Notes under the pieces: model-generated | The model's input: the letters and a program-made list of their open reading frames with translations, nothing else | Database searches by the model: none | What the model was told of the DNA's origin: nothing | Origin: Spirosoma fluviale | GTDB taxonomy: Bacteria; Bacteroidota; Bacteroidia; Cytophagales; Spirosomataceae | Direction of reading: 5' to 3' | NCBI GenBank assembly: GCA_945883625.1 | Contig: CAMCXW010000017.1 | Span: 1 to 46,640, forward strand | Length of the DNA stretch: 46,640 bases | Made by a program: the position numbers and the translations under genes | Shown here: positions 1 to 46,640 of the stretch, in pieces | How positions within the stretch are numbered: the stretch's first letter is position 1 | Layout of the letters: every line of letters starts with the position of its first letter

Positions 1-711
1 GCTCCAGCCTTGCAGTCACGCCCTTTGGCAGATATTTTAAAAGAATCTGAGGCTTGGTCGATTGGTGAATATGCCTCGGCATTGATTAAGGGCGGATGGA
101 TGTCGGCCGCGGAAAAGGACGCGATTGCTGGTAAGTTGGCCTACTGGACGGGACTTTCCAAAGAATTGTGTTTGCAGTCCAATTTACGTGTAGACGAGAA
201 TCGTTTTTATAAATCCTTGCGTCGGGCGGATGGTTTGTCCGTGGGTCGTTTGGATGCTCGCTTTACCGGAAGGAACTTGGATGATGGGGGGGAATATGTG
301 GATTTTGATCCATCGTTTGCCAACATAGACGGGCCGTTTACGTCGACGATCAACGCGTATATGCAGAAGGAATTGAAGTTTAAGGAGGAGAAGGGCTATA
401 ATGTGTTTGGGGATGTGTATCCGTGGTCGTACAAGAATGTGCAGAATAAGTATTTGAATGTGGCGGAGAGTTTGCGGGATGCGATGGCGAAGAATCCGGC
501 GTTGAAGGTGTATTTAGGTTGTGGGTATTATGACTTTGCGACCCCGTATTTTACGGCTTTATATGACATTGAGCACATGTTTTTACGTCCGGAGCAACGG
601 AGCCGGGTGGACATCAAAATGTATGAGTCGGGCCACATGTATTACATCCACAAACCATCTTTGATTCAGTTCAAAAAGGATATGGATGGCTTTTTCGATT
701 CGTCAAAATAA
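1..711 (+). CDS. S10-type serine carboxypeptidase, C-terminal part (5' end outside window)
   Basis: Open from the first base of the window, so the N-terminal part with the nucleophile serine is missing; 236 residues are visible. The end matches peptidase family S10: an aspartate in the context GYYDFATPYF and a histidine in ESGHMYYIH, the usual positions of the catalytic Asp and His of these alpha/beta-hydrolase exopeptidases, which remove C-terminal residues from peptides and are normally exported. An ATG-like internal start is not needed; the frame simply continues from upstream. It ends 24 bp before a tRNA gene on the same strand. Family assignment is from motif order; substrate unknown. 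Confidence 0.8.
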   Translation, partial: APALQSRPLADILKESEAWSIGEYASALIKGGWMSAAEKDAIAGKLAYWTGLSKELCLQSNLRVDENRFYKSLRRADGLSVGRLDARFTGRNLDDGGEYVDFDPSFANIDGPFTSTINAYMQKELKFKEEKGYNVFGDVYPWSYKNVQNKYLNVAESLRDAMAKNPALKVYLGCGYYDFATPYFTALYDIEHMFLRPEQRSRVDIKMYESGHMYYIHKPSLIQFKKDMDGFFDSSK

Positions 712-716
712 ATTGA

Positions 717-724
717 TAACTTTG
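717..724 (+). promoter_or_regulatory. Putative -7 box of the tRNA-Ser promoter
   Basis: TAACTTTG fits the Bacteroidota -7 consensus TANNTTTG and lies 11 bp before the mature tRNA 5' end, overlapping the carboxypeptidase stop region. No clear -33 TTTG is seen. Confidence 0.45.
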
Positions 725-735
725 CCATCCCAATT

Positions 736-823
736 AGAGGGGTGTCCGAGTGGTTTAAGGAGCACGCTTGGAAAGCGTGTGTAGGTCTCAAGCTTACCGA
801 GGGTTCGAATCCCTTCCCCTCTA
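736..823 (+). tRNA. tRNA-Ser (anticodon GGA)
   Basis: Full cloverleaf by eye: seven-pair acceptor stem (736-742 with 816-822), T8-G9, a D-arm nearly identical to Escherichia coli tRNA-Ser(GGA), anticodon stem CACGC/GCGTG with loop TTGGAAA (anticodon GGA, reads TCC/TCT), a long variable arm as expected for serine, and T-loop TTCGAAT. CCA is not encoded. The first pair is A-T rather than the usual G-C and the discriminator is A. Confidence 0.97.
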
Positions 824-825
824 CG

Positions 826-857
826 AAGCCTTTCAGCGTTAGCTGGGAGGCTTTTTT
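826..857 (+). terminator. Intrinsic terminator after tRNA-Ser
   Basis: AAGCCT (826-831) pairs with AGGCTT (847-852), with an inner CAGC/GCTG helix, followed by a T run. It lies directly after the tRNA. Confidence 0.8.
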
Positions 858-941
858 GTTTATGAGAGCAGGTTAATCTAATTTTTGATTGGAACGTAAA
901 GATTCCGGCTTTGAATTTTATTGATGCTAAGTTATTTGTCA

Positions 942-961
942 TATCAATGAATTGATAATCT
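942..961 (+). repeat. 20-bp direct repeat, copy 1, upstream of TA module
   Basis: TATCAATGAATTGATAATCT. The first 16 bases form an inverted repeat TATCAAT-GA-ATTGATA. An identical copy lies at 1578-1597, so the two copies bracket the RHH/MazF-type pair exactly. Confidence 0.9.
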
Positions 962-971
962 GTCTACAGAC

Positions 972-1002
972 TTGCGGTATATACTATTAATATATACCTT
1001 TG
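972..1002 (+). promoter_or_regulatory. Promoter of the RHH/MazF-type TA operon
   Basis: TTG at 972-974 and TACCTTTG at 995-1002, 20 bp apart, fit the Bacteroidota -33/-7 pattern. Transcription would start near 1007, about 11 nt before the ATG at 1018. Confidence 0.65.
977..997. promoter_or_regulatory. Candidate autoregulatory operator in the TA promoter
   Basis: GTATATA (977-983), seven-base spacer, TATATAC (991-997): a perfect inverted repeat between the -33 and -7 boxes and entering the -7 box. This is where a ribbon-helix-helix antitoxin would bind to repress its own operon; the binding itself is inferred. Confidence 0.6.
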
Positions 1003-1017
1003 AAAAAAATCAAACAT

Positions 1018-1248
1018 ATGAAAATTTTATCGCTTAAGTTGGACGACGATATTTTTAACGAAACGGAAGAAATAACGGCACAATTGCGCTTGGCGCGGAA
1101 TCGGTATATCAACGAAGCGGTCAATATGTATAATCTGGTACAAAAAAGAAGATTATTGAAAAAGGCTTTAGCTAAGGAATCTGCCGTGGCTGCCCTTGAA
1201 TCCATGGAAATTTTGCGGGAGTTCGATCAGCTTTTCGATGGAAATTAA
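1018..1248 (+). CDS. Ribbon-helix-helix-like antitoxin of a MazF-type TA pair
   Basis: A 76-residue protein. The N-terminal KILSLKLDDDIFNETEEI looks like the DNA-binding beta-strand and first helix of MetJ/Arc-type (RHH) antitoxins; the charged C-terminal half (VQKRRLLKKALAKES) would wrap the toxin. I chose ATG 1018 over the TTG at 1000 because the TTG overlaps the -7 box. The stop lies 11 bp inside the next gene, whose ATG is 1238, the usual translational coupling of antitoxin before toxin. A palindrome upstream suggests autorepression. The antitoxin role rests mainly on size, fold impression and the neighbour. Confidence 0.75.
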   Translation: MKILSLKLDDDIFNETEEITAQLRLARNRYINEAVNMYNLVQKRRLLKKALAKESAVAALESMEILREFDQLFDGN

Positions 1249-1573
1249 GCAATATGATATCTGGTTGGCGAATTTAAATCCGAGCAAAGGCACAGAGGCT
1301 GGCAAAACAAGGCCAGTTGTTATTGTTCAGACAGATCTATTGAATACCATACATTTGTCCACGCTTATCTGTCCAGTAACAACCAATGTCCAACAGGAAT
1401 TAGAATACCTGCGAATACATTTGGCAAAAGGTCAATTAGATGAATTGAGTGATGTGTTGGTAGACCAAATTCGGGCCATCGATAATACGCGATTGATATC
1501 AAAATTAGGTCGATTGACGCAGGCACAACAGTTGAAGTTGAAAGCTAATTTGCGTATTGTGCTTGATTTGTAG
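1238..1573 (+). CDS. MazF/PemK-like toxin (endoribonuclease type)
   Basis: A 111-residue protein of the MazF/PemK/CcdB-fold toxin family, which cleaves mRNA at short sequence motifs and arrests growth unless bound by its antitoxin. The signature is near the N-terminus: YDIWLANLNPSKGTEAGKTRPVV, residues about 6-28, corresponding to the G-D-x-W/V...L-x-P-x-x-G-S/T-E...R-P-x-V motif, including the Arg/Thr involved in catalysis. The longer frame beginning at 1196 would lie inside the antitoxin gene; ATG 1238 gives the family-typical length and an 11-bp overlap. It sits between two 20-bp repeats. Confidence 0.88.
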   Translation: MEIKQYDIWLANLNPSKGTEAGKTRPVVIVQTDLLNTIHLSTLICPVTTNVQQELEYLRIHLAKGQLDELSDVLVDQIRAIDNTRLISKLGRLTQAQQLKLKANLRIVLDL

Positions 1574-1577
1574 ACAT

Positions 1578-1597
1578 TATCAATGAATTGATAATCT
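1578..1597 (+). repeat. 20-bp direct repeat, copy 2, between the two TA modules
   Basis: Identical to 942-961 and again containing the TATCAAT-GA-ATTGATA palindrome. It begins 4 bp after the toxin stop and 67 bp before higB. Confidence 0.9.
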
Positions 1598-1637
1598 TCA
1601 TTTTCTCAACTAGTTATCAGTTTTTTATATTTAAAAT

Positions 1638-1659
1638 GTTATCTTTCGAGATAACTTTG
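1638..1659 (+). promoter_or_regulatory. higBA promoter -7 box overlapped by a palindrome
   Basis: GTTATCT (1638-1644), TTCG, AGATAAC (1649-1655) is a perfect 7-bp inverted repeat. Its right arm overlaps TAACTTTG (1652-1659), a TANNTTTG -7 box. A bound HigA would block this promoter. The box ends only 4 bp before the ATG at 1664, predicting a transcript with almost no leader. Confidence 0.6.
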
Positions 1660-1663
1660 CTAA

Positions 1664-1999
1664 ATGCAAAGAACCATACTCTTTTATGGAAATTACTTTA
1701 TTGAGTTTTACTCCATCCAAGATGAAAAACTGAAGACGAAAATTAAATATGTGTTTCAATTAATTAGACAAACAAACCAAGTTCCCGAGAAATTTTTTAA
1801 ACATTTAACAGGAACAAATGGACTTTATGAAATTCGAGTTGAGTATAAATCGAATATTTATAGAATATTTTGTTGTTTTGATGAAGGTTCTATTATCGTA
1901 CTTTTAAATGTTTTTCAAAAGAAAACTCAAAAGACTCCTAAATCAGAACTTGAAAAAGGATTAAAATTAATGGAGGACTACTTCAAGCTAAAAAAATAA
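1664..1999 (+). CDS. higB: HigB-like toxin (RelE superfamily, Gp49-like)
   Basis: A 111-residue protein resembling the phage-derived Gp49-like/HigB family (RelE fold ribosome-dependent mRNA interferases). Seen: the central block GTNGLYEIRVEYKSNIYRIFCCFDEGSIIVLLNVFQKK, with the typical L-(Y/W)-E-x-R...Y-R-(I/V)-x-(C/F) and L-x-x-F-x-K-K-T-x-K-T-P pattern, followed by a C-terminal helix. Toxin-before-antitoxin order with a 4-bp gap to an HTH antitoxin is the HigBA arrangement. The gene is AT-rich compared with the flanking housekeeping genes, which fits horizontal arrival. Confidence 0.85.
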   Translation: MQRTILFYGNYFIEFYSIQDEKLKTKIKYVFQLIRQTNQVPEKFFKHLTGTNGLYEIRVEYKSNIYRIFCCFDEGSIIVLLNVFQKKTQKTPKSELEKGLKLMEDYFKLKK

Positions 2000-2003
2000 G
2001 TTC

Positions 2004-2303
2004 ATGAATACATACGCTGGAGTTCAAAATTTTGAAGAATTAATCAACTTAGAACACGGAGAAATTGGCTCCCAATCTAGAACCGAATTTGAGAAAAACG
2101 CGCATATGTTTATCGTAAGTGAAATGCTTAAAGAAGCGAGAAAAGAAGCAAATCTGACGCAAGAACAATTGGCCGAGAAAACGGGGACAAAAAAAAGCTA
2201 CATTTCAAAAATTGAGAATGCCAAAGGAAATATACAACTCTCGACGCTAATTAAGATTTTTGAAGTTGGATTGAATAAAAGAATAGGACTTACCTTTTTA
2301 TAA
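2004..2303 (+). CDS. higA: HigA-like antitoxin (XRE-family HTH)
   Basis: A 99-residue protein. Residues about 40-92 form a Cro/C1-type helix-turn-helix: LKEARKEANLTQEQLAEKTG-TKKSYISKIENAKGNIQLSTLIKIFE. It begins 4 bp after higB and would neutralise HigB and repress the operon, probably at the palindrome 1638-1655. It has an N-terminal extension of about 35 residues (FEELINLEHGEIGSQSRTEF) that resembles the toxin-binding arm of other HigA proteins. Confidence 0.87.
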   Translation: MNTYAGVQNFEELINLEHGEIGSQSRTEFEKNAHMFIVSEMLKEARKEANLTQEQLAEKTGTKKSYISKIENAKGNIQLSTLIKIFEVGLNKRIGLTFL

Positions 2304-2344
2304 ATTAATTTGCAAATAAACTTATAATCTAAACCTACATCCTT

Positions 2345-2938
2345 ATGAAAAACCTCCTAATCCTCCTGCTACTCGCTAGTTTCACTTCCAACGCTCAATG
2401 GAAAGACCTGTTCAACGGCAAAGACCTCAAAGCCTGGAAAACCAGCGAAAACCCCACTTCCTTCCGCGTCGAAAACGGTGAACTCATCATCGAAGGCCCC
2501 CGCGCTCACCTCTTCTACGAAGGCCTTAATCTTAGAAATTTCGAAGTACACGCCCGCGTGAAAACCTATCCAGGTGCTAATTCTGGCTTATATGTATGTA
2601 CCGCTTTCCTAGAAAAAGACTGGCCAAAACAAGGCTATGAAATTCAGGTGAATAATTCGCACACCGACTGGCGACGTACGGCTTCTGTCTATGGCATTCA
2701 AGATGCCAAAGAAACCTACGCCAAAGACGGCGAGTGGTTTGACCTGAATGTAATCGTTCAAGGAAATAAAATCACAACGAAAATCAACGGCCAAACCGTG
2801 ATCGATTATACTGAAACCGCTGAACGTGCCAACGGCACCGATCCGCGTAAACTTCAACCAGGAACCATTGCGATTCAAGCACACGATCCTAAAAGCAAGG
2901 TGGCGTACCAACAAATTCAAGTGCGGGAAATCAAGTGA
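2345..2938 (+). CDS. Secreted DUF1080 (3-keto-disaccharide hydrolase-like) protein
   Basis: A 197-residue protein with a signal peptide (MKNLLILLLLASFTSNAQ) and one DUF1080/3-keto-disaccharide hydrolase domain, a concanavalin-like jelly roll: WKDLFNGKDLKAWK near residue 19, then FEVHARVKTYPGANSGLYV, GYEIQVNN and GTIAIQAHD, all conserved landmarks. Members act on 3-keto-glycosides or bind sugars in the periplasm; the substrate here is unknown. The coding strand is visibly C-rich, unlike the G/T-rich + genes elsewhere in the window. A rhodanese gene follows with a TGATG stop/start overlap. Confidence 0.88.
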   Translation: MKNLLILLLLASFTSNAQWKDLFNGKDLKAWKTSENPTSFRVENGELIIEGPRAHLFYEGLNLRNFEVHARVKTYPGANSGLYVCTAFLEKDWPKQGYEIQVNNSHTDWRRTASVYGIQDAKETYAKDGEWFDLNVIVQGNKITTKINGQTVIDYTETAERANGTDPRKLQPGTIAIQAHDPKSKVAYQQIQVREIK

Positions 2939-3207
2939 TGACCCAAGCCGACTTTAAGCCACTATTAAAACACGGGAAAGTCTTTGTGCTCGATGTGCGC
3001 AATGCGAACGAATTCGAAGAAGGACATATTCCTTGGGCGAAAAACATTCCGCTCAAAGAACTCGCGCAGAGATTACACGAATTGCCAACCGATAAACCGA
3101 TCATCACGGTTTGTGGAAAAGGCGGGGGCCGCTCAGCAGATGCCGCGGTAATGATTCCCGGCGCCGACTGGCTTGAGGGAGGCACAGAGGCCTATTTTGC
3201 GCTATAA
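2938..3207 (+). CDS. Single-domain rhodanese-like protein
   Basis: An 89-residue minimal rhodanese: VFVLDVRNANEFEEGHIPWAKNIPL (residues about 15-39) is the CH2A-type motif and ITVCGKGGGRSADAA carries the catalytic cysteine in a six-residue active-site loop followed by G-R-S. Such proteins carry sulfane sulfur from thiosulfate or polysulfide. I start at the ATG overlapping the DUF1080 stop by one base, which implies coupling. It lacks the final helix of longer rhodanese domains, ending at GGTEAYFAL, so it is slightly short for the family. Confidence 0.88.
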   Translation: MTQADFKPLLKHGKVFVLDVRNANEFEEGHIPWAKNIPLKELAQRLHELPTDKPIITVCGKGGGRSADAAVMIPGADWLEGGTEAYFAL

Positions 3208-3221
3208 AAAACACAAATAAA

Positions 3222-3248
3222 AAAGAGGAGCCTTTTGAGCTCCTCTTT
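3222..3248. terminator. Bidirectional terminator between rhodanese gene and lpd
   Basis: AAAGAGGAGC (3222-3231) pairs perfectly with GCTCCTCTTT (3239-3248), loop of seven. A run on the left and T run on the right allow function for both convergent genes. Confidence 0.9.
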
Positions 3249-3252
3249 CATT

Positions 3253-4647
3253 TTATAAATCTACCGCTTCTCCATAAGCCGCTTCCGTCGCGCCCTTAAA
3301 GGCTTCTGACATGGTCGGGTGTGGATGAATCGATTTCATAATCTCGTAAGCCGTACTTTCTAATTTACGTACGACAACCGCTTCCGCAATCAGCTCAGTT
3401 ACATTGTAACCGATCATGTGTGCGCCTAATAACTCACCGTATTTGGCATCGTAAATGACTTTCACAAAACCATCACGCGCTCCGGCAGCTGTCGCTTTTC
3501 CAGAAGCCACGAATGGAAACTTACCTACTTTAATATCATAACCAGCTTCAATTGCTTTTTTCTCAGTCATACCCACCGAAGAAATTTCTGGCGTACAATA
3601 CGTACAGCCTGGAATGTTTGTATAATCCAATGCCTCCGTCTTGTGACCAGCCATTTTTTCCACACAAATAATGGCTTCTGCCGATGCCACGTGTGCCAAA
3701 GCTGGACCCGGAGTTATATCCCCAATCGCATAGTACCCAGGGATATTCGTTTCATACCAAGAGTTTACAGGAATACGTCCCTTGTCCACAATGATACCCA
3801 CTTCCTCCAAACCAATATTTTCCAAATTGCAAATCACACCCGCCGCAGATAACACGATATCACATACGATATCTTGATTGCCGGTTGGCGTTTTAACACT
3901 CACTTTGCAACCTTTTCCTTTGCTATCCACAGACTCAACACTTGACGATGTCAAAATGTCGATACCCATTTTCTTGTACTGCTTCGCCAATTCTTTGGAT
4001 ACATCTTCATCCTCTACGGGAACGATGTTTGGCATAAATTCTACGATCGTTACTTTAGTTCCCATCGCTGCATATACATATGCAAATTCTACACCGATCG
4101 CACCTGAACCGATGATCACCATCGAATCCGGTCGCTTTTCCAAAGTCATCGCCTTCCGGTATTCAATCACTTTTTCACCGTCAATTGGGATATTCGGTAA
4201 TGCACGCGCCCGAGTTCCCGTCGCAATCATGATATTTTTTCCTTCGTAAATCGTCGCTTTACCATCTGCATCCGTTACCTCCACCTTTTTGCCCGGTTGG
4301 ATTTTTCCGAATCCCATGATCACGTCGATCTTGTTTTTCTTCATCAAAAACTGAACCCCCTTGCTCATGCTATCCGCCACACCACGTGAACGCGCAATCA
4401 CCGCTGGGAAGTCGGCCTCGGCTCCTTTTACTTTAATTCCGTAATCAGCTGCATGTTTGATGTATTCAAAGACACTGGCAGATTTTAATAAGGCTTTAGT
4501 AGGAATACATCCCCAGTTCAGGCAAATGCCCCCCAAAGATTCTTTCTCCACGACTGCACATTTTAAACCTAATTGAGAAGCTCGGATAGCTGCTACATAA
4601 CCTCCCGGGCCTGTGCCTACCACGATCAAATCGTATTGTTGCGCCAT
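3253..4647 (-). CDS. lpdA: Dihydrolipoyl dehydrogenase (E3)
   Basis: 464 residues, normal for the E3 flavoprotein that reoxidises lipoamide with NAD+ in the pyruvate/2-oxoglutarate dehydrogenase complexes and the glycine cleavage system. Seen: FAD site GTGPGGYVAA (residues 11-20), redox disulfide GGICLNWGCIPTK (Cys42/Cys47), NAD site IGSGAIGVEFA, second FAD motif YAIGDITPGPALAHVASAE, and the C-terminal IHPHPTMSE with the catalytic His. The start is MAQQYDL at 4647; the frame extends 27 codons upstream without family similarity. Divergent from prfB across 81 bp. Confidence 0.97.
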   Translation of the reverse strand: MAQQYDLIVVGTGPGGYVAAIRASQLGLKCAVVEKESLGGICLNWGCIPTKALLKSASVFEYIKHAADYGIKVKGAEADFPAVIARSRGVADSMSKGVQFLMKKNKIDVIMGFGKIQPGKKVEVTDADGKATIYEGKNIMIATGTRARALPNIPIDGEKVIEYRKAMTLEKRPDSMVIIGSGAIGVEFAYVYAAMGTKVTIVEFMPNIVPVEDEDVSKELAKQYKKMGIDILTSSSVESVDSKGKGCKVSVKTPTGNQDIVCDIVLSAAGVICNLENIGLEEVGIIVDKGRIPVNSWYETNIPGYYAIGDITPGPALAHVASAEAIICVEKMAGHKTEALDYTNIPGCTYCTPEISSVGMTEKKAIEAGYDIKVGKFPFVASGKATAAGARDGFVKVIYDAKYGELLGAHMIGYNVTELIAEAVVVRKLESTAYEIMKSIHPHPTMSEAFKGATEAAYGEAVDL

Positions 4648-4697
4648 TTTATTGCTTGATTTAAATGAATGAGGCCGCAATTTAGCACAAAATCGGG

Positions 4698-4705
4698 TAT
4701 ATTTG
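4698..4705 (+). promoter_or_regulatory. -7 box of the prfB promoter
   Basis: TATATTTG matches TANNTTTG, about 24 bp before the prfB ATG. The -33 element is not obvious. Confidence 0.5.
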
Positions 4706-4728
4706 CACTTTATAAAGAAGAAAAACAC

Positions 4729-5803
4729 ATGACTAGAGACAGGTTCAATGACCTGAAAGCCAGAATAGAGGCTTTAAGGAGGTATCTTTGACTACGATCA
4801 CAAGAAATATTTAATCTCCGAACTGGAGACGGTTACGTTAGATCCCGAATTTTGGAATAATCCTGACAAAGCGGAAAGTACCATGCGCGAAATGCGTGGG
4901 CTGAAATTTTGGACAGATGGATTTGACCAATTATCCCGCGCACAAGACGATCTAGAGACTATTTGGGAATTTTATGAAATGGGGGAGGCCTCAGAACCCG
5001 AAGTAGATTCGGAAGGTGCCAAACTCGAAGCCTTACTCGAATCCCTCGAATTCCGAAAAATGATGTCGGAAGAAGGCGACAACATGAGCGCTGTACTTGA
5101 AATCAACGCCGGCGCCGGTGGTACCGAATCACAAGATTGGGCCGCCATGCTGCTACGCATGTACCACATGTGGGCCGAGAAAAATGGCTTTAAAGTGCGT
5201 TTAGTAGACGAAAACCAAGGCGACGTGGCCGGAATTAAATCTGTCACCATCGAAGTCGATGGTGAATTTGCCTATGGTAATTTGAAGTCGGAGAACGGCG
5301 TTCACCGCTTAGTGCGTATCTCGCCGTTTGACTCGAATGCCCGTCGGCACACATCTTTCGCCTCCGTCTACATTTGCCCGCTAGCAGATGATACGATTGA
5401 AATTGAAATTAATCCGGCCGACATTGATTGGGATACGTTCCGTTCAGGTGGTGCTGGAGGACAGAATGTCAATAAAGTTGAGACTGCAGTGCGCTTGACG
5501 CATAAGCCTTCGGGGATTATTATTGCGTGCCAACAAGAACGTTCGCAGTTGATGAATAAAGAAGTGGCACTTCGTCTCTTGAAATCTAAATTATACCAAA
5601 TCGAAATCGACAAGCGCAATGCAGCCCGTGCGGAAGTGGAAGCAGGTAAAAAGAAAATTGAATGGGGGTCGCAGATCCGGTCGTATGTATTAGATGATCG
5701 CCGTGTAAAAGACCACCGAACAAACCATCAGACGTCCAACACGGATGCCGTACTTGACGGTGAAATAAATGATTTTATTAAGGCGTATTTAATGGAAAAT
5801 TAA
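4729..5803 (+). CDS. prfB: Peptide chain release factor 2, with +1 programmed frameshift
   Basis: RF2 ends translation at UGA and UAA. The gene is in two frames: ATG 4729 opens a 20-codon zero frame that stops at TGA 4789-4791; after a +1 shift at CTT-T the frame continues from GAC 4790 to 5803, giving about 357 residues. The main part shows the UGA/UAA recognition tripeptide SPF (about residues 198-200) and the peptidyl-hydrolysis motif GGQ (about 243-245) in [18 protein letters not shown]. The in-frame ATG at 4883 is internal and not the true start. Expression is autoregulated: low RF2 slows termination at the TGA and favours the shift. Confidence 0.97.
4777..4792 (+). promoter_or_regulatory. 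prfB +1 frameshift site
   Basis: AGGAGG (4777-4782), TAT, CTT, TGA, C: an internal Shine-Dalgarno-like sequence three bases before the slippery CTT followed by the weak stop context TGAC. This is the textbook prfB arrangement. Confidence 0.96.
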
Positions 5804-5811
5804 TGCCCCCT

Positions 5812-5846
5812 TACCTTTGGCAAACCTTGGAGGATTGCCAAAGGTA
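5812..5846. repeat. 35-nt dispersed hairpin repeat, copy 1
   Basis: TACCTTTGGCAA (5812-5823), 11-nt loop, TTGCCAAAGGTA (5835-5846): a perfect 12-bp stem. It is identical over 35 nt to 37046-37080. It lies between the convergent prfB and the 105-residue gene below and may end transcription there, though no U-run follows on either strand. Confidence 0.9.
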
Positions 5847-5848
5847 GG

Positions 5849-6166
5849 TTATTTGGAGGACTCTGATTCGAGCTTTTTCAAATAATCAACTAACTGATCT
5901 TTCGCTAACGAAAGCGCGATACCTACCGCATACGAGGTTAATGCATTCCCAATAAAAGAAGATTCGTTTTTATCCGATTTTTTTGAAGAATCGGAAAACA
6001 AGGAATATAATAAGTAGGCTCCGGCAAGAACGCCACCTGCGATGAGGATTTGGCCGCCACGCTCTTTCGCAATTTGCTTGATATCAGCAATTTCTTCTAC
6101 TATTTCCTGCTGGTATGCAGAAGACTTCGCTTCTAACACCGCTTTTTGTTCAGTTATCTGACTCAT
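5849..6166 (-). CDS. Small single-span membrane protein, YtxH-like, unknown function
   Basis: 105 residues. A charged N-terminal helix (EAKSSAYQQEIVEEIADIKQIAKERG) precedes one membrane segment (GGQILIAGGVLAGAYLLYSLF, about 37-57), a Lys/Ser-rich linker and a second, weaker amphipathic stretch ending in DYLKKLESES. This general layout resembles YtxH-like envelope stress proteins, but I do not recognise a firm family. It overlaps the preceding holin-like gene by 17 bp, so the two are probably translated from one mRNA with the DksA-like gene. Confidence 0.7.
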   Translation of the reverse strand: MSQITEQKAVLEAKSSAYQQEIVEEIADIKQIAKERGGQILIAGGVLAGAYLLYSLFSDSSKKSDKNESSFIGNALTSYAVGIALSLAKDQLVDYLKKLESESSK

Positions 6167-6488
6167 CTTCGATTACTTCTTCACTAATTTTTTCTGGTTG
6201 GGGAGCCCGAAAGCTAGCGACTAATAAAAGTCCCACCACTAAACTTATTCCAGCTACGATTAAATAGCCCCAAAATGCGCTAGAAAGCCATTGGTTGATT
6301 GCATTCGCGAGGCCCATCAAGGCAAATATTCCGGCGATGCCAAAGGCAAAAGCAATAATAATGAACTTGAAAATTCGTTCCAATAAGGCTTCCAAACGCT
6401 CCTGAATATCCAGTTTGATGATCTCAAACTGCGTCTTCAAGTAGTTTGTGACTAGTTCGACCAGCCTATTGTTTTCGAAAAATCCCAT
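6150..6488 (-). CDS. Phage-holin-like (DUF1469-type) two-span membrane protein
   Basis: 112 residues with an amphipathic N-terminal helix (LVELVTNYLKTQFEIIKLDIQERLEALL) and two membrane helices (about 42-62 FIIIAFAFGIAGIFALMGLA and 72-93 FWGYLIVAGISLVVGLLLVA), then an acidic tail. This is the layout of the Phage_holin_3_6/DUF1469 family, chromosomal membrane proteins that despite their name are not lysis proteins. Its ATG follows the DksA-like stop with no gap (TAA-ATG), and its end overlaps the next gene, which marks a tight three-gene operon. Confidence 0.78.
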   Translation of the reverse strand: MGFFENNRLVELVTNYLKTQFEIIKLDIQERLEALLERIFKFIIIAFAFGIAGIFALMGLANAINQWLSSAFWGYLIVAGISLVVGLLLVASFRAPQPEKISEEVIEDESDN

Positions 6489-6872
6489 TTACCGTTGTTT
6501 TAACTTTGCCTCAATTGAATGCTGTGTGTGCGGAACTAAACGTAAACGTTCTTTTGAAATTAATTTGCCCGACTCAATGCAAACACCATATGTACCGTTT
6601 TTGATACGCATCATGGCATTTTCAAGGCTAGTCGCAAATTTTTGTTGACGTACCGCCAACTGATTTAAACTTTCTTTCTCTTGCGTATTAGCACCATCTT
6701 CCATGACCTTCGAGTTTCCCGATGTATCATCTGTACCTGGATCATTCTTTTTTCGCAACGTTTCGCGTAAATACTTAAGCTCGGCATTGGTCTCGGCCAA
6801 TTTCCCTTGAATGATCGCTTCGAACTCTTTTAATTCGTCAGCTGAATAACGTAGTTTTTCTTCGTTCGCCAT
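6489..6872 (-). CDS. TraR/DksA-family protein lacking the zinc finger cysteines
   Basis: 127 residues. N-terminal coiled coil (about 10-45: DELKEFEAIIQGKLAETNAELKYL), an acidic/Asn linker, then RIKNGTYGVCIESGKLISKERLRLVPHT, aligned with the C4 zinc finger of DksA but with only one Cys left. Bacteroidota homologues commonly show this reduced finger. DksA proteins bind the RNA polymerase secondary channel with ppGpp; whether this one does is inference. ATG 6872 is preferred to an upstream start at 6914 that would lie inside the leader. First gene of an operon with two small membrane proteins. Confidence 0.85.
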   Translation of the reverse strand: MANEEKLRYSADELKEFEAIIQGKLAETNAELKYLRETLRKKNDPGTDDTSGNSKVMEDGANTQEKESLNQLAVRQQKFATSLENAMMRIKNGTYGVCIESGKLISKERLRLVPHTQHSIEAKLKQR

Positions 6873-6945
6873 AATAAAAAAAATTAAATTAAGGTGTAAG
6901 TGACTAATAGTCAAGCACTTGCAAATACAAATTTGTTCGCTTATG

Positions 6946-6953
6946 CAAAGATA
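6946..6953 (-). promoter_or_regulatory. -7 box upstream of the DksA-like operon
   Basis: On the minus strand TATCTTTG fits TANNTTTG, about 74 bp before the ATG at 6872. No convincing -33 box. Confidence 0.4.
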
Positions 6954-6994
6954 AATTTATATAATTGAAATCGACAGGTTCCGTCTATTATTTT

Positions 6995-7546
6995 TTAATC
7001 AATTGATTTTAAGGTATTTGACCAATCTCGGTAGCCTTGAATAGCCAGTGCAATAAACACCGCGTACAAACATGCTGTCCCCCACATTTCTTTCTGAATG
7101 TATAGGCCTACATACAGTACGTCCACCCCAATCCAGATAATCCAATTCACTATTTTTTTCTGTGTCGCTAACCAAGTTGCCCAGACACTAAACCCGGCCA
7201 GCGCCCCATCCAAAAATGGATAAGATGCATCCGGTAAATACCTAGCATGTAAATAGCCTAATCCAAGTCCCATGGCCAACGAAAAAATAACGCCTATGCA
7301 TATATGCGTAACACCAGATCGCTCCGCACGCCAGTTTTGTTCCGATCGATTCCATGTAAATAAACCGATACATCCTAAAACGATAAACAATCCCTGCAAC
7401 TCCATATCCGCATAAAGCTGATTAGTATAAAAGACATAGAGATATACCCCGGAAGAAATGATGTTCCACACCCAAGCTATCCAATGGCGGCGCATGGAAA
7501 AAAATACGCCCAGTAGGGCCGTTGACACACCTATTAACTCAATCAT
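6995..7546 (-). CDS. pnuC: PnuC-type nicotinamide mononucleoside/vitamin transporter
   Basis: 183 residues, about seven predicted membrane helices. Family landmarks: the N-terminal STALLGVFFSMRRHWIAWVWNIISSGVYLYVFY, the W-x-x-x motif region LFTWNRSEQNW, and WLATQKKIVNWIIWIGVDVLYVGLYIQKEMW, whose Trp/Asn-rich loop binds substrate. PnuC proteins facilitate diffusion of nicotinamide riboside and, in subgroups, other vitamins such as thiamine; the substrate here cannot be told. ATG overlaps the nth stop by 4 bp, making it the last gene of a sigma-factor operon. Confidence 0.93.
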   Translation of the reverse strand: MIELIGVSTALLGVFFSMRRHWIAWVWNIISSGVYLYVFYTNQLYADMELQGLFIVLGCIGLFTWNRSEQNWRAERSGVTHICIGVIFSLAMGLGLGYLHARYLPDASYPFLDGALAGFSVWATWLATQKKIVNWIIWIGVDVLYVGLYIQKEMWGTACLYAVFIALAIQGYRDWSNTLKSID

Positions 7547-8190
7547 TTGGGGGTATTTTTAGCAAAATAGGAACAAAAATGACTGATGTCACAAGCCAAA
7601 CAATGTGGCTTGCGCGCCACACAAACATAGCGCCCATGTAATATGAGCCAATGATGCGCCCGAGGAATTATGTCGTTTGGCAAATGCCGAATCAGTGCTT
7701 TTTCAACCAATAAGGGTGTTTTTGCCGTCTGTGGAACTAAGCCCAATCGGCGAGAAACACGATACACATGCGTGTCTACCGCCATGGCCGGTTGGTTATA
7801 CACAACCGATGCAATCACATTAGCCGTTTTACGCCCCACGCCCGGTAAAGTTTGTAAATCATCAATTGTCACGGGAATGGAACCCTGAAATTGGTCAACT
7901 AATTTTTGGCCTAGGCCCAACAAATGTTTTGCTTTATTATTCGGATAGGAAACCGAACGGATATACGAAAAAATTTCATCCACGCTGGAATCCGCAAGCG
8001 CTTGTGGATCCGGAAATCGATTAAAAAGAGCCGGCGTGATCTGGTTGATACGTTTATCGGTGCACTGTGCGGAAAGTACCACGGCCACCAACAACTCAAA
8101 AGGATTACGATAATGCAATTCCGTCTCCGCCTCGGGAAAAGAGGTGGAAAAATGCGCGATAAAAGCTTGAAATCGTTCCTTCTTCTGCAT
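7543..8190 (-). CDS. nth: Endonuclease III (DNA glycosylase/AP lyase)
   Basis: 215 residues. Bifunctional glycosylase for oxidised pyrimidines in base excision repair. Seen: helix-hairpin-helix LPGVGRKTANV with catalytic Lys121, catalytic Asp139 in AVDTHVYRV, and the 4Fe-4S cluster loop with Cys190, 197, 200 and 206 (spacing 6, 2, 5). ATG 8190 puts the conserved PFELL at residue 30, as in E. coli Nth; the TTG twelve codons upstream is not needed. Gene lies 38 bp after a small ORF of the sigma operon and overlaps pnuC by 4 bp. Confidence 0.96.
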   Translation of the reverse strand: MQKKERFQAFIAHFSTSFPEAETELHYRNPFELLVAVVLSAQCTDKRINQITPALFNRFPDPQALADSSVDEIFSYIRSVSYPNNKAKHLLGLGQKLVDQFQGSIPVTIDDLQTLPGVGRKTANVIASVVYNQPAMAVDTHVYRVSRRLGLVPQTAKTPLLVEKALIRHLPNDIIPRAHHWLILHGRYVCVARKPHCLACDISHFCSYFAKNTPK

Positions 8191-8228
8191 GTGTTGAATT
8201 TCATGCAAATTAAGAAACAATTTCAAGA

Positions 8229-8441
8229 TTAGGATTTAATCGACTCTTTGTGTTTTGAATACGCGAGGATTCGATCGACGACACGATCAGCGGGCTCGTA
8301 AGCCGCTTGATCTAATGCGTTTTTGACCTGGTTAAAGGACGCTAACTCCGAGCGTTCTTTGGCAGATAAATTTTGGGTGAAGCCCGATTCAGGCTCATAC
8401 AAATTTTTAATGAGGTCATTTGGGGTAAAGCTTTGCGTCAT
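8229..8441 (-). CDS. Small hydrophilic protein overlapping the ECF sigma gene
   Basis: 70 residues, starting at ATG 8441, 26 bp inside the end of the sigma-factor gene. No membrane segment, no cysteines; helical and charged, with SAKERSELASFNQVKNALDQAAYEPADRVVDRILAYSK as the most structured part. I do not recognise a family. The position directly behind an ECF sigma, with overlap, is where an anti-sigma usually sits, but it is too small for a membrane anti-sigma; a soluble sigma-binding protein is one possibility. Confidence 0.7.
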   Translation of the reverse strand: MTQSFTPNDLIKNLYEPESGFTQNLSAKERSELASFNQVKNALDQAAYEPADRVVDRILAYSKHKESIKS

Positions 8442-9015
8442 AGGCAATCTCTTGTTTTGTTAGCATTTTCCTCAAGTTGATAAGCGCATAGCGCATTCTT
8501 CCCAAGGCCGTATTGATGCTCACACCCGTTTGATCCGCGATTTCTTGAAAACTTAAGTCTTCATAATGCCGCATGATCAACACTTCGCGTTGTTCATCAG
8601 GTAATTTTTTGATCAATTCCCGCACATTTGCGACTTGATCTGCCTTCAATTGTATGTCCTCAACCGAGTCCTCTGCAAATTGAAAACTGTTAAACAATTT
8701 CGACCCGTCCTCCAGCACAATTGTTGGATAACGTTTCTCCTTCCGGAAATAATCGATCGCCATGTTGTGCGCAATACGCAGAATCCAAGGTAAAAATTTC
8801 CCTTCTTCATTGTATCGCCCAGACTTCATCACGTCGATGGCCTTAATATAGGCTTCCTGCATTAGGTCTTCCGCTACATAGCGGTCCTTGACGATCAGGT
8901 AAATAGTTGTGTACACTTTGGATTTACTACGTTTGACTAATGTCTCAAACGCTTTATCGTCCCCTTGGATGTAAGCTGATAATAAAGCCGCATCGCTAAC
9001 CTGAATTTTAATCAT
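8416..9015 (-). CDS. ECF-type RNA polymerase sigma factor
   Basis: 199 residues. Region 2: DDKAFETLVKRSKSKVYTTIYLIVKDRYVAEDLMQEAYIKAI...FLPWILRIAHNMAIDYFRKEKR (about 18-98), and region 4: LPDEQREVLIMRHYEDLSFQEIADQTGVSINTALGRMRYALINLRKML (about 138-186), the helix-turn-helix that reads the -35 region. Monodomain sigma-70 of the extracytoplasmic-function class. A good promoter lies upstream and a 90-nt leader precedes ATG 9015. Regulon unknown; co-transcribed nth and pnuC hint at DNA damage or NAD economy, which is inference only. Confidence 0.94.
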   Translation of the reverse strand: MIKIQVSDAALLSAYIQGDDKAFETLVKRSKSKVYTTIYLIVKDRYVAEDLMQEAYIKAIDVMKSGRYNEEGKFLPWILRIAHNMAIDYFRKEKRYPTIVLEDGSKLFNSFQFAEDSVEDIQLKADQVANVRELIKKLPDEQREVLIMRHYEDLSFQEIADQTGVSINTALGRMRYALINLRKMLTKQEIAYDAKLYPK

Positions 9016-9110
9016 AAAATTTCAAAATTGTTAACGTAGAACTTTATCTCATATTGTATCTCCTATTGATTATTTGAACGAATTTTTTGATTGTTACCTC
9101 TTGGGCCGGC

Positions 9111-9140
9111 CAAAAGTAGATAAATCTTTTGTAAAACAAA
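9111..9140 (-). promoter_or_regulatory. Promoter of the sigma/nth/pnuC operon
   Basis: Minus strand: TTTG (9140-9137), 18 bp, TACTTTTG (9118-9111), a close match to the Bacteroidota TTTG/TANNTTTG promoter. Confidence 0.7.
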
Positions 9141-9193
9141 ATTTTGAAAATGATTTTATGCCAAGTGGTGTATCACAATTTCCAATAAATCAT

Positions 9194-9201
9194 TATTTTT
9201 G
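9194..9201 (+). promoter_or_regulatory. -7 box for the duplicated-domain secreted protein
   Basis: TATTTTTG fits TANNTTTG and lies 24 bp before the ATG at 9226. The 210-bp gap 9016-9225 holds only this and the divergent sigma promoter. Confidence 0.55.
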
Positions 9202-9225
9202 TCAAAATTTAACTTAAAATAACAT

Positions 9226-9831
9226 ATGAAAAAATTATTCTTCCTAGGCCTAATGCTAGCGGGTTCATTCGCAGGTTTGGCTCAAACAGGAACTTCCGCA
9301 GATTATACCGGAGTTTTTAAATTAGACGAAAATCCGTACGTAAAATCATTTGCCATTTCAATTAAAGAAGGAAAAGTTATGTTGGCAGCCGAAGGATATC
9401 CCGAAGCAGAATTGACTCCAGGCAAGCAAGCAGATCAATATGATTTAGCTAGCATGAACGCTACAATTACTTTTGTCCGCGATGCAGGTGTTGTAAAAGG
9501 GATCAAAATCGAAGCGCAAGGTCAAGTACTTGCTGGAAAAAAAGAAGGTGGAGCGAGTTTAGCTGATTATGCAGCTACGTTTAAAATGGCCGATAATGAA
9601 TATGTGAAGAAAATTATTATTGAGATTAAAGATGGTTCTTTGCAGTTGAGCTCGGATGCAAATCCAACCGAGGGAGCCGTATTAAAAGCAGGGAAAACAG
9701 CCGATGTATTTACGACTACAATTCAGGGATACGATGCAGATATCATCTTTTCACGGGCATCTGGAAAAGTAGCTAACATCAAATTATCCGTTGCTGGCGG
9801 TCAAGTTGTTCTAACAGGCGATCGTGAGTAA
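9226..9831 (+). CDS. Secreted protein built of two tandem ~84-residue repeats
   Basis: 201 residues with a signal peptide (MKKLFFLGLMLAGSFAGLAQ). The mature part is an internal duplication: DYTGVFKLDENPYVKSFAIS...GKQADQYD...GVVKGIKIEAQGQVLAGKKE (about 26-106) and DYAATFKMADNEYVKKIIIE...GKTADVFT...GKVANIKLSVAGGQVVLTGDRE (about 113-201). Each copy is beta-rich with an F-K-(L/M)-x-(D/E)-N-x-Y-V-K entry motif, similar in general layout to small domains appended to bacterial beta-lactamase-like hydrolases (DUF3471-like), but I cannot claim the family. Own promoter and terminator make it monocistronic. Periplasmic or surface location; function unknown. Confidence 0.82.
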   Translation: MKKLFFLGLMLAGSFAGLAQTGTSADYTGVFKLDENPYVKSFAISIKEGKVMLAAEGYPEAELTPGKQADQYDLASMNATITFVRDAGVVKGIKIEAQGQVLAGKKEGGASLADYAATFKMADNEYVKKIIIEIKDGSLQLSSDANPTEGAVLKAGKTADVFTTTIQGYDADIIFSRASGKVANIKLSVAGGQVVLTGDRE

Positions 9832-9840
9832 TTATTTTTC

Positions 9841-9880
9841 AATCCAGGCGCCGGGTCATCCCGCGCCTGGATTTTATTTT
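9841..9880 (+). terminator. Strong intrinsic terminator
   Basis: AATCCAGGCG (9841-9850) pairs with CGCCTGGATT, with inner CGGG/CCCG pairing, followed by TTTATTTT. The 3' end overlaps the stop of the convergent pdxJ. Confidence 0.9.
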
Positions 9881-10590
9881 AACGATCGTTTATACAACTG
9901 AATCGTATTTTCCAATCCAAAGTACAAGGCATCGCAAATCAACGCATGCCCAATTGAAACCTCATCTAAAGGTGTCACATTGGCTTTAAAAAAGGCCAAA
10001 TTCTCCAAACTCAAATCGTGTCCCGCATTAATTCCTAGGCCCAACTGCGCCGCGCGAAAAGCAGCTTTTCGATAAGCCGAAACAGCTTGTGTCGGATTCT
10101 CACCAAACATTTCCGCATACGGTTCCGTGTACAATTCAATGCGATCCGTACCAGTAGTCGCCGCCGCTTCGATCATCTCTATCACCGGATCCACAAAAAT
10201 CGAGGTTCGAATGCCTGCCGACTTAAATTTCGCTATTAATGATTGCAACAAGCTTTGGTGCTGAATAGTGTCCCAACCATGATTCGAGGTGATTTGGCCT
10301 AACACGTCCGGAACTAAAGTGACTTGTTCAGGTCTGACCTCTAAAACTAAGTCAATAAATGACTGTTCCATCGGATTGCCCTCTATATTGAATTCAGTCG
10401 TCACAACTTCCTTTAGCGCACGAACATCCGCATAGCGAATGTGGCGTTCATCCGGACGCGGATGCACCGTAATGCCCTCCGCCCCAAAGCGCTCACAATC
10501 CAAGGCCACCTGAATGACATCCGGGTTATTGCCCCCCCGCGCATTGCGCAGCGTCGCAATCTTATTGATATTTACACTAAGTCTAGTCAT
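9874..10590 (-). CDS. pdxJ: Pyridoxine 5'-phosphate synthase
   Basis: 238 residues, standard length. PdxJ condenses 1-deoxyxylulose 5-phosphate with 3-amino-2-oxopropyl phosphate to pyridoxine 5'-phosphate, in the DXP-dependent vitamin B6 route. Seen: N-terminal [73 protein letters not shown] and EVSIGHALI, i.e. the phosphate and substrate-binding loops of the TIM barrel. It follows asd on the same strand but with a terminator between them. Confidence 0.97.
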
Positions 10591-10592
10591 AG

Positions 10593-10621
10593 CTAAAAAA
10601 AGGCCGATGTAACCGGCCTTT
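10593..10621 (-). terminator. Terminator after asd
   Basis: AAAGGCCG/CGGCCTTT hairpin (10599-10621) followed on the minus strand by a run of T, 5 bp after the asd stop and 3 bp before the pdxJ start. Confidence 0.85.
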
Positions 10622-10625
10622 CTGT

Positions 10626-11615
10626 TTAAATCAAGTTGTGTGCCGCTAAATACTCCGCAATCTGTACGGCATTCGTCGCCGCACCCTTACGTAGATTGTC
10701 GGCGACAATCCAGACGTTCAACGTATTTTTCTGCGACTCATCCCGACGAATACGTCCCACAAATACTTCATCTTTTCCATGTGCCGTAATCGGCATCGGA
10801 TACACGAAATTCTTTGGATCATCTTGAACGATAATGCCTTCCTCTTTTTCCAAAATCGCACGCACCTCCGCTAAATCAAAATCATTCTCAAATTCAATGT
10901 TCACCGCCTCCGAGTGTCCCCCAATCGTAGGGATACGCACCGTCGTCGCCGTTACCTGAATCGACTCATCCATCATGATTTTTTTCGTTTCCAAAATCAT
11001 CTTCATCTCCTCCTTCGTATAGCCATTCTCCAAAAACACGTCGATATGGGGTAATACGTTCAAGTCAATTTTATGTGGATAAACTTTTGGACCTTCTTTG
11101 CCCGCCCGCTCATCGAACAGCTGGTCAACCGCCGCTTTTCCGGTGCCGGTCACCGACTGATATGTCGACACAACCACGCGCTTAATTTTATATTTTTTGT
11201 GCAATGGATTTAACACCACCACCATTTGAATCGTCGAACAATTCGGGTTAGCAATAATCTTATCTGCTGGCGTTAAGGTATTCGCGTTGATTTCTGGAAC
11301 CACTAATTTCTTCGTTGGGTCCATGCGCCACGCCGATGAATTATCCACCACAGTAATGCCTGCTGCCGCAAATTTAGGGGCCATTTCCAAGGAAGAGCTC
11401 CCCCCTGCAGAAAAAATCGCTACATTGGGTTTCATGGCAATCGCTGTCTCATAGCCTAAAACCGCGTATTCTTTTCCCTTAAAGGAAATCTTTTTACCAA
11501 TCGAGCGCTCAGAGGCAACTGGAATGATTTCAGAGACTGGGAAATTACGCTCTGCTAATACTTTTAAGATTTCGCCGCCAACCAATCCCGTGGCGCCTAC
11601 AACAGCAACTTTCAT
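10626..11615 (-). CDS. asd: Aspartate-semialdehyde dehydrogenase
   Basis: 329 residues. NADPH-dependent reduction of aspartyl phosphate to aspartate semialdehyde, the branch point to lysine/diaminopimelate, threonine and methionine. Seen: nucleotide site [12 protein letters not shown] (residues 6-17), [17 protein letters not shown], catalytic Cys126 in NPNCSTIQM, the second-half motif [11 protein letters not shown], and the substrate-binding [19 protein letters not shown] with the conserved His. Ten bases downstream of a hypothetical exported protein. Confidence 0.97.
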
Positions 11616-11625
11616 GTTTATTTTA

Positions 11626-12135
11626 TTAAAAATTATACTTCCATTGTAATGCCAACGACGACCCGGAGGTCGGGGTAGTCGGCGTAAATTCCAAACTCAA
11701 TTGCGGACTTGTTTTAGCCAACGAGTTATATCGAGATAAAGCCTTATTTAAATGCCGCATACTTACTGTTCCTAAATAAAAATTAATTAAGGCCGCCGCT
11801 CCCACGGTCGACAACGAAAATCCGTTGGATACTTTTCCCGGATAAAGCCAGGAATAAATGGATATACCAGCCCCCGCGCTTGAAATCCAATTCATTAGAT
11901 TTCGCTTCGATTTAAACCGATAAAACTCCAAACTCACCTCGGGGTCTTTCGATTCAAGTAAGGGAATTTGCAAGGCCAACGGATTATCAATTACCTGACG
12001 CTTGTAGACATACTTTTTCCTAAAACCTTGTTGGATCGGCTCAATTGAGTACAAACGTTCATTTCCTTCCCCCTGCGCAATCACTTGGACCGACATGAGC
12101 ACGAAAAAAATGATAAATAAAGGCCAAATTTTCAC
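11626..12135 (-). CDS. Exported hypothetical protein
   Basis: 169 residues, unrecognised. N-terminal signal (MKIWPLFIIFFVLMSVQVIAQ). The mature part has two mildly hydrophobic segments in the middle (MNWISSAGAGISIYSWLY and FSLSTVGAAALINFYLG) and ends with a beta-strand pattern SSLALQWKYNF, with terminal Phe, as in small outer-membrane-associated Bacteroidota proteins. It lies between 5-formyl-THF cyclo-ligase and asd in one orientation with short gaps (36 and 10 bp), so it is likely co-transcribed, but no functional link is evident. Confidence 0.75.
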   Translation of the reverse strand: MKIWPLFIIFFVLMSVQVIAQGEGNERLYSIEPIQQGFRKKYVYKRQVIDNPLALQIPLLESKDPEVSLEFYRFKSKRNLMNWISSAGAGISIYSWLYPGKVSNGFSLSTVGAAALINFYLGTVSMRHLNKALSRYNSLAKTSPQLSLEFTPTTPTSGSSLALQWKYNF

Positions 12136-12171
12136 AAATCAACGCGTTTTTGTAGCCCGCAAAATTAGGGC

Positions 12172-12783
12172 TTATCTCGTTGAATCAAAAGGATTTTTGC
12201 GATAAAATCCGTCGAAAAGATGTAGGCCCGTAGGCGAAATACACAAGTCTAACGGGATATCATGCGCCTCTACATCATCAATACGCTGCACAGGTTCATC
12301 TAAACAGACGCCAATTTTTAGGGTGTCAGGCCGACAATCCTGCAAAAATCGGTCGTAAAATCCTTTGCCGTACCCGACGCGATTTCCGTTAGCATCAAAG
12401 GCCAATAGGGGAATAATCACGAGGTCAATGTCTGCCATGTTAACTTTTTGGCATAATTCCGGATCAGGTTCCTGAATTCCCAAAGCTGAAGTCAGCAAAG
12501 AATCGTTTGATTGCACCTGATAAGCAACCATATCATGTTCATTTTCGACTCTCGGAAAACAAAGCTGATGCCCCAATGACTCCAATGTTTCATGGATAAA
12601 TGACATGTGAACTTCCCGGCGCTCCACAATCGGCTGGAAACTCATGATGCGATGCGGCAGCTGAAAGCTCGTAATGAAATCCATAAACTCTTGTTGGAGC
12701 GACTCATTCAACAAACCAAACACATGCTCCGACACATTTTTGCGTCGGGCTAATGCAAGTTGACGGAGGCGTGATTTGTTCAT
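12172..12783 (-). CDS. 5-formyltetrahydrofolate cyclo-ligase
   Basis: 203 residues, typical length. ATP-dependent conversion of 5-formyl-THF to 5,10-methenyl-THF, clearing an inhibitor of folate enzymes. Seen: N-terminal KSRLRQLALARRKNV (basic, ATP-binding), ALGIQEPDPE, DLVIIPLLAFDANGNRVGYGKGFYDRFL, which is the family signature (G-Y-G-x-G-x-Y-D-R), and HDIPLDLCISPTG. Often annotated ygfA/fau. Divergent from ileS across 80 bp. Confidence 0.94.
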   Translation of the reverse strand: MNKSRLRQLALARRKNVSEHVFGLLNESLQQEFMDFITSFQLPHRIMSFQPIVERREVHMSFIHETLESLGHQLCFPRVENEHDMVAYQVQSNDSLLTSALGIQEPDPELCQKVNMADIDLVIIPLLAFDANGNRVGYGKGFYDRFLQDCRPDTLKIGVCLDEPVQRIDDVEAHDIPLDLCISPTGLHLFDGFYRKNPFDSTR

Positions 12784-12815
12784 AGATAGAGCCTTAACTA
12801 TTGGTTATTTTTTCT

Positions 12816-12823
12816 TATTTTTG
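12816..12823 (+). promoter_or_regulatory. -7 box of the ileS promoter
   Basis: TATTTTTG fits TANNTTTG. Transcription would begin near 12828, 36 bp before the GTG at 12864, which excludes the upstream start at 12801. Confidence 0.55.
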
Positions 12824-12863
12824 CCTCAATTTTGCCGATTATTTCATAAAAAACAACAAGACT

Positions 12864-15800
12864 GTGGCCTTTAAGGAATACAAAAATTTGGATTATGCTG
12901 CCGTGGCAGACGAGGTTCTAAATTTCTGGAATGAGAATGATATTTTTGAGAAGTCTATTTCTTCTCGAGAGGGGAAGCCTACGTTTACCTTTTTCGAAGG
13001 TCCACCTTCTGCAAACGGTACACCCGGGATTCACCACGTGATGGCGCGTACCATCAAAGATATTTTTTGCCGTTACCAAACCCTCAAAGGAAAACAAGTA
13101 AAACGAAAAGGCGGTTGGGATACCCACGGCCTTCCTGTCGAACTACAAGTTGAAAAAGAATTAGGCATCACCAAAGAAGACATCGGAAAGTCAATTTCCG
13201 TCGAAGAATACAACCAAAAATGCCGCGAAACGGTCATGAAATTCACAGATCAGTGGAATGATTTGACGCAAAAAATGGGCTATTGGGTGGATCTCGATAA
13301 TCCCTATGTCACCTACCAAACTCCCTACATCGAGAGTGTTTGGAACTTGTTAAAGCGACTTTATGACAAAGGATTACTCTATAAAGGATATACAATTCAG
13401 CCCTATTCACCGGCAGCCGGAACCGGTTTGTCGTCGCATGAATTAAACCAACCGGGCTGTTATCGGGATGTGAAAGACACGTCGTTGACCGCTCAATTTG
13501 AGGTTTCAAAAACAGCGAAATCCACATTCCTTTTCGAAAAATCAGCGGGTGCTCCCGTTTATATTTTAGCCTGGACGACGACTCCGTGGACTTTGCCTTC
13601 CAACGCTGCACTGACTGCTGGAAAAAATATTGCTTACGTTTTAGTCAAGACATTTAATCCATATACTTACCTGCCTGTTCATGTTGTATTAGCGAAGGAT
13701 TTGGTAAAGAACTATTTCCAAGCTGCGGCTGAAAATGGAGATTTTGAGGCTTATCAAGCCGCTGAAAAAAAACCAGCCACTATACCTTACAGCATTGTAG
13801 ATACTTTCAAGGGCGCTGATATAGACGGAGTGGAATACCTGCAATTAATGCCCTACGTACAGCCGAAAACACCTGCTTTTCGTGTCATACTAGGTGATTT
13901 TGTGACGACGGAAGATGGAACGGGAATTGTGCATACAGCGCCTACGTTTGGTGCGGATGACTTTCGGGTGTCCCAACAAAACAATATTCCGGCCATTATG
14001 GTGACGGATGAAAATGGGAAGGATGTCCCGCTGGTGAACCGACAAGGATGTTTTGTGCAAGAAGTAACAGATTATGCCCTTGAGCCTGTAAAAGAGGCAT
14101 ATTTGACGGAAGAGGAGAGAGAAGCGGCTAAAATCAAACAAGGAAGAGATAAATATTTATCGGTGGATGAGCGCATCGCGATCCAATTAAAAACCGAAAA
14201 TAAAGCGTTCAACGTACAGAAATTTGATCACCCCTATCCGCATTGTTGGCGCACCGACAAGCCTGTCCTTTACTACCCATTAGATTCCTGGTTCATCAAA
14301 ACGACCGCGGTAAAAGACAAATTGATTGAATTGAATAATACCATCAATTGGAAACCTGAATCAACCGGAACGGGTCGTTTCGGAAACTGGTTGGAAAATT
14401 TAGTGGATTGGAATTTGTCTCGCTCTCGCTATTGGGGAACGCCTTTGCCGATCTGGCGGACGGAAGATGGTTCGGAAGAACTATGTTTTGGTTCGGTTGA
14501 AGATTTAGTTCAGGCCTTACAAGCAGCGCTGAATTCAGGAAAATTAAACGCGGAACAAATCACAGGAAACGAAGCATTTATCGCCGCTGCGAAGGCGGGA
14601 GAAGCGGATTTACATCGTCCCTATGTGGATACTATTTTTGTGTTAAGTGCCTCTGGAATCGTGATGGGGCGGGAATTAGATTTGATCGATGTGTGGTTTG
14701 ATTCAGGTGCGATGCCTTTCGCACAATGGCATTATCCATTTGAAAATCAAGATATATTTAAGCAGTCTTATCCAGCGGATTTCATCTCGGAAGGGGTGGA
14801 CCAAACGCGCGGTTGGTTCTTCACCTTGCACGCTATTTCGGCCATGGTGGAAGAGTCAGTAGCATTTAAAAATGTCGTTTCTACTGGATTAGTGCTAGAT
14901 AAAAATGGCAACAAAATGTCCAAACGTTTGGGCAACGCCATTGATCCTTTTGATACGCTTTCGAAATATGGAGCGGACCCGACGCGCTGGTATATGATTA
15001 CCAATGCGCAGCCATGGGACAACTTGAAATTTGACTTAGCTGGGATTACAGAGGTTCGTAACAAGTTCTTTGGAACGTTAACCAATACCTATAATTTCTT
15101 TGCACTCTATGCGAATTTGGATGGTTTTTCTCCCGAAGTTCACGGGGTAACGTCTCCTAATTTGACCGAGTTAGACCGCTGGATTTTATCGAAATTGAGC
15201 AGTTTAGTGGCTGAAGTTGACGAAGCTTTTGCCGCTTACGAGCCTACGAAAGCAGGTCGTGCGGTGCAGGATTTTGTGTGTGATCATTTGTCCAACTGGT
15301 ATGTGCGTTTATCGAGACGTCGCTTCTGGAATCCGGAGGATACCAACCAAGGAATTTCGCCGGATAAGGCAGCAGCTTATCAAACGTTATATACGTGTTT
15401 AGCGACTGCAGCCCAACTCATGTCGCCGATCGCGCCGTTTTACGGGGATTGGTTATACAAGAATTTGACGGGAGAAGAGTCGGTGCATTTGACCAACTTT
15501 ACCACCGTCAATGACTCGTGGAGAAATCCAGATTTGGAAGCTTCGATGGACATGGCGCAACGCATTTGTTCGCTCGTACACTCGTTGCGGAAGGTGCATA
15601 AATTGAAAGTGCGTCAGCCTTTGGCGCAAGTTTTAGTTCCTGTTTTGCAAGAATCTGTGCGTGAGCAAATTCGCCGCGTGGAAGATTTAATCAAGTCGGA
15701 GGTGAATGTCAAAATGGTCAATTACCTAGATGACGCCTCGGGTGTTTTAAGCAAAAAAGTAAAGCCAAATTTCAAGGCTTTAGGGCCAAAATTCGGGAAA

Positions 15801-16268
15801 GATATGAAGGCGGTAGCTGATGTAATCACGGGTATGTCGGCATCGGATTTAGCAACAATTGAAGCGGCGGGTGCGGCAAATCTTCAGGGATTTGAGATTG
15901 CGATAGCTGATATCGAAATCCTGACGGAAGATATGCCAGGTTATTTGACAGCTTCGGAAGCTGGGATGACGATTGCCTTGGATAATACCTTGACACCGGA
16001 ATTAGTCAGCGAAGGAATGGCGCGTGAATTTGTGAATCGGATTCAGAATTTGCGGAAGGATTCGGGTTTTGATGTCGTGGACAAGATCAGTATTTTAGTG
16101 CAGTCAAGTTCGGCGGAATGGAATGCGAGTATCACGGATTTTGCGAGCTATATTCAGCAGGAAGTTCAGGCGGTGACGTTGGAGATTGTGCCAACTTTGC
16201 CAGGAACTTCGTCTGAATTGACTTTTGATGATTCTAGCTTACACGTTCACGTGGCGATTTTCAACTAA
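12864..16268 (+). CDS. ileS: Isoleucyl-tRNA synthetase, long eukaryote-like type
   Basis: 1,134 residues from GTG 12864 (MAFKEYKNLD). Charges tRNA-Ile. Seen: class I signature PPSANGTPGIHHVM (HIGH equivalent at about 55-58), GGWDTHGLPVE, the editing-domain TTTPWTLPSNAAL with the threonine-rich T-T-T-P-W motif, FDHPYPHCWRTDKPVLYY, the DLIDVWFDSGAMPFAQ / SEGVDQTRGWFFTLH block, and NGNKMSKRLGN (KMSKS at about 685). Length and motif forms match the IleS type shared by Bacteroidota and eukaryotes rather than the E. coli type; such enzymes are usually weakly sensitive to mupirocin. GTG is chosen because the further ORF extension would cross the promoter. Confidence 0.96.
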   Translation: MAFKEYKNLDYAAVADEVLNFWNENDIFEKSISSREGKPTFTFFEGPPSANGTPGIHHVMARTIKDIFCRYQTLKGKQVKRKGGWDTHGLPVELQVEKELGITKEDIGKSISVEEYNQKCRETVMKFTDQWNDLTQKMGYWVDLDNPYVTYQTPYIESVWNLLKRLYDKGLLYKGYTIQPYSPAAGTGLSSHELNQPGCYRDVKDTSLTAQFEVSKTAKSTFLFEKSAGAPVYILAWTTTPWTLPSNAALTAGKNIAYVLVKTFNPYTYLPVHVVLAKDLVKNYFQAAAENGDFEAYQAAEKKPATIPYSIVDTFKGADIDGVEYLQLMPYVQPKTPAFRVILGDFVTTEDGTGIVHTAPTFGADDFRVSQQNNIPAIMVTDENGKDVPLVNRQGCFVQEVTDYALEPVKEAYLTEEEREAAKIKQGRDKYLSVDERIAIQLKTENKAFNVQKFDHPYPHCWRTDKPVLYYPLDSWFIKTTAVKDKLIELNNTINWKPESTGTGRFGNWLENLVDWNLSRSRYWGTPLPIWRTEDGSEELCFGSVEDLVQALQAALNSGKLNAEQITGNEAFIAAAKAGEADLHRPYVDTIFVLSASGIVMGRELDLIDVWFDSGAMPFAQWHYPFENQDIFKQSYPADFISEGVDQTRGWFFTLHAISAMVEESVAFKNVVSTGLVLDKNGNKMSKRLGNAIDPFDTLSKYGADPTRWYMITNAQPWDNLKFDLAGITEVRNKFFGTLTNTYNFFALYANLDGFSPEVHGVTSPNLTELDRWILSKLSSLVAEVDEAFAAYEPTKAGRAVQDFVCDHLSNWYVRLSRRRFWNPEDTNQGISPDKAAAYQTLYTCLATAAQLMSPIAPFYGDWLYKNLTGEESVHLTNFTTVNDSWRNPDLEASMDMAQRICSLVHSLRKVHKLKVRQPLAQVLVPVLQESVREQIRRVEDLIKSEVNVKMVNYLDDASGVLSKKVKPNFKALGPKFGKDMKAVADVITGMSASDLATIEAAGAANLQGFEIAIADIEILTEDMPGYLTASEAGMTIALDNTLTPELVSEGMAREFVNRIQNLRKDSGFDVVDKISILVQSSSAEWNASITDFASYIQQEVQAVTLEIVPTLPGTSSELTFDDSSLHVHVAIFN

Positions 16269-16275
16269 ATCTATC

Positions 16276-17664
16276 ATGGTTTTCAATTCCCTGCAATTTT
16301 TGGTGTTTTTTGGGATTGTGACCAGTGCCTATTATTTAGTGGCTCACCGTTTTCGGTGGGCCCTTTTACTTTTTGCTTCCTGCTATTTTTACATGGCGTT
16401 TATGCCCATCTATTTGGGTATTTTGGGGTTCACGATTGTCGTCGATTATTTCGCTGGGATTTACCTGGAACGTTTTGAGGGCGCTACTAAAAAATGGTGT
16501 CTCGCTTTAAGTCTTGTAGCCAATGTGGGCGTGCTGGCCATCTTTAAATATTATGGTTTTCTCACCGATAATCTGACTGGGGTGGGGCATTTGTTTGGGA
16601 TGGAATTCAATTTTCCTGCGTTGAAAATTTTACTTCCCATCGGACTTTCGTTTCACACGTTTCAGGCGATGAGTTATACGATCGAGGTGTATCGAGGGCA
16701 TCAAAAAGCCGAACGGAATTTTGGGATTTACTCCTTATATGTGATGTTTTATCCGCAGCTGGTAGCTGGGCCGATTGAACGTCCCCAAAACTTGATTCAT
16801 CAGTTTTACGAAAAACACACCTGGGATACCGATCGGGTGAAGCTCGGTTTGCTGCAGATGGCTCAAGGATTTTTCAAGAAAGTGGTCATCGCAGATCGCT
16901 TGGCGCTGTTAGTTGACACGATTTATGGAGATTTAGGTTCGCAATCTGGGGGCTCACTAATTTTAGCTGCGATCTTTTATTCGTTTCAGATTTATTGCGA
17001 TTTCTCGGGGTATTCTGATATCGCCATCGGTGCGGCGCGTGTGATGGGGTTCAACTTAATGGAGAATTTCAATGCACCATACAGCGCCAAATCCATCCCT
17101 GAATTCTGGCGTCGCTGGCATATTTCACTTTCAACCTGGTTCAAGGATTACGTATATTTTTCATTGGGTGGTAATCGTGTTTCTGTTCCCCGCTGGTATC
17201 TGAACATCATGATTGTGTTTGTGTTGTCAGGATTTTGGCATGGGGCTAGTTGGAATTTTGTCATCTGGGGTGCCTTGCATGGCGGATTTCAATTGGCCGG
17301 CTTAACCATAAATCGCCTATTTCCTTCGTTGGCAGCTGATGCACAATCGGGTATCAGCTTATGGATGTATCGTTTGTGGACTTTTAGTTTGGTGACGCTG
17401 GCGTGGGTATTTTTCCGTTTGCCTCATTTTTCAGATATCCGTTTGTTTTTCCGAGGGTTATCGGAGCCTGTGGGTGTAGGTACGCTCGGTTTAAAACCTG
17501 CCGAAATAGGCTTTAGTGCGCTATTAATTATCGGATTGTTGATTTATGATATTCGCGGTAAGCTACGCTCAAAATACTTTATGTGGCTCATGCCTATATT
17601 CATCGCGTGCATTTATTTCTTTGGTGTTTTCAGTTTGAAACAGTTTATCTATTTCCAATTCTAG
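16276..17664 (+). CDS. MBOAT acyltransferase, AlgI-like
   Basis: 462 residues, about ten or more membrane helices. AlgI/DltB-type membrane-bound O-acyltransferase, which passes acetyl groups across the membrane to a partner that acetylates an exopolysaccharide or wall polymer. Seen: MVFNSLQFLVFF start, LPIGLSFHTFQAMSYTIEVYRG, VAGPIERP, CDFSGYSDIAIGAARVMGF, PEFWRRWHISLSTWFKDYVYFSLGGNR and SGFWHGASWNFVIWG with the catalytic His near residue 321. ATG 16276 lies 8 bp after ileS; the frame extends into ileS but lacks similarity. The next gene is its likely SGNH partner, 1 bp away. Confidence 0.93.
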   Translation: MVFNSLQFLVFFGIVTSAYYLVAHRFRWALLLFASCYFYMAFMPIYLGILGFTIVVDYFAGIYLERFEGATKKWCLALSLVANVGVLAIFKYYGFLTDNLTGVGHLFGMEFNFPALKILLPIGLSFHTFQAMSYTIEVYRGHQKAERNFGIYSLYVMFYPQLVAGPIERPQNLIHQFYEKHTWDTDRVKLGLLQMAQGFFKKVVIADRLALLVDTIYGDLGSQSGGSLILAAIFYSFQIYCDFSGYSDIAIGAARVMGFNLMENFNAPYSAKSIPEFWRRWHISLSTWFKDYVYFSLGGNRVSVPRWYLNIMIVFVLSGFWHGASWNFVIWGALHGGFQLAGLTINRLFPSLAADAQSGISLWMYRLWTFSLVTLAWVFFRLPHFSDIRLFFRGLSEPVGVGTLGLKPAEIGFSALLIIGLLIYDIRGKLRSKYFMWLMPIFIACIYFFGVFSLKQFIYFQF

Positions 17665-17665
17665 C

Positions 17666-18706
17666 ATGAAAAAAATAGTTGCCCTTTTCGTGTTTATCAT
17701 CTGTCTGCTGGCGCTCGTCCTAAGTAGTTCGGATGCGGGTATGCGGAAGTTGACCAAAGAGCGTTATGCCGGCACTGGAATTCTGCATTCGGATAAATAT
17801 GCTTTTGGAGATTTGTATGGGTTATCTTATTTGCCGGAGTTTCGGATTGCGAAACAAGAGAAATTTACTGAAGTTCCTGCTGGGCTTCCAGCCGAAAAGG
17901 ATCTTGATTTGTATGTCGTAGGCGATAGTTATTTGTATAGTTATTTGGACACGGTACCGGATTATTATGCTCGCGTTAATAAGCTAGATTTTAGACGTTG
18001 GGAACATGTACCAGTCCGAGCAGAGGGATTTACTTCGGGGCGAAAAAAGGTGTTGTTAATTGAGTCTGTGGAGCGAAATATAGCTAATGTGATTCTTTTA
18101 GAGCGTATTAGGGCCGTTTTTGAGCCGACACCCCCTCCGGTTTTGCCGTGGTGGGAGCAATGGAATGAGACAATCAAGTCGGCATTATATCATCCAAACT
18201 TAGAGGCGAATTTGGAATTTACGCTATTTAACCTGGCACTCTTTTCGCCAATTAAAGAACTGAAAGCCACTTGGAATGACCGCGTATTCGGTCGGCTTGC
18301 GCACGAGGTCCACCGCTCTAAATCGGGGGATCATTTATATATGCATGAAACGGTGGATGTGCACGAAAAAGGTAGTTCGTACCGTGAAATTTCGGATGAT
18401 GAGGTGGTGGGTACCTTACGAAAAATGGAGGAGATTCAAGCGTTTTATCTTTCGAAAGGATTTGATTTGGTCTTATTCTCCTTTATGCCGAATCCGGTTT
18501 CCTTGTTAGAAGCGGAAAAAGGCAATGAGTTTTTGTCCCGTATTCAGGTTGCTGGGGCTGGGAAATTAATGATTATTGATCCATCCGAACGATTAAAGTT
18601 AAATGCAAGTCATTATTTTTATCAGTCTGATTCTCATTGGAATCAACGCGGGGCGCGTGTTTGGCTAGATCAATTGAATGAGGTACTTCGAAGTGTTCAA
18701 AAATAA
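17666..18706 (+). CDS. SGNH-type (AlgJ/AlgX-like) O-acetyltransferase partner
   Basis: 346 residues with an N-terminal signal-anchor (KKIVALFVFIICLLALVLSS). Catalytic landmarks of the SGNH/GDSL fold: VVGDSYLYSY with the nucleophile Ser near residue 88, and YFYQSDSHWNQRGA with Asp-x-His near residue 321. Between them lies a long helical insert (residues about 140-260) not seen in minimal GDSL enzymes. Together with the MBOAT gene one base upstream this forms the AlgI+AlgJ-like acyl transfer pair, acting in the periplasm; the acceptor polymer is unknown because no glycan synthesis genes are near. The catalytic motifs were recognised by eye. Confidence 0.8.
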   Translation: MKKIVALFVFIICLLALVLSSSDAGMRKLTKERYAGTGILHSDKYAFGDLYGLSYLPEFRIAKQEKFTEVPAGLPAEKDLDLYVVGDSYLYSYLDTVPDYYARVNKLDFRRWEHVPVRAEGFTSGRKKVLLIESVERNIANVILLERIRAVFEPTPPPVLPWWEQWNETIKSALYHPNLEANLEFTLFNLALFSPIKELKATWNDRVFGRLAHEVHRSKSGDHLYMHETVDVHEKGSSYREISDDEVVGTLRKMEEIQAFYLSKGFDLVLFSFMPNPVSLLEAEKGNEFLSRIQVAGAGKLMIIDPSERLKLNASHYFYQSDSHWNQRGARVWLDQLNEVLRSVQK

Positions 18707-18707
18707 T

Positions 18708-20405
18708 ATGCGCGCAGTCTATTTGATTCTTTTCTGTTTTTTGGCCAACATACCTTTCGTGGATGCGCAAAAAAAAGGGGTATTGTCTCCGGCTAAGGAA
18801 GAAGAGTTGATGGCGGAGGGAATGCGTTATTATACGAAAGGAGATTACGAGGAGGCGATTTTAGTTTGGGAAAGCATGCTTCCTCATATGAAAGAGGAGC
18901 CTGCTTTATATTTTTATGCTGCTAAATCGTATGCGGCGCTGGCAAAACCGGCGCTTGCGCTAATGGCCGCAAAAAAAGCGCATGAACTGTCGCCCTACTC
19001 GTTGGATTATGGTTTGTTTTATAGTGAATTACTATTGCGCGAGCGGCGATTTGATGAAATGATTGTGTGTTTGCGTCATTTATCTCAATACGATGAATCG
19101 CAGCCAGATGTAAATTTACTTTTAGCGCAGGCTTATTTATGGAGTGAGCAGGGCGATTTGGCTTTAGAGGCCTTGGAAAAGGCAAACCGTTGGATCGGGG
19201 AGTATCCTGAAATCATTCGGACGAAGCAATTTATTTTATTGAAAAAGCAACGTTTATTAGATGCTTTGGCGCTAGGAGCGCAATTAGTTGCGCAGGAGGA
19301 AGGTGAAAATTTAGTTGGCTGGGATCAGATGGATGTGGCTTGGGAGTTAAGCAAGGGGGATTCCGTGCGCAATGCATACATGCGTTTGGCGGAGCAATTT
19401 CCTACAGAGGGTCAGATTCCGCTTTTACTCACACATGTGTATGTTCAGGAAAAGGATTTTGGCGCTGCTTTAGGTCAATTACATGCGGCTTCGGAAGATC
19501 GTTCGTTAAATCCGGAAATGATTTCACAGGTTGCGTTGAAGGTTTTTGAGCTGATAGATACGAAGGAAAAGTGGGCTGCAGCACTGGATGTCACGCAGCA
19601 TTTTATTCAAATGTATCCCCAGGAACCTCGATTTTTAGCGATTCAAGGCGATTTGTATGTGAGTTCTCAGGACTTTGCATCGGGATTGGCGCTTTATTTA
19701 CAAGCTGCTCGCTTGGGTAAAAGTAAGATTGAAGTTTGGGCGCGTATCATCCAATTGGACTTTGAGTTAAGCGCGATTGATAGTGCGATTGTGCATGCGC
19801 AGGAGGCTTTGGTGCTGTGGCCTACGCATGGTTTTTTCCATTTTCAAAAGGGTTTTGGGCAATACATCAAAGGCAATGTGGCCGGTTCTTTGATTTCATT
19901 GGAATTAGCAAAGACCCATTTACAGCCAGAGGATGGATGGGATGTTCAATTATACTCAATTTTGGGCGATGTGTATCAGGCCCAAAAAAGGTATCGGGAT
20001 TCGGAGAAGGCTTTTGATTATGTGTTACGTAAGCAACCAGAAGATGAGCATGTGCTGAATAATTATAGTTATTATTTGTCTATGCGGAAGGAGCGATTGG
20101 TGGAGGCGGCTACGATGTCACAAAAATTAGTTCAAAAATTTCCCACGAACGGGACCTATTTGGATACGCATGCGTGGGTATTATATCAGCAGGGTTTGTT
20201 TACGGAGGCGCTGGTTTTTTTAGAATTGGCGGTTGCAGATAAGGAATCCACGAGTGCCACTGTTTGGGAGCATTTAGGTGACACCTATTATCGATTGCGA
20301 CGTTTAGATGATGCAGTGGTTGCCTGGAAACAGGCCAAAAAATTAGTTGGCGAAAATCAATTACTTGATAAAAAGATTGAGATGTTACGAATTATCGAAA
20401 ATTGA
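18708..20405 (+). CDS. Exported tetratricopeptide-repeat protein
   Basis: 565 residues with a signal peptide (MRAVYLILFCFLANIPFVDAQ) and an all-helical array of about 12 TPR-like units throughout, for example GMRYYTKGDYEEAILVWESML (about 43-63), GDVYQAQKRYRDSEKAFDYVLRKQPEDEHVLNNYSYYL and GDTYYRLRRLDDAVVAWKQA near the C-terminus. TPR arrays hold protein partners. It begins 1 bp after the SGNH gene stop (ATG 18708) and precedes a DUF4292 lipoprotein and an EnvC-like protein, a TPR/DUF4292/M23 order I know from other Bacteroidota, suggesting an envelope assembly role. Confidence 0.9.
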   Translation: MRAVYLILFCFLANIPFVDAQKKGVLSPAKEEELMAEGMRYYTKGDYEEAILVWESMLPHMKEEPALYFYAAKSYAALAKPALALMAAKKAHELSPYSLDYGLFYSELLLRERRFDEMIVCLRHLSQYDESQPDVNLLLAQAYLWSEQGDLALEALEKANRWIGEYPEIIRTKQFILLKKQRLLDALALGAQLVAQEEGENLVGWDQMDVAWELSKGDSVRNAYMRLAEQFPTEGQIPLLLTHVYVQEKDFGAALGQLHAASEDRSLNPEMISQVALKVFELIDTKEKWAAALDVTQHFIQMYPQEPRFLAIQGDLYVSSQDFASGLALYLQAARLGKSKIEVWARIIQLDFELSAIDSAIVHAQEALVLWPTHGFFHFQKGFGQYIKGNVAGSLISLELAKTHLQPEDGWDVQLYSILGDVYQAQKRYRDSEKAFDYVLRKQPEDEHVLNNYSYYLSMRKERLVEAATMSQKLVQKFPTNGTYLDTHAWVLYQQGLFTEALVFLELAVADKESTSATVWEHLGDTYYRLRRLDDAVVAWKQAKKLVGENQLLDKKIEMLRIIEN

Positions 20406-20442
20406 GATATTTTTGTATACTTTTTAATGCCTACCGGTAACT

Positions 20443-21264
20443 ATGCGCTACGTAATTATACTCCTTTGCTTTGTGGTTGTGGGCGCGTGCCAGCGAAAGC
20501 AGTCGGTAGTCATCGTGCAAGCTATACATCAGGATACATTAGTTCGTGATGCGGTGGTGGCGGAGGTTAAGAAAGTAGAAGTTCCGCTCCTTCCGGAGGC
20601 GGATCGACGTGAGGCGGTGGAGGATTTACGGTTCAACTACCTAAAAGCAAAATCACGTGTTGTTTGGAAGTCAGGCAATAATCAAGACAATTATACCGTT
20701 GACATACGCATGAAGCGTGACAGTATCATCTGGGTGAATGTTGGTCAGACGGGCATTACGGGGGCGACGGGTATTTTTGACCAACAGCATTTGCGTTTTT
20801 ATCAAAAAATCAGTGGTCAATATTTTGACATGTCTTATGACAGTTTAAGTGTCATGATGGGTTTTCGAATTGACTTTCGGATGTTACAGTCTTTGGTTGT
20901 AGGTAACCAGCCGTTCAAGCGTAAAAATTCACGGGTTATCCGGGAGAATGAAAATATTATTATCAAGCAAGATTCGGGGCGGATTAAGATCGATAATATG
21001 GTTGGCCCAAACCGAAAATTAAAAAAAATATTAGTGAACGATGAGCCTACGGCAAACAAATTGACGATGGATTTTGAGGAATTCACTAGTTTAAATCAGG
21101 TTGTTTTTCCGTTTTCGAGTTTGATTACGTTGGATGTTAAGAATAAGGAGAACAAGCAAGTGTCGACGGTGATTAGCATCAAATATTCCAAAGTAGAATT
21201 ATTGGACACACCATTGGAATTTCCGTTTCGTGTTCCGGTTAAATTATTGAATTCAAAACCATGA
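20443..21264 (+). CDS. DUF4292 lipoprotein
   Basis: 273 residues. Signal with lipobox (IILLCFVVVGACQ, Cys at residue 16) makes it a lipoprotein. The mature domain follows the DUF4292 pattern: LRFNYLKAKSRVVWKSGNNQDNYTVDIRMKRDSIIWVNVG...GITGATGIFDQQHLRFYQKISGQYFDMSYDSL, i.e. an antiparallel half-barrel like LolA/LolB. Lipoprotein transport or lipid binding is a reasonable inference but unproven for the family. The end overlaps the EnvC-like gene by 4 bp (ATGA), so the two are coupled. Confidence 0.88.
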   Translation: MRYVIILLCFVVVGACQRKQSVVIVQAIHQDTLVRDAVVAEVKKVEVPLLPEADRREAVEDLRFNYLKAKSRVVWKSGNNQDNYTVDIRMKRDSIIWVNVGQTGITGATGIFDQQHLRFYQKISGQYFDMSYDSLSVMMGFRIDFRMLQSLVVGNQPFKRKNSRVIRENENIIIKQDSGRIKIDNMVGPNRKLKKILVNDEPTANKLTMDFEEFTSLNQVVFPFSSLITLDVKNKENKQVSTVISIKYSKVELLDTPLEFPFRVPVKLLNSKP

Positions 21265-22667
21265 GATATATTTTTGTTTTAATTAGTTTGATTTGGAGTT
21301 TTTCAACCAGTGCGCAGGTAGATAAGAAGACGCAATTGGAACAACAGAAAAAGGACAATTTGGCTAAAATCAAGGAGTTGAATTCCATTATTTCTAGGAC
21401 CTCTAAAAAGAAGAAGGCATCCATAGGTAAACTGAATGTGTTGAAGCAGCAGATCGGGGTGCAGAAAAAGCAGATTACTATATTGAATGAAAACCAACAA
21501 CTCTTAGCGGCAGAAGCAACGAAGTTGGCCCGCGAAAGTGACATCCTTGCGGCCAAATTAGAGCGCTTAAAAAAGAATTACGCGCTGATGTTGTTTGAGT
21601 CACAGAAGGTTTCAACAGTTTCCAATAAAATCAGTTTCTTGATTTTATCGAATGATTTTGGTCAATTCACGCGACGCATGGATTTTTTACGTCAGTTTAC
21701 GAAGAATCGAAAAGATCAGGCGAATAAAATTTTTGAGACGCGTCAGGATTTAATGACCAAGAAGCAGCAAGTTATTTTCAAGAAGAATGAAGAGAAGAAG
21801 GTGATTGTCGAAAAGGAAAAAGAAACCAAAACGCTTGAGGTATTAAAGACCAAGGAAAATAAGGTGGTTACGGTCTTAACGCAGCAGGAAAAAAAGTTGC
21901 GCACGGAATTGGAGCGTAAGAAATTAGCCATTCGGAAGTTGGACAACTTAATTGCTGGAATCGTACAGCGCGAAATTCAAAAGTCGATGGAGCGGGAACG
22001 TAAGTTACGTGAAGCAGCCCAAGCGCGTAAATTAGAAGTAAGTAAGCCAACTTTACCGAAAGTAAAATTGGAAGAAGGAGTGGTGAAGAGATCGGAGAAA
22101 TTGGGCGTAGAGGAACAGCCAAAGGCCGAAACTAAACTAGAAGCGAAGGCTGAGAAGAAAGAAGTTGTGAAAGTGAAAGCTGTTGTGGCTGAAAAAGTTG
22201 CCGAGCCAGCGTTGAATTCAAATACGTATTATATGAATGCGGAGGAGGCGAAATTAGCTAGTTCATTTAGCGCCTTGCGCGGACGGATGCCGTTCCCGGT
22301 TCCTTCTGGATTTATCTCGGATCACTTTGGTGTACATAAACACCCTATTTTGAAGGGAGTGATGATCAATAATAATGGAATTGATATTCAAACTTCACCG
22401 GGCTCCCCTGTGCATACCGTATATGACGGCGTTGTGCAGTCGGTGGTGAACATACCGGGAATCAATATGGTGGTAGCGATCCAGCACGGAGATTATTTTA
22501 CCGTATATAGTAAGTTGGCCGGCGTATCTGTCAGTACGGGTCAAAAAGTGAAAACGGGCCAACGAATCGGATCGGTTGCTTCGGATGAGGATGGTACGTC
22601 GGAGATTAATTTCCAGGTTTGGAAAAATACGGTTCGCCAAAACCCTGAAGTCTGGTTGCGTCGTTAA
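21261..22667 (+). CDS. EnvC-like murein hydrolase activator with degenerate LytM domain
   Basis: 468 residues: signal peptide (to SAQ, residue 19), long coiled coil about 20-255 rich in Lys/Glu/Gln, a Lys-Glu-Val linker about 265-315, and a LytM/M23 domain about 345-467 (GRMPFPVPSGFISDHFGVHKHPILKG...). Zinc ligands of active M23 enzymes are missing: the H-x-x-x-D motif reads NNNGIDI and the H-x-H motif reads INFQVW. This is the state of E. coli EnvC and NlpD, which switch on amidases at the division septum rather than cutting peptidoglycan. Its stop codon shares TTAA with the stop of the convergent receptor gene. Confidence 0.9.
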   Translation: MRYIFVLISLIWSFSTSAQVDKKTQLEQQKKDNLAKIKELNSIISRTSKKKKASIGKLNVLKQQIGVQKKQITILNENQQLLAAEATKLARESDILAAKLERLKKNYALMLFESQKVSTVSNKISFLILSNDFGQFTRRMDFLRQFTKNRKDQANKIFETRQDLMTKKQQVIFKKNEEKKVIVEKEKETKTLEVLKTKENKVVTVLTQQEKKLRTELERKKLAIRKLDNLIAGIVQREIQKSMERERKLREAAQARKLEVSKPTLPKVKLEEGVVKRSEKLGVEEQPKAETKLEAKAEKKEVVKVKAVVAEKVAEPALNSNTYYMNAEEAKLASSFSALRGRMPFPVPSGFISDHFGVHKHPILKGVMINNNGIDIQTSPGSPVHTVYDGVVQSVVNIPGINMVVAIQHGDYFTVYSKLAGVSVSTGQKVKTGQRIGSVASDEDGTSEINFQVWKNTVRQNPEVWLRR

Positions 22668-25003
22668 ATTTTATACAAGATGCGTAGGCTGATGTTTCGA
22701 CCTTGGTCGTCTGTAAAATATCGGAAGCGATTAAGATAATCGCGGTACGATGTATTCAGGGCGTTATTAATGCGAATACCCACATCTATTTTCTTGAGGT
22801 TGATTCCCCAATTCGCTTGTACTAATTGGTAGCCTTTAGGTGGTTCCGAGTAATCAGATCCTGGTTCCACGCGTGTTTGTCGGCTTACTTGAATGAGGCC
22901 AACACTTACATATTGCTTTTCCTGCATCCAACGGTAGGTCAAGGTATACTCAAAGCGATTTGCTGGAATATTAACGAGGTAACGTTTGTTGGCCGACGAG
23001 TTGTCAACTGCTTGGACGATACTTGTTTTGTGTTGGAGCGCGAGATTGGGTGTCAACTGGTAGGTGGCTTGCGCATCGATACCGCTAAAAATGGCATTGA
23101 TTTGTTCGTAGGTAAAAACCGGAAACGCGCCACGTACGGTGGTGAAGTATTCGGCCACGCCACGCGTAACCATGGGCTTTAAATAGATAAAGTTTTGAAT
23201 GTAATTGTGGAAGACGCCAAGTTCAATTTGTAATTTATTGGCATCAATTAAGGTGTTTAAGCTGGCATTGTAGGCCGTTTCCCCTGTCAAATTAGGATCT
23301 CCAATTTCAAATGCAGCGGCACCATGATGGACGCCATATGAGAATAATTCATTCACGCCAGGCGCACGGAATGCACGAGCTAGGATCAGGTGATTTGTCC
23401 ATTTTTCTGACCAATGGTATTTAAGGCCGGCGCTTCCTGAAAGGCCCATGAAATCGTTCTTACTACGGTTAATTATGGTTGAATAATTGATTTTTGGCCG
23501 ATATACGTCGATTGTTTTTTGGTCGACACGTAGGCCAACTTCAACTTCAAATTTTTCTTTTACCAGGCGCTCAATCGCAAAAACACCTAAGGAATTTTGG
23601 AGGTAATTGGGGAGTAGGCTAGATGTTAATGTGGGTATGGTTACATTTTTGCCCGAGGTTAAATTTCCTTGCATTTGTAAGTTAAAGCCAAATTGCCCTT
23701 TCCACTTTTTAGCTGTGTTGGACTCATCCCAAATTAGTTCTGTTGTGAGGGTATTTAGTAAAAAGCGCAAATTATTTATGCCTCTACCGGCGCGCAATAC
23801 GTCGAGTTCGAGCCTTTCATTATTTTGTAATGCGATAGTTCCGCGTAGGGTTTGACCTAATGCGAATTTAAATTGAGATTTAAATTTACCGAGGCGATGG
23901 TTTATATCTTGATATGGACGAGATATTTCTCTACTAAATTCAAGGGGAGTAAATGCCTCAAAAGGTCTTGAACGGGCAATCGATTTTTCAAGATCATTTA
24001 CATTGCCAATGTGTGAGCCTAAATAGATACCTATATCTGAGTGAAAGTGACTGTAAAATAAATCATTAGACCAGTTATTTTTTTTGTAGCCAATGGCTGC
24101 TGAAAAATTCTCTTCTCGAACACCTGTATTTGCCAAAAAATAGTCGGCCGTACGTATATTCCCCCCATTTTTCAGCGTTCCTTGCAAACGCCAGCCCCAT
24201 CCATTTGCGCGGTTAAATCCACCTTCCAGCATGCCGGACAAAACGGCTTGTCGGCCATTCGTAAAATAAATCGATTGCATTTCCCCTTTCAATCCAGCAC
24301 TATCTGGTAGAGCATCGGGTTCCATCATGACCATACCACCGATGGCATCTCCTCCATACCGTAACCCGCCGGGGCCTTTGATTACTTGAATATTTTTGGA
24401 GACAAATGGGTCAACCTCTGGTGCGTGTTCGCTGCCCCATTGCTGACCTTCTTGTCGGATACCATGGTTTAAAATGATTACTCGGGCTGAGTGCATTCCG
24501 TGAATGACGGGTTTTGAGATGGTGCTACCTGTTTGTAAACTTTGTACGCCGCTGATTCCACGTAACATTTCTCCTAAACTTAAACCGTCTCGTTCGGCTC
24601 GTTCGGTTTCGCTTAAGTTGCCGCGAAGTTGGGCACTACTCTCACTTTTTTTCCCGCTTACTACAACTTCTTGGAGGTGCTCGTCATGGCTTTCTAGCGT
24701 GAAATTTTCGTTGTGATTTGCCTCATCTTGGATGGATATTGGAATTTCTACCGCATCAAAACTGCTCATTTTGCAGATCAATGTATAGTCGCCAGGACAA
24801 AGGGATTGGATTTTGAAATGACCATTTCGGTCGGATAGAGCGATTTTATTTGTTCCTTTTATGTAAATATAGGCCCCAGAAATGGTCTCTTTGGTTTCTT
24901 TTGAAGTCACATTTCCTTCTAAGGTACATGAACAAGTGGCCTGCCCGAATAGCATGCTTGCTGGTGCAAGAAGCAATAAAAGAAAAAATATTTTACGAAA
25001 CAT
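22664..25003 (-). CDS. TonB-dependent outer-membrane receptor
   Basis: 779 residues: signal peptide (to about residue 20), carboxypeptidase-regulatory-like beta-sandwich (about 27-105, LEGNVTSKETKETISGAYIYIKG), plug (about 115-235: GLSLGEMLRGISGVQSLQTG, RVIILNHGIRQEGQQWGSEHAPEVDPF, IQVIKGPGGLRYGGDAIGGMV) and a beta-barrel ending in aromatic-hydrophobic ILYKI. TonB box EVVVSG at about 111. The substrate is not evident. The His-containing plug loop (GMHS, NHG, EHAPEVD) is seen in receptors for metals or metal complexes, so zinc or another metal is possible. No riboswitch or sigma/anti-sigma pair is beside it. Confidence 0.94.
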   Translation of the reverse strand: MFRKIFFLLLLLAPASMLFGQATCSCTLEGNVTSKETKETISGAYIYIKGTNKIALSDRNGHFKIQSLCPGDYTLICKMSSFDAVEIPISIQDEANHNENFTLESHDEHLQEVVVSGKKSESSAQLRGNLSETERAERDGLSLGEMLRGISGVQSLQTGSTISKPVIHGMHSARVIILNHGIRQEGQQWGSEHAPEVDPFVSKNIQVIKGPGGLRYGGDAIGGMVMMEPDALPDSAGLKGEMQSIYFTNGRQAVLSGMLEGGFNRANGWGWRLQGTLKNGGNIRTADYFLANTGVREENFSAAIGYKKNNWSNDLFYSHFHSDIGIYLGSHIGNVNDLEKSIARSRPFEAFTPLEFSREISRPYQDINHRLGKFKSQFKFALGQTLRGTIALQNNERLELDVLRAGRGINNLRFLLNTLTTELIWDESNTAKKWKGQFGFNLQMQGNLTSGKNVTIPTLTSSLLPNYLQNSLGVFAIERLVKEKFEVEVGLRVDQKTIDVYRPKINYSTIINRSKNDFMGLSGSAGLKYHWSEKWTNHLILARAFRAPGVNELFSYGVHHGAAAFEIGDPNLTGETAYNASLNTLIDANKLQIELGVFHNYIQNFIYLKPMVTRGVAEYFTTVRGAFPVFTYEQINAIFSGIDAQATYQLTPNLALQHKTSIVQAVDNSSANKRYLVNIPANRFEYTLTYRWMQEKQYVSVGLIQVSRQTRVEPGSDYSEPPKGYQLVQANWGINLKKIDVGIRINNALNTSYRDYLNRFRYFTDDQGRNISLRILYKI

Positions 25004-25128
25004 GAATGCTTAAAAGGGGTGGTAAATATACGGTAAAATAGGCTGAAAAGCCTACTAATTGATTATTTCAACTAACTCGCCGATGAACACCAATATCTTG
25101 TCGATAAAATTTTGTTTAATTTATTTTG

Positions 25129-25185
25129 AAATTTGTTAAACAAATATTTGTTTTGTTTATTCTTTTTATAAATTTGTTAAACAAA
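25129..25185. promoter_or_regulatory. Twin palindromic operators upstream of the carotenoid sigma gene
   Basis: TTTGTTAAACAAA occurs at 25132-25144 and 25173-25185, centres 41 bp apart (about four helical turns); each is a 6-bp inverted repeat around a central A, and 16 bp are identical around both. Related half sites (TTTGTTTAAT at 25111-25120 and a TTTGTTTTGTTTA-like stretch near 25147-25159) lie around them. Site 2 overlaps the -7 box, site 1 is just upstream of the -33 box. Confidence 0.75.
25147..25176 (+). promoter_or_regulatory. Promoter of the carotenoid-locus ECF sigma gene
   Basis: TTTG (25147-25150), 18 bp, TAAATTTG (25169-25176): both elements match the Bacteroidota consensus. 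Predicted start near 25181, about 20 nt before ATG 25201. Confidence 0.75.
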
Positions 25186-25200
25186 ATCAACAGAAAAAAG

Positions 25201-25704
25201 ATGACGGCGTTAGAATTTTCTTATCAAGTAGGCAATTTTTCCAAATTTTTGAAGCCATTTGCGTTACGTTTAACGCGTGATGGAGACGATGCAAACGATT
25301 TGGTACAAGACACTTTAGTTAAGGCATATACAAATCGCGATAAGTATATGGATGGAACGAACTTGAAGGCATGGTTATTTACCATCATGAAGAATACGTT
25401 CATTACTCAGTACCAACGGATGGTTCGTCGGAACACATTCATTGACACGACAGAAAATTTACATTTTATCAATTCATCAGAAACTGTTCAAATCAATTCC
25501 GCTGAATCTACGTTCATGCGTGAAGATATAAATTTGGCATTAAGTCATACAGAAGAGATGTACCGAGTTCCTTTTCTCATGTATTTTGAGGGATTCAAAT
25601 ATCATGAAATAGCAGACGAGCTAGACTTGCCAATTGGCACAGTCAAAAACCGAATTCATATCGCTCGGAAGTCATTAAAGCAGCATTTGCAAATGTATGC
25701 ATAA
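25201..25704 (+). CDS. ECF-type sigma factor of the carotenoid locus
   Basis: 167 residues. Region 2 FSKFLKPFALRLTRDGDDANDLVQDTLVKAYTNRDKYMDGTNLKAWLFTIMKNTFITQYQRMVRR (about 13-78) and region 4 MYRVPFLMYFEGFKYHEIADELDLPIGTVKNRIHIARKSLKQHL (about 120-163). The start is ATG 25201; a frame continuing back to 25126 would cross the promoter. Location directly before crtI and crtB recalls other bacteria where an ECF sigma controls carotenoid genes in response to light or oxidative stress (CarQ in Myxococcus); here that role is inferred. A terminator separates it from crtI, so it may act in trans on crt or other promoters. Confidence 0.94.
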   Translation: MTALEFSYQVGNFSKFLKPFALRLTRDGDDANDLVQDTLVKAYTNRDKYMDGTNLKAWLFTIMKNTFITQYQRMVRRNTFIDTTENLHFINSSETVQINSAESTFMREDINLALSHTEEMYRVPFLMYFEGFKYHEIADELDLPIGTVKNRIHIARKSLKQHLQMYA

Positions 25705-25740
25705 CATATAATACGTTTTTTGGTTAACAGAGGAGGAAGT

Positions 25741-25770
25741 AAAAAGTCAGATTTTATCTGACTTTTTCTT
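25741..25770 (+). terminator. Intrinsic terminator after the ECF sigma gene
   Basis: AAAAAGTCAGAT (25741-25752), TTT, ATCTGACTTTTT (25756-25767): perfect 12-bp stem with T-rich 3' side. Confidence 0.92.
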
Positions 25771-25802
25771 TGTCCGGATAACGCATAGAATTCCTATATT
25801 TG
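25769..25802 (+). promoter_or_regulatory. Promoter of crtI/crtB
   Basis: TTTG (25769-25772), 22 bp, TATATTTG (25795-25802). The -7 box ends 8 bp before the crtI ATG, predicting a leader of only a few bases. It looks like a primary-sigma promoter, not an obviously ECF-type one. Confidence 0.6.
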
Positions 25803-25810
25803 TTTCGAAT

Positions 25811-27277
25811 ATGAAGAAGATAATTGTAATTGGTGCAGGATTTTCAGGCTTGTCAACTGCGACAGCGCTTGCTGATCAAGGATATGAGGTTGAAATTTTT
25901 GAAAAAAATGACCAAGCGGGTGGTCGCGCACGTGTGTTCTCGGAGAAGGGATTTGTCTTTGACATGGGCCCTAGTTGGTATTGGATGCCTGATATTTTTG
26001 AAGATTACTTCGGCAGGTTTGGTAAAAAGCCATCGGATTATTACAATTTAGTTCGTTTAGACCCGTCGTACACAGTTATCTTGGATGAGCAGCAAATCAT
26101 CGATATGCCTGCAAATTACACTGCACTAAAAAACTTGTTTGATTCCATTGAGCCGGGTGCTGGAAATGCATTAGATCGATTTTTGGAACAAGCGGCCTAT
26201 AAATACAAGGTGGGGATTCAAGAATTTGTTTGGAAACCATCCACTAAAATCACCGAATTTTTAAGTCTTCGCGTTTTGATTGATGCACTCCGCATGGATG
26301 TTTTTCAATCTTTTTATAGCCATGTTCGGAAGTATTTTAAATCGCCAACGCTCTTGAAATTAATGGAATTTCCCATTTTATTTTTGGGAGCTATTTCGCA
26401 AAATACGCCTGCCATGTATAGTTTAATGAATTATGCAGAAATTAAATTGGGCACTTGGTATCCGATGGGCGGCATGCACAATATTGTCAAAGGGATGGTT
26501 GCCCTAGCTGAGGAAAAGGGTGTTAAGATTCGGACCAACATGGAGGTTACGGGTTTTGGCATAACGAATGGCCGTGTGCAATCTGTCAAAACAACTTCTG
26601 GAACGTGGGAGGCTGATGCGGTAGTTGCCAGTGCAGATTACCACCATGTAGAAGAGCTTTTAGGAGATGCCTATCGAAATTACGATGAGTCGTATTGGGA
26701 TAAACGTGTCATGGCTCCGTCTTCGTTATTATTTTATTTAGGCATAAATAAGCGTTTGCCGCGCTTGAAGCATCATAATTTATTTTTTGATCGTGATTTC
26801 TCCGTGCATTCGCATGAAATTTATACGGAGGCTTCTTGGCCAACTGACCCGCTTTTTTATGCTTCAGCACCTTCTGTGACGGATCCATCTGTGGCTCCTG
26901 ATGGTTGTGAAAATGTATTTTTACTGATTCCGGTGGCGCCAAATTTGGTTGATACCGAGGAGGTACGCGAAAAATATTTTGCGCAATTGATGGATCGTTT
27001 GGAGGCGTATTGTGGTGTTTCGATTCGGGATTCGATTGTTTATAAGCGTTCGTATGCGCACCGAGATTTCATCGGAGACTATCATGCGTTCAAGGGGAAC
27101 GCGTATGGGTTAGCGAACACATTGATGCAAACGGCTATTTTGAAGCCTAGTTTAAAAAATAAACGGGTGGCTAATTTGTTTTACACGGGCCAACTAACCG
27201 TTCCGGGACCGGGTGTTCCTCCTTCACTTATATCAGGTTTAGTCGTTGCTAAGGAAGTTGACAAATCATTTAACTAG
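25811..27277 (+). CDS. crtI: Phytoene desaturase (CrtI type)
   Basis: 488 residues. FAD-dependent desaturation of phytoene to lycopene or an intermediate, at the membrane. Seen: dinucleotide-binding IVIGAGFSGLSTATALADQG (residues 5-24, GxGxxG) followed by EKNDQAGGRARVFSEKGFVFDMGPSWYWMP, YPMGGMHNIVKGMVALAEEKGVKI in the middle, and the C-terminal family signature NLFYTGQLTVPGPGVPPSLISGLV. Number of desaturation steps cannot be told. crtB begins 4 bp downstream, so the two form one operon. Confidence 0.96.
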   Translation: MKKIIVIGAGFSGLSTATALADQGYEVEIFEKNDQAGGRARVFSEKGFVFDMGPSWYWMPDIFEDYFGRFGKKPSDYYNLVRLDPSYTVILDEQQIIDMPANYTALKNLFDSIEPGAGNALDRFLEQAAYKYKVGIQEFVWKPSTKITEFLSLRVLIDALRMDVFQSFYSHVRKYFKSPTLLKLMEFPILFLGAISQNTPAMYSLMNYAEIKLGTWYPMGGMHNIVKGMVALAEEKGVKIRTNMEVTGFGITNGRVQSVKTTSGTWEADAVVASADYHHVEELLGDAYRNYDESYWDKRVMAPSSLLFYLGINKRLPRLKHHNLFFDRDFSVHSHEIYTEASWPTDPLFYASAPSVTDPSVAPDGCENVFLLIPVAPNLVDTEEVREKYFAQLMDRLEAYCGVSIRDSIVYKRSYAHRDFIGDYHAFKGNAYGLANTLMQTAILKPSLKNKRVANLFYTGQLTVPGPGVPPSLISGLVVAKEVDKSFN

Positions 27278-27281
27278 TCAA

Positions 27282-28088
27282 ATGGATTTATATTTAAAGG
27301 TATCGCTCGATTCGAGTAAGTTGTTGACACAAGCTTATTCAACCTCTTTTTCATCTGGGATTCGGACTTTGGATAAACAATATCATGAAGCGATTTATGC
27401 GATTTATGGTTTTGTGCGTTTGGCGGATGAAATTGTAGATACGTTTCACGACCAGGATAAGCAAGCGCTTTTAGCGCGATTCCGCGCTGCCACCTTTCAG
27501 GCAATTGAAGAAAAAATTAGCTTGAATCCTATTTTACATTCATTTCAATGGGTGGTGAATACATTTCAAATTGGGCATGATTTGATTGATGCTTTTCTAG
27601 TTTCCATGGAAATGGATTTGACGGATCGGGTTTATGATGTTGCGACGTACAAAACGTATATATATGGTTCCGCAGAGGTTGTTGGCCTTATGTGTTTACG
27701 TGTTTTCTGTTTAGGGAATTCGGTGGAATATGATTTTTTACGTGCGGATGCTTGTGCTTTGGGTTCAGCTTTTCAAAAAATTAATTTTTTACGGGATATA
27801 CGTTCAGATTTTGATGAGCGTGGACGTGTGTATTTTCCGGGAGTTAATTTTGAAACGTTCTCAGATAAGGAGAAGAAGGAGATTGAGGCTGATATTCAAT
27901 TGGATTTTGATGCTGGTTTGCGGGGTATTGAGAATTTGCCAAAACCTGCTCGAAAAGGTGTCCTGCTCGCATACGAATATTACATTCGATTGTTTGAAAA
28001 GATCAAGGCACTTCCTGCATCTCGAGTTAAGGAAGAGCGTATTCGAGTGCCAGATTGGGAAAAATTGTTGATTTACCTCCGCGTGTAA
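27282..28088 (+). CDS. crtB: Phytoene synthase
   Basis: 268 residues. Head-to-head condensation of two geranylgeranyl diphosphates to phytoene. Both Mg-diphosphate aspartate motifs are visible: DEIVD at residues 49-53 and DIRSD near 172-176 in KINFLRDIRSDFDERGRVYFP, plus AYSTSFSSGIRTL at the N-terminus and YVDVATYKTYIYGSAEVVGLM-like substrate pocket. ATG 27282 lies 4 bp after crtI; an in-frame start at 27246 would lie inside crtI. No cyclase, hydroxylase or ketolase genes follow, so the final carotenoid is built from genes elsewhere. Confidence 0.95.
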   Translation: MDLYLKVSLDSSKLLTQAYSTSFSSGIRTLDKQYHEAIYAIYGFVRLADEIVDTFHDQDKQALLARFRAATFQAIEEKISLNPILHSFQWVVNTFQIGHDLIDAFLVSMEMDLTDRVYDVATYKTYIYGSAEVVGLMCLRVFCLGNSVEYDFLRADACALGSAFQKINFLRDIRSDFDERGRVYFPGVNFETFSDKEKKEIEADIQLDFDAGLRGIENLPKPARKGVLLAYEYYIRLFEKIKALPASRVKEERIRVPDWEKLLIYLRV

Positions 28089-28089
28089 T

Positions 28090-28812
28090 ATGGATTTTTG
28101 GCTTCTCCTTGTTTTACTAGGCACCATGGCATTTTTATATGCCTCAGTAGGACATGGTGGAGCATCTGGCTATCTAGCCGTTTTAGCTCTATTTAGTGTG
28201 GCACCTGTGGTGATGAAGCAATCGGCTCTTTTGTTGAACTTGGGTGTTTCGTTGATGTCTTTTATCGCATTTTACCAACAAGGGTTTTTTAAGTGGCGTT
28301 TGTTTTGGCCTTTTGCCTTGGGATCTATTCCGGCTGCTTTTTTAGGTGCGCGCGTTCCACTGAGTGATTCAAGCTATAAACAAATTTTGGGCGTTTGCTT
28401 ATTGATTGCAGTACTTCGTATGCTAGTTAGCTTACGCGAATCGTCGGCTAAGCCACTTCCTTTGTGGGCAGGTTTAACTGCTGGGTACTTGATCGGTTTG
28501 CTTTCGGGTATGATTGGAATCGGGGGTGGAATTATTTTGAGTCCGGTCTTATTATTGTTTTGCTGGGCAAATTTAAAAGAGGCTGCGGCGGTTTCTGCGC
28601 TGTTTATTTTTGTTAATTCGATTGCAGGTTTAGCTGGATTAACAACATGGATTCCCTTAGATAACACCTCGCTTATCTATTGGTTGGCGGCCTCATTAAT
28701 CGGGGGTTTTTTAGGTGCTAGGTGGGGTGCTGGTGTAGCATCAAATTCGAACGTAAAATGGGTATTAGCTTTGGTGCTTATTATTGCATCAGTGAAACTT
28801 TGGTTTGTATAA
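28090..28812 (+). CDS. TauE/SafE-family membrane permease
   Basis: 240 residues, eight predicted membrane segments in two similar halves: ASVGHGGASGYLAVLALF near the start and GLLSGMIGIGGGIILSPVLLL in the middle, the paired G-x-G-G-G repeats typical of TauE/SafE (sulfite/sulfonate or other small organic anion) exporters. It starts 1 bp after the crtB stop, so it is in the crt transcript, although a link with carotenoids is not obvious. The substrate is unknown. Confidence 0.9.
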   Translation: MDFWLLLVLLGTMAFLYASVGHGGASGYLAVLALFSVAPVVMKQSALLLNLGVSLMSFIAFYQQGFFKWRLFWPFALGSIPAAFLGARVPLSDSSYKQILGVCLLIAVLRMLVSLRESSAKPLPLWAGLTAGYLIGLLSGMIGIGGGIILSPVLLLFCWANLKEAAAVSALFIFVNSIAGLAGLTTWIPLDNTSLIYWLAASLIGGFLGARWGAGVASNSNVKWVLALVLIIASVKLWFV

Positions 28813-28821
28813 ATCGATAGG

Positions 28822-29736
28822 ATGGAAAATGTAAATCAGGATACGGGATTTGGGGAGCGGAGTGCCGATATGGGTGGTCGCATGGTCAATAAAGACGGGT
28901 CATTTAATATTCGTCGTATTGGGATTCATGTCCATCATCGGGTAAGTAATTATCAGAATATGTTGACCATGAAGAGGTGGCGATTTTTGATTGTTATTTT
29001 GCTGGTTTATTTGTTGATAAACGCTGTATTTACCGCGCTGTATTGGCTTGCGGGTCCTGAAGGTTTGCAAGGTGTTGATTACCAGCAAGATACTTGGGGG
29101 CAGCTAAAGCAGTTATTCTTTTTCTCAACGCAGACATTAACTACGGTGGGTTATGGGCGCATAAATCCCGTGAGTGAATTAGCTAATTGGATTGCTGCAC
29201 TTGAATCGCTGGTGGGGTTTTTATCTTTAGCCATTGCTACTGGACTTTTGTATGGTCGGTTTTCACGGCCAAAGGCATTTATTCGTTTTTCAAATTTGAT
29301 TGTGTATTCTCAATACAAAGGAGGGAAGGCGTTGATGTTTCGATTGGTATGTTATAAGGACGACCATTTATTAATGAATGCAGAAATTAAGGTGAATGTG
29401 CGTATTCAGACACCGGATAATACCTATCGTTTCTATAATCTTCGTTTAGAGAGAAGCCACGTAGATAGCTTAGTTTTGAATTGGACTGTTGTTCATCCTA
29501 TCGATGAGGATAGTCCATTTTATGGTTTGTCCCAAAAAGAGATTGTTACCTTGCAGCCTGAAATTGCCGCAAATTTGACAGGATTTGATGAGGTGTATTC
29601 ATCCACCGTTGTTGCACGTATTTCCTATACCATTCAGGATTTTAAATTCGGATTTAAATTCTTGCCCATGTATTTCAGCAAATCCAAACGAACCGATTTA
29701 GATTTAGCCAAATTGAACCTAATCGATCAGGAATAA
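28822..29736 (+). CDS. Inward-rectifier-type potassium channel (KirBac)
   Basis: 304 residues. N-terminal amphipathic part with RRIGIHVHHRVSNYQNMLTMKRWRFLIVILLVYLLINAVF (first membrane helix about 54-75), pore loop with the K+ selectivity filter TVGYG at 108-112 in TLTTVGYGRINPVSE, second helix about 120-147, then a C-terminal immunoglobulin-like cytoplasmic domain (RPKAFIRFSNLIVYSQYKGGKALMFRLVCYKD... LNWTVVHPIDEDSPFYGLS). This matches prokaryotic Kir channels. It lies 9 bp after the TauE-like gene and ends at a strong terminator, so it closes the crt transcription unit. Confidence 0.95.
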   Translation: MENVNQDTGFGERSADMGGRMVNKDGSFNIRRIGIHVHHRVSNYQNMLTMKRWRFLIVILLVYLLINAVFTALYWLAGPEGLQGVDYQQDTWGQLKQLFFFSTQTLTTVGYGRINPVSELANWIAALESLVGFLSLAIATGLLYGRFSRPKAFIRFSNLIVYSQYKGGKALMFRLVCYKDDHLLMNAEIKVNVRIQTPDNTYRFYNLRLERSHVDSLVLNWTVVHPIDEDSPFYGLSQKEIVTLQPEIAANLTGFDEVYSSTVVARISYTIQDFKFGFKFLPMYFSKSKRTDLDLAKLNLIDQE

Positions 29737-29737
29737 A

Positions 29738-29768
29738 AAAATCTCGAATTTAGCTCATTCGAGATTTT
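29738..29768. terminator. Terminator at the end of the crt-Kir unit
   Basis: AAAATCTCGAAT (29738-29749), 7-nt loop, ATTCGAGATTTT (29757-29768), perfect 12-bp stem with A-run upstream and T-run at the end; could act in both directions. Confidence 0.9.
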
Positions 29769-29835
29769 ATCAGTTTCCTGGAGTAAAAAATCAGTTTTTT
29801 TCTAGGTGAGTTGCATCTAAAACCGGTTTTTTGCT

Positions 29836-29868
29836 AACGCTGCCGGGGTCTTCAACCCCGGCAGCGTT
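29836..29868. repeat. GC-rich perfect 14-bp hairpin downstream of the M1 peptidase gene
   Basis: AACGCTGCCGGGGT (29836-29849), loop CTTCA, ACCCCGGCAGCGTT (29855-29868). It begins 8 bp after the peptidase stop codon on the minus strand. GC content is far above the surroundings and no T run follows on either strand, so it is not a standard terminator; it could be an mRNA 3'-end stabiliser or a dispersed palindromic element. Confidence 0.8.
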
Positions 29869-29876
29869 TACCCTCC

Positions 29877-32216
29877 TTAGTTTTTCGAGCCAGTTACGGC
29901 CCCTGCTTTTTTGGCGTTTTGAGCCTCCTGCATAGGATTTAGGCCTCCGCCATAGCTGCGTGGTTGCGCTTTAAATAGTTGTACGCGGGTCGGCTGAGCG
30001 GGCTCACGTGGATATGCATTGTCATCAGTATCGATGTCGGCAATTTCGAAAAATGGGTCTAGCGTCCATTTAACGACTTTTTTCGACGTTGGTATGATTT
30101 TCTTTGCTTCTACATCGTTCAAACGCCACACCTCGGCAGGGAAGCGTAAAATCTCCTCCGTTCCATCCTCATAATTCAACTTGATAATTACCGGCATTGG
30201 TAATCCCCCCTTATTTTTGAAATTAACGACGTAGAAGTTTTTACCCTCTGAAACCAATTTGCGTTCCTCCTCCGACAAACCTCCCAAGTAATCTTGGTAT
30301 TTTTTCTTCTCCGCATCTGATGTTGCAAAACGGTCATATGTATTATAAAAGTCGGTTAAGTCTGGATTCTCTTCAACCACCGTAGATTTTATATCCGTTT
30401 TATTACGAATATTTGACAACGTTTGGCGCTTCGCGTCTGCCTTTTCTTTTTCTGTTGCCTTTTTAGCTACTGGATCCATATTGTCCACGCCAAACCATTC
30501 AACTGTTTCAATGGACTGATTCACCGGCTCCGTTCCATAGAACCATCCACGCCAAAACCAATCTAAATCCACACCCGATGCATCCTCCAACGTACGGAAG
30601 AAATCGGCTGGATAAGGTTGTTTAAAGGCCCAACGGCGCGCATATTCTTTAAATGCATAATCAAATAATTCGCGCCCCATCACCGTTTCGCGCAAGATAT
30701 TCAATGCCGTGGCTGGTTTTGCATAGGCATTGTTTCCGAAATCCATGATGTTTTCTGAATTGGCCATAATCGGCACTTGGCTCTTCGAATCCAAACGCAT
30801 GTAAGGCACAATGCTTTGTGGTTCCCCACGACGTGATGGGAAATTACGATCCCACTCCTGCTGAGCTAAATATTGGCAAAATGTATTTAATCCTTCATCC
30901 ATCCAGGACCACTGACGCTCATCCGAATTGATAATCATCGGGAAAAAGTTATGACCTACCTCGTGAATGATTACACCAATCATACCGTTTTTGACATTTT
31001 CTGTATAGGTGCCATCCGCCTCAGGCCGACCGCCATTAAACGAAATCATTGGATATTCCATACCACCACCTAAGGTCGCATGACATGAAATTGCGACCGG
31101 ATACGGATAAGCAATCGTTCTTTTTGAATAAGATCGTAAGGTATGCGCAACGACCATCGTCGAATATTTCCCCCAAAGTGGATTTGCTTCTTTCGAATAA
31201 TACGACATTGCCCAAACTTTTTTTCCTTCCACATCAACCTGCAAAGCATCCCAAATAAATTTACGCGATGCCGTAAACGCAAAATCACGTACATTATCTG
31301 CCTTAAATAGCCATGTTTTTTTGCCTGTTGGCTTACCTTTTTCCGCTACTTCCGCCTCAGCTTGCGTCACAATTTCTACCGGACGAGAGGCTGTTTTTGC
31401 CTTTTCCCAACGCTTCAGTTGCGTTGCCGTCATGACTTGATTCGGGTTAAGAAGTTCTCCGCCGGCGCCAACAACCAAGTCGTTTGGTGCCGTGATTGCT
31501 ACTTTATAGTTACCAAAATTTAAGGTAAACTCACCTTGGCCCAAAAACTGCTTATGTTGCCAGCCGTATACGTCGTTATAAACAGCCATTCGTGGGAACC
31601 AGTGGGCAATGAAATAGTTTGAATTACCATCTTTGGTAAATAATTCATACCCTGAACGGCCATAATATTCTGTAATCAGATAATTCCAATCGATGTTAAA
31701 TATCACTGAGCCCCCCGACTTTACTGCAGTTGGTAAATCAATGCGCATCATCGTTTGATTAATGGTATGGCGCAAAGGATTCCCTTTGGCATCTTTTACA
31801 GCCGTAATTTTATAGCCAAAATCCTTGGGGTTTGTCAAATCTTTAAAAGCAGACGCAGGAATGCCATTTTTTATTTCGCCAGTCTCCGTTGTTTTACTTG
31901 CCGAATTTTTCTCAAACAAATTTTGGTCCAATTGAATCCATAAATAGGATAATTCATCCGGTGAATTATTGAAATAGGTAATCGTTTCTGTTCCAGTAAT
32001 TTTCCGATTGATATCGTCTAATTCCACCTTGATGTCGTAGTCGGCACGTTGCTGCCAATAATCTTTTCCAGGAGATCCACTCGCCGTCCGATAGGTATTG
32101 GGCGTAGGAAGTGTAGACTCAAGTTGCTCAAAACGACCATTGGCATTATAGGTCGTTTGCGCGAAAGTGGGCAAAGTGATCAGGAATAGAATTCCGAGCG
32201 TGTATAATTTGTTCAT
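29877..32216 (-). CDS. M1-family zinc metallopeptidase, exported
   Basis: 779 residues with signal peptide (to FAQ near residue 20). N-terminal beta-rich domain (about 50-260: DYDIKVELDDINRKITGTETITYFNNSPDELSYLWIQLDQN) then the gluzincin core: HEVGHNF near residue 420 (HExxH zinc motif) and, 18 residues after the second His, the third ligand Glu in SWMDEGLNTF. Aminopeptidase N/leukotriene-A4-hydrolase clan; the usual GxMEN appears as LGGGMEYPMISF. C-terminal part after about 600 is family-variable. Probably periplasmic peptide degradation. Confidence 0.94.
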   Translation of the reverse strand: MNKLYTLGILFLITLPTFAQTTYNANGRFEQLESTLPTPNTYRTASGSPGKDYWQQRADYDIKVELDDINRKITGTETITYFNNSPDELSYLWIQLDQNLFEKNSASKTTETGEIKNGIPASAFKDLTNPKDFGYKITAVKDAKGNPLRHTINQTMMRIDLPTAVKSGGSVIFNIDWNYLITEYYGRSGYELFTKDGNSNYFIAHWFPRMAVYNDVYGWQHKQFLGQGEFTLNFGNYKVAITAPNDLVVGAGGELLNPNQVMTATQLKRWEKAKTASRPVEIVTQAEAEVAEKGKPTGKKTWLFKADNVRDFAFTASRKFIWDALQVDVEGKKVWAMSYYSKEANPLWGKYSTMVVAHTLRSYSKRTIAYPYPVAISCHATLGGGMEYPMISFNGGRPEADGTYTENVKNGMIGVIIHEVGHNFFPMIINSDERQWSWMDEGLNTFCQYLAQQEWDRNFPSRRGEPQSIVPYMRLDSKSQVPIMANSENIMDFGNNAYAKPATALNILRETVMGRELFDYAFKEYARRWAFKQPYPADFFRTLEDASGVDLDWFWRGWFYGTEPVNQSIETVEWFGVDNMDPVAKKATEKEKADAKRQTLSNIRNKTDIKSTVVEENPDLTDFYNTYDRFATSDAEKKKYQDYLGGLSEEERKLVSEGKNFYVVNFKNKGGLPMPVIIKLNYEDGTEEILRFPAEVWRLNDVEAKKIIPTSKKVVKWTLDPFFEIADIDTDDNAYPREPAQPTRVQLFKAQPRSYGGGLNPMQEAQNAKKAGAVTGSKN

Positions 32217-32236
32217 TTGATGAAATAGTATTTTTT

Positions 32237-32244
32237 CAAAAATA
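32237..32244 (-). promoter_or_regulatory. Possible -7 box for the M1 peptidase gene
   Basis: On the minus strand TATTTTTG, 20 bp before the ATG at 32216. No good -33 element. Confidence 0.4.
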
Positions 32245-32321
32245 GGAAAAACTTATTGAAAATTTAGTCTTATGAACAAACACACCTGTGCTATACTATG
32301 CTAAAATCGTCGTGTTGCCCA

Positions 32322-32352
32322 TTTGGTTTCAAGCGTATAATTTGTATTTTTG
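32322..32352 (+). promoter_or_regulatory. xylA promoter
   Basis: TTTG (32322-32325), 19 bp, TATTTTTG (32345-32352), an almost ideal Bacteroidota promoter; start expected near 32357, leader about 36 nt. Confidence 0.7.
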
Positions 32353-32392
32353 ATGCTTTACAAGCAAATCAACGTATTTTTCAACTACACAC

Positions 32393-33721
32393 ATGAGCGT
32401 ATTAATTGGACAAAAAGAATATTTCAAAGGAATTAATCAAATTAAATTTGAAGGTCCTGAGTCAGACAACCCATTCGCATTTCGCTATTACGATGAAAAT
32501 CGAATAATTGCCGGTAAATCCATGAAGGAGCACTTGCGCTTTGCCATTGCTTATTGGCATTCTTTCTGCGGCGATGGTGCTGATCCTTTTGGTCCTGGTA
32601 CGCATCATTATCCTTGGGATGTTGCGTCTGATGCGCGTCAGCGTGCTGCCGATAAAGCAGATGCGGCGTTTGAATTTATAACTAAAATCGGTGCGCCGTT
32701 TTATTGCTTTCACGATGTGGATGCGATCGAAGGTCATAATGATCCGAAGGAATTCACGGATCGAATGAAATTCATCACGGATATTTTCGAGAAAAAACAA
32801 GCTGAGAGTGGTGTGAAGTTATTGTGGGGAACGGCTAACTTGTTTTCGAATGAGCGCTATATGAACGGTGCATCCACGAATCCGAATTTTGAGGTAGTTG
32901 CTCATGCAGGGGCTCAATTAAAAGGGGCGATCGACGCAACGATCAAATTAGGTGGCGGCGGATATGTGTTTTGGGGAGGTCGTGAAGGTTATATGACCTT
33001 ATTGAACACGGATATGAAGCGTGAGCGGGAACATTTTGCGCGTATGTTACACACGTGTGTGGAATATGCACGACGCAATGGTTTCAAAGGAAAGTTCTTT
33101 ATCGAGCCAAAACCATGCGAGCCTACTAAACACCAATATGACTATGATGCAGCAACCGTTATCGGTTTCTTGCGCGAGTTTGACTTGTTGTCTGAATTTG
33201 GATTAAACTTAGAAGTGAACCACGCGACTTTAGCGGGTCACACATTTGCACATGAGTGCCAAGTTGCTTCCGATGCGGGGATGTTGGCCTCAATCGACGC
33301 AAATCGCGGCGATAATCAAAATGGATGGGATACGGATCAGTTCCCAACCGATATTTACGAATGGGCTGAAGCTATGTCAATCATCTTAAAGCAAGGTGGA
33401 TTAGCGGGTGGCGGTATCAATTTTGATGCTAAGCGTCGTCGTAATTCAACCGATGCCGCGGATTTATTCTATGCGCACATTGGTGGCATGGACACGATTG
33501 CTCGCTCCTTAATTATTGCCGACAAATTAGCTTCTCATGGCGAAATGGATCGCTTGAAAGCAGCGCGCTATGCTAGTTTCAATTCGGGTAAAGGTGCAGA
33601 TTTTGAGGCTGGTAAGCTTAAACTAGAAGATTTGTACCAAATTTCGGTTGAGATTGGGGAGCCAGCCATGATCTCTGGAAAGCAAGAATATTTGGAGAAT
33701 TTGTTAGGTCGTTTTGTCTAA
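32393..33721 (+). CDS. xylA: Xylose isomerase
   Basis: 442 residues, class II length. Metal-dependent interconversion of D-xylose and D-xylulose in the cytoplasm. Seen: [23 protein letters not shown] near the N-terminus, [12 protein letters not shown] with the catalytic His, [62 protein letters not shown] (metal ligand Glu) and [15 protein letters not shown], then [19 protein letters not shown]. No xylulokinase or xylose transporter is adjacent; the following gene is a glycosidase, suggesting use of plant-derived sugars. Confidence 0.97.
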
Positions 33722-33739
33722 AAAAACGACATTCGGTGT

Positions 33740-36388
33740 ATGATCAAATTCAGATACCTATTATTTTTTATATTAATTACCAAAGCAGTTGGAGCACAAA
33801 CTCCCACTGCTTTTTCTACTTCTAAACCTTGGGCGTATTGGTGGTGGCCGGGAAGTGCGGTGACCGAAACTGGAATTACCCATAATCTGGAGGCTTTTTC
33901 CAAAGCCGGTTTTGGTGGTTTGCACATTATCCCCATTTATGGCGCCAAAGGTTATGAGTCAAAATTTCAGCCTTATCTAAGTGACGGCTGGAATCAGAAG
34001 TTTGCTTTTGTACTAAAGGAGGCCAAGCGGTTACATTTGGGTATTGACATGACGCTTGGAACCGGTTGGCCTTTAGGTGGCCCACAAATTCGAAAACAAG
34101 ACGCCGCCAAATCGTACAAAATTGAAGTAGTTTCCATCGCGCCAGGTCAAACTTGGGCGGTTCCCCAAGAAGTTAAAGCGGCTTCTGTTTATGTGAACAA
34201 GGTATTTGTGGAGGATTTGGTGCCCTTGAAAAAAGCAAGTTTTCAGGCGGGGTTGGAGGGAGCGCAGGTGTATGTGTTTAAGGAGAGTCTGACGAACCAA
34301 CAAGTCAAGCGGGCAGCTCCAGGGGCGGAAGGATTGGTGATGGATCACTTCAGTAAAGCTGCATTTACCCAGTACCGTGAATCGTTTGTTCCCTTGTTAA
34401 AGAAGTCGCACGCGCCACTTCGGGCTTTGTATAATGATTCGTATGAGGCTTATGGGGCGAATTACACGCCTGATTTATTTGCAGAATTCCAACGAATGAA
34501 TGGGTATGATTTGCGTGTCTATCTGGATGTTATGGCCAAATCAAAAGCTGAATCTGATGCTGAAAACGCTATTTGGGCAGATTATCATCGAACCTTAGCT
34601 CATTTGTTATTAACCGAGTTTACGCAACCTTTCGCCTCATGGATTAAGCAAATGGGCTTTGTGAGTCGGGATCAGGCGCATGGTTCTCCCGGCAACTTAT
34701 TGGATTTATATGCTGCGGTTGATATACCTGAAACAGAGTTTTTTGGCAGTAAACCGTTCGATATTCCGGGGTACCGCGTCGATCCGGATTATGATTCGGT
34801 TCGCTTTGGTATTCCGGATGTGCGAAACTTGAAATTAGCTTCATCGGCGGCCAACCTGACGGGTAAGAAATTGGTCTCTTCCGAGACAACAACTTGGCTA
34901 GGAAATCACTTTAAAGTTTCATTGGCTCAGGTGAAGCCTGTTGTCGATCAGGTTTTTATCGGCGGAGTGAATCACATTTTTTACCACGGGGCAACCTATT
35001 CGCCCCCTGAGGTCGCTTGGCCGGGTTGGTTGTTTTATGCGAGCACCAACTTCAATCCGCAAAGTCATTTTTGGGAAGCCTTGCCTGAGTTAAATCGGTA
35101 TGTAGATAATTGCCAAAAAATGTTGCAGGCGCATCCCACAGATGCGGATGTGCTGATGTATTTCCCGATGGAGGATATTTGGCATGAACGAAATGGAAAA
35201 GGGAAAACACATCCGCTTGATTTGCATGCCAATAGTCGGGATTGGATGAAAAATACGTCTTTTGGACACTGGTCGGAGCACATGCAAACCAAGGGTTACC
35301 AAGTTGATTATGTGTCTGATTTGCTCATGAAAGGCTTACAGCCAACCCCTAAAAGGACATTTAGAACGGCTTCTGGCGCCGAGTATAAGATGTTGTTGAT
35401 CCCTGCCCCACATTTTGTTTCACTTGAAACGATGGAAATGTGGGCCAAATGGGTAAAACAAGGTTTACCTGTTTACTTCTTAGAACACATGCCCCTTCAG
35501 CCTAATTCGTTTGGCCTGACGGATGAACAAAAGGACCGTTGGCACGCTGCTCGCGAAACAATGGTTATGCGGTGGGTTTCTGACCCCACCAACATCCTGG
35601 AACGCTATCGGATTAGTCGGGAATCGATTGCCGACCAAGGAATTTCATTTATTCGTAAGCGTTCGCCTCAGGGAGCTCGGTATTTCATCGCGAATTTGTC
35701 CAATCGTTTTTCGGAAGGGATGGTTCGTCTCGCGAAGGGAACGATGGATATGGAATTGCTCGATCCGATGACTGGGGTAAAATCGGTGGTTCACGCAAAT
35801 AAAGACAAGGAATTTTTCTTGAATTTGGCGCCTGGCCAAAGTCTTTTGGTCAGTCAGGTGCCCTTGAAGTCAAAGGTTCAGGCGATTGGGGATAAGGTAA
35901 TTAGTCCGATTGAGCCGTTGGCTCAAGTCTCAGTCAGTTTTCCGGATAAGCAGTTAAAATCGTTGGTTTTGGATGACTTGGATTATTGGACTCGTGATTC
36001 ATTGACACACGATTATTGGGGGAAAGGGACGTATGCCTTTGATTTTGAATTGACTGCGGAACAATTGCCACAGGCGAAAATTTTGCATTTAGATCAGGTA
36101 AGGGATTGGGTACGCGTGAAAATTAATGGGGTTGATTTGGGAATTAGTTGGTCACTTCCGTATCAGATTCAAGTTCCGGCTGGTGTATTAAAGACGTCAA
36201 ATCATATCGAATTAACAGTAACGAATGTATCTGCAAATCGCATCCGTAAGCTCGACCGCGAACGGGTAAATTGGAAGAATTTCTATGAGATCAATTTCGT
36301 TGATATTCAATACAAGCCTTTCGATGCATCCAGTTGGGATGTAACTGAAAGTGGGTTACAGGGTAATTTGTATTTTTCAAATCGATGA
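33740..36388 (+). CDS. Exported GH106-like glycoside hydrolase (alpha-L-rhamnosidase type)
   Basis: 882 residues with a signal peptide (to VGAQ near residue 20). The N-terminal half resembles family GH106: KPWAYWWWPGSAVTETGITHNLEAFSKAGFGGLHIIPIYGAKGYESKFQPYLSDGWNQKF and the GTGWPLGGPQI motif near residue 115, then the LYNDSYEAYGANYTPDLFAEF catalytic-barrel segment and FGGVNHIFYHGATYSPP-like loop. A C-terminal beta-sandwich of the galactose-binding type covers about 760-870 (FDFELTAEQLPQAKILHLDQVRDWVRVKINGVDLG). Removes terminal rhamnose from plant glycans in known relatives. It begins 18 bp after xylA and overlaps the next gene by 4 bp. Confidence 0.82.
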   Translation: MIKFRYLLFFILITKAVGAQTPTAFSTSKPWAYWWWPGSAVTETGITHNLEAFSKAGFGGLHIIPIYGAKGYESKFQPYLSDGWNQKFAFVLKEAKRLHLGIDMTLGTGWPLGGPQIRKQDAAKSYKIEVVSIAPGQTWAVPQEVKAASVYVNKVFVEDLVPLKKASFQAGLEGAQVYVFKESLTNQQVKRAAPGAEGLVMDHFSKAAFTQYRESFVPLLKKSHAPLRALYNDSYEAYGANYTPDLFAEFQRMNGYDLRVYLDVMAKSKAESDAENAIWADYHRTLAHLLLTEFTQPFASWIKQMGFVSRDQAHGSPGNLLDLYAAVDIPETEFFGSKPFDIPGYRVDPDYDSVRFGIPDVRNLKLASSAANLTGKKLVSSETTTWLGNHFKVSLAQVKPVVDQVFIGGVNHIFYHGATYSPPEVAWPGWLFYASTNFNPQSHFWEALPELNRYVDNCQKMLQAHPTDADVLMYFPMEDIWHERNGKGKTHPLDLHANSRDWMKNTSFGHWSEHMQTKGYQVDYVSDLLMKGLQPTPKRTFRTASGAEYKMLLIPAPHFVSLETMEMWAKWVKQGLPVYFLEHMPLQPNSFGLTDEQKDRWHAARETMVMRWVSDPTNILERYRISRESIADQGISFIRKRSPQGARYFIANLSNRFSEGMVRLAKGTMDMELLDPMTGVKSVVHANKDKEFFLNLAPGQSLLVSQVPLKSKVQAIGDKVISPIEPLAQVSVSFPDKQLKSLVLDDLDYWTRDSLTHDYWGKGTYAFDFELTAEQLPQAKILHLDQVRDWVRVKINGVDLGISWSLPYQIQVPAGVLKTSNHIELTVTNVSANRIRKLDRERVNWKNFYEINFVDIQYKPFDASSWDVTESGLQGNLYFSNR

Positions 36389-37101
36389 GTTTTGTCAAGG
36401 AGTTAACGGCTGCATTTTACGCGTTGGATCATCCGGAAAATGCCTATTGGATGCGTGGGTATATGCGGGATCAATATCCGTTTATTGGGATTAAAAAACC
36501 GGAACGAACAGCCGTATTTAAGGCTATTTATAAAGTACATGGCCAGTGTGAAGATTGGTTTGAGGTGTGTTCGGAATTATTTGCGATGCCAGAAAGGGAG
36601 TTTCAATATGCCGCGATGGATTATTTATGGATGGCTCAGAAATGTTGGGACAAACGACTCCCCGAATTGATTGATCGCTGGGTAGATGCCCAATCTTGGT
36701 GGGACGTGGTAGATGTTTTGGGCCCCAAAGTGCTTGGGGCTTATTTTTTGCGTTTTCCTAGTGAGCGGGATGCTTGGATTGCGCGATGGATGGCTTCGCC
36801 GATTTTTTGGCACCAACGTCTCTGTATCTTATTTCAGTTAGGCTATAAGTCAAAAACTGATTTGGTTCTTTTAGTTCAGGTGATTCTTGCCTTGAATACG
36901 TCTAAAGAGTTTTTTATTCAAAAAGCGATCGGGTGGATTTTACGGCAATATGCACGGACGAATGCCGTCTGGGTATGCGAATTTGTCGAAGAAAATGAGT
37001 TGATGCCTTTGTCGAAACGCGAGGCCCTGAAGCACATTTCCCACCTACCTTTGGCAAACCTTGGAGGATTGCCAAAGGTAAGGGGATCTGAGGATTTTTG
37101 A
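36385..37101 (+). CDS. AlkD-like DNA alkylation repair protein with repeat-derived C-terminus
   Basis: 238 residues, all-helical HEAT-like repeats of the DNA alkylation repair/AlkD family: YWMRGYMRDQYPFIGIKKPERTAVFK near residue 20, REFQYAAMDYL, SWWDVVDVLGPKVLG near 103 with the Trp-Asp pair, and FFIQKAIGWILRQYARTN. AlkD excises positively charged alkylated bases without base flipping. Family similarity ends at about SKREALKHIS; the last ~18 residues (LPLANLGGLPKV...) are encoded by a hairpin repeat at 37046-37080, so the original stop was probably lost or moved. Starts inside the GH106 stop (ATGA). Confidence 0.88.
   Translation: MSFVKELTAAFYALDHPENAYWMRGYMRDQYPFIGIKKPERTAVFKAIYKVHGQCEDWFEVCSELFAMPEREFQYAAMDYLWMAQKCWDKRLPELIDRWVDAQSWWDVVDVLGPKVLGAYFLRFPSERDAWIARWMASPIFWHQRLCILFQLGYKSKTDLVLLVQVILALNTSKEFFIQKAIGWILRQYARTNAVWVCEFVEENELMPLSKREALKHISHLPLANLGGLPKVRGSEDF
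37046..37080. repeat. 35-nt dispersed hairpin repeat, copy 2
   Basis: Identical 35 nt to 5812-5846: stem TACCTTTGGCAA/TTGCCAAAGGTA with 11-nt loop. It lies within the last codons of the AlkD-like gene, 20 bp before its stop and 40 bp before the convergent glycogen synthase stop. Both copies thus lie at convergent gene ends. Confidence 0.9.
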
Positions 37102-37119
37102 ACCTCAAAAACTGATAAT

Positions 37120-38931
37120 TTATTTCCGCTTTTTCAATACTGCAAGTTCGTGTGCTGTGTCGTAATAACCCCGCAGATTTGACCAATCAAATGTGTCCGC
37201 AATACTCTCTACTCGATTACGCTGCGTGATGCGATCCCGCTGACTTTGTTGGACGAATTTGAAAAGCAAATTCGCCAATTGCTCTGCGGATTCTTGATAG
37301 TTCTGCGTTTTGCGATTCACCACACTCACTCCCCATTGCTCATAATCACGCATAATTTGCATCATGTAATCCCCGAAACCCGATAAGTCTGACGTAACCG
37401 TAGGCACCCCGCGCGCCATACATTCGAGCGGCGTATAGCCCCAAGGTTCATAATAAGAAGGGAAAACACCCAAATGGCAACCACGTACAAATTGGCCATA
37501 ATCAAGACCAAACAACGGATTGGTTGAGACAATGAAATCCGGATGGTAAACCACTTTCACTTTATCCTCCTCATTATTCAACAAATTTGTCCGATGCAAA
37601 TTTCGAATAATATCGTCCTCTTGCTTGAGTAAATGCGTGACCACTTTGGGCCTTGCATTTGTTTTCCAGGTTTGAACGGTCCTTCGTAAACGTAATCGCC
37701 AGTATTCGTTTACAAAATCATTTAGATCAGGTAATGATAAATCTTTAGAGGCAGCGGAGGCTTGGAATAATTTCTCGCCAACTTCCTTTTCAATTGCCTG
37801 GCAGTTTTCGCGAATTTCGTCTAGGACCGCTCGGGAATGCAAAACTTCTGGGTCAATCGAATGGTAAGGTTGTTTGGTGATAAAAAACATAATCACCGTT
37901 TTGCGTGAACCTGATTCTTTCATTTTCCGATTCAAAATCTCTAACGCATCCAGTGTCAAATCATACCCTTTATTCGAATATTCAAAGCGCCCCGAAGTAA
38001 ACAAATACAAGGTTTGGTCCAGGTCAAAGGGTTGATTCTGGAAAAAGTGTCCCATCACAAAATCCGAAATCCGTTTTTTGTAAAGTGAATGTAAGTTTTG
38101 GTGCTCGTGGAGCGCCGCAAAACGCTGAATGTTTAAGCCGTTTGGCAAAATTAATTCAGGAATTCTACCCAAGAATGCAACACATTCTTTCGCAGTAATA
38201 TCCGAAACGGTCGTCAATACATCCGCTTTTTGAGCCGCTGCACGCTCGAAGGAAGCTTGCGCCTCAATTCCATAATGTTTGGCCTCTTTAAGCCAATCAA
38301 ACTTATCCAAAACATCGTAGAAATTGGGTACGTTTCCGGCCAGGTAGCGCCCTAACATGGTCGCGTGGGTGGTAAAAACCGTCGCTATTTTTACTTTTTC
38401 CTTACGTAAATCAGGAAGACACGTGGAGGCCATCCATTCATGAAAATGAACGATAATGTCTTTTTTGGCCTTATTTTCAGTCGCTAATTGACTTAAGAAA
38501 AGTCGAATCATCTCACCAAAAACAACTGTTTGATTGACCAAGTCCTCAACACCCAAGGTCGAAATTTTATGATTTTCCCAAATGCGTCCTTTGATTTCGT
38601 CCACGTCTTTCATGAGCGAAGCAATGTCAAAAAGCACAATTTTCGGTTTACCGGTGATGAGCCAATTGCCATAATGAACCTCCATTCCTAAGTTGCGCAT
38701 CCAGCTAATGGTTTGGCCAACCGCAGTTTCTTCGTCGATCGCTAGGGGTTCAAATTCTGCTGCTGCAGTTTGCGTAAAATAGGGTCCCAAAAGTAAATAG
38801 TCTTGTTCCCATTTCTCAACCATGGCAGGTACTTTGGTACGAATGACGGTATAAATTCCACCTACTTGATTACACGTTTCCCAGGCAACTTCTACCAAAA
38901 ATTTTTTCTTATTGGTCGCTTTTTTTTCCAT
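37120..38931 (-). CDS. Glycogen synthase, GT3 (eukaryote-like) family
   Basis: 603 residues from MEKKATNKKK. The N-terminal FLVEVAWETCNQVGGIYTVIRTKVP with the GGIYTV loop and the C-terminal FPSYYEPWGYTPLECMARGVPTVTSDLSGFGDYM (the E-x7-E pair near 495-503) are hallmarks of GT3 glycogen synthases, which use UDP-glucose (yeast and animal enzymes) rather than the GT5 ADP-glucose type. Central KMKESGSRKTVIMFFITKQPYHSIDPEVLHSRAVLDEIRENCQAI also fits GT3. No allosteric phosphorylation tail is evident. Starts 4 bp after the asparaginase-like gene. Confidence 0.9.
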   Translation of the reverse strand: MEKKATNKKKFLVEVAWETCNQVGGIYTVIRTKVPAMVEKWEQDYLLLGPYFTQTAAAEFEPLAIDEETAVGQTISWMRNLGMEVHYGNWLITGKPKIVLFDIASLMKDVDEIKGRIWENHKISTLGVEDLVNQTVVFGEMIRLFLSQLATENKAKKDIIVHFHEWMASTCLPDLRKEKVKIATVFTTHATMLGRYLAGNVPNFYDVLDKFDWLKEAKHYGIEAQASFERAAAQKADVLTTVSDITAKECVAFLGRIPELILPNGLNIQRFAALHEHQNLHSLYKKRISDFVMGHFFQNQPFDLDQTLYLFTSGRFEYSNKGYDLTLDALEILNRKMKESGSRKTVIMFFITKQPYHSIDPEVLHSRAVLDEIRENCQAIEKEVGEKLFQASAASKDLSLPDLNDFVNEYWRLRLRRTVQTWKTNARPKVVTHLLKQEDDIIRNLHRTNLLNNEEDKVKVVYHPDFIVSTNPLFGLDYGQFVRGCHLGVFPSYYEPWGYTPLECMARGVPTVTSDLSGFGDYMMQIMRDYEQWGVSVVNRKTQNYQESAEQLANLLFKFVQQSQRDRITQRNRVESIADTFDWSNLRGYYDTAHELAVLKKRK

Positions 38932-38935
38932 AAGT

Positions 38936-39871
38936 TTAGGACATGTAATAGCCACTTTCAATTACTTGTGTGACGTTATTTTTCGTAATTGTGAAATTAA
39001 ACCCTTTTTGAATAGAATAAGCGCCATATTCCCCTTTTTTGTTTAGGGCAAGATAGCCCACCTGGAATTCTTGATATTTATAACGCTTCACAATCCGCAT
39101 AATAGCCGCCTCGCAGGCTTGTTGGGGCGACATACCTTGCCGCATAAACTCCACAATCAAAAAGGAACCTAGCGTCTTCATCACAAATTCCCCTAATCCT
39201 GTGGCACAAGCACCACCAACTTCATCATCGCAAAAAACCGCTCCACCAATAATCGGCGAATCGCCCACGCGACCATGCATTTTAAATGCCATGCCACTCG
39301 TAGAACAAGCCCCCGCGATTTCGCCTGATTTTCCGAGGGCTAATAAGCCTATCGTATCATGTCGCTCAATATTTACTTTCGTTTCGTATTTTGATTCTTT
39401 TTTCCACGCCTCCCACGCTTTTTTAGATTTTTCGGTCAATAAGTTTTGTTGCTTAAATCCCTGTGATAAGGCGAATTGCAAAGCACCTGCCCCCGAAAGC
39501 ATAACGTGCGGAGTTTTTTCCATGACAGCCCTTGCAACCGAAATCGGGTGCATGATTCCTTCCAAAAAGGTAACTGATCCCGCATTTCCCAAGTGATCCA
39601 TAATGCACGCATCTAAAGTCACATGCCCATCTCGGTCTGGATAACCCCCGTAACCAACCGTTGTCTCCTCCGGATTCGCCTCAGGTACCCACGCACCTGC
39701 TTCAACGCCATCTAACGCCTTTCCAGTTTGCATAATTTTGTCCCAACCAGCTTTTGTTCCTGCCTCATTTTTCCAGGTTGCAATGATGGTTGGTTCTAAG
39801 CTTTGACCCGTGGAAATTGTACTAGCAGCCCCCATAAGGCCCGCTGATTGCAGAAATTGTCTTCTTTTCAT
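38936..39871 (-). CDS. Tat-exported N4-(beta-N-acetylglucosaminyl)-L-asparaginase-like Ntn hydrolase
   Basis: 311 residues. Begins with a twin-arginine signal, MKRRQFLQSAGLMGAAS. Family T2 (aspartylglucosaminidase/asparaginase 2): KALDGVEAGAWVPEANPEETTVGYGGYPDRDGHVTLDACIMDHLGNAGSV, and the autoproteolysis site HDTIGLLALG, where the Thr becomes the N-terminal nucleophile (near residue 171), followed by GACSTSGMAFKMHGRVGDSPIIGGAVFCDDEVGGACATGLGE. It cleaves N-linked glycan-Asn bonds or acts as an isoaspartyl-/asparaginase. Placed before glycogen synthase with a 4-bp gap; link unclear. Confidence 0.92.
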   Translation of the reverse strand: MKRRQFLQSAGLMGAASTISTGQSLEPTIIATWKNEAGTKAGWDKIMQTGKALDGVEAGAWVPEANPEETTVGYGGYPDRDGHVTLDACIMDHLGNAGSVTFLEGIMHPISVARAVMEKTPHVMLSGAGALQFALSQGFKQQNLLTEKSKKAWEAWKKESKYETKVNIERHDTIGLLALGKSGEIAGACSTSGMAFKMHGRVGDSPIIGGAVFCDDEVGGACATGLGEFVMKTLGSFLIVEFMRQGMSPQQACEAAIMRIVKRYKYQEFQVGYLALNKKGEYGAYSIQKGFNFTITKNNVTQVIESGYYMS

Positions 39872-40000
39872 GTAGTAACGTTGTTGGCGAAATGTAATTA
39901 AAAGTAATTTATTTGTTGGTTGTTCGACAATTGCGTAAAATTGCCTTTCTAAAAGTAAAAAAAATCTTAGAAAATTTATCGTTCATCATCAATCGTTTCT

Positions 40001-42430
40001 ATGAACTTAGTTAAAAAGGTATTCCCGTTGCTGATCACCCTTTGTGTAACATACGTTTTGTCAAATTCTTGGGGTACCATCCCGCCATTCGGTAAATTTC
40101 TCAGTCCATTTCATGGTTTTTGGGTCAATGCGGAAGCGCCTGAGTCGGGGGAGCCAACAGAAGAAAATTTGCAAATTCCGGGTTTGCAAAAACCTGTTAA
40201 GGTGGTCTACGATGAAATGGGAATCCCGCATATTTTTGCCGAAAATGATCACGATTTATTTTTAGCTCAAGGTTATTTGACCGCCAAAGACCGTTTGTGG
40301 CAAATGGAATTTCAAACGCATTTTGCGGGGGGACGTATTTCTGAAATTGTAGGAGAAAAAGGTTTAGCGTCTGACCAATTTCAGCGCCGCATGGGTTCCG
40401 TTTATGGTGCCGAGCAATCTTTTGAGGGAATGAAAGCAGATCCACTTTCAAAGGTCGCTTTAGAAGCTTATTCGGATGGAATCAATGCCTATATTTCGAG
40501 CTTATCGGAGCGAGATTTCCCCCTTGAATACAAGTTGTTAAACTACCAACCAGAACCTTGGACCCCCATTAAAAGTGCTTTGTTTCTAAAGAATATGTCT
40601 TTTGTATTAGCATCTGGTACGGATGACTTAAAAATGACTAATATTTTACGCCAATACGGTCGTGAAGTTGCAGAGAATTTATTCCCAAATTATCCCTTTG
40701 AAGAAAGTCCGATTATTCCGAGCGGCACCCCGCTTGATTTCAAACCCGTTCCCGTTCCAGCAGCTCCCAAAGATTTTATGGGTTTAGGAAGTGCTATGCA
40801 AACACCCGAAAAAGACCCGAACATTGGCTCGAATAACTGGGCTGTTTCCGGAAATAAAACGGTTTCCGGTATGCCAATTTTGGCTAATGATCCACATCTA
40901 ACTTTATCACTTCCTTCGATTTGGTATCAAGTTCAATTAGTTGCCCCAGGTGTGAATGTATATGGATCGACTATGCCCGGAACACCGAATGTGATTACAG
41001 GTTTCAACAAGGACATCGCATGGGGCGTAACCAATGTAGGCTCAGATGTGCTTGATTGGTATCAAGTTAAATTCAAAGACGCATCCAAACTCGAATACTG
41101 GCATGGCGGTCAATGGAAAAAAACAAAACTTCGGATTGAAACATTCAAGATTAAAGGCAAAAAGGATTTTGTGGACACGGTTTTCTTTACACACCACGGC
41201 CCAGTCGTTTACTTGAGTCATGAAAAAGCGTTCAAATCCAACATCCCTGTTGGCCATGCCTTACGCTGGATTGCACATGAAAAATCTCAAGAATTAACTA
41301 CTTTCTATCAACTTAATCGGGCTAAAAATTACACCGATTATACGAATGCCCTCAGTTATTATTCAGCCCCCGCACAAAACTTTGTTTTTGCGAGCAACGA
41401 AGGTGATATCGCGCTGTGGGTAAACGGGAAGTTTCCGTTGAAGTCGAAGTTGCATGGAAAATATTTGATGGATGGAACTGATCCCGCTGCCGACTGGCAA
41501 GGATTCATCCCGCAGGCGCACAATCCACATGTTAAAAATCCTGCACGTGGTTTCGTTAGTTCAGCAAATCAATTTTCTACGGATGCCTCTTATCCCTATT
41601 ACATGGGTTGGCAATATGCCCCATCTGAGCGCGGAAGGCGCATCAATGAGCGTCTTACGGCCATGAGTAAAATCACCATTGACTCATTGCGCGGTTTACA
41701 AAATGACAACTTTAACATTCGGGCAAGAAAACTATTGCCACTTTTGCTTGCACAGGTTAGCTCCAATAGCAAAGCTATCGATGAATTAAAGCGATGGAAT
41801 TTGCAAAATTCTGCTGAGTCGATTGGAGCTACTATTTTTGAAACCTGGGTAATCACTTTGCAATCATTCCTTTGGGATGATGAATTTGCTTCAAATGAAA
41901 AAGCGCCAATGAATCGGCCTGATATGGATCGCACGATTCGTTTGATTGAACAAGAAGGAACGGCCCGCTGGTGGGATAATGTTTTGACAAAGGGCAAAAA
42001 GGAAACAATGCAGGATATTATATCAAGTTCATTTCAATCAGCATTGGATTCCTTAACTAAACACCACGGTCCCATGGGTAATGAGTGGGCTTGGAATAAA
42101 CACAAAGAAACAGGTGTGCGGCATTTAATACCAGGAATGGATGCGCTAAGTCGCCTACATATTCCAGTGGGAGGTGGAGGTACAATGGTCAATGCTACAA
42201 CGACCAAAACAGGGCCATCATGGCGTTTTATTGTTGAATTGTCAAAGAAAGGCACCCCAAAGGCCTTTGGAATTTACCCAGGTGGACAATCTGGGAATCC
42301 AGGTAGTGCGCATTATGATGACTTAATAGATACATGGGCCAAAGGGGAATTAAAGCCGTTGCTTTATTTAGATAAGCCAACAGAGCCAACAAATAGAATT
42401 CGTAAAAAATTAACTTTATCTGTTCAATAG
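40001..42430 (+). CDS. Penicillin acylase/AHL acylase-type Ntn hydrolase
   Basis: 809 residues, N-terminal signal-anchor (VKKVFPLLITLCVTYVLS). The alpha part starts KVVYDEMGIPHIFAENDHDLFLAQGYLTAKDRLWQMEFQTHFAGGRISEI (about 68-118); autocatalytic cleavage is expected before Ser277 in IGSNNWAVSGNKTVSGMPILANDPHL, giving an N-terminal Ser beta chain with Asn later in SAPAQNFVFASNEGDI. The family cleaves amide bonds of penicillins, N-acyl homoserine lactones or acyl-peptides; the natural substrate here is unknown. A small membrane protein follows 1 bp downstream. Confidence 0.94.
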   Translation: MNLVKKVFPLLITLCVTYVLSNSWGTIPPFGKFLSPFHGFWVNAEAPESGEPTEENLQIPGLQKPVKVVYDEMGIPHIFAENDHDLFLAQGYLTAKDRLWQMEFQTHFAGGRISEIVGEKGLASDQFQRRMGSVYGAEQSFEGMKADPLSKVALEAYSDGINAYISSLSERDFPLEYKLLNYQPEPWTPIKSALFLKNMSFVLASGTDDLKMTNILRQYGREVAENLFPNYPFEESPIIPSGTPLDFKPVPVPAAPKDFMGLGSAMQTPEKDPNIGSNNWAVSGNKTVSGMPILANDPHLTLSLPSIWYQVQLVAPGVNVYGSTMPGTPNVITGFNKDIAWGVTNVGSDVLDWYQVKFKDASKLEYWHGGQWKKTKLRIETFKIKGKKDFVDTVFFTHHGPVVYLSHEKAFKSNIPVGHALRWIAHEKSQELTTFYQLNRAKNYTDYTNALSYYSAPAQNFVFASNEGDIALWVNGKFPLKSKLHGKYLMDGTDPAADWQGFIPQAHNPHVKNPARGFVSSANQFSTDASYPYYMGWQYAPSERGRRINERLTAMSKITIDSLRGLQNDNFNIRARKLLPLLLAQVSSNSKAIDELKRWNLQNSAESIGATIFETWVITLQSFLWDDEFASNEKAPMNRPDMDRTIRLIEQEGTARWWDNVLTKGKKETMQDIISSSFQSALDSLTKHHGPMGNEWAWNKHKETGVRHLIPGMDALSRLHIPVGGGGTMVNATTTKTGPSWRFIVELSKKGTPKAFGIYPGGQSGNPGSAHYDDLIDTWAKGELKPLLYLDKPTEPTNRIRKKLTLSVQ

Positions 42431-42431
42431 T

Positions 42432-42776
42432 ATGAAATATTCGCTTGGATTAATTCTAGTCTTTGTTGTTGTGGGTGCCTTAATTGGTATGTATTTACCT
42501 TGGTATGCCATGGGTATTTCTGCGGCTGTTATCGCGTATATCGTTGGCATGAAAACAAAAGGTTCTTTTATCGTTGGCTTCTTGGCAGGGTTTATTTTGT
42601 GGGTAATTACGGCCTATTATACGGTATTGGGACATCCGAGTACCCTACCTGGGCGCATGGCGGAGTTGCTACCATTGAAGGGCCAAGTTTCTCTTTTATA
42701 TGTGGTGACCGGAATCATAGGTGGTTTAACAACCGGACTGTGGGTTTGGGCAGGCGCTCGTTTACGACAGAAATAA
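42432..42776 (+). CDS. Small four-span membrane protein of unknown function
   Basis: 114 residues with about four membrane helices (LGLILVFVVVGALIGMYLPWYAMGISAAVIAYIVGM, GSFIVGFLAGFILWVITAYY and VSLLYVVTGIIGGLTTGLWVWAGA) and almost no soluble part except a short loop with HPSTLPGRMAELLPL. I do not recognise the family. One base separates it from the acylase gene, so it is likely co-transcribed. Confidence 0.78.
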   Translation: MKYSLGLILVFVVVGALIGMYLPWYAMGISAAVIAYIVGMKTKGSFIVGFLAGFILWVITAYYTVLGHPSTLPGRMAELLPLKGQVSLLYVVTGIIGGLTTGLWVWAGARLRQK

Positions 42777-42844
42777 TAAAATTTTAGGACAATCAATTTT
42801 GACATTGTATATTTACCATTCTTTTAAAATAAAAATTTAATCTC

Positions 42845-43429
42845 GTGAAAAATCCAAGTATCGCTTACGTTTGGTTAGCCATTTTGACAATAGCAGTAGG
42901 CTATTCATTATTTAAGCCAAGCACAAGTGGAAGTGCTAGCGCAACGACAGCAGATGGAAAGCGCATCGTGTTTGTTAACTCCGACTCGTTATTAACGAAT
43001 TATCAGTTTTACAAAGACGCACAAAAAGAATTTGAAAATAAGGGCTACCGTTTGCAAGTTGACCTAGGTCAAAAAGAGCGTGCGCTGCAAGCTGAATTGC
43101 AAGCGATCCAACAGCGTGCTTCGGCAATGACACAAGCACAATTACAAGCTGCTGATATGACCTTGAAGAAGAAAGGAGCAGAATTGCAGCAATATTCACA
43201 AGAAAAGCAAGCGGAATTAGGACAAGAGCAAGCGAAGAAAAACGAAGAGTTATACAACAACATTCGTGAATATGTCTTAAAAGTTAACAAGGAAAATAAA
43301 TATGAATTCGTTTTGGGCTATTCGAAAGTAGGTGGCGGTATTTTATTCGCTGATGCCTCAGTAGATGTAACCCAAAAATTAGTAGACGGTCTTAACAAAG
43401 AATACGCAGCTAAGAAAGGGAATAAGTAA
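42845..43429 (+). CDS. OmpH/Skp-like periplasmic chaperone
   Basis: 194 residues from a GTG start; one N-terminal membrane-type segment (SIAYVWLAILTIAVGYSLF) then KRIVFVNSDSLLTNYQFYKDAQKEFENKGYRLQ, and a long coiled-coil hairpin (about 60-150: ELQAIQQRASAMTQAQLQAADMTLKKKGAELQQYSQEKQAELGQEQ), followed by IREYVLKVNKENKYEFVLGYSKVGGGILFADASVDVTQ. This is the Skp/OmpH layout, a holdase for outer-membrane proteins. No ATG fits in frame before the hydrophobic segment. Ends at a strong terminator. Confidence 0.92.
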   Translation: MKNPSIAYVWLAILTIAVGYSLFKPSTSGSASATTADGKRIVFVNSDSLLTNYQFYKDAQKEFENKGYRLQVDLGQKERALQAELQAIQQRASAMTQAQLQAADMTLKKKGAELQQYSQEKQAELGQEQAKKNEELYNNIREYVLKVNKENKYEFVLGYSKVGGGILFADASVDVTQKLVDGLNKEYAAKKGNK

Positions 43430-43445
43430 TCAATTATTTGTTTTG

Positions 43446-43479
43446 AAGGCCACGCAGTTTGTGCTGTGTGGCCTTTTTG
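43446..43479 (+). terminator. Intrinsic terminator between skp-like gene and smpB
   Basis: AAGGCCACGCAG (43446-43457) pairs with CTGTGTGGCCTT (43464-43475), 12 pairs with one G-T, then T run. It sits 16 bp after the stop codon of the Skp-like gene. Confidence 0.92.
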
Positions 43480-43486
43480 TTTTAAC

Positions 43487-43948
43487 ATGGCCAAAGAAAA
43501 AATTCAAAAACAAGTCGAAATTAAAAACCGACGCGCATCCTTCGAATATGCATTCTTGGATACGTTTACGGCAGGCTTGGTATTGACTGGCACAGAGATT
43601 AAATCGATCCGACAAGGCAAAGCGAATCTAACCGATGGCTATTGTGTTTTCTTTCAAGAGGAATTGTTTGTGCGCAATATGCATATTTCAGCCTACGATG
43701 AAGGGACACATTACAACCATGATCCTTTACGTGATCGCAAACTTTTATTGTCCAAACGCGAATTAGCCAAGCTGCAAAAGGAACTGAAAAATGTAGGTTT
43801 GACGATTATTCCTACACGCCTATTTATATCAGATAAGGGTTATGCCAAATTGAATATTGCCTTAGCCAAAGGAAAGAAAACATTCGATAAACGAGATGAT
43901 ATTAAAGAGAAGGATGTGAAACGAGATATGGATCGCGCTATGCGTTAG
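43487..43948 (+). CDS. smpB: SsrA-binding protein SmpB
   Basis: 153 residues from MAKEKIQK. Binds tmRNA and brings it to stalled ribosomes for trans-translation. Landmarks: IKNRRASFEYAFLDTFTAGLVLTGTEIKSIRQGKANLTDGYCVF, FVRNMHISAYDEGTHYNHDPLRDRKLLLSKREL and the basic C-terminal tail GKKTFDKRDDIKEKDVKRDMDRAMR that follows the mRNA path. The frame extends upstream to 43466 but this crosses the terminator; ATG 43487 is correct. Its 3' end overlaps the convergent hemJ gene by 11 bp. Confidence 0.97.
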   Translation: MAKEKIQKQVEIKNRRASFEYAFLDTFTAGLVLTGTEIKSIRQGKANLTDGYCVFFQEELFVRNMHISAYDEGTHYNHDPLRDRKLLLSKRELAKLQKELKNVGLTIIPTRLFISDKGYAKLNIALAKGKKTFDKRDDIKEKDVKRDMDRAMR

Positions 43949-44480
43949 TCCGATATTTCCGAACGATTTTTACGGCCGCCATAATTACAATGGCAAAAAT
44001 GACAAACCCCACCAACCCATAAATCATATCCAAGGTATTTTTCGCGACCACAAGAAACACCACGGCCACAAGAAGTATCGTTGCAATTTCATTGAACATT
44101 CGCAATTGAGGCCCAGAAATGATAAAATTTCCTTGTTGGAATTGGCGAATGAAATGCCGACAAACAAAGTGGTAGATTGTAATGCCCACAACGAAACTCA
44201 ATTTGAGATGTAACCAGGTGTGCGAGGCGAATGAATCCCACCATGCTAGGTAAATTAAAATCAATCCCGTTATCCAAGTCAAAAACATCGCCGGAATCAT
44301 GATGGCGTTAAATAGCAGTTTCTCCATTTTGGAAAACTGAGCTGATAAAATAGCTTTCTCGTTTGGCTCTTTGCTTTGAGCCTCCGCATGATAAACGAGT
44401 AAGCGGGGAAGGTAAAATAGGCCAGCAAACCAGCTGACAACAAATATAATATGCAGTGATTTTAAGATTGAGTAGTCCAT
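43938..44480 (-). CDS. hemJ: Protoporphyrinogen oxidase HemJ-type membrane protein
   Basis: 180 residues, about five membrane helices. Matches the HemJ/UPF0093 family, which oxidises protoporphyrinogen IX to protoporphyrin IX in heme synthesis: ILKSLHIIFVVSWFAGLFYLPRLLVYHAEA (with the conserved His at residue 10 and R26 region), TWITGLILIYLAWWDSFASHTWLHLKLSFVVGITIYHFVCRHF, and NEIATILLVAVVFLVV. ATG overlaps the preceding glycosyltransferase stop by 1 bp (TAATG), last gene of a three-gene minus-strand run. Confidence 0.93.
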   Translation of the reverse strand: MDYSILKSLHIIFVVSWFAGLFYLPRLLVYHAEAQSKEPNEKAILSAQFSKMEKLLFNAIMIPAMFLTWITGLILIYLAWWDSFASHTWLHLKLSFVVGITIYHFVCRHFIRQFQQGNFIISGPQLRMFNEIATILLVAVVFLVVAKNTLDMIYGLVGFVIFAIVIMAAVKIVRKYRTNA

Positions 44481-45214
44481 TACGATGCTTGGTAACGCTT
44501 AAACAAACTGCTAATTTTTAACTGAATAACCCCAAAAATTGCCTCTTTGAATATATTCGCCGACATCTTACTCGTACCCTTTGTCCGGTCGGTGAAAATG
44601 ATAGGAACCTCAATCATTTTAAATCCATATTTCCAGGTCGTGAATTTCATTTCAACTTGAAATGCATACCCAATGAATTTGATTTGGTCTAGCGGGATTG
44701 TCTCTAATACGTTTCTGCGGTAACAAACAAACCCCGCTGTAGCATCTTGAATAGGCATGCCGGTAATGAATCGTACGTAATAACCTGCAAAATATGACAT
44801 CAGAACGCGTCCCATAGGCCAATTGACCACATTTACGCCTTTGATATACCGTGATCCTATTGACATATATGCTCCTTCTTCGTGACAAGCATGATGTAAA
44901 CGAACCAAATCATCTGGATTATGCGAGAAGTCGGCATCCATCTCAAAGATATAGTCATAACCATGTTCCAATGCATATTTAAACCCAGCAATGTAAGCTG
45001 TCCCCAACCCTAATTTTCCTTTGCGTTCGAGCAGATGAATTCGATTAGGGTGTTGAATTTGTAGGCGCTTAACTTCTGAAGCAGTTCCATCAGGTGAGCC
45101 ATCGTCGACAATCAATAAATCAAAAACAGGCTCCAAACTCAACACCTTTTCGATGATGGCTTGGATGTTTTCGATCTCATTGTAGGTCGGTATGATGACG
45201 ATCCTTGAATTCAT
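44480..45214 (-). CDS. Dolichol/polyprenol-phosphate mannosyltransferase-like GT2
   Basis: 244 residues. GT2 glycosyltransferase, Dpm1-like: IVIIPTYNEIENIQAIIEKVL at the N-terminus, LLIVDDGSPDGTASEV with nucleotide-binding Asp pair, KGKLGLGTAYIAGFKYALEHGYDYIFEMDADFSHNPDDL with the metal-binding D-A-D, and MPIQDATAGFVCYRRNVLE. No C-terminal membrane pair, so a single-domain cytosolic enzyme that transfers a sugar from a nucleotide donor to a lipid phosphate carrier. It starts 1 bp after the tag stop and overlaps hemJ by 1 bp. Confidence 0.93.
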   Translation of the reverse strand: MNSRIVIIPTYNEIENIQAIIEKVLSLEPVFDLLIVDDGSPDGTASEVKRLQIQHPNRIHLLERKGKLGLGTAYIAGFKYALEHGYDYIFEMDADFSHNPDDLVRLHHACHEEGAYMSIGSRYIKGVNVVNWPMGRVLMSYFAGYYVRFITGMPIQDATAGFVCYRRNVLETIPLDQIKFIGYAFQVEMKFTTWKYGFKMIEVPIIFTDRTKGTSKMSANIFKEAIFGVIQLKISSLFKRYQAS

Positions 45215-45215
45215 T

Positions 45216-45782
45216 CTATGTGTTAGCGTAACAGAAACAACTGGTTATGTGGTCATTCACTAAGCCGGCGGCTTGCATAAATGAGTAGCAGATCGTGGGG
45301 CCTACAAACTTAAATCCCAATTTCTTCAATTCTTTACTCATTCGTTCCGATAACTCGGTACTTGCAGGCAAAGCCTCATGTGAAGTGAAATGATTTTGGA
45401 TGGGCTGATCGTTCACGAAAGACCATATAAATCGGTCAAAGCTACCAAATTTTTCCTGAATTCGAATAAATGCCTGTGCATTCGTTCGTACAGACCAGAT
45501 TTTAAGTCGGTTTCTTATAATGAGCGGATTTTCTAGTTGGCTTTTTAACAATTCCTCCGTCCAATTCGCCAGCACACGATAATCGAAATGCGCAAAAGCT
45601 TCGCGGAAAAATTCCCTTTTACGCAAGATGGTTATCCAAGATAAACCAGATTGAAAACCTTCCAAAATAAGTAACTCAAAAAGGGCCTGATCGTCATGCA
45701 ATGGCTGCCCCCATTCATGGTCATGATAGGCTTGATAAAGTGGGTCATTTCCAGGCCAAAGGCATCGGTTTATAGTTTCCAT
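45216..45782 (-). CDS. tag: DNA-3-methyladenine glycosylase I
   Basis: 188 residues from METINRCLW. Removes 3-methyladenine from DNA. Seen: CLWPGNDPLYQAYHDHEWGQPLHDDQALFELLILEGFQSGLSWITIL, zinc ligands Cys7 and His20 at the N-terminus and H178/C182 (DHITSC) at the C-terminus, plus FGSFDRFIWSF and KLGFKFVGPTICYSFMQAAGLVNDH. The frame begins 27 codons earlier but that extension has no family match; the ATG at 45782 is typical. First gene of the tag-GT2-hemJ run. Confidence 0.96.
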   Translation of the reverse strand: METINRCLWPGNDPLYQAYHDHEWGQPLHDDQALFELLILEGFQSGLSWITILRKREFFREAFAHFDYRVLANWTEELLKSQLENPLIIRNRLKIWSVRTNAQAFIRIQEKFGSFDRFIWSFVNDQPIQNHFTSHEALPASTELSERMSKELKKLGFKFVGPTICYSFMQAAGLVNDHITSCFCYANT

Positions 45783-45881
45783 GGGGTGAGGTTTAGGCTG
45801 CAAAGAAGAGAAATTAATGGGAATTGGCAGAGTAGCAAGTTGATAAATTGGAATAAAAATCAAGTTCTAGATAAAAACTAC

Positions 45882-45889
45882 TAAGTTTG
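45882..45889 (+). promoter_or_regulatory. -7 box upstream of the cobalamin riboswitch
   Basis: TAAGTTTG fits TANNTTTG; start expected near 45894, immediately before the riboswitch. No clear -33 element. Confidence 0.5.
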
Positions 45890-45892
45890 TGA

Positions 45893-46072
45893 CAGTTTAA
45901 GGTGTATCAAACCATCCGTGGTTTGCTGCTTAATAGGGAATCCAGTGAAAAACCGGAACTGTCCCCGCAACTGTAAGCTTTCAAAATGCTTTTCAACCTC
46001 ATGTCACTGGCCTCGGCTGGGAAGACTGGAAAGAATCGGAAGCGAGTCAGGAGACCTGCCTTGAATGATCCT
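45893..46072 (+). ncRNA. Cobalamin (B12) riboswitch
   Basis: Aptamer landmarks in order: TAATAGGGAATCCAGTGAAA (45931 on), CCGGAACTGTCCCCGCAACTGTAAGC, TCACTGG, GGCTGGGAAGACTGG, and the B12 box GAGTCAGGAGACCTGCC at 46044-46060. It binds adenosyl- or other cobalamins and lowers expression of the following receptor gene when B12 is plentiful. Boundaries are approximate. Between aptamer and ATG 46150 I see no clear hairpin with a T run apart from a weak candidate near 46100-46132, so control of translation rather than termination is my guess. The region 45783-46149 holds no protein gene. Confidence 0.95.
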
Positions 46073-46149
46073 TGACCTTGTTTTACGGAGGATGAACTGG
46101 GGTCGAGCGTTCGATTACCTTTTTATCTTCACGCCCATTGGGCAAAAAA

Positions 46150-46640
46150 ATGTTAAAATCACTATCAGCGATTGCGATCGCTACTTTATTCCTGTGTGGG
46201 TATCATACCTCGCTTGGACAAATAACATCCTTTACCGATTCCACATTGGCCGAAGTTCAAGTAACAGCCAGTAAGTTTCCGGCGAAATTAGCGCAGACAG
46301 GGAAAGTCGTTTCGATTATATCGCGCCAACAAATTCAAGCGAGTTTAGGTAAAGGGTTAGGGGAATTATTACAAGAAACGGTCGGCATTTCTGTCGTAGG
46401 TTCTCGAAGTGCGCCGGGCACGAACCAAGAAATCTATGTCCGCGGGGCAAATACGGGCCATGTGTTATTATTGATTGACGGATTTCCAGCGAATGACCCT
46501 TCCCATATTTCATCGGTGATGGATTGGAATTTAATTAATTTGGCAAATCTGGAACGTATTGAAATCATGAAAGGTGGGCAGTCGACATTATATGGCTCGG
46601 ATGCGATGGCAGCCGTCATTAATTTAGTCACAGATCGATC
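46150..46640 (+). CDS. TonB-dependent receptor, BtuB-like (3' end outside window)
   Basis: Open to the window end; 163 complete codons are visible. Signal peptide MLKSLSAIAIATLFLCGYHTSLGQ, then a TonB-box-like stretch (LAEVQVTASKFPAKLAQTGKVVSII), and the plug: SLGKGLGELLQETVGISVVGSRSAPGTNQEIYVRGANTGHVLLLIDGFPANDPSHISS, LINLANLERIEIMKGGQSTLYGSDAMAAVINLVT. A receptor directly behind a cobalamin riboswitch is most likely for cobalamin or a cobinamide/corrinoid uptake. It lacks the carboxypeptidase-regulatory-like domain of the receptor at 22664-25003. The gene runs off the window, so the rest was not seen. Confidence 0.93.
   Translation, partial: MLKSLSAIAIATLFLCGYHTSLGQITSFTDSTLAEVQVTASKFPAKLAQTGKVVSIISRQQIQASLGKGLGELLQETVGISVVGSRSAPGTNQEIYVRGANTGHVLLLIDGFPANDPSHISSVMDWNLINLANLERIEIMKGGQSTLYGSDAMAAVINLVTDR

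Follow-up and report, generated by a model that had tools for sequence, protein, structure and literature searches.

What controls the sigma factor promoter that lies ahead of two carotenoid genes in this DNA, and which element does the controlling protein read? An exact search of the window, by which we mean the whole 46,640-nucleotide stretch that was analysed, found TTTGTTAAACAAA twice, at 25132-25144 and 25173-25185, with a start-to-start distance of 41 bp. Both copies sit within a 16-bp repeat, AAATTTGTTAAACAAA (25129-25144 and 25170-25185). A preliminary description had claimed twin 13-bp palindromes in a common repeat, flanking the -33 box with the second copy overlapping the -7 box, and these coordinates and positions were verified in the sequence. 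The degenerate TTTGTTT half sites that it mentioned are likewise present, and include the left arms of both operators described below. The arrangement TTTG, 18 bp, TAAATTTG is a Bacteroidota-type promoter; its -7 box ends 25 bp upstream of the ATG of the ECF sigma gene (Table 1).

The 13-bp palindrome as the unit, however, was not borne out. The element conserved in 80 orthologous promoters was a 34-bp inverted repeat, TTTGTTTAA-N16(17)-TTNAACAAA, and, judged by this conservation, the repeat is the real unit. On the same reading, the 13-bp palindrome is a product of the junction between the right arm of the 34-bp repeat and the TTTG of the -7 box. That TTTG forms the left half of the 13-mer, and the profile of non-sigma sites shows no conserved TTTG there. 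We conclude that the locus is very probably a repressible ECF sigma promoter whose two 34-bp operators serve a CarH-type MerR/B12 photoreceptor with its gene elsewhere in the genome (contig C4). The case is made by sequence: the element is conserved, keeps a fixed spacing, accompanies carH and light-related genes, and overlaps the core promoter, and the photosensing residues are conserved.

Table 1. Features around the sigma factor promoter, in window coordinates
Feature	Position	Strand	Remarks
Divergent TonB-dependent receptor	22664..25003	-	
Distal operator	25111..25144	+	TTTGTTTAA (25111-25119) - N16 - TTAAACAAA (25136-25144); exact consensus match
-33 box TTTG	25147..25150	+	Between both operators; seen in sequence
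Proximal operator	25152..25185	+	TTTGTTTAT (25152-25160, one mismatch) - N16 - TTAAACAAA (25177-25185)
-7 box TAAATTTG	25169..25176	+	Within proximal operator spacer; seen in sequence
ECF sigma factor, 167 aa	25201..25704	+	ATG at 25201; Pfam Sigma70_r2, Sigma70_r4_2; family orthologues
Conserved non-coding element 3′ of sigma gene	25715..25767	+	GTTTTTTGGTTAACAG + terminator-like hairpin (25741-25767)
crtI-like phytoene desaturase	25811..27277	+	Pfam Amino_oxidase; crtI name from context
crtB phytoene synthase	27246..28088	+	Pfam SQS_PSY

Conservation of the element was scored in 80 orthologous sigma loci, comprising 30 loci of the source genus and 50 regions picked among the matches listed (45 from other genera, 5 from the source genus). 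The score was the best match to 18 positions, one letter free, in the 150 bp upstream of the sigma gene. Loss of the sites before orthologous sigma genes had been named in advance as evidence against them; 77 of the 80 loci scored at least 16/18 (18 in 49 loci, 17 in 20, 16 in 8, 15 in 1 and 14 in 2), scores that are no independent test, as the 34-bp consensus was read from these same loci. Against 200 shuffles each, which preserve dinucleotides and not phylogeny, 78 loci stood at p ≤ 0.005. Two sigma promoters (L040 and L041) barely exceeded their shuffles, at p = 0.02 and p = 0.045 respectively; in four loci (L062, L064, L067 and L080) the best match lay away from the usual place. The spacer was 16 bp in 65 loci and 17 bp in 15. 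The proximal operator is the copy kept upstream of orthologous sigma genes, and the proximal TTTGTTnAACA was present in all 35 source-genus loci. Two exact 13-mers occurred in 1 of these 35 loci and in none of the 45 from other genera, 12 of which carried at least one. Doubled operators (at least 15/18) were found in 15/35 source-genus loci and 1/45 other-genus family loci. Doubling at 43-45 bp also occurred in 16 of 80 CarH loci (the best 80 of 593), several of them from Algoriphagus. In several genera a second operator lies some 200 bp ahead of sigma, in the interval that separates it from a divergent ORF (ORFs assigned by eye).

Association with carH was examined in those best 80 of 593 loci from a CarH-alignment scan of titled public genome contigs (821 kb). 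Going by the names in their titles, these are presumably all Bacteroidota except L275 (Thalassovita), many of them only MAGs. A sigma orthologue followed within 1.2 kb of carH in 38 of the 80, and an operator (at least 16/18) lay between the two genes in 35 of these 38 pairs, compared with 6 of 760 shuffled intergenic sequences; three pairs in this set (L301, L303 and L305) had no operator between the genes. Among the 42 of these best 80 loci without an adjoining sigma gene, 6 had a site scoring at least 17. Spacing in the same best 80 of 593 was specific. Among gaps of 8 to 29 bp, 18/18 sites occurred only with a gap of 16 (20 sites) or 17 (1 site). A threshold of at least 17/18 gave 38 sites with a 16-bp gap, 5 with a 17-bp gap and 2 over all other gaps, and 16/18 or better gave 66, 11 and 0-11 per other gap. 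Directly upstream of carH, scores of 17-18 were reached in 6 of 20 other-genus CarH loci.

Whole genomes were also examined (counts for the family, genus g7 and the phylum were tallied by hand from tables). Of the 222 genomes of the family, 203 have CarH at E < 1e-40 and 163 have the sigma orthologue; the nine genomes with the sigma factor and without CarH are every one less than 90% complete. The 34-bp pattern occurred in 175 of the 222 and its reversed control in 20. In genus g7, no sigma orthologue was found at E < 1e-40 in any of 48 genomes, and the operator was present in 38. All 38 belong to the 44 genomes with CarH, and none to the 4 without. Six g7 regions, chosen for carrying the site, were read: five had the operator directly before a carH-crtI-crtB run (L118-L121 and L123), and the sixth (L122) had it before a fasciclin-like gene.

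For the phylum, 109 genomes were drawn evenly and searched for CarH (E ≤ 1e-30) and for the exact site with a 16-bp gap. Both were found in 12 genomes (the source genome included), CarH only in 9, the site only in 3, and neither in 85. The operator was therefore present in 12/21 CarH-positive and 3/88 CarH-negative genomes (Fisher 3e-8, uncorrected for phylogeny); without the source genome the CarH-positive fraction was 11/20 (Fisher 1e-7, likewise uncorrected). The reversed control matched in 1 genome. In 7 of the 12 genomes carrying both, a site was at most 200 bp away from carH. The exact site was absent from 9 of the 21 CarH-positive genomes of the draw. Two of the three sites in CarH-negative genomes fall inside a coding gene and the other overlaps the start of another gene.

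The source assembly (2.3 Mb, 88.8% complete) encodes two MerR_1 proteins. One of them, on contig C4, is a CarH-type protein of 293 aa with MerR and B12-binding domains. PF13411 (57.2 bits) and PF02607 (35.7 bits) both exceeded their cut-offs, and PF02310, the second B12 domain, scored 21.2 bits, under its cut-off of 32.1. Residues 2-248 match Thermus thermophilus CarH at 4e-21. The protein holds both Wx9EH and ExHxxG; we take Wx9EH and E/DxHxxG to be the photosensing and B12-ligand motifs of CarH/LitR. Its gene comes after a carotenoid-biosynthesis gene (PF04240). The earlier proposal of a regulator acting in trans, for instance a light-, redox- or B12-dependent repressor, appears essentially right, a B12-based light-dependent repressor (CarH) being the most likely. 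At 45883-46638 (+) the window also contains a cobalamin riboswitch (112.5 bits, Rfam) followed by the gene of a TonB receptor that has a Plug domain. This receptor is likely to serve B12 uptake, in keeping with a B12-dependent regulator.

Wx9EH was present in 55 of 55 CarH homologues read, and strict [ED]xHxxG in 41 of the 55. One search covered 55 genomes chosen for having operator matches, and its 55 of 55 is therefore no rate. The motif was altered with Wx9EH kept in 14 homologues (L184, L189-L195, L197, L200, L201, L203, L205 and L207), the last G mostly changed to S; 13 retain the His, and L207 has H to Q. Judging from these residues, B12 dependence may vary, or some proteins may be drifting towards a B12-independent function.

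The operator was compared with known systems. Published CarH operators are built of direct repeats of 11 bp, nnnnTnnACAn, placed in tandem and three or four in number (PMC9304148, in part). The half-site TnnACA from the same source occurs in both arms here, as TTNAACAAA holds TNAACA, on each strand, and it hardly varies across the profile of those sites that were selected by it. The CarH systems of T. thermophilus, Bacillus megaterium and Myxococcales resemble the present one in half-site, in an operator lying over core promoter elements, in the link to carotenoids, and in protein architecture (MerR HTH and B12 domains, Wx9EH, ExHxxG). At the present locus, the proximal operator spans the -7 box of the sigma promoter. 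The geometry differs: those proteins read tandem 11-bp repeats, whereas here there is an inverted pair with a 16/17-bp spacer and no conserved central repeat, and the visible target in the source genome is an ECF sigma gene. The site profile showed no published-type direct repeats, and at 11 bp from the arms towards the centre it had no conserved TnnACA; the flanks shown carry little information, and the centre of the 16 bp between the 9-bp arms is only AT-rich.

Myxococcus xanthus CarA offers a further likeness. Two inverted repeats, upstream of and overlapping the -35 region, were proposed at its crt promoter, and the site was later re-read as 11-bp direct repeats with pseudorepeats (PMC9304148, in part); the likeness is drawn from the description of the site. 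Bacteroidota merR-rpoE-crt clusters, for example of Echinicola, share a MerR regulator, a stress sigma factor, crtI and crtB with the arrangement considered here; in the passages of PMC8683446 consulted, no operator is described for them, and the word light is absent from that text. The sequence evidence as a whole lends good support to regarding the operator as a new variant within the known CarH light-switch family. The operator is about as long as three 11-bp boxes, which may point to the three-contact CarH tetramer having been re-oriented on DNA. As a hypothesis, 11-bp boxes around both half-sites would leave approximately one box length between them.

Studied CarH proteins bind AdoCbl and DNA in the dark, repressing, and are released by light (PMC9304148, in part). 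By analogy, an AdoCbl-bound CarH oligomer would bind both arms in the dark and cover the -33/-7 region. The proximal operator overlies the core promoter, and its distal partner stops just upstream of the -33 box, so bound CarH should occlude RNA polymerase. In light, the cobalamin bond would break, CarH would leave the DNA, and the sigma factor would be made; it would then raise expression of crtIB and other genes. The operator 41 bp upstream, about four helical turns away, probably allows cooperative binding on the same DNA face.

Searches of the source genome placed the intact repeat at a single promoter. The 34-bp repeat occurred at 0-1 mismatch only at the sigma promoter, in two copies, and an exact 34-bp match was found in 34 of 38 source-genus genomes, all at the sigma promoter among the matches listed. 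With up to three mismatches there was no excess in the source genome over the reversed control (32 + 40 versus 39 + 36), and in this 88.8% complete assembly there was no convincing 34-bp site besides the two at the sigma promoter. The 13-mer form TTTGTTNAACAAA occurred in five places in the assembly, and its reversed control in none. All three further matches are coding: one is in a ribBA-like gene, one in a DUF1080-like gene, and one where a rhomboid-like gene ends (genes named by eye). The rhomboid-like copy also lies 14 bp upstream of a dxr-like gene. This gene was rejected as a regulon member and the match put down to coding coincidence: the 13-mer was kept in 4 of 30 source-genus loci, and the 34-bp pattern scored at most 14/18 in these 30. 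Within the window, loose 13-mer matches (at most two mismatches) numbered 10, compared with a shuffle mean of 5.9; 8 of 100 shuffles reached 10, and at this tolerance the window does not stand out. A one-mismatch copy, TTTGTAAAACAAA, lies at 9128-9140, with another ECF sigma gene (8416-9015, -) on one side and a DUF3471 gene on the other; the 34-bp pattern, with up to three mismatches, is absent there.

These loose matches, no more numerous than in the shuffles or the reversed control, and the identity of the 13-mer's left half with the -7 box are what can be said for a coincidence of promoter boxes, in which AT-rich DNA with TTTG boxes yields palindromes by chance. The spacer specificity, the reversed-pattern controls and the shuffles speak against it, and leave its probability close to negligible. 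It is scarcely more probable that the ECF sigma factor itself reads the sites, as part of a promoter under its own control. The motif is kept before nearly every sigma orthologue examined, as that would predict, but genus g7 retains the operator where the sigma orthologue was not found, the operator also stands at non-sigma targets, and a fixed-spacing inverted repeat is, in our view, unlike a -35/-10 pair.

A regulator other than CarH, such as a small MerR-like protein on contig C7, is unlikely. The presence of two MerR_1 proteins in the source genome would allow it, as would the position of the operator, which does not adjoin carH in the source genus (the carH promoter had a site in 0 of 30 loci). 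However, nearly all adjoining carH and sigma pairs of the best 80 of 593 CarH loci have the operator in the gap between the genes. It also precedes carH in g7 and co-occurs with CarH in the phylum draw, and the C7 gene is next to alaS-like and dprA-like genes (by eye) with no 34-bp match at up to three mismatches. Somewhat less remote, and still rather improbable, is that CarH binds and acts as an activator, or senses B12 supply instead of light. Many MerR proteins activate from promoter spacers; the window has its cobalamin riboswitch before a TonB receptor, and B12-site residues vary in relatives. Against this, the overlap of the operator with the -7 box is consistent with occlusion, and the targets include light-protection and light-use genes. 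Moreover, the CarH proteins studied repress in the dark (PMC9304148, in part). Repression by CarH, relieved by light, is the reading that we favour.

The expectation that the motif would find the rest of the regulon was realised in part. The exact 13-mer found no member in the source genome, whereas the 34-bp form stood before rhodopsin, crt and photolyase genes in relatives, so related genes do carry the site. The 11 other CarH-positive genomes of the phylum draw that have the site hold 23 sites. Eight of them are, by their coordinates, no more than 200 bp from carH; L337 and L338, two of these eight, were fetched, and both precede a crtI-like gene. The 15 others were read. Fasciclin-domain genes (Pfam) lay behind five (L320, L325, L327, L330 and L331). 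One site was between rhodopsin and carotene dioxygenase (L328). In L326 a flavin reductase gene comes next, and then one for a photolyase-related protein; in L333 the site precedes an ECF sigma gene. The distance to a photolyase is 203 bp in L322, where a different gene is closer on the opposite side. Neighbours were unclear at six (L319, L321, L323, L324, L329 and L332).

Twenty non-sigma regions of the family were chosen among the matches listed, and genes were named by Pfam for examples and by visible similarity for the rest. Among these, the site preceded carH in five, rhodopsin in two, carotene dioxygenase in one and a fasciclin-like gene in one; neighbours were unclear in four (L125, L127, L128 and L134). 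In the remaining seven (L124, L126, L130-L133 and L136), the operator stood before pterin synthase and GTP cyclohydrolase genes, and six of the seven also had a divergent 450-aa oxidoreductase-like ORF. From these neighbourhoods, pterin synthesis may be under light control, perhaps for the photolyase cofactor. Elsewhere, a crtI-like gene was directly behind the site in L209, L213 and L214. Fasciclin proteins also lay behind the operator in L212 (Pfam) and, by similarity, in L210, L211, L215 and L216, as in L122 above. The algal fasciclin AstaP binds carotenoids, and a light-induced cyanobacterial homologue showed no carotenoid binding under the conditions used (both from the excerpted part of PMC10147662). 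That the fasciclin-domain proteins are light-induced carotenoid carriers is at most a possibility.

On balance we lean towards a Bacteroidota operator code, an inverted TnnACA pair 25 bp centre-to-centre and often doubled 41-45 bp apart, that serves a phylum-wide B12 light regulon. If this is true, the regulon would join an ECF sigma relay, carotenoid synthesis, rhodopsin and retinal synthesis, pterin synthesis, photolyases and secreted fasciclin-domain proteins. A sequence-searchable operator would make light regulons of Bacteroidota predictable from sequence. It would also connect light with carotenoid production relayed by the sigma factor in the freshwater source genus, put forward the idea of CarH reading an inverted operator, and point to fasciclin-domain proteins as putative light-induced partners. 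No description of a B12 light-control operator in Bacteroidota was found in the open-licence literature; one may exist elsewhere.

A separate observation concerns the non-coding DNA that follows the sigma gene. An element of the form TTGATTGAGTAGTTTTTTGGTTAA..AGAGGAAGG..hairpin-U run is kept across much of the family (L038-L082), including loci with no crtI found nearby, for example L042, L049, L062, L064 and L077. No Rfam family was found at the sigma locus or in this element (8 sources searched). The consensus fold of 20 sequences had 14 pairs, 8 of them with changes on both sides, and the element is a candidate small RNA or conserved terminator.
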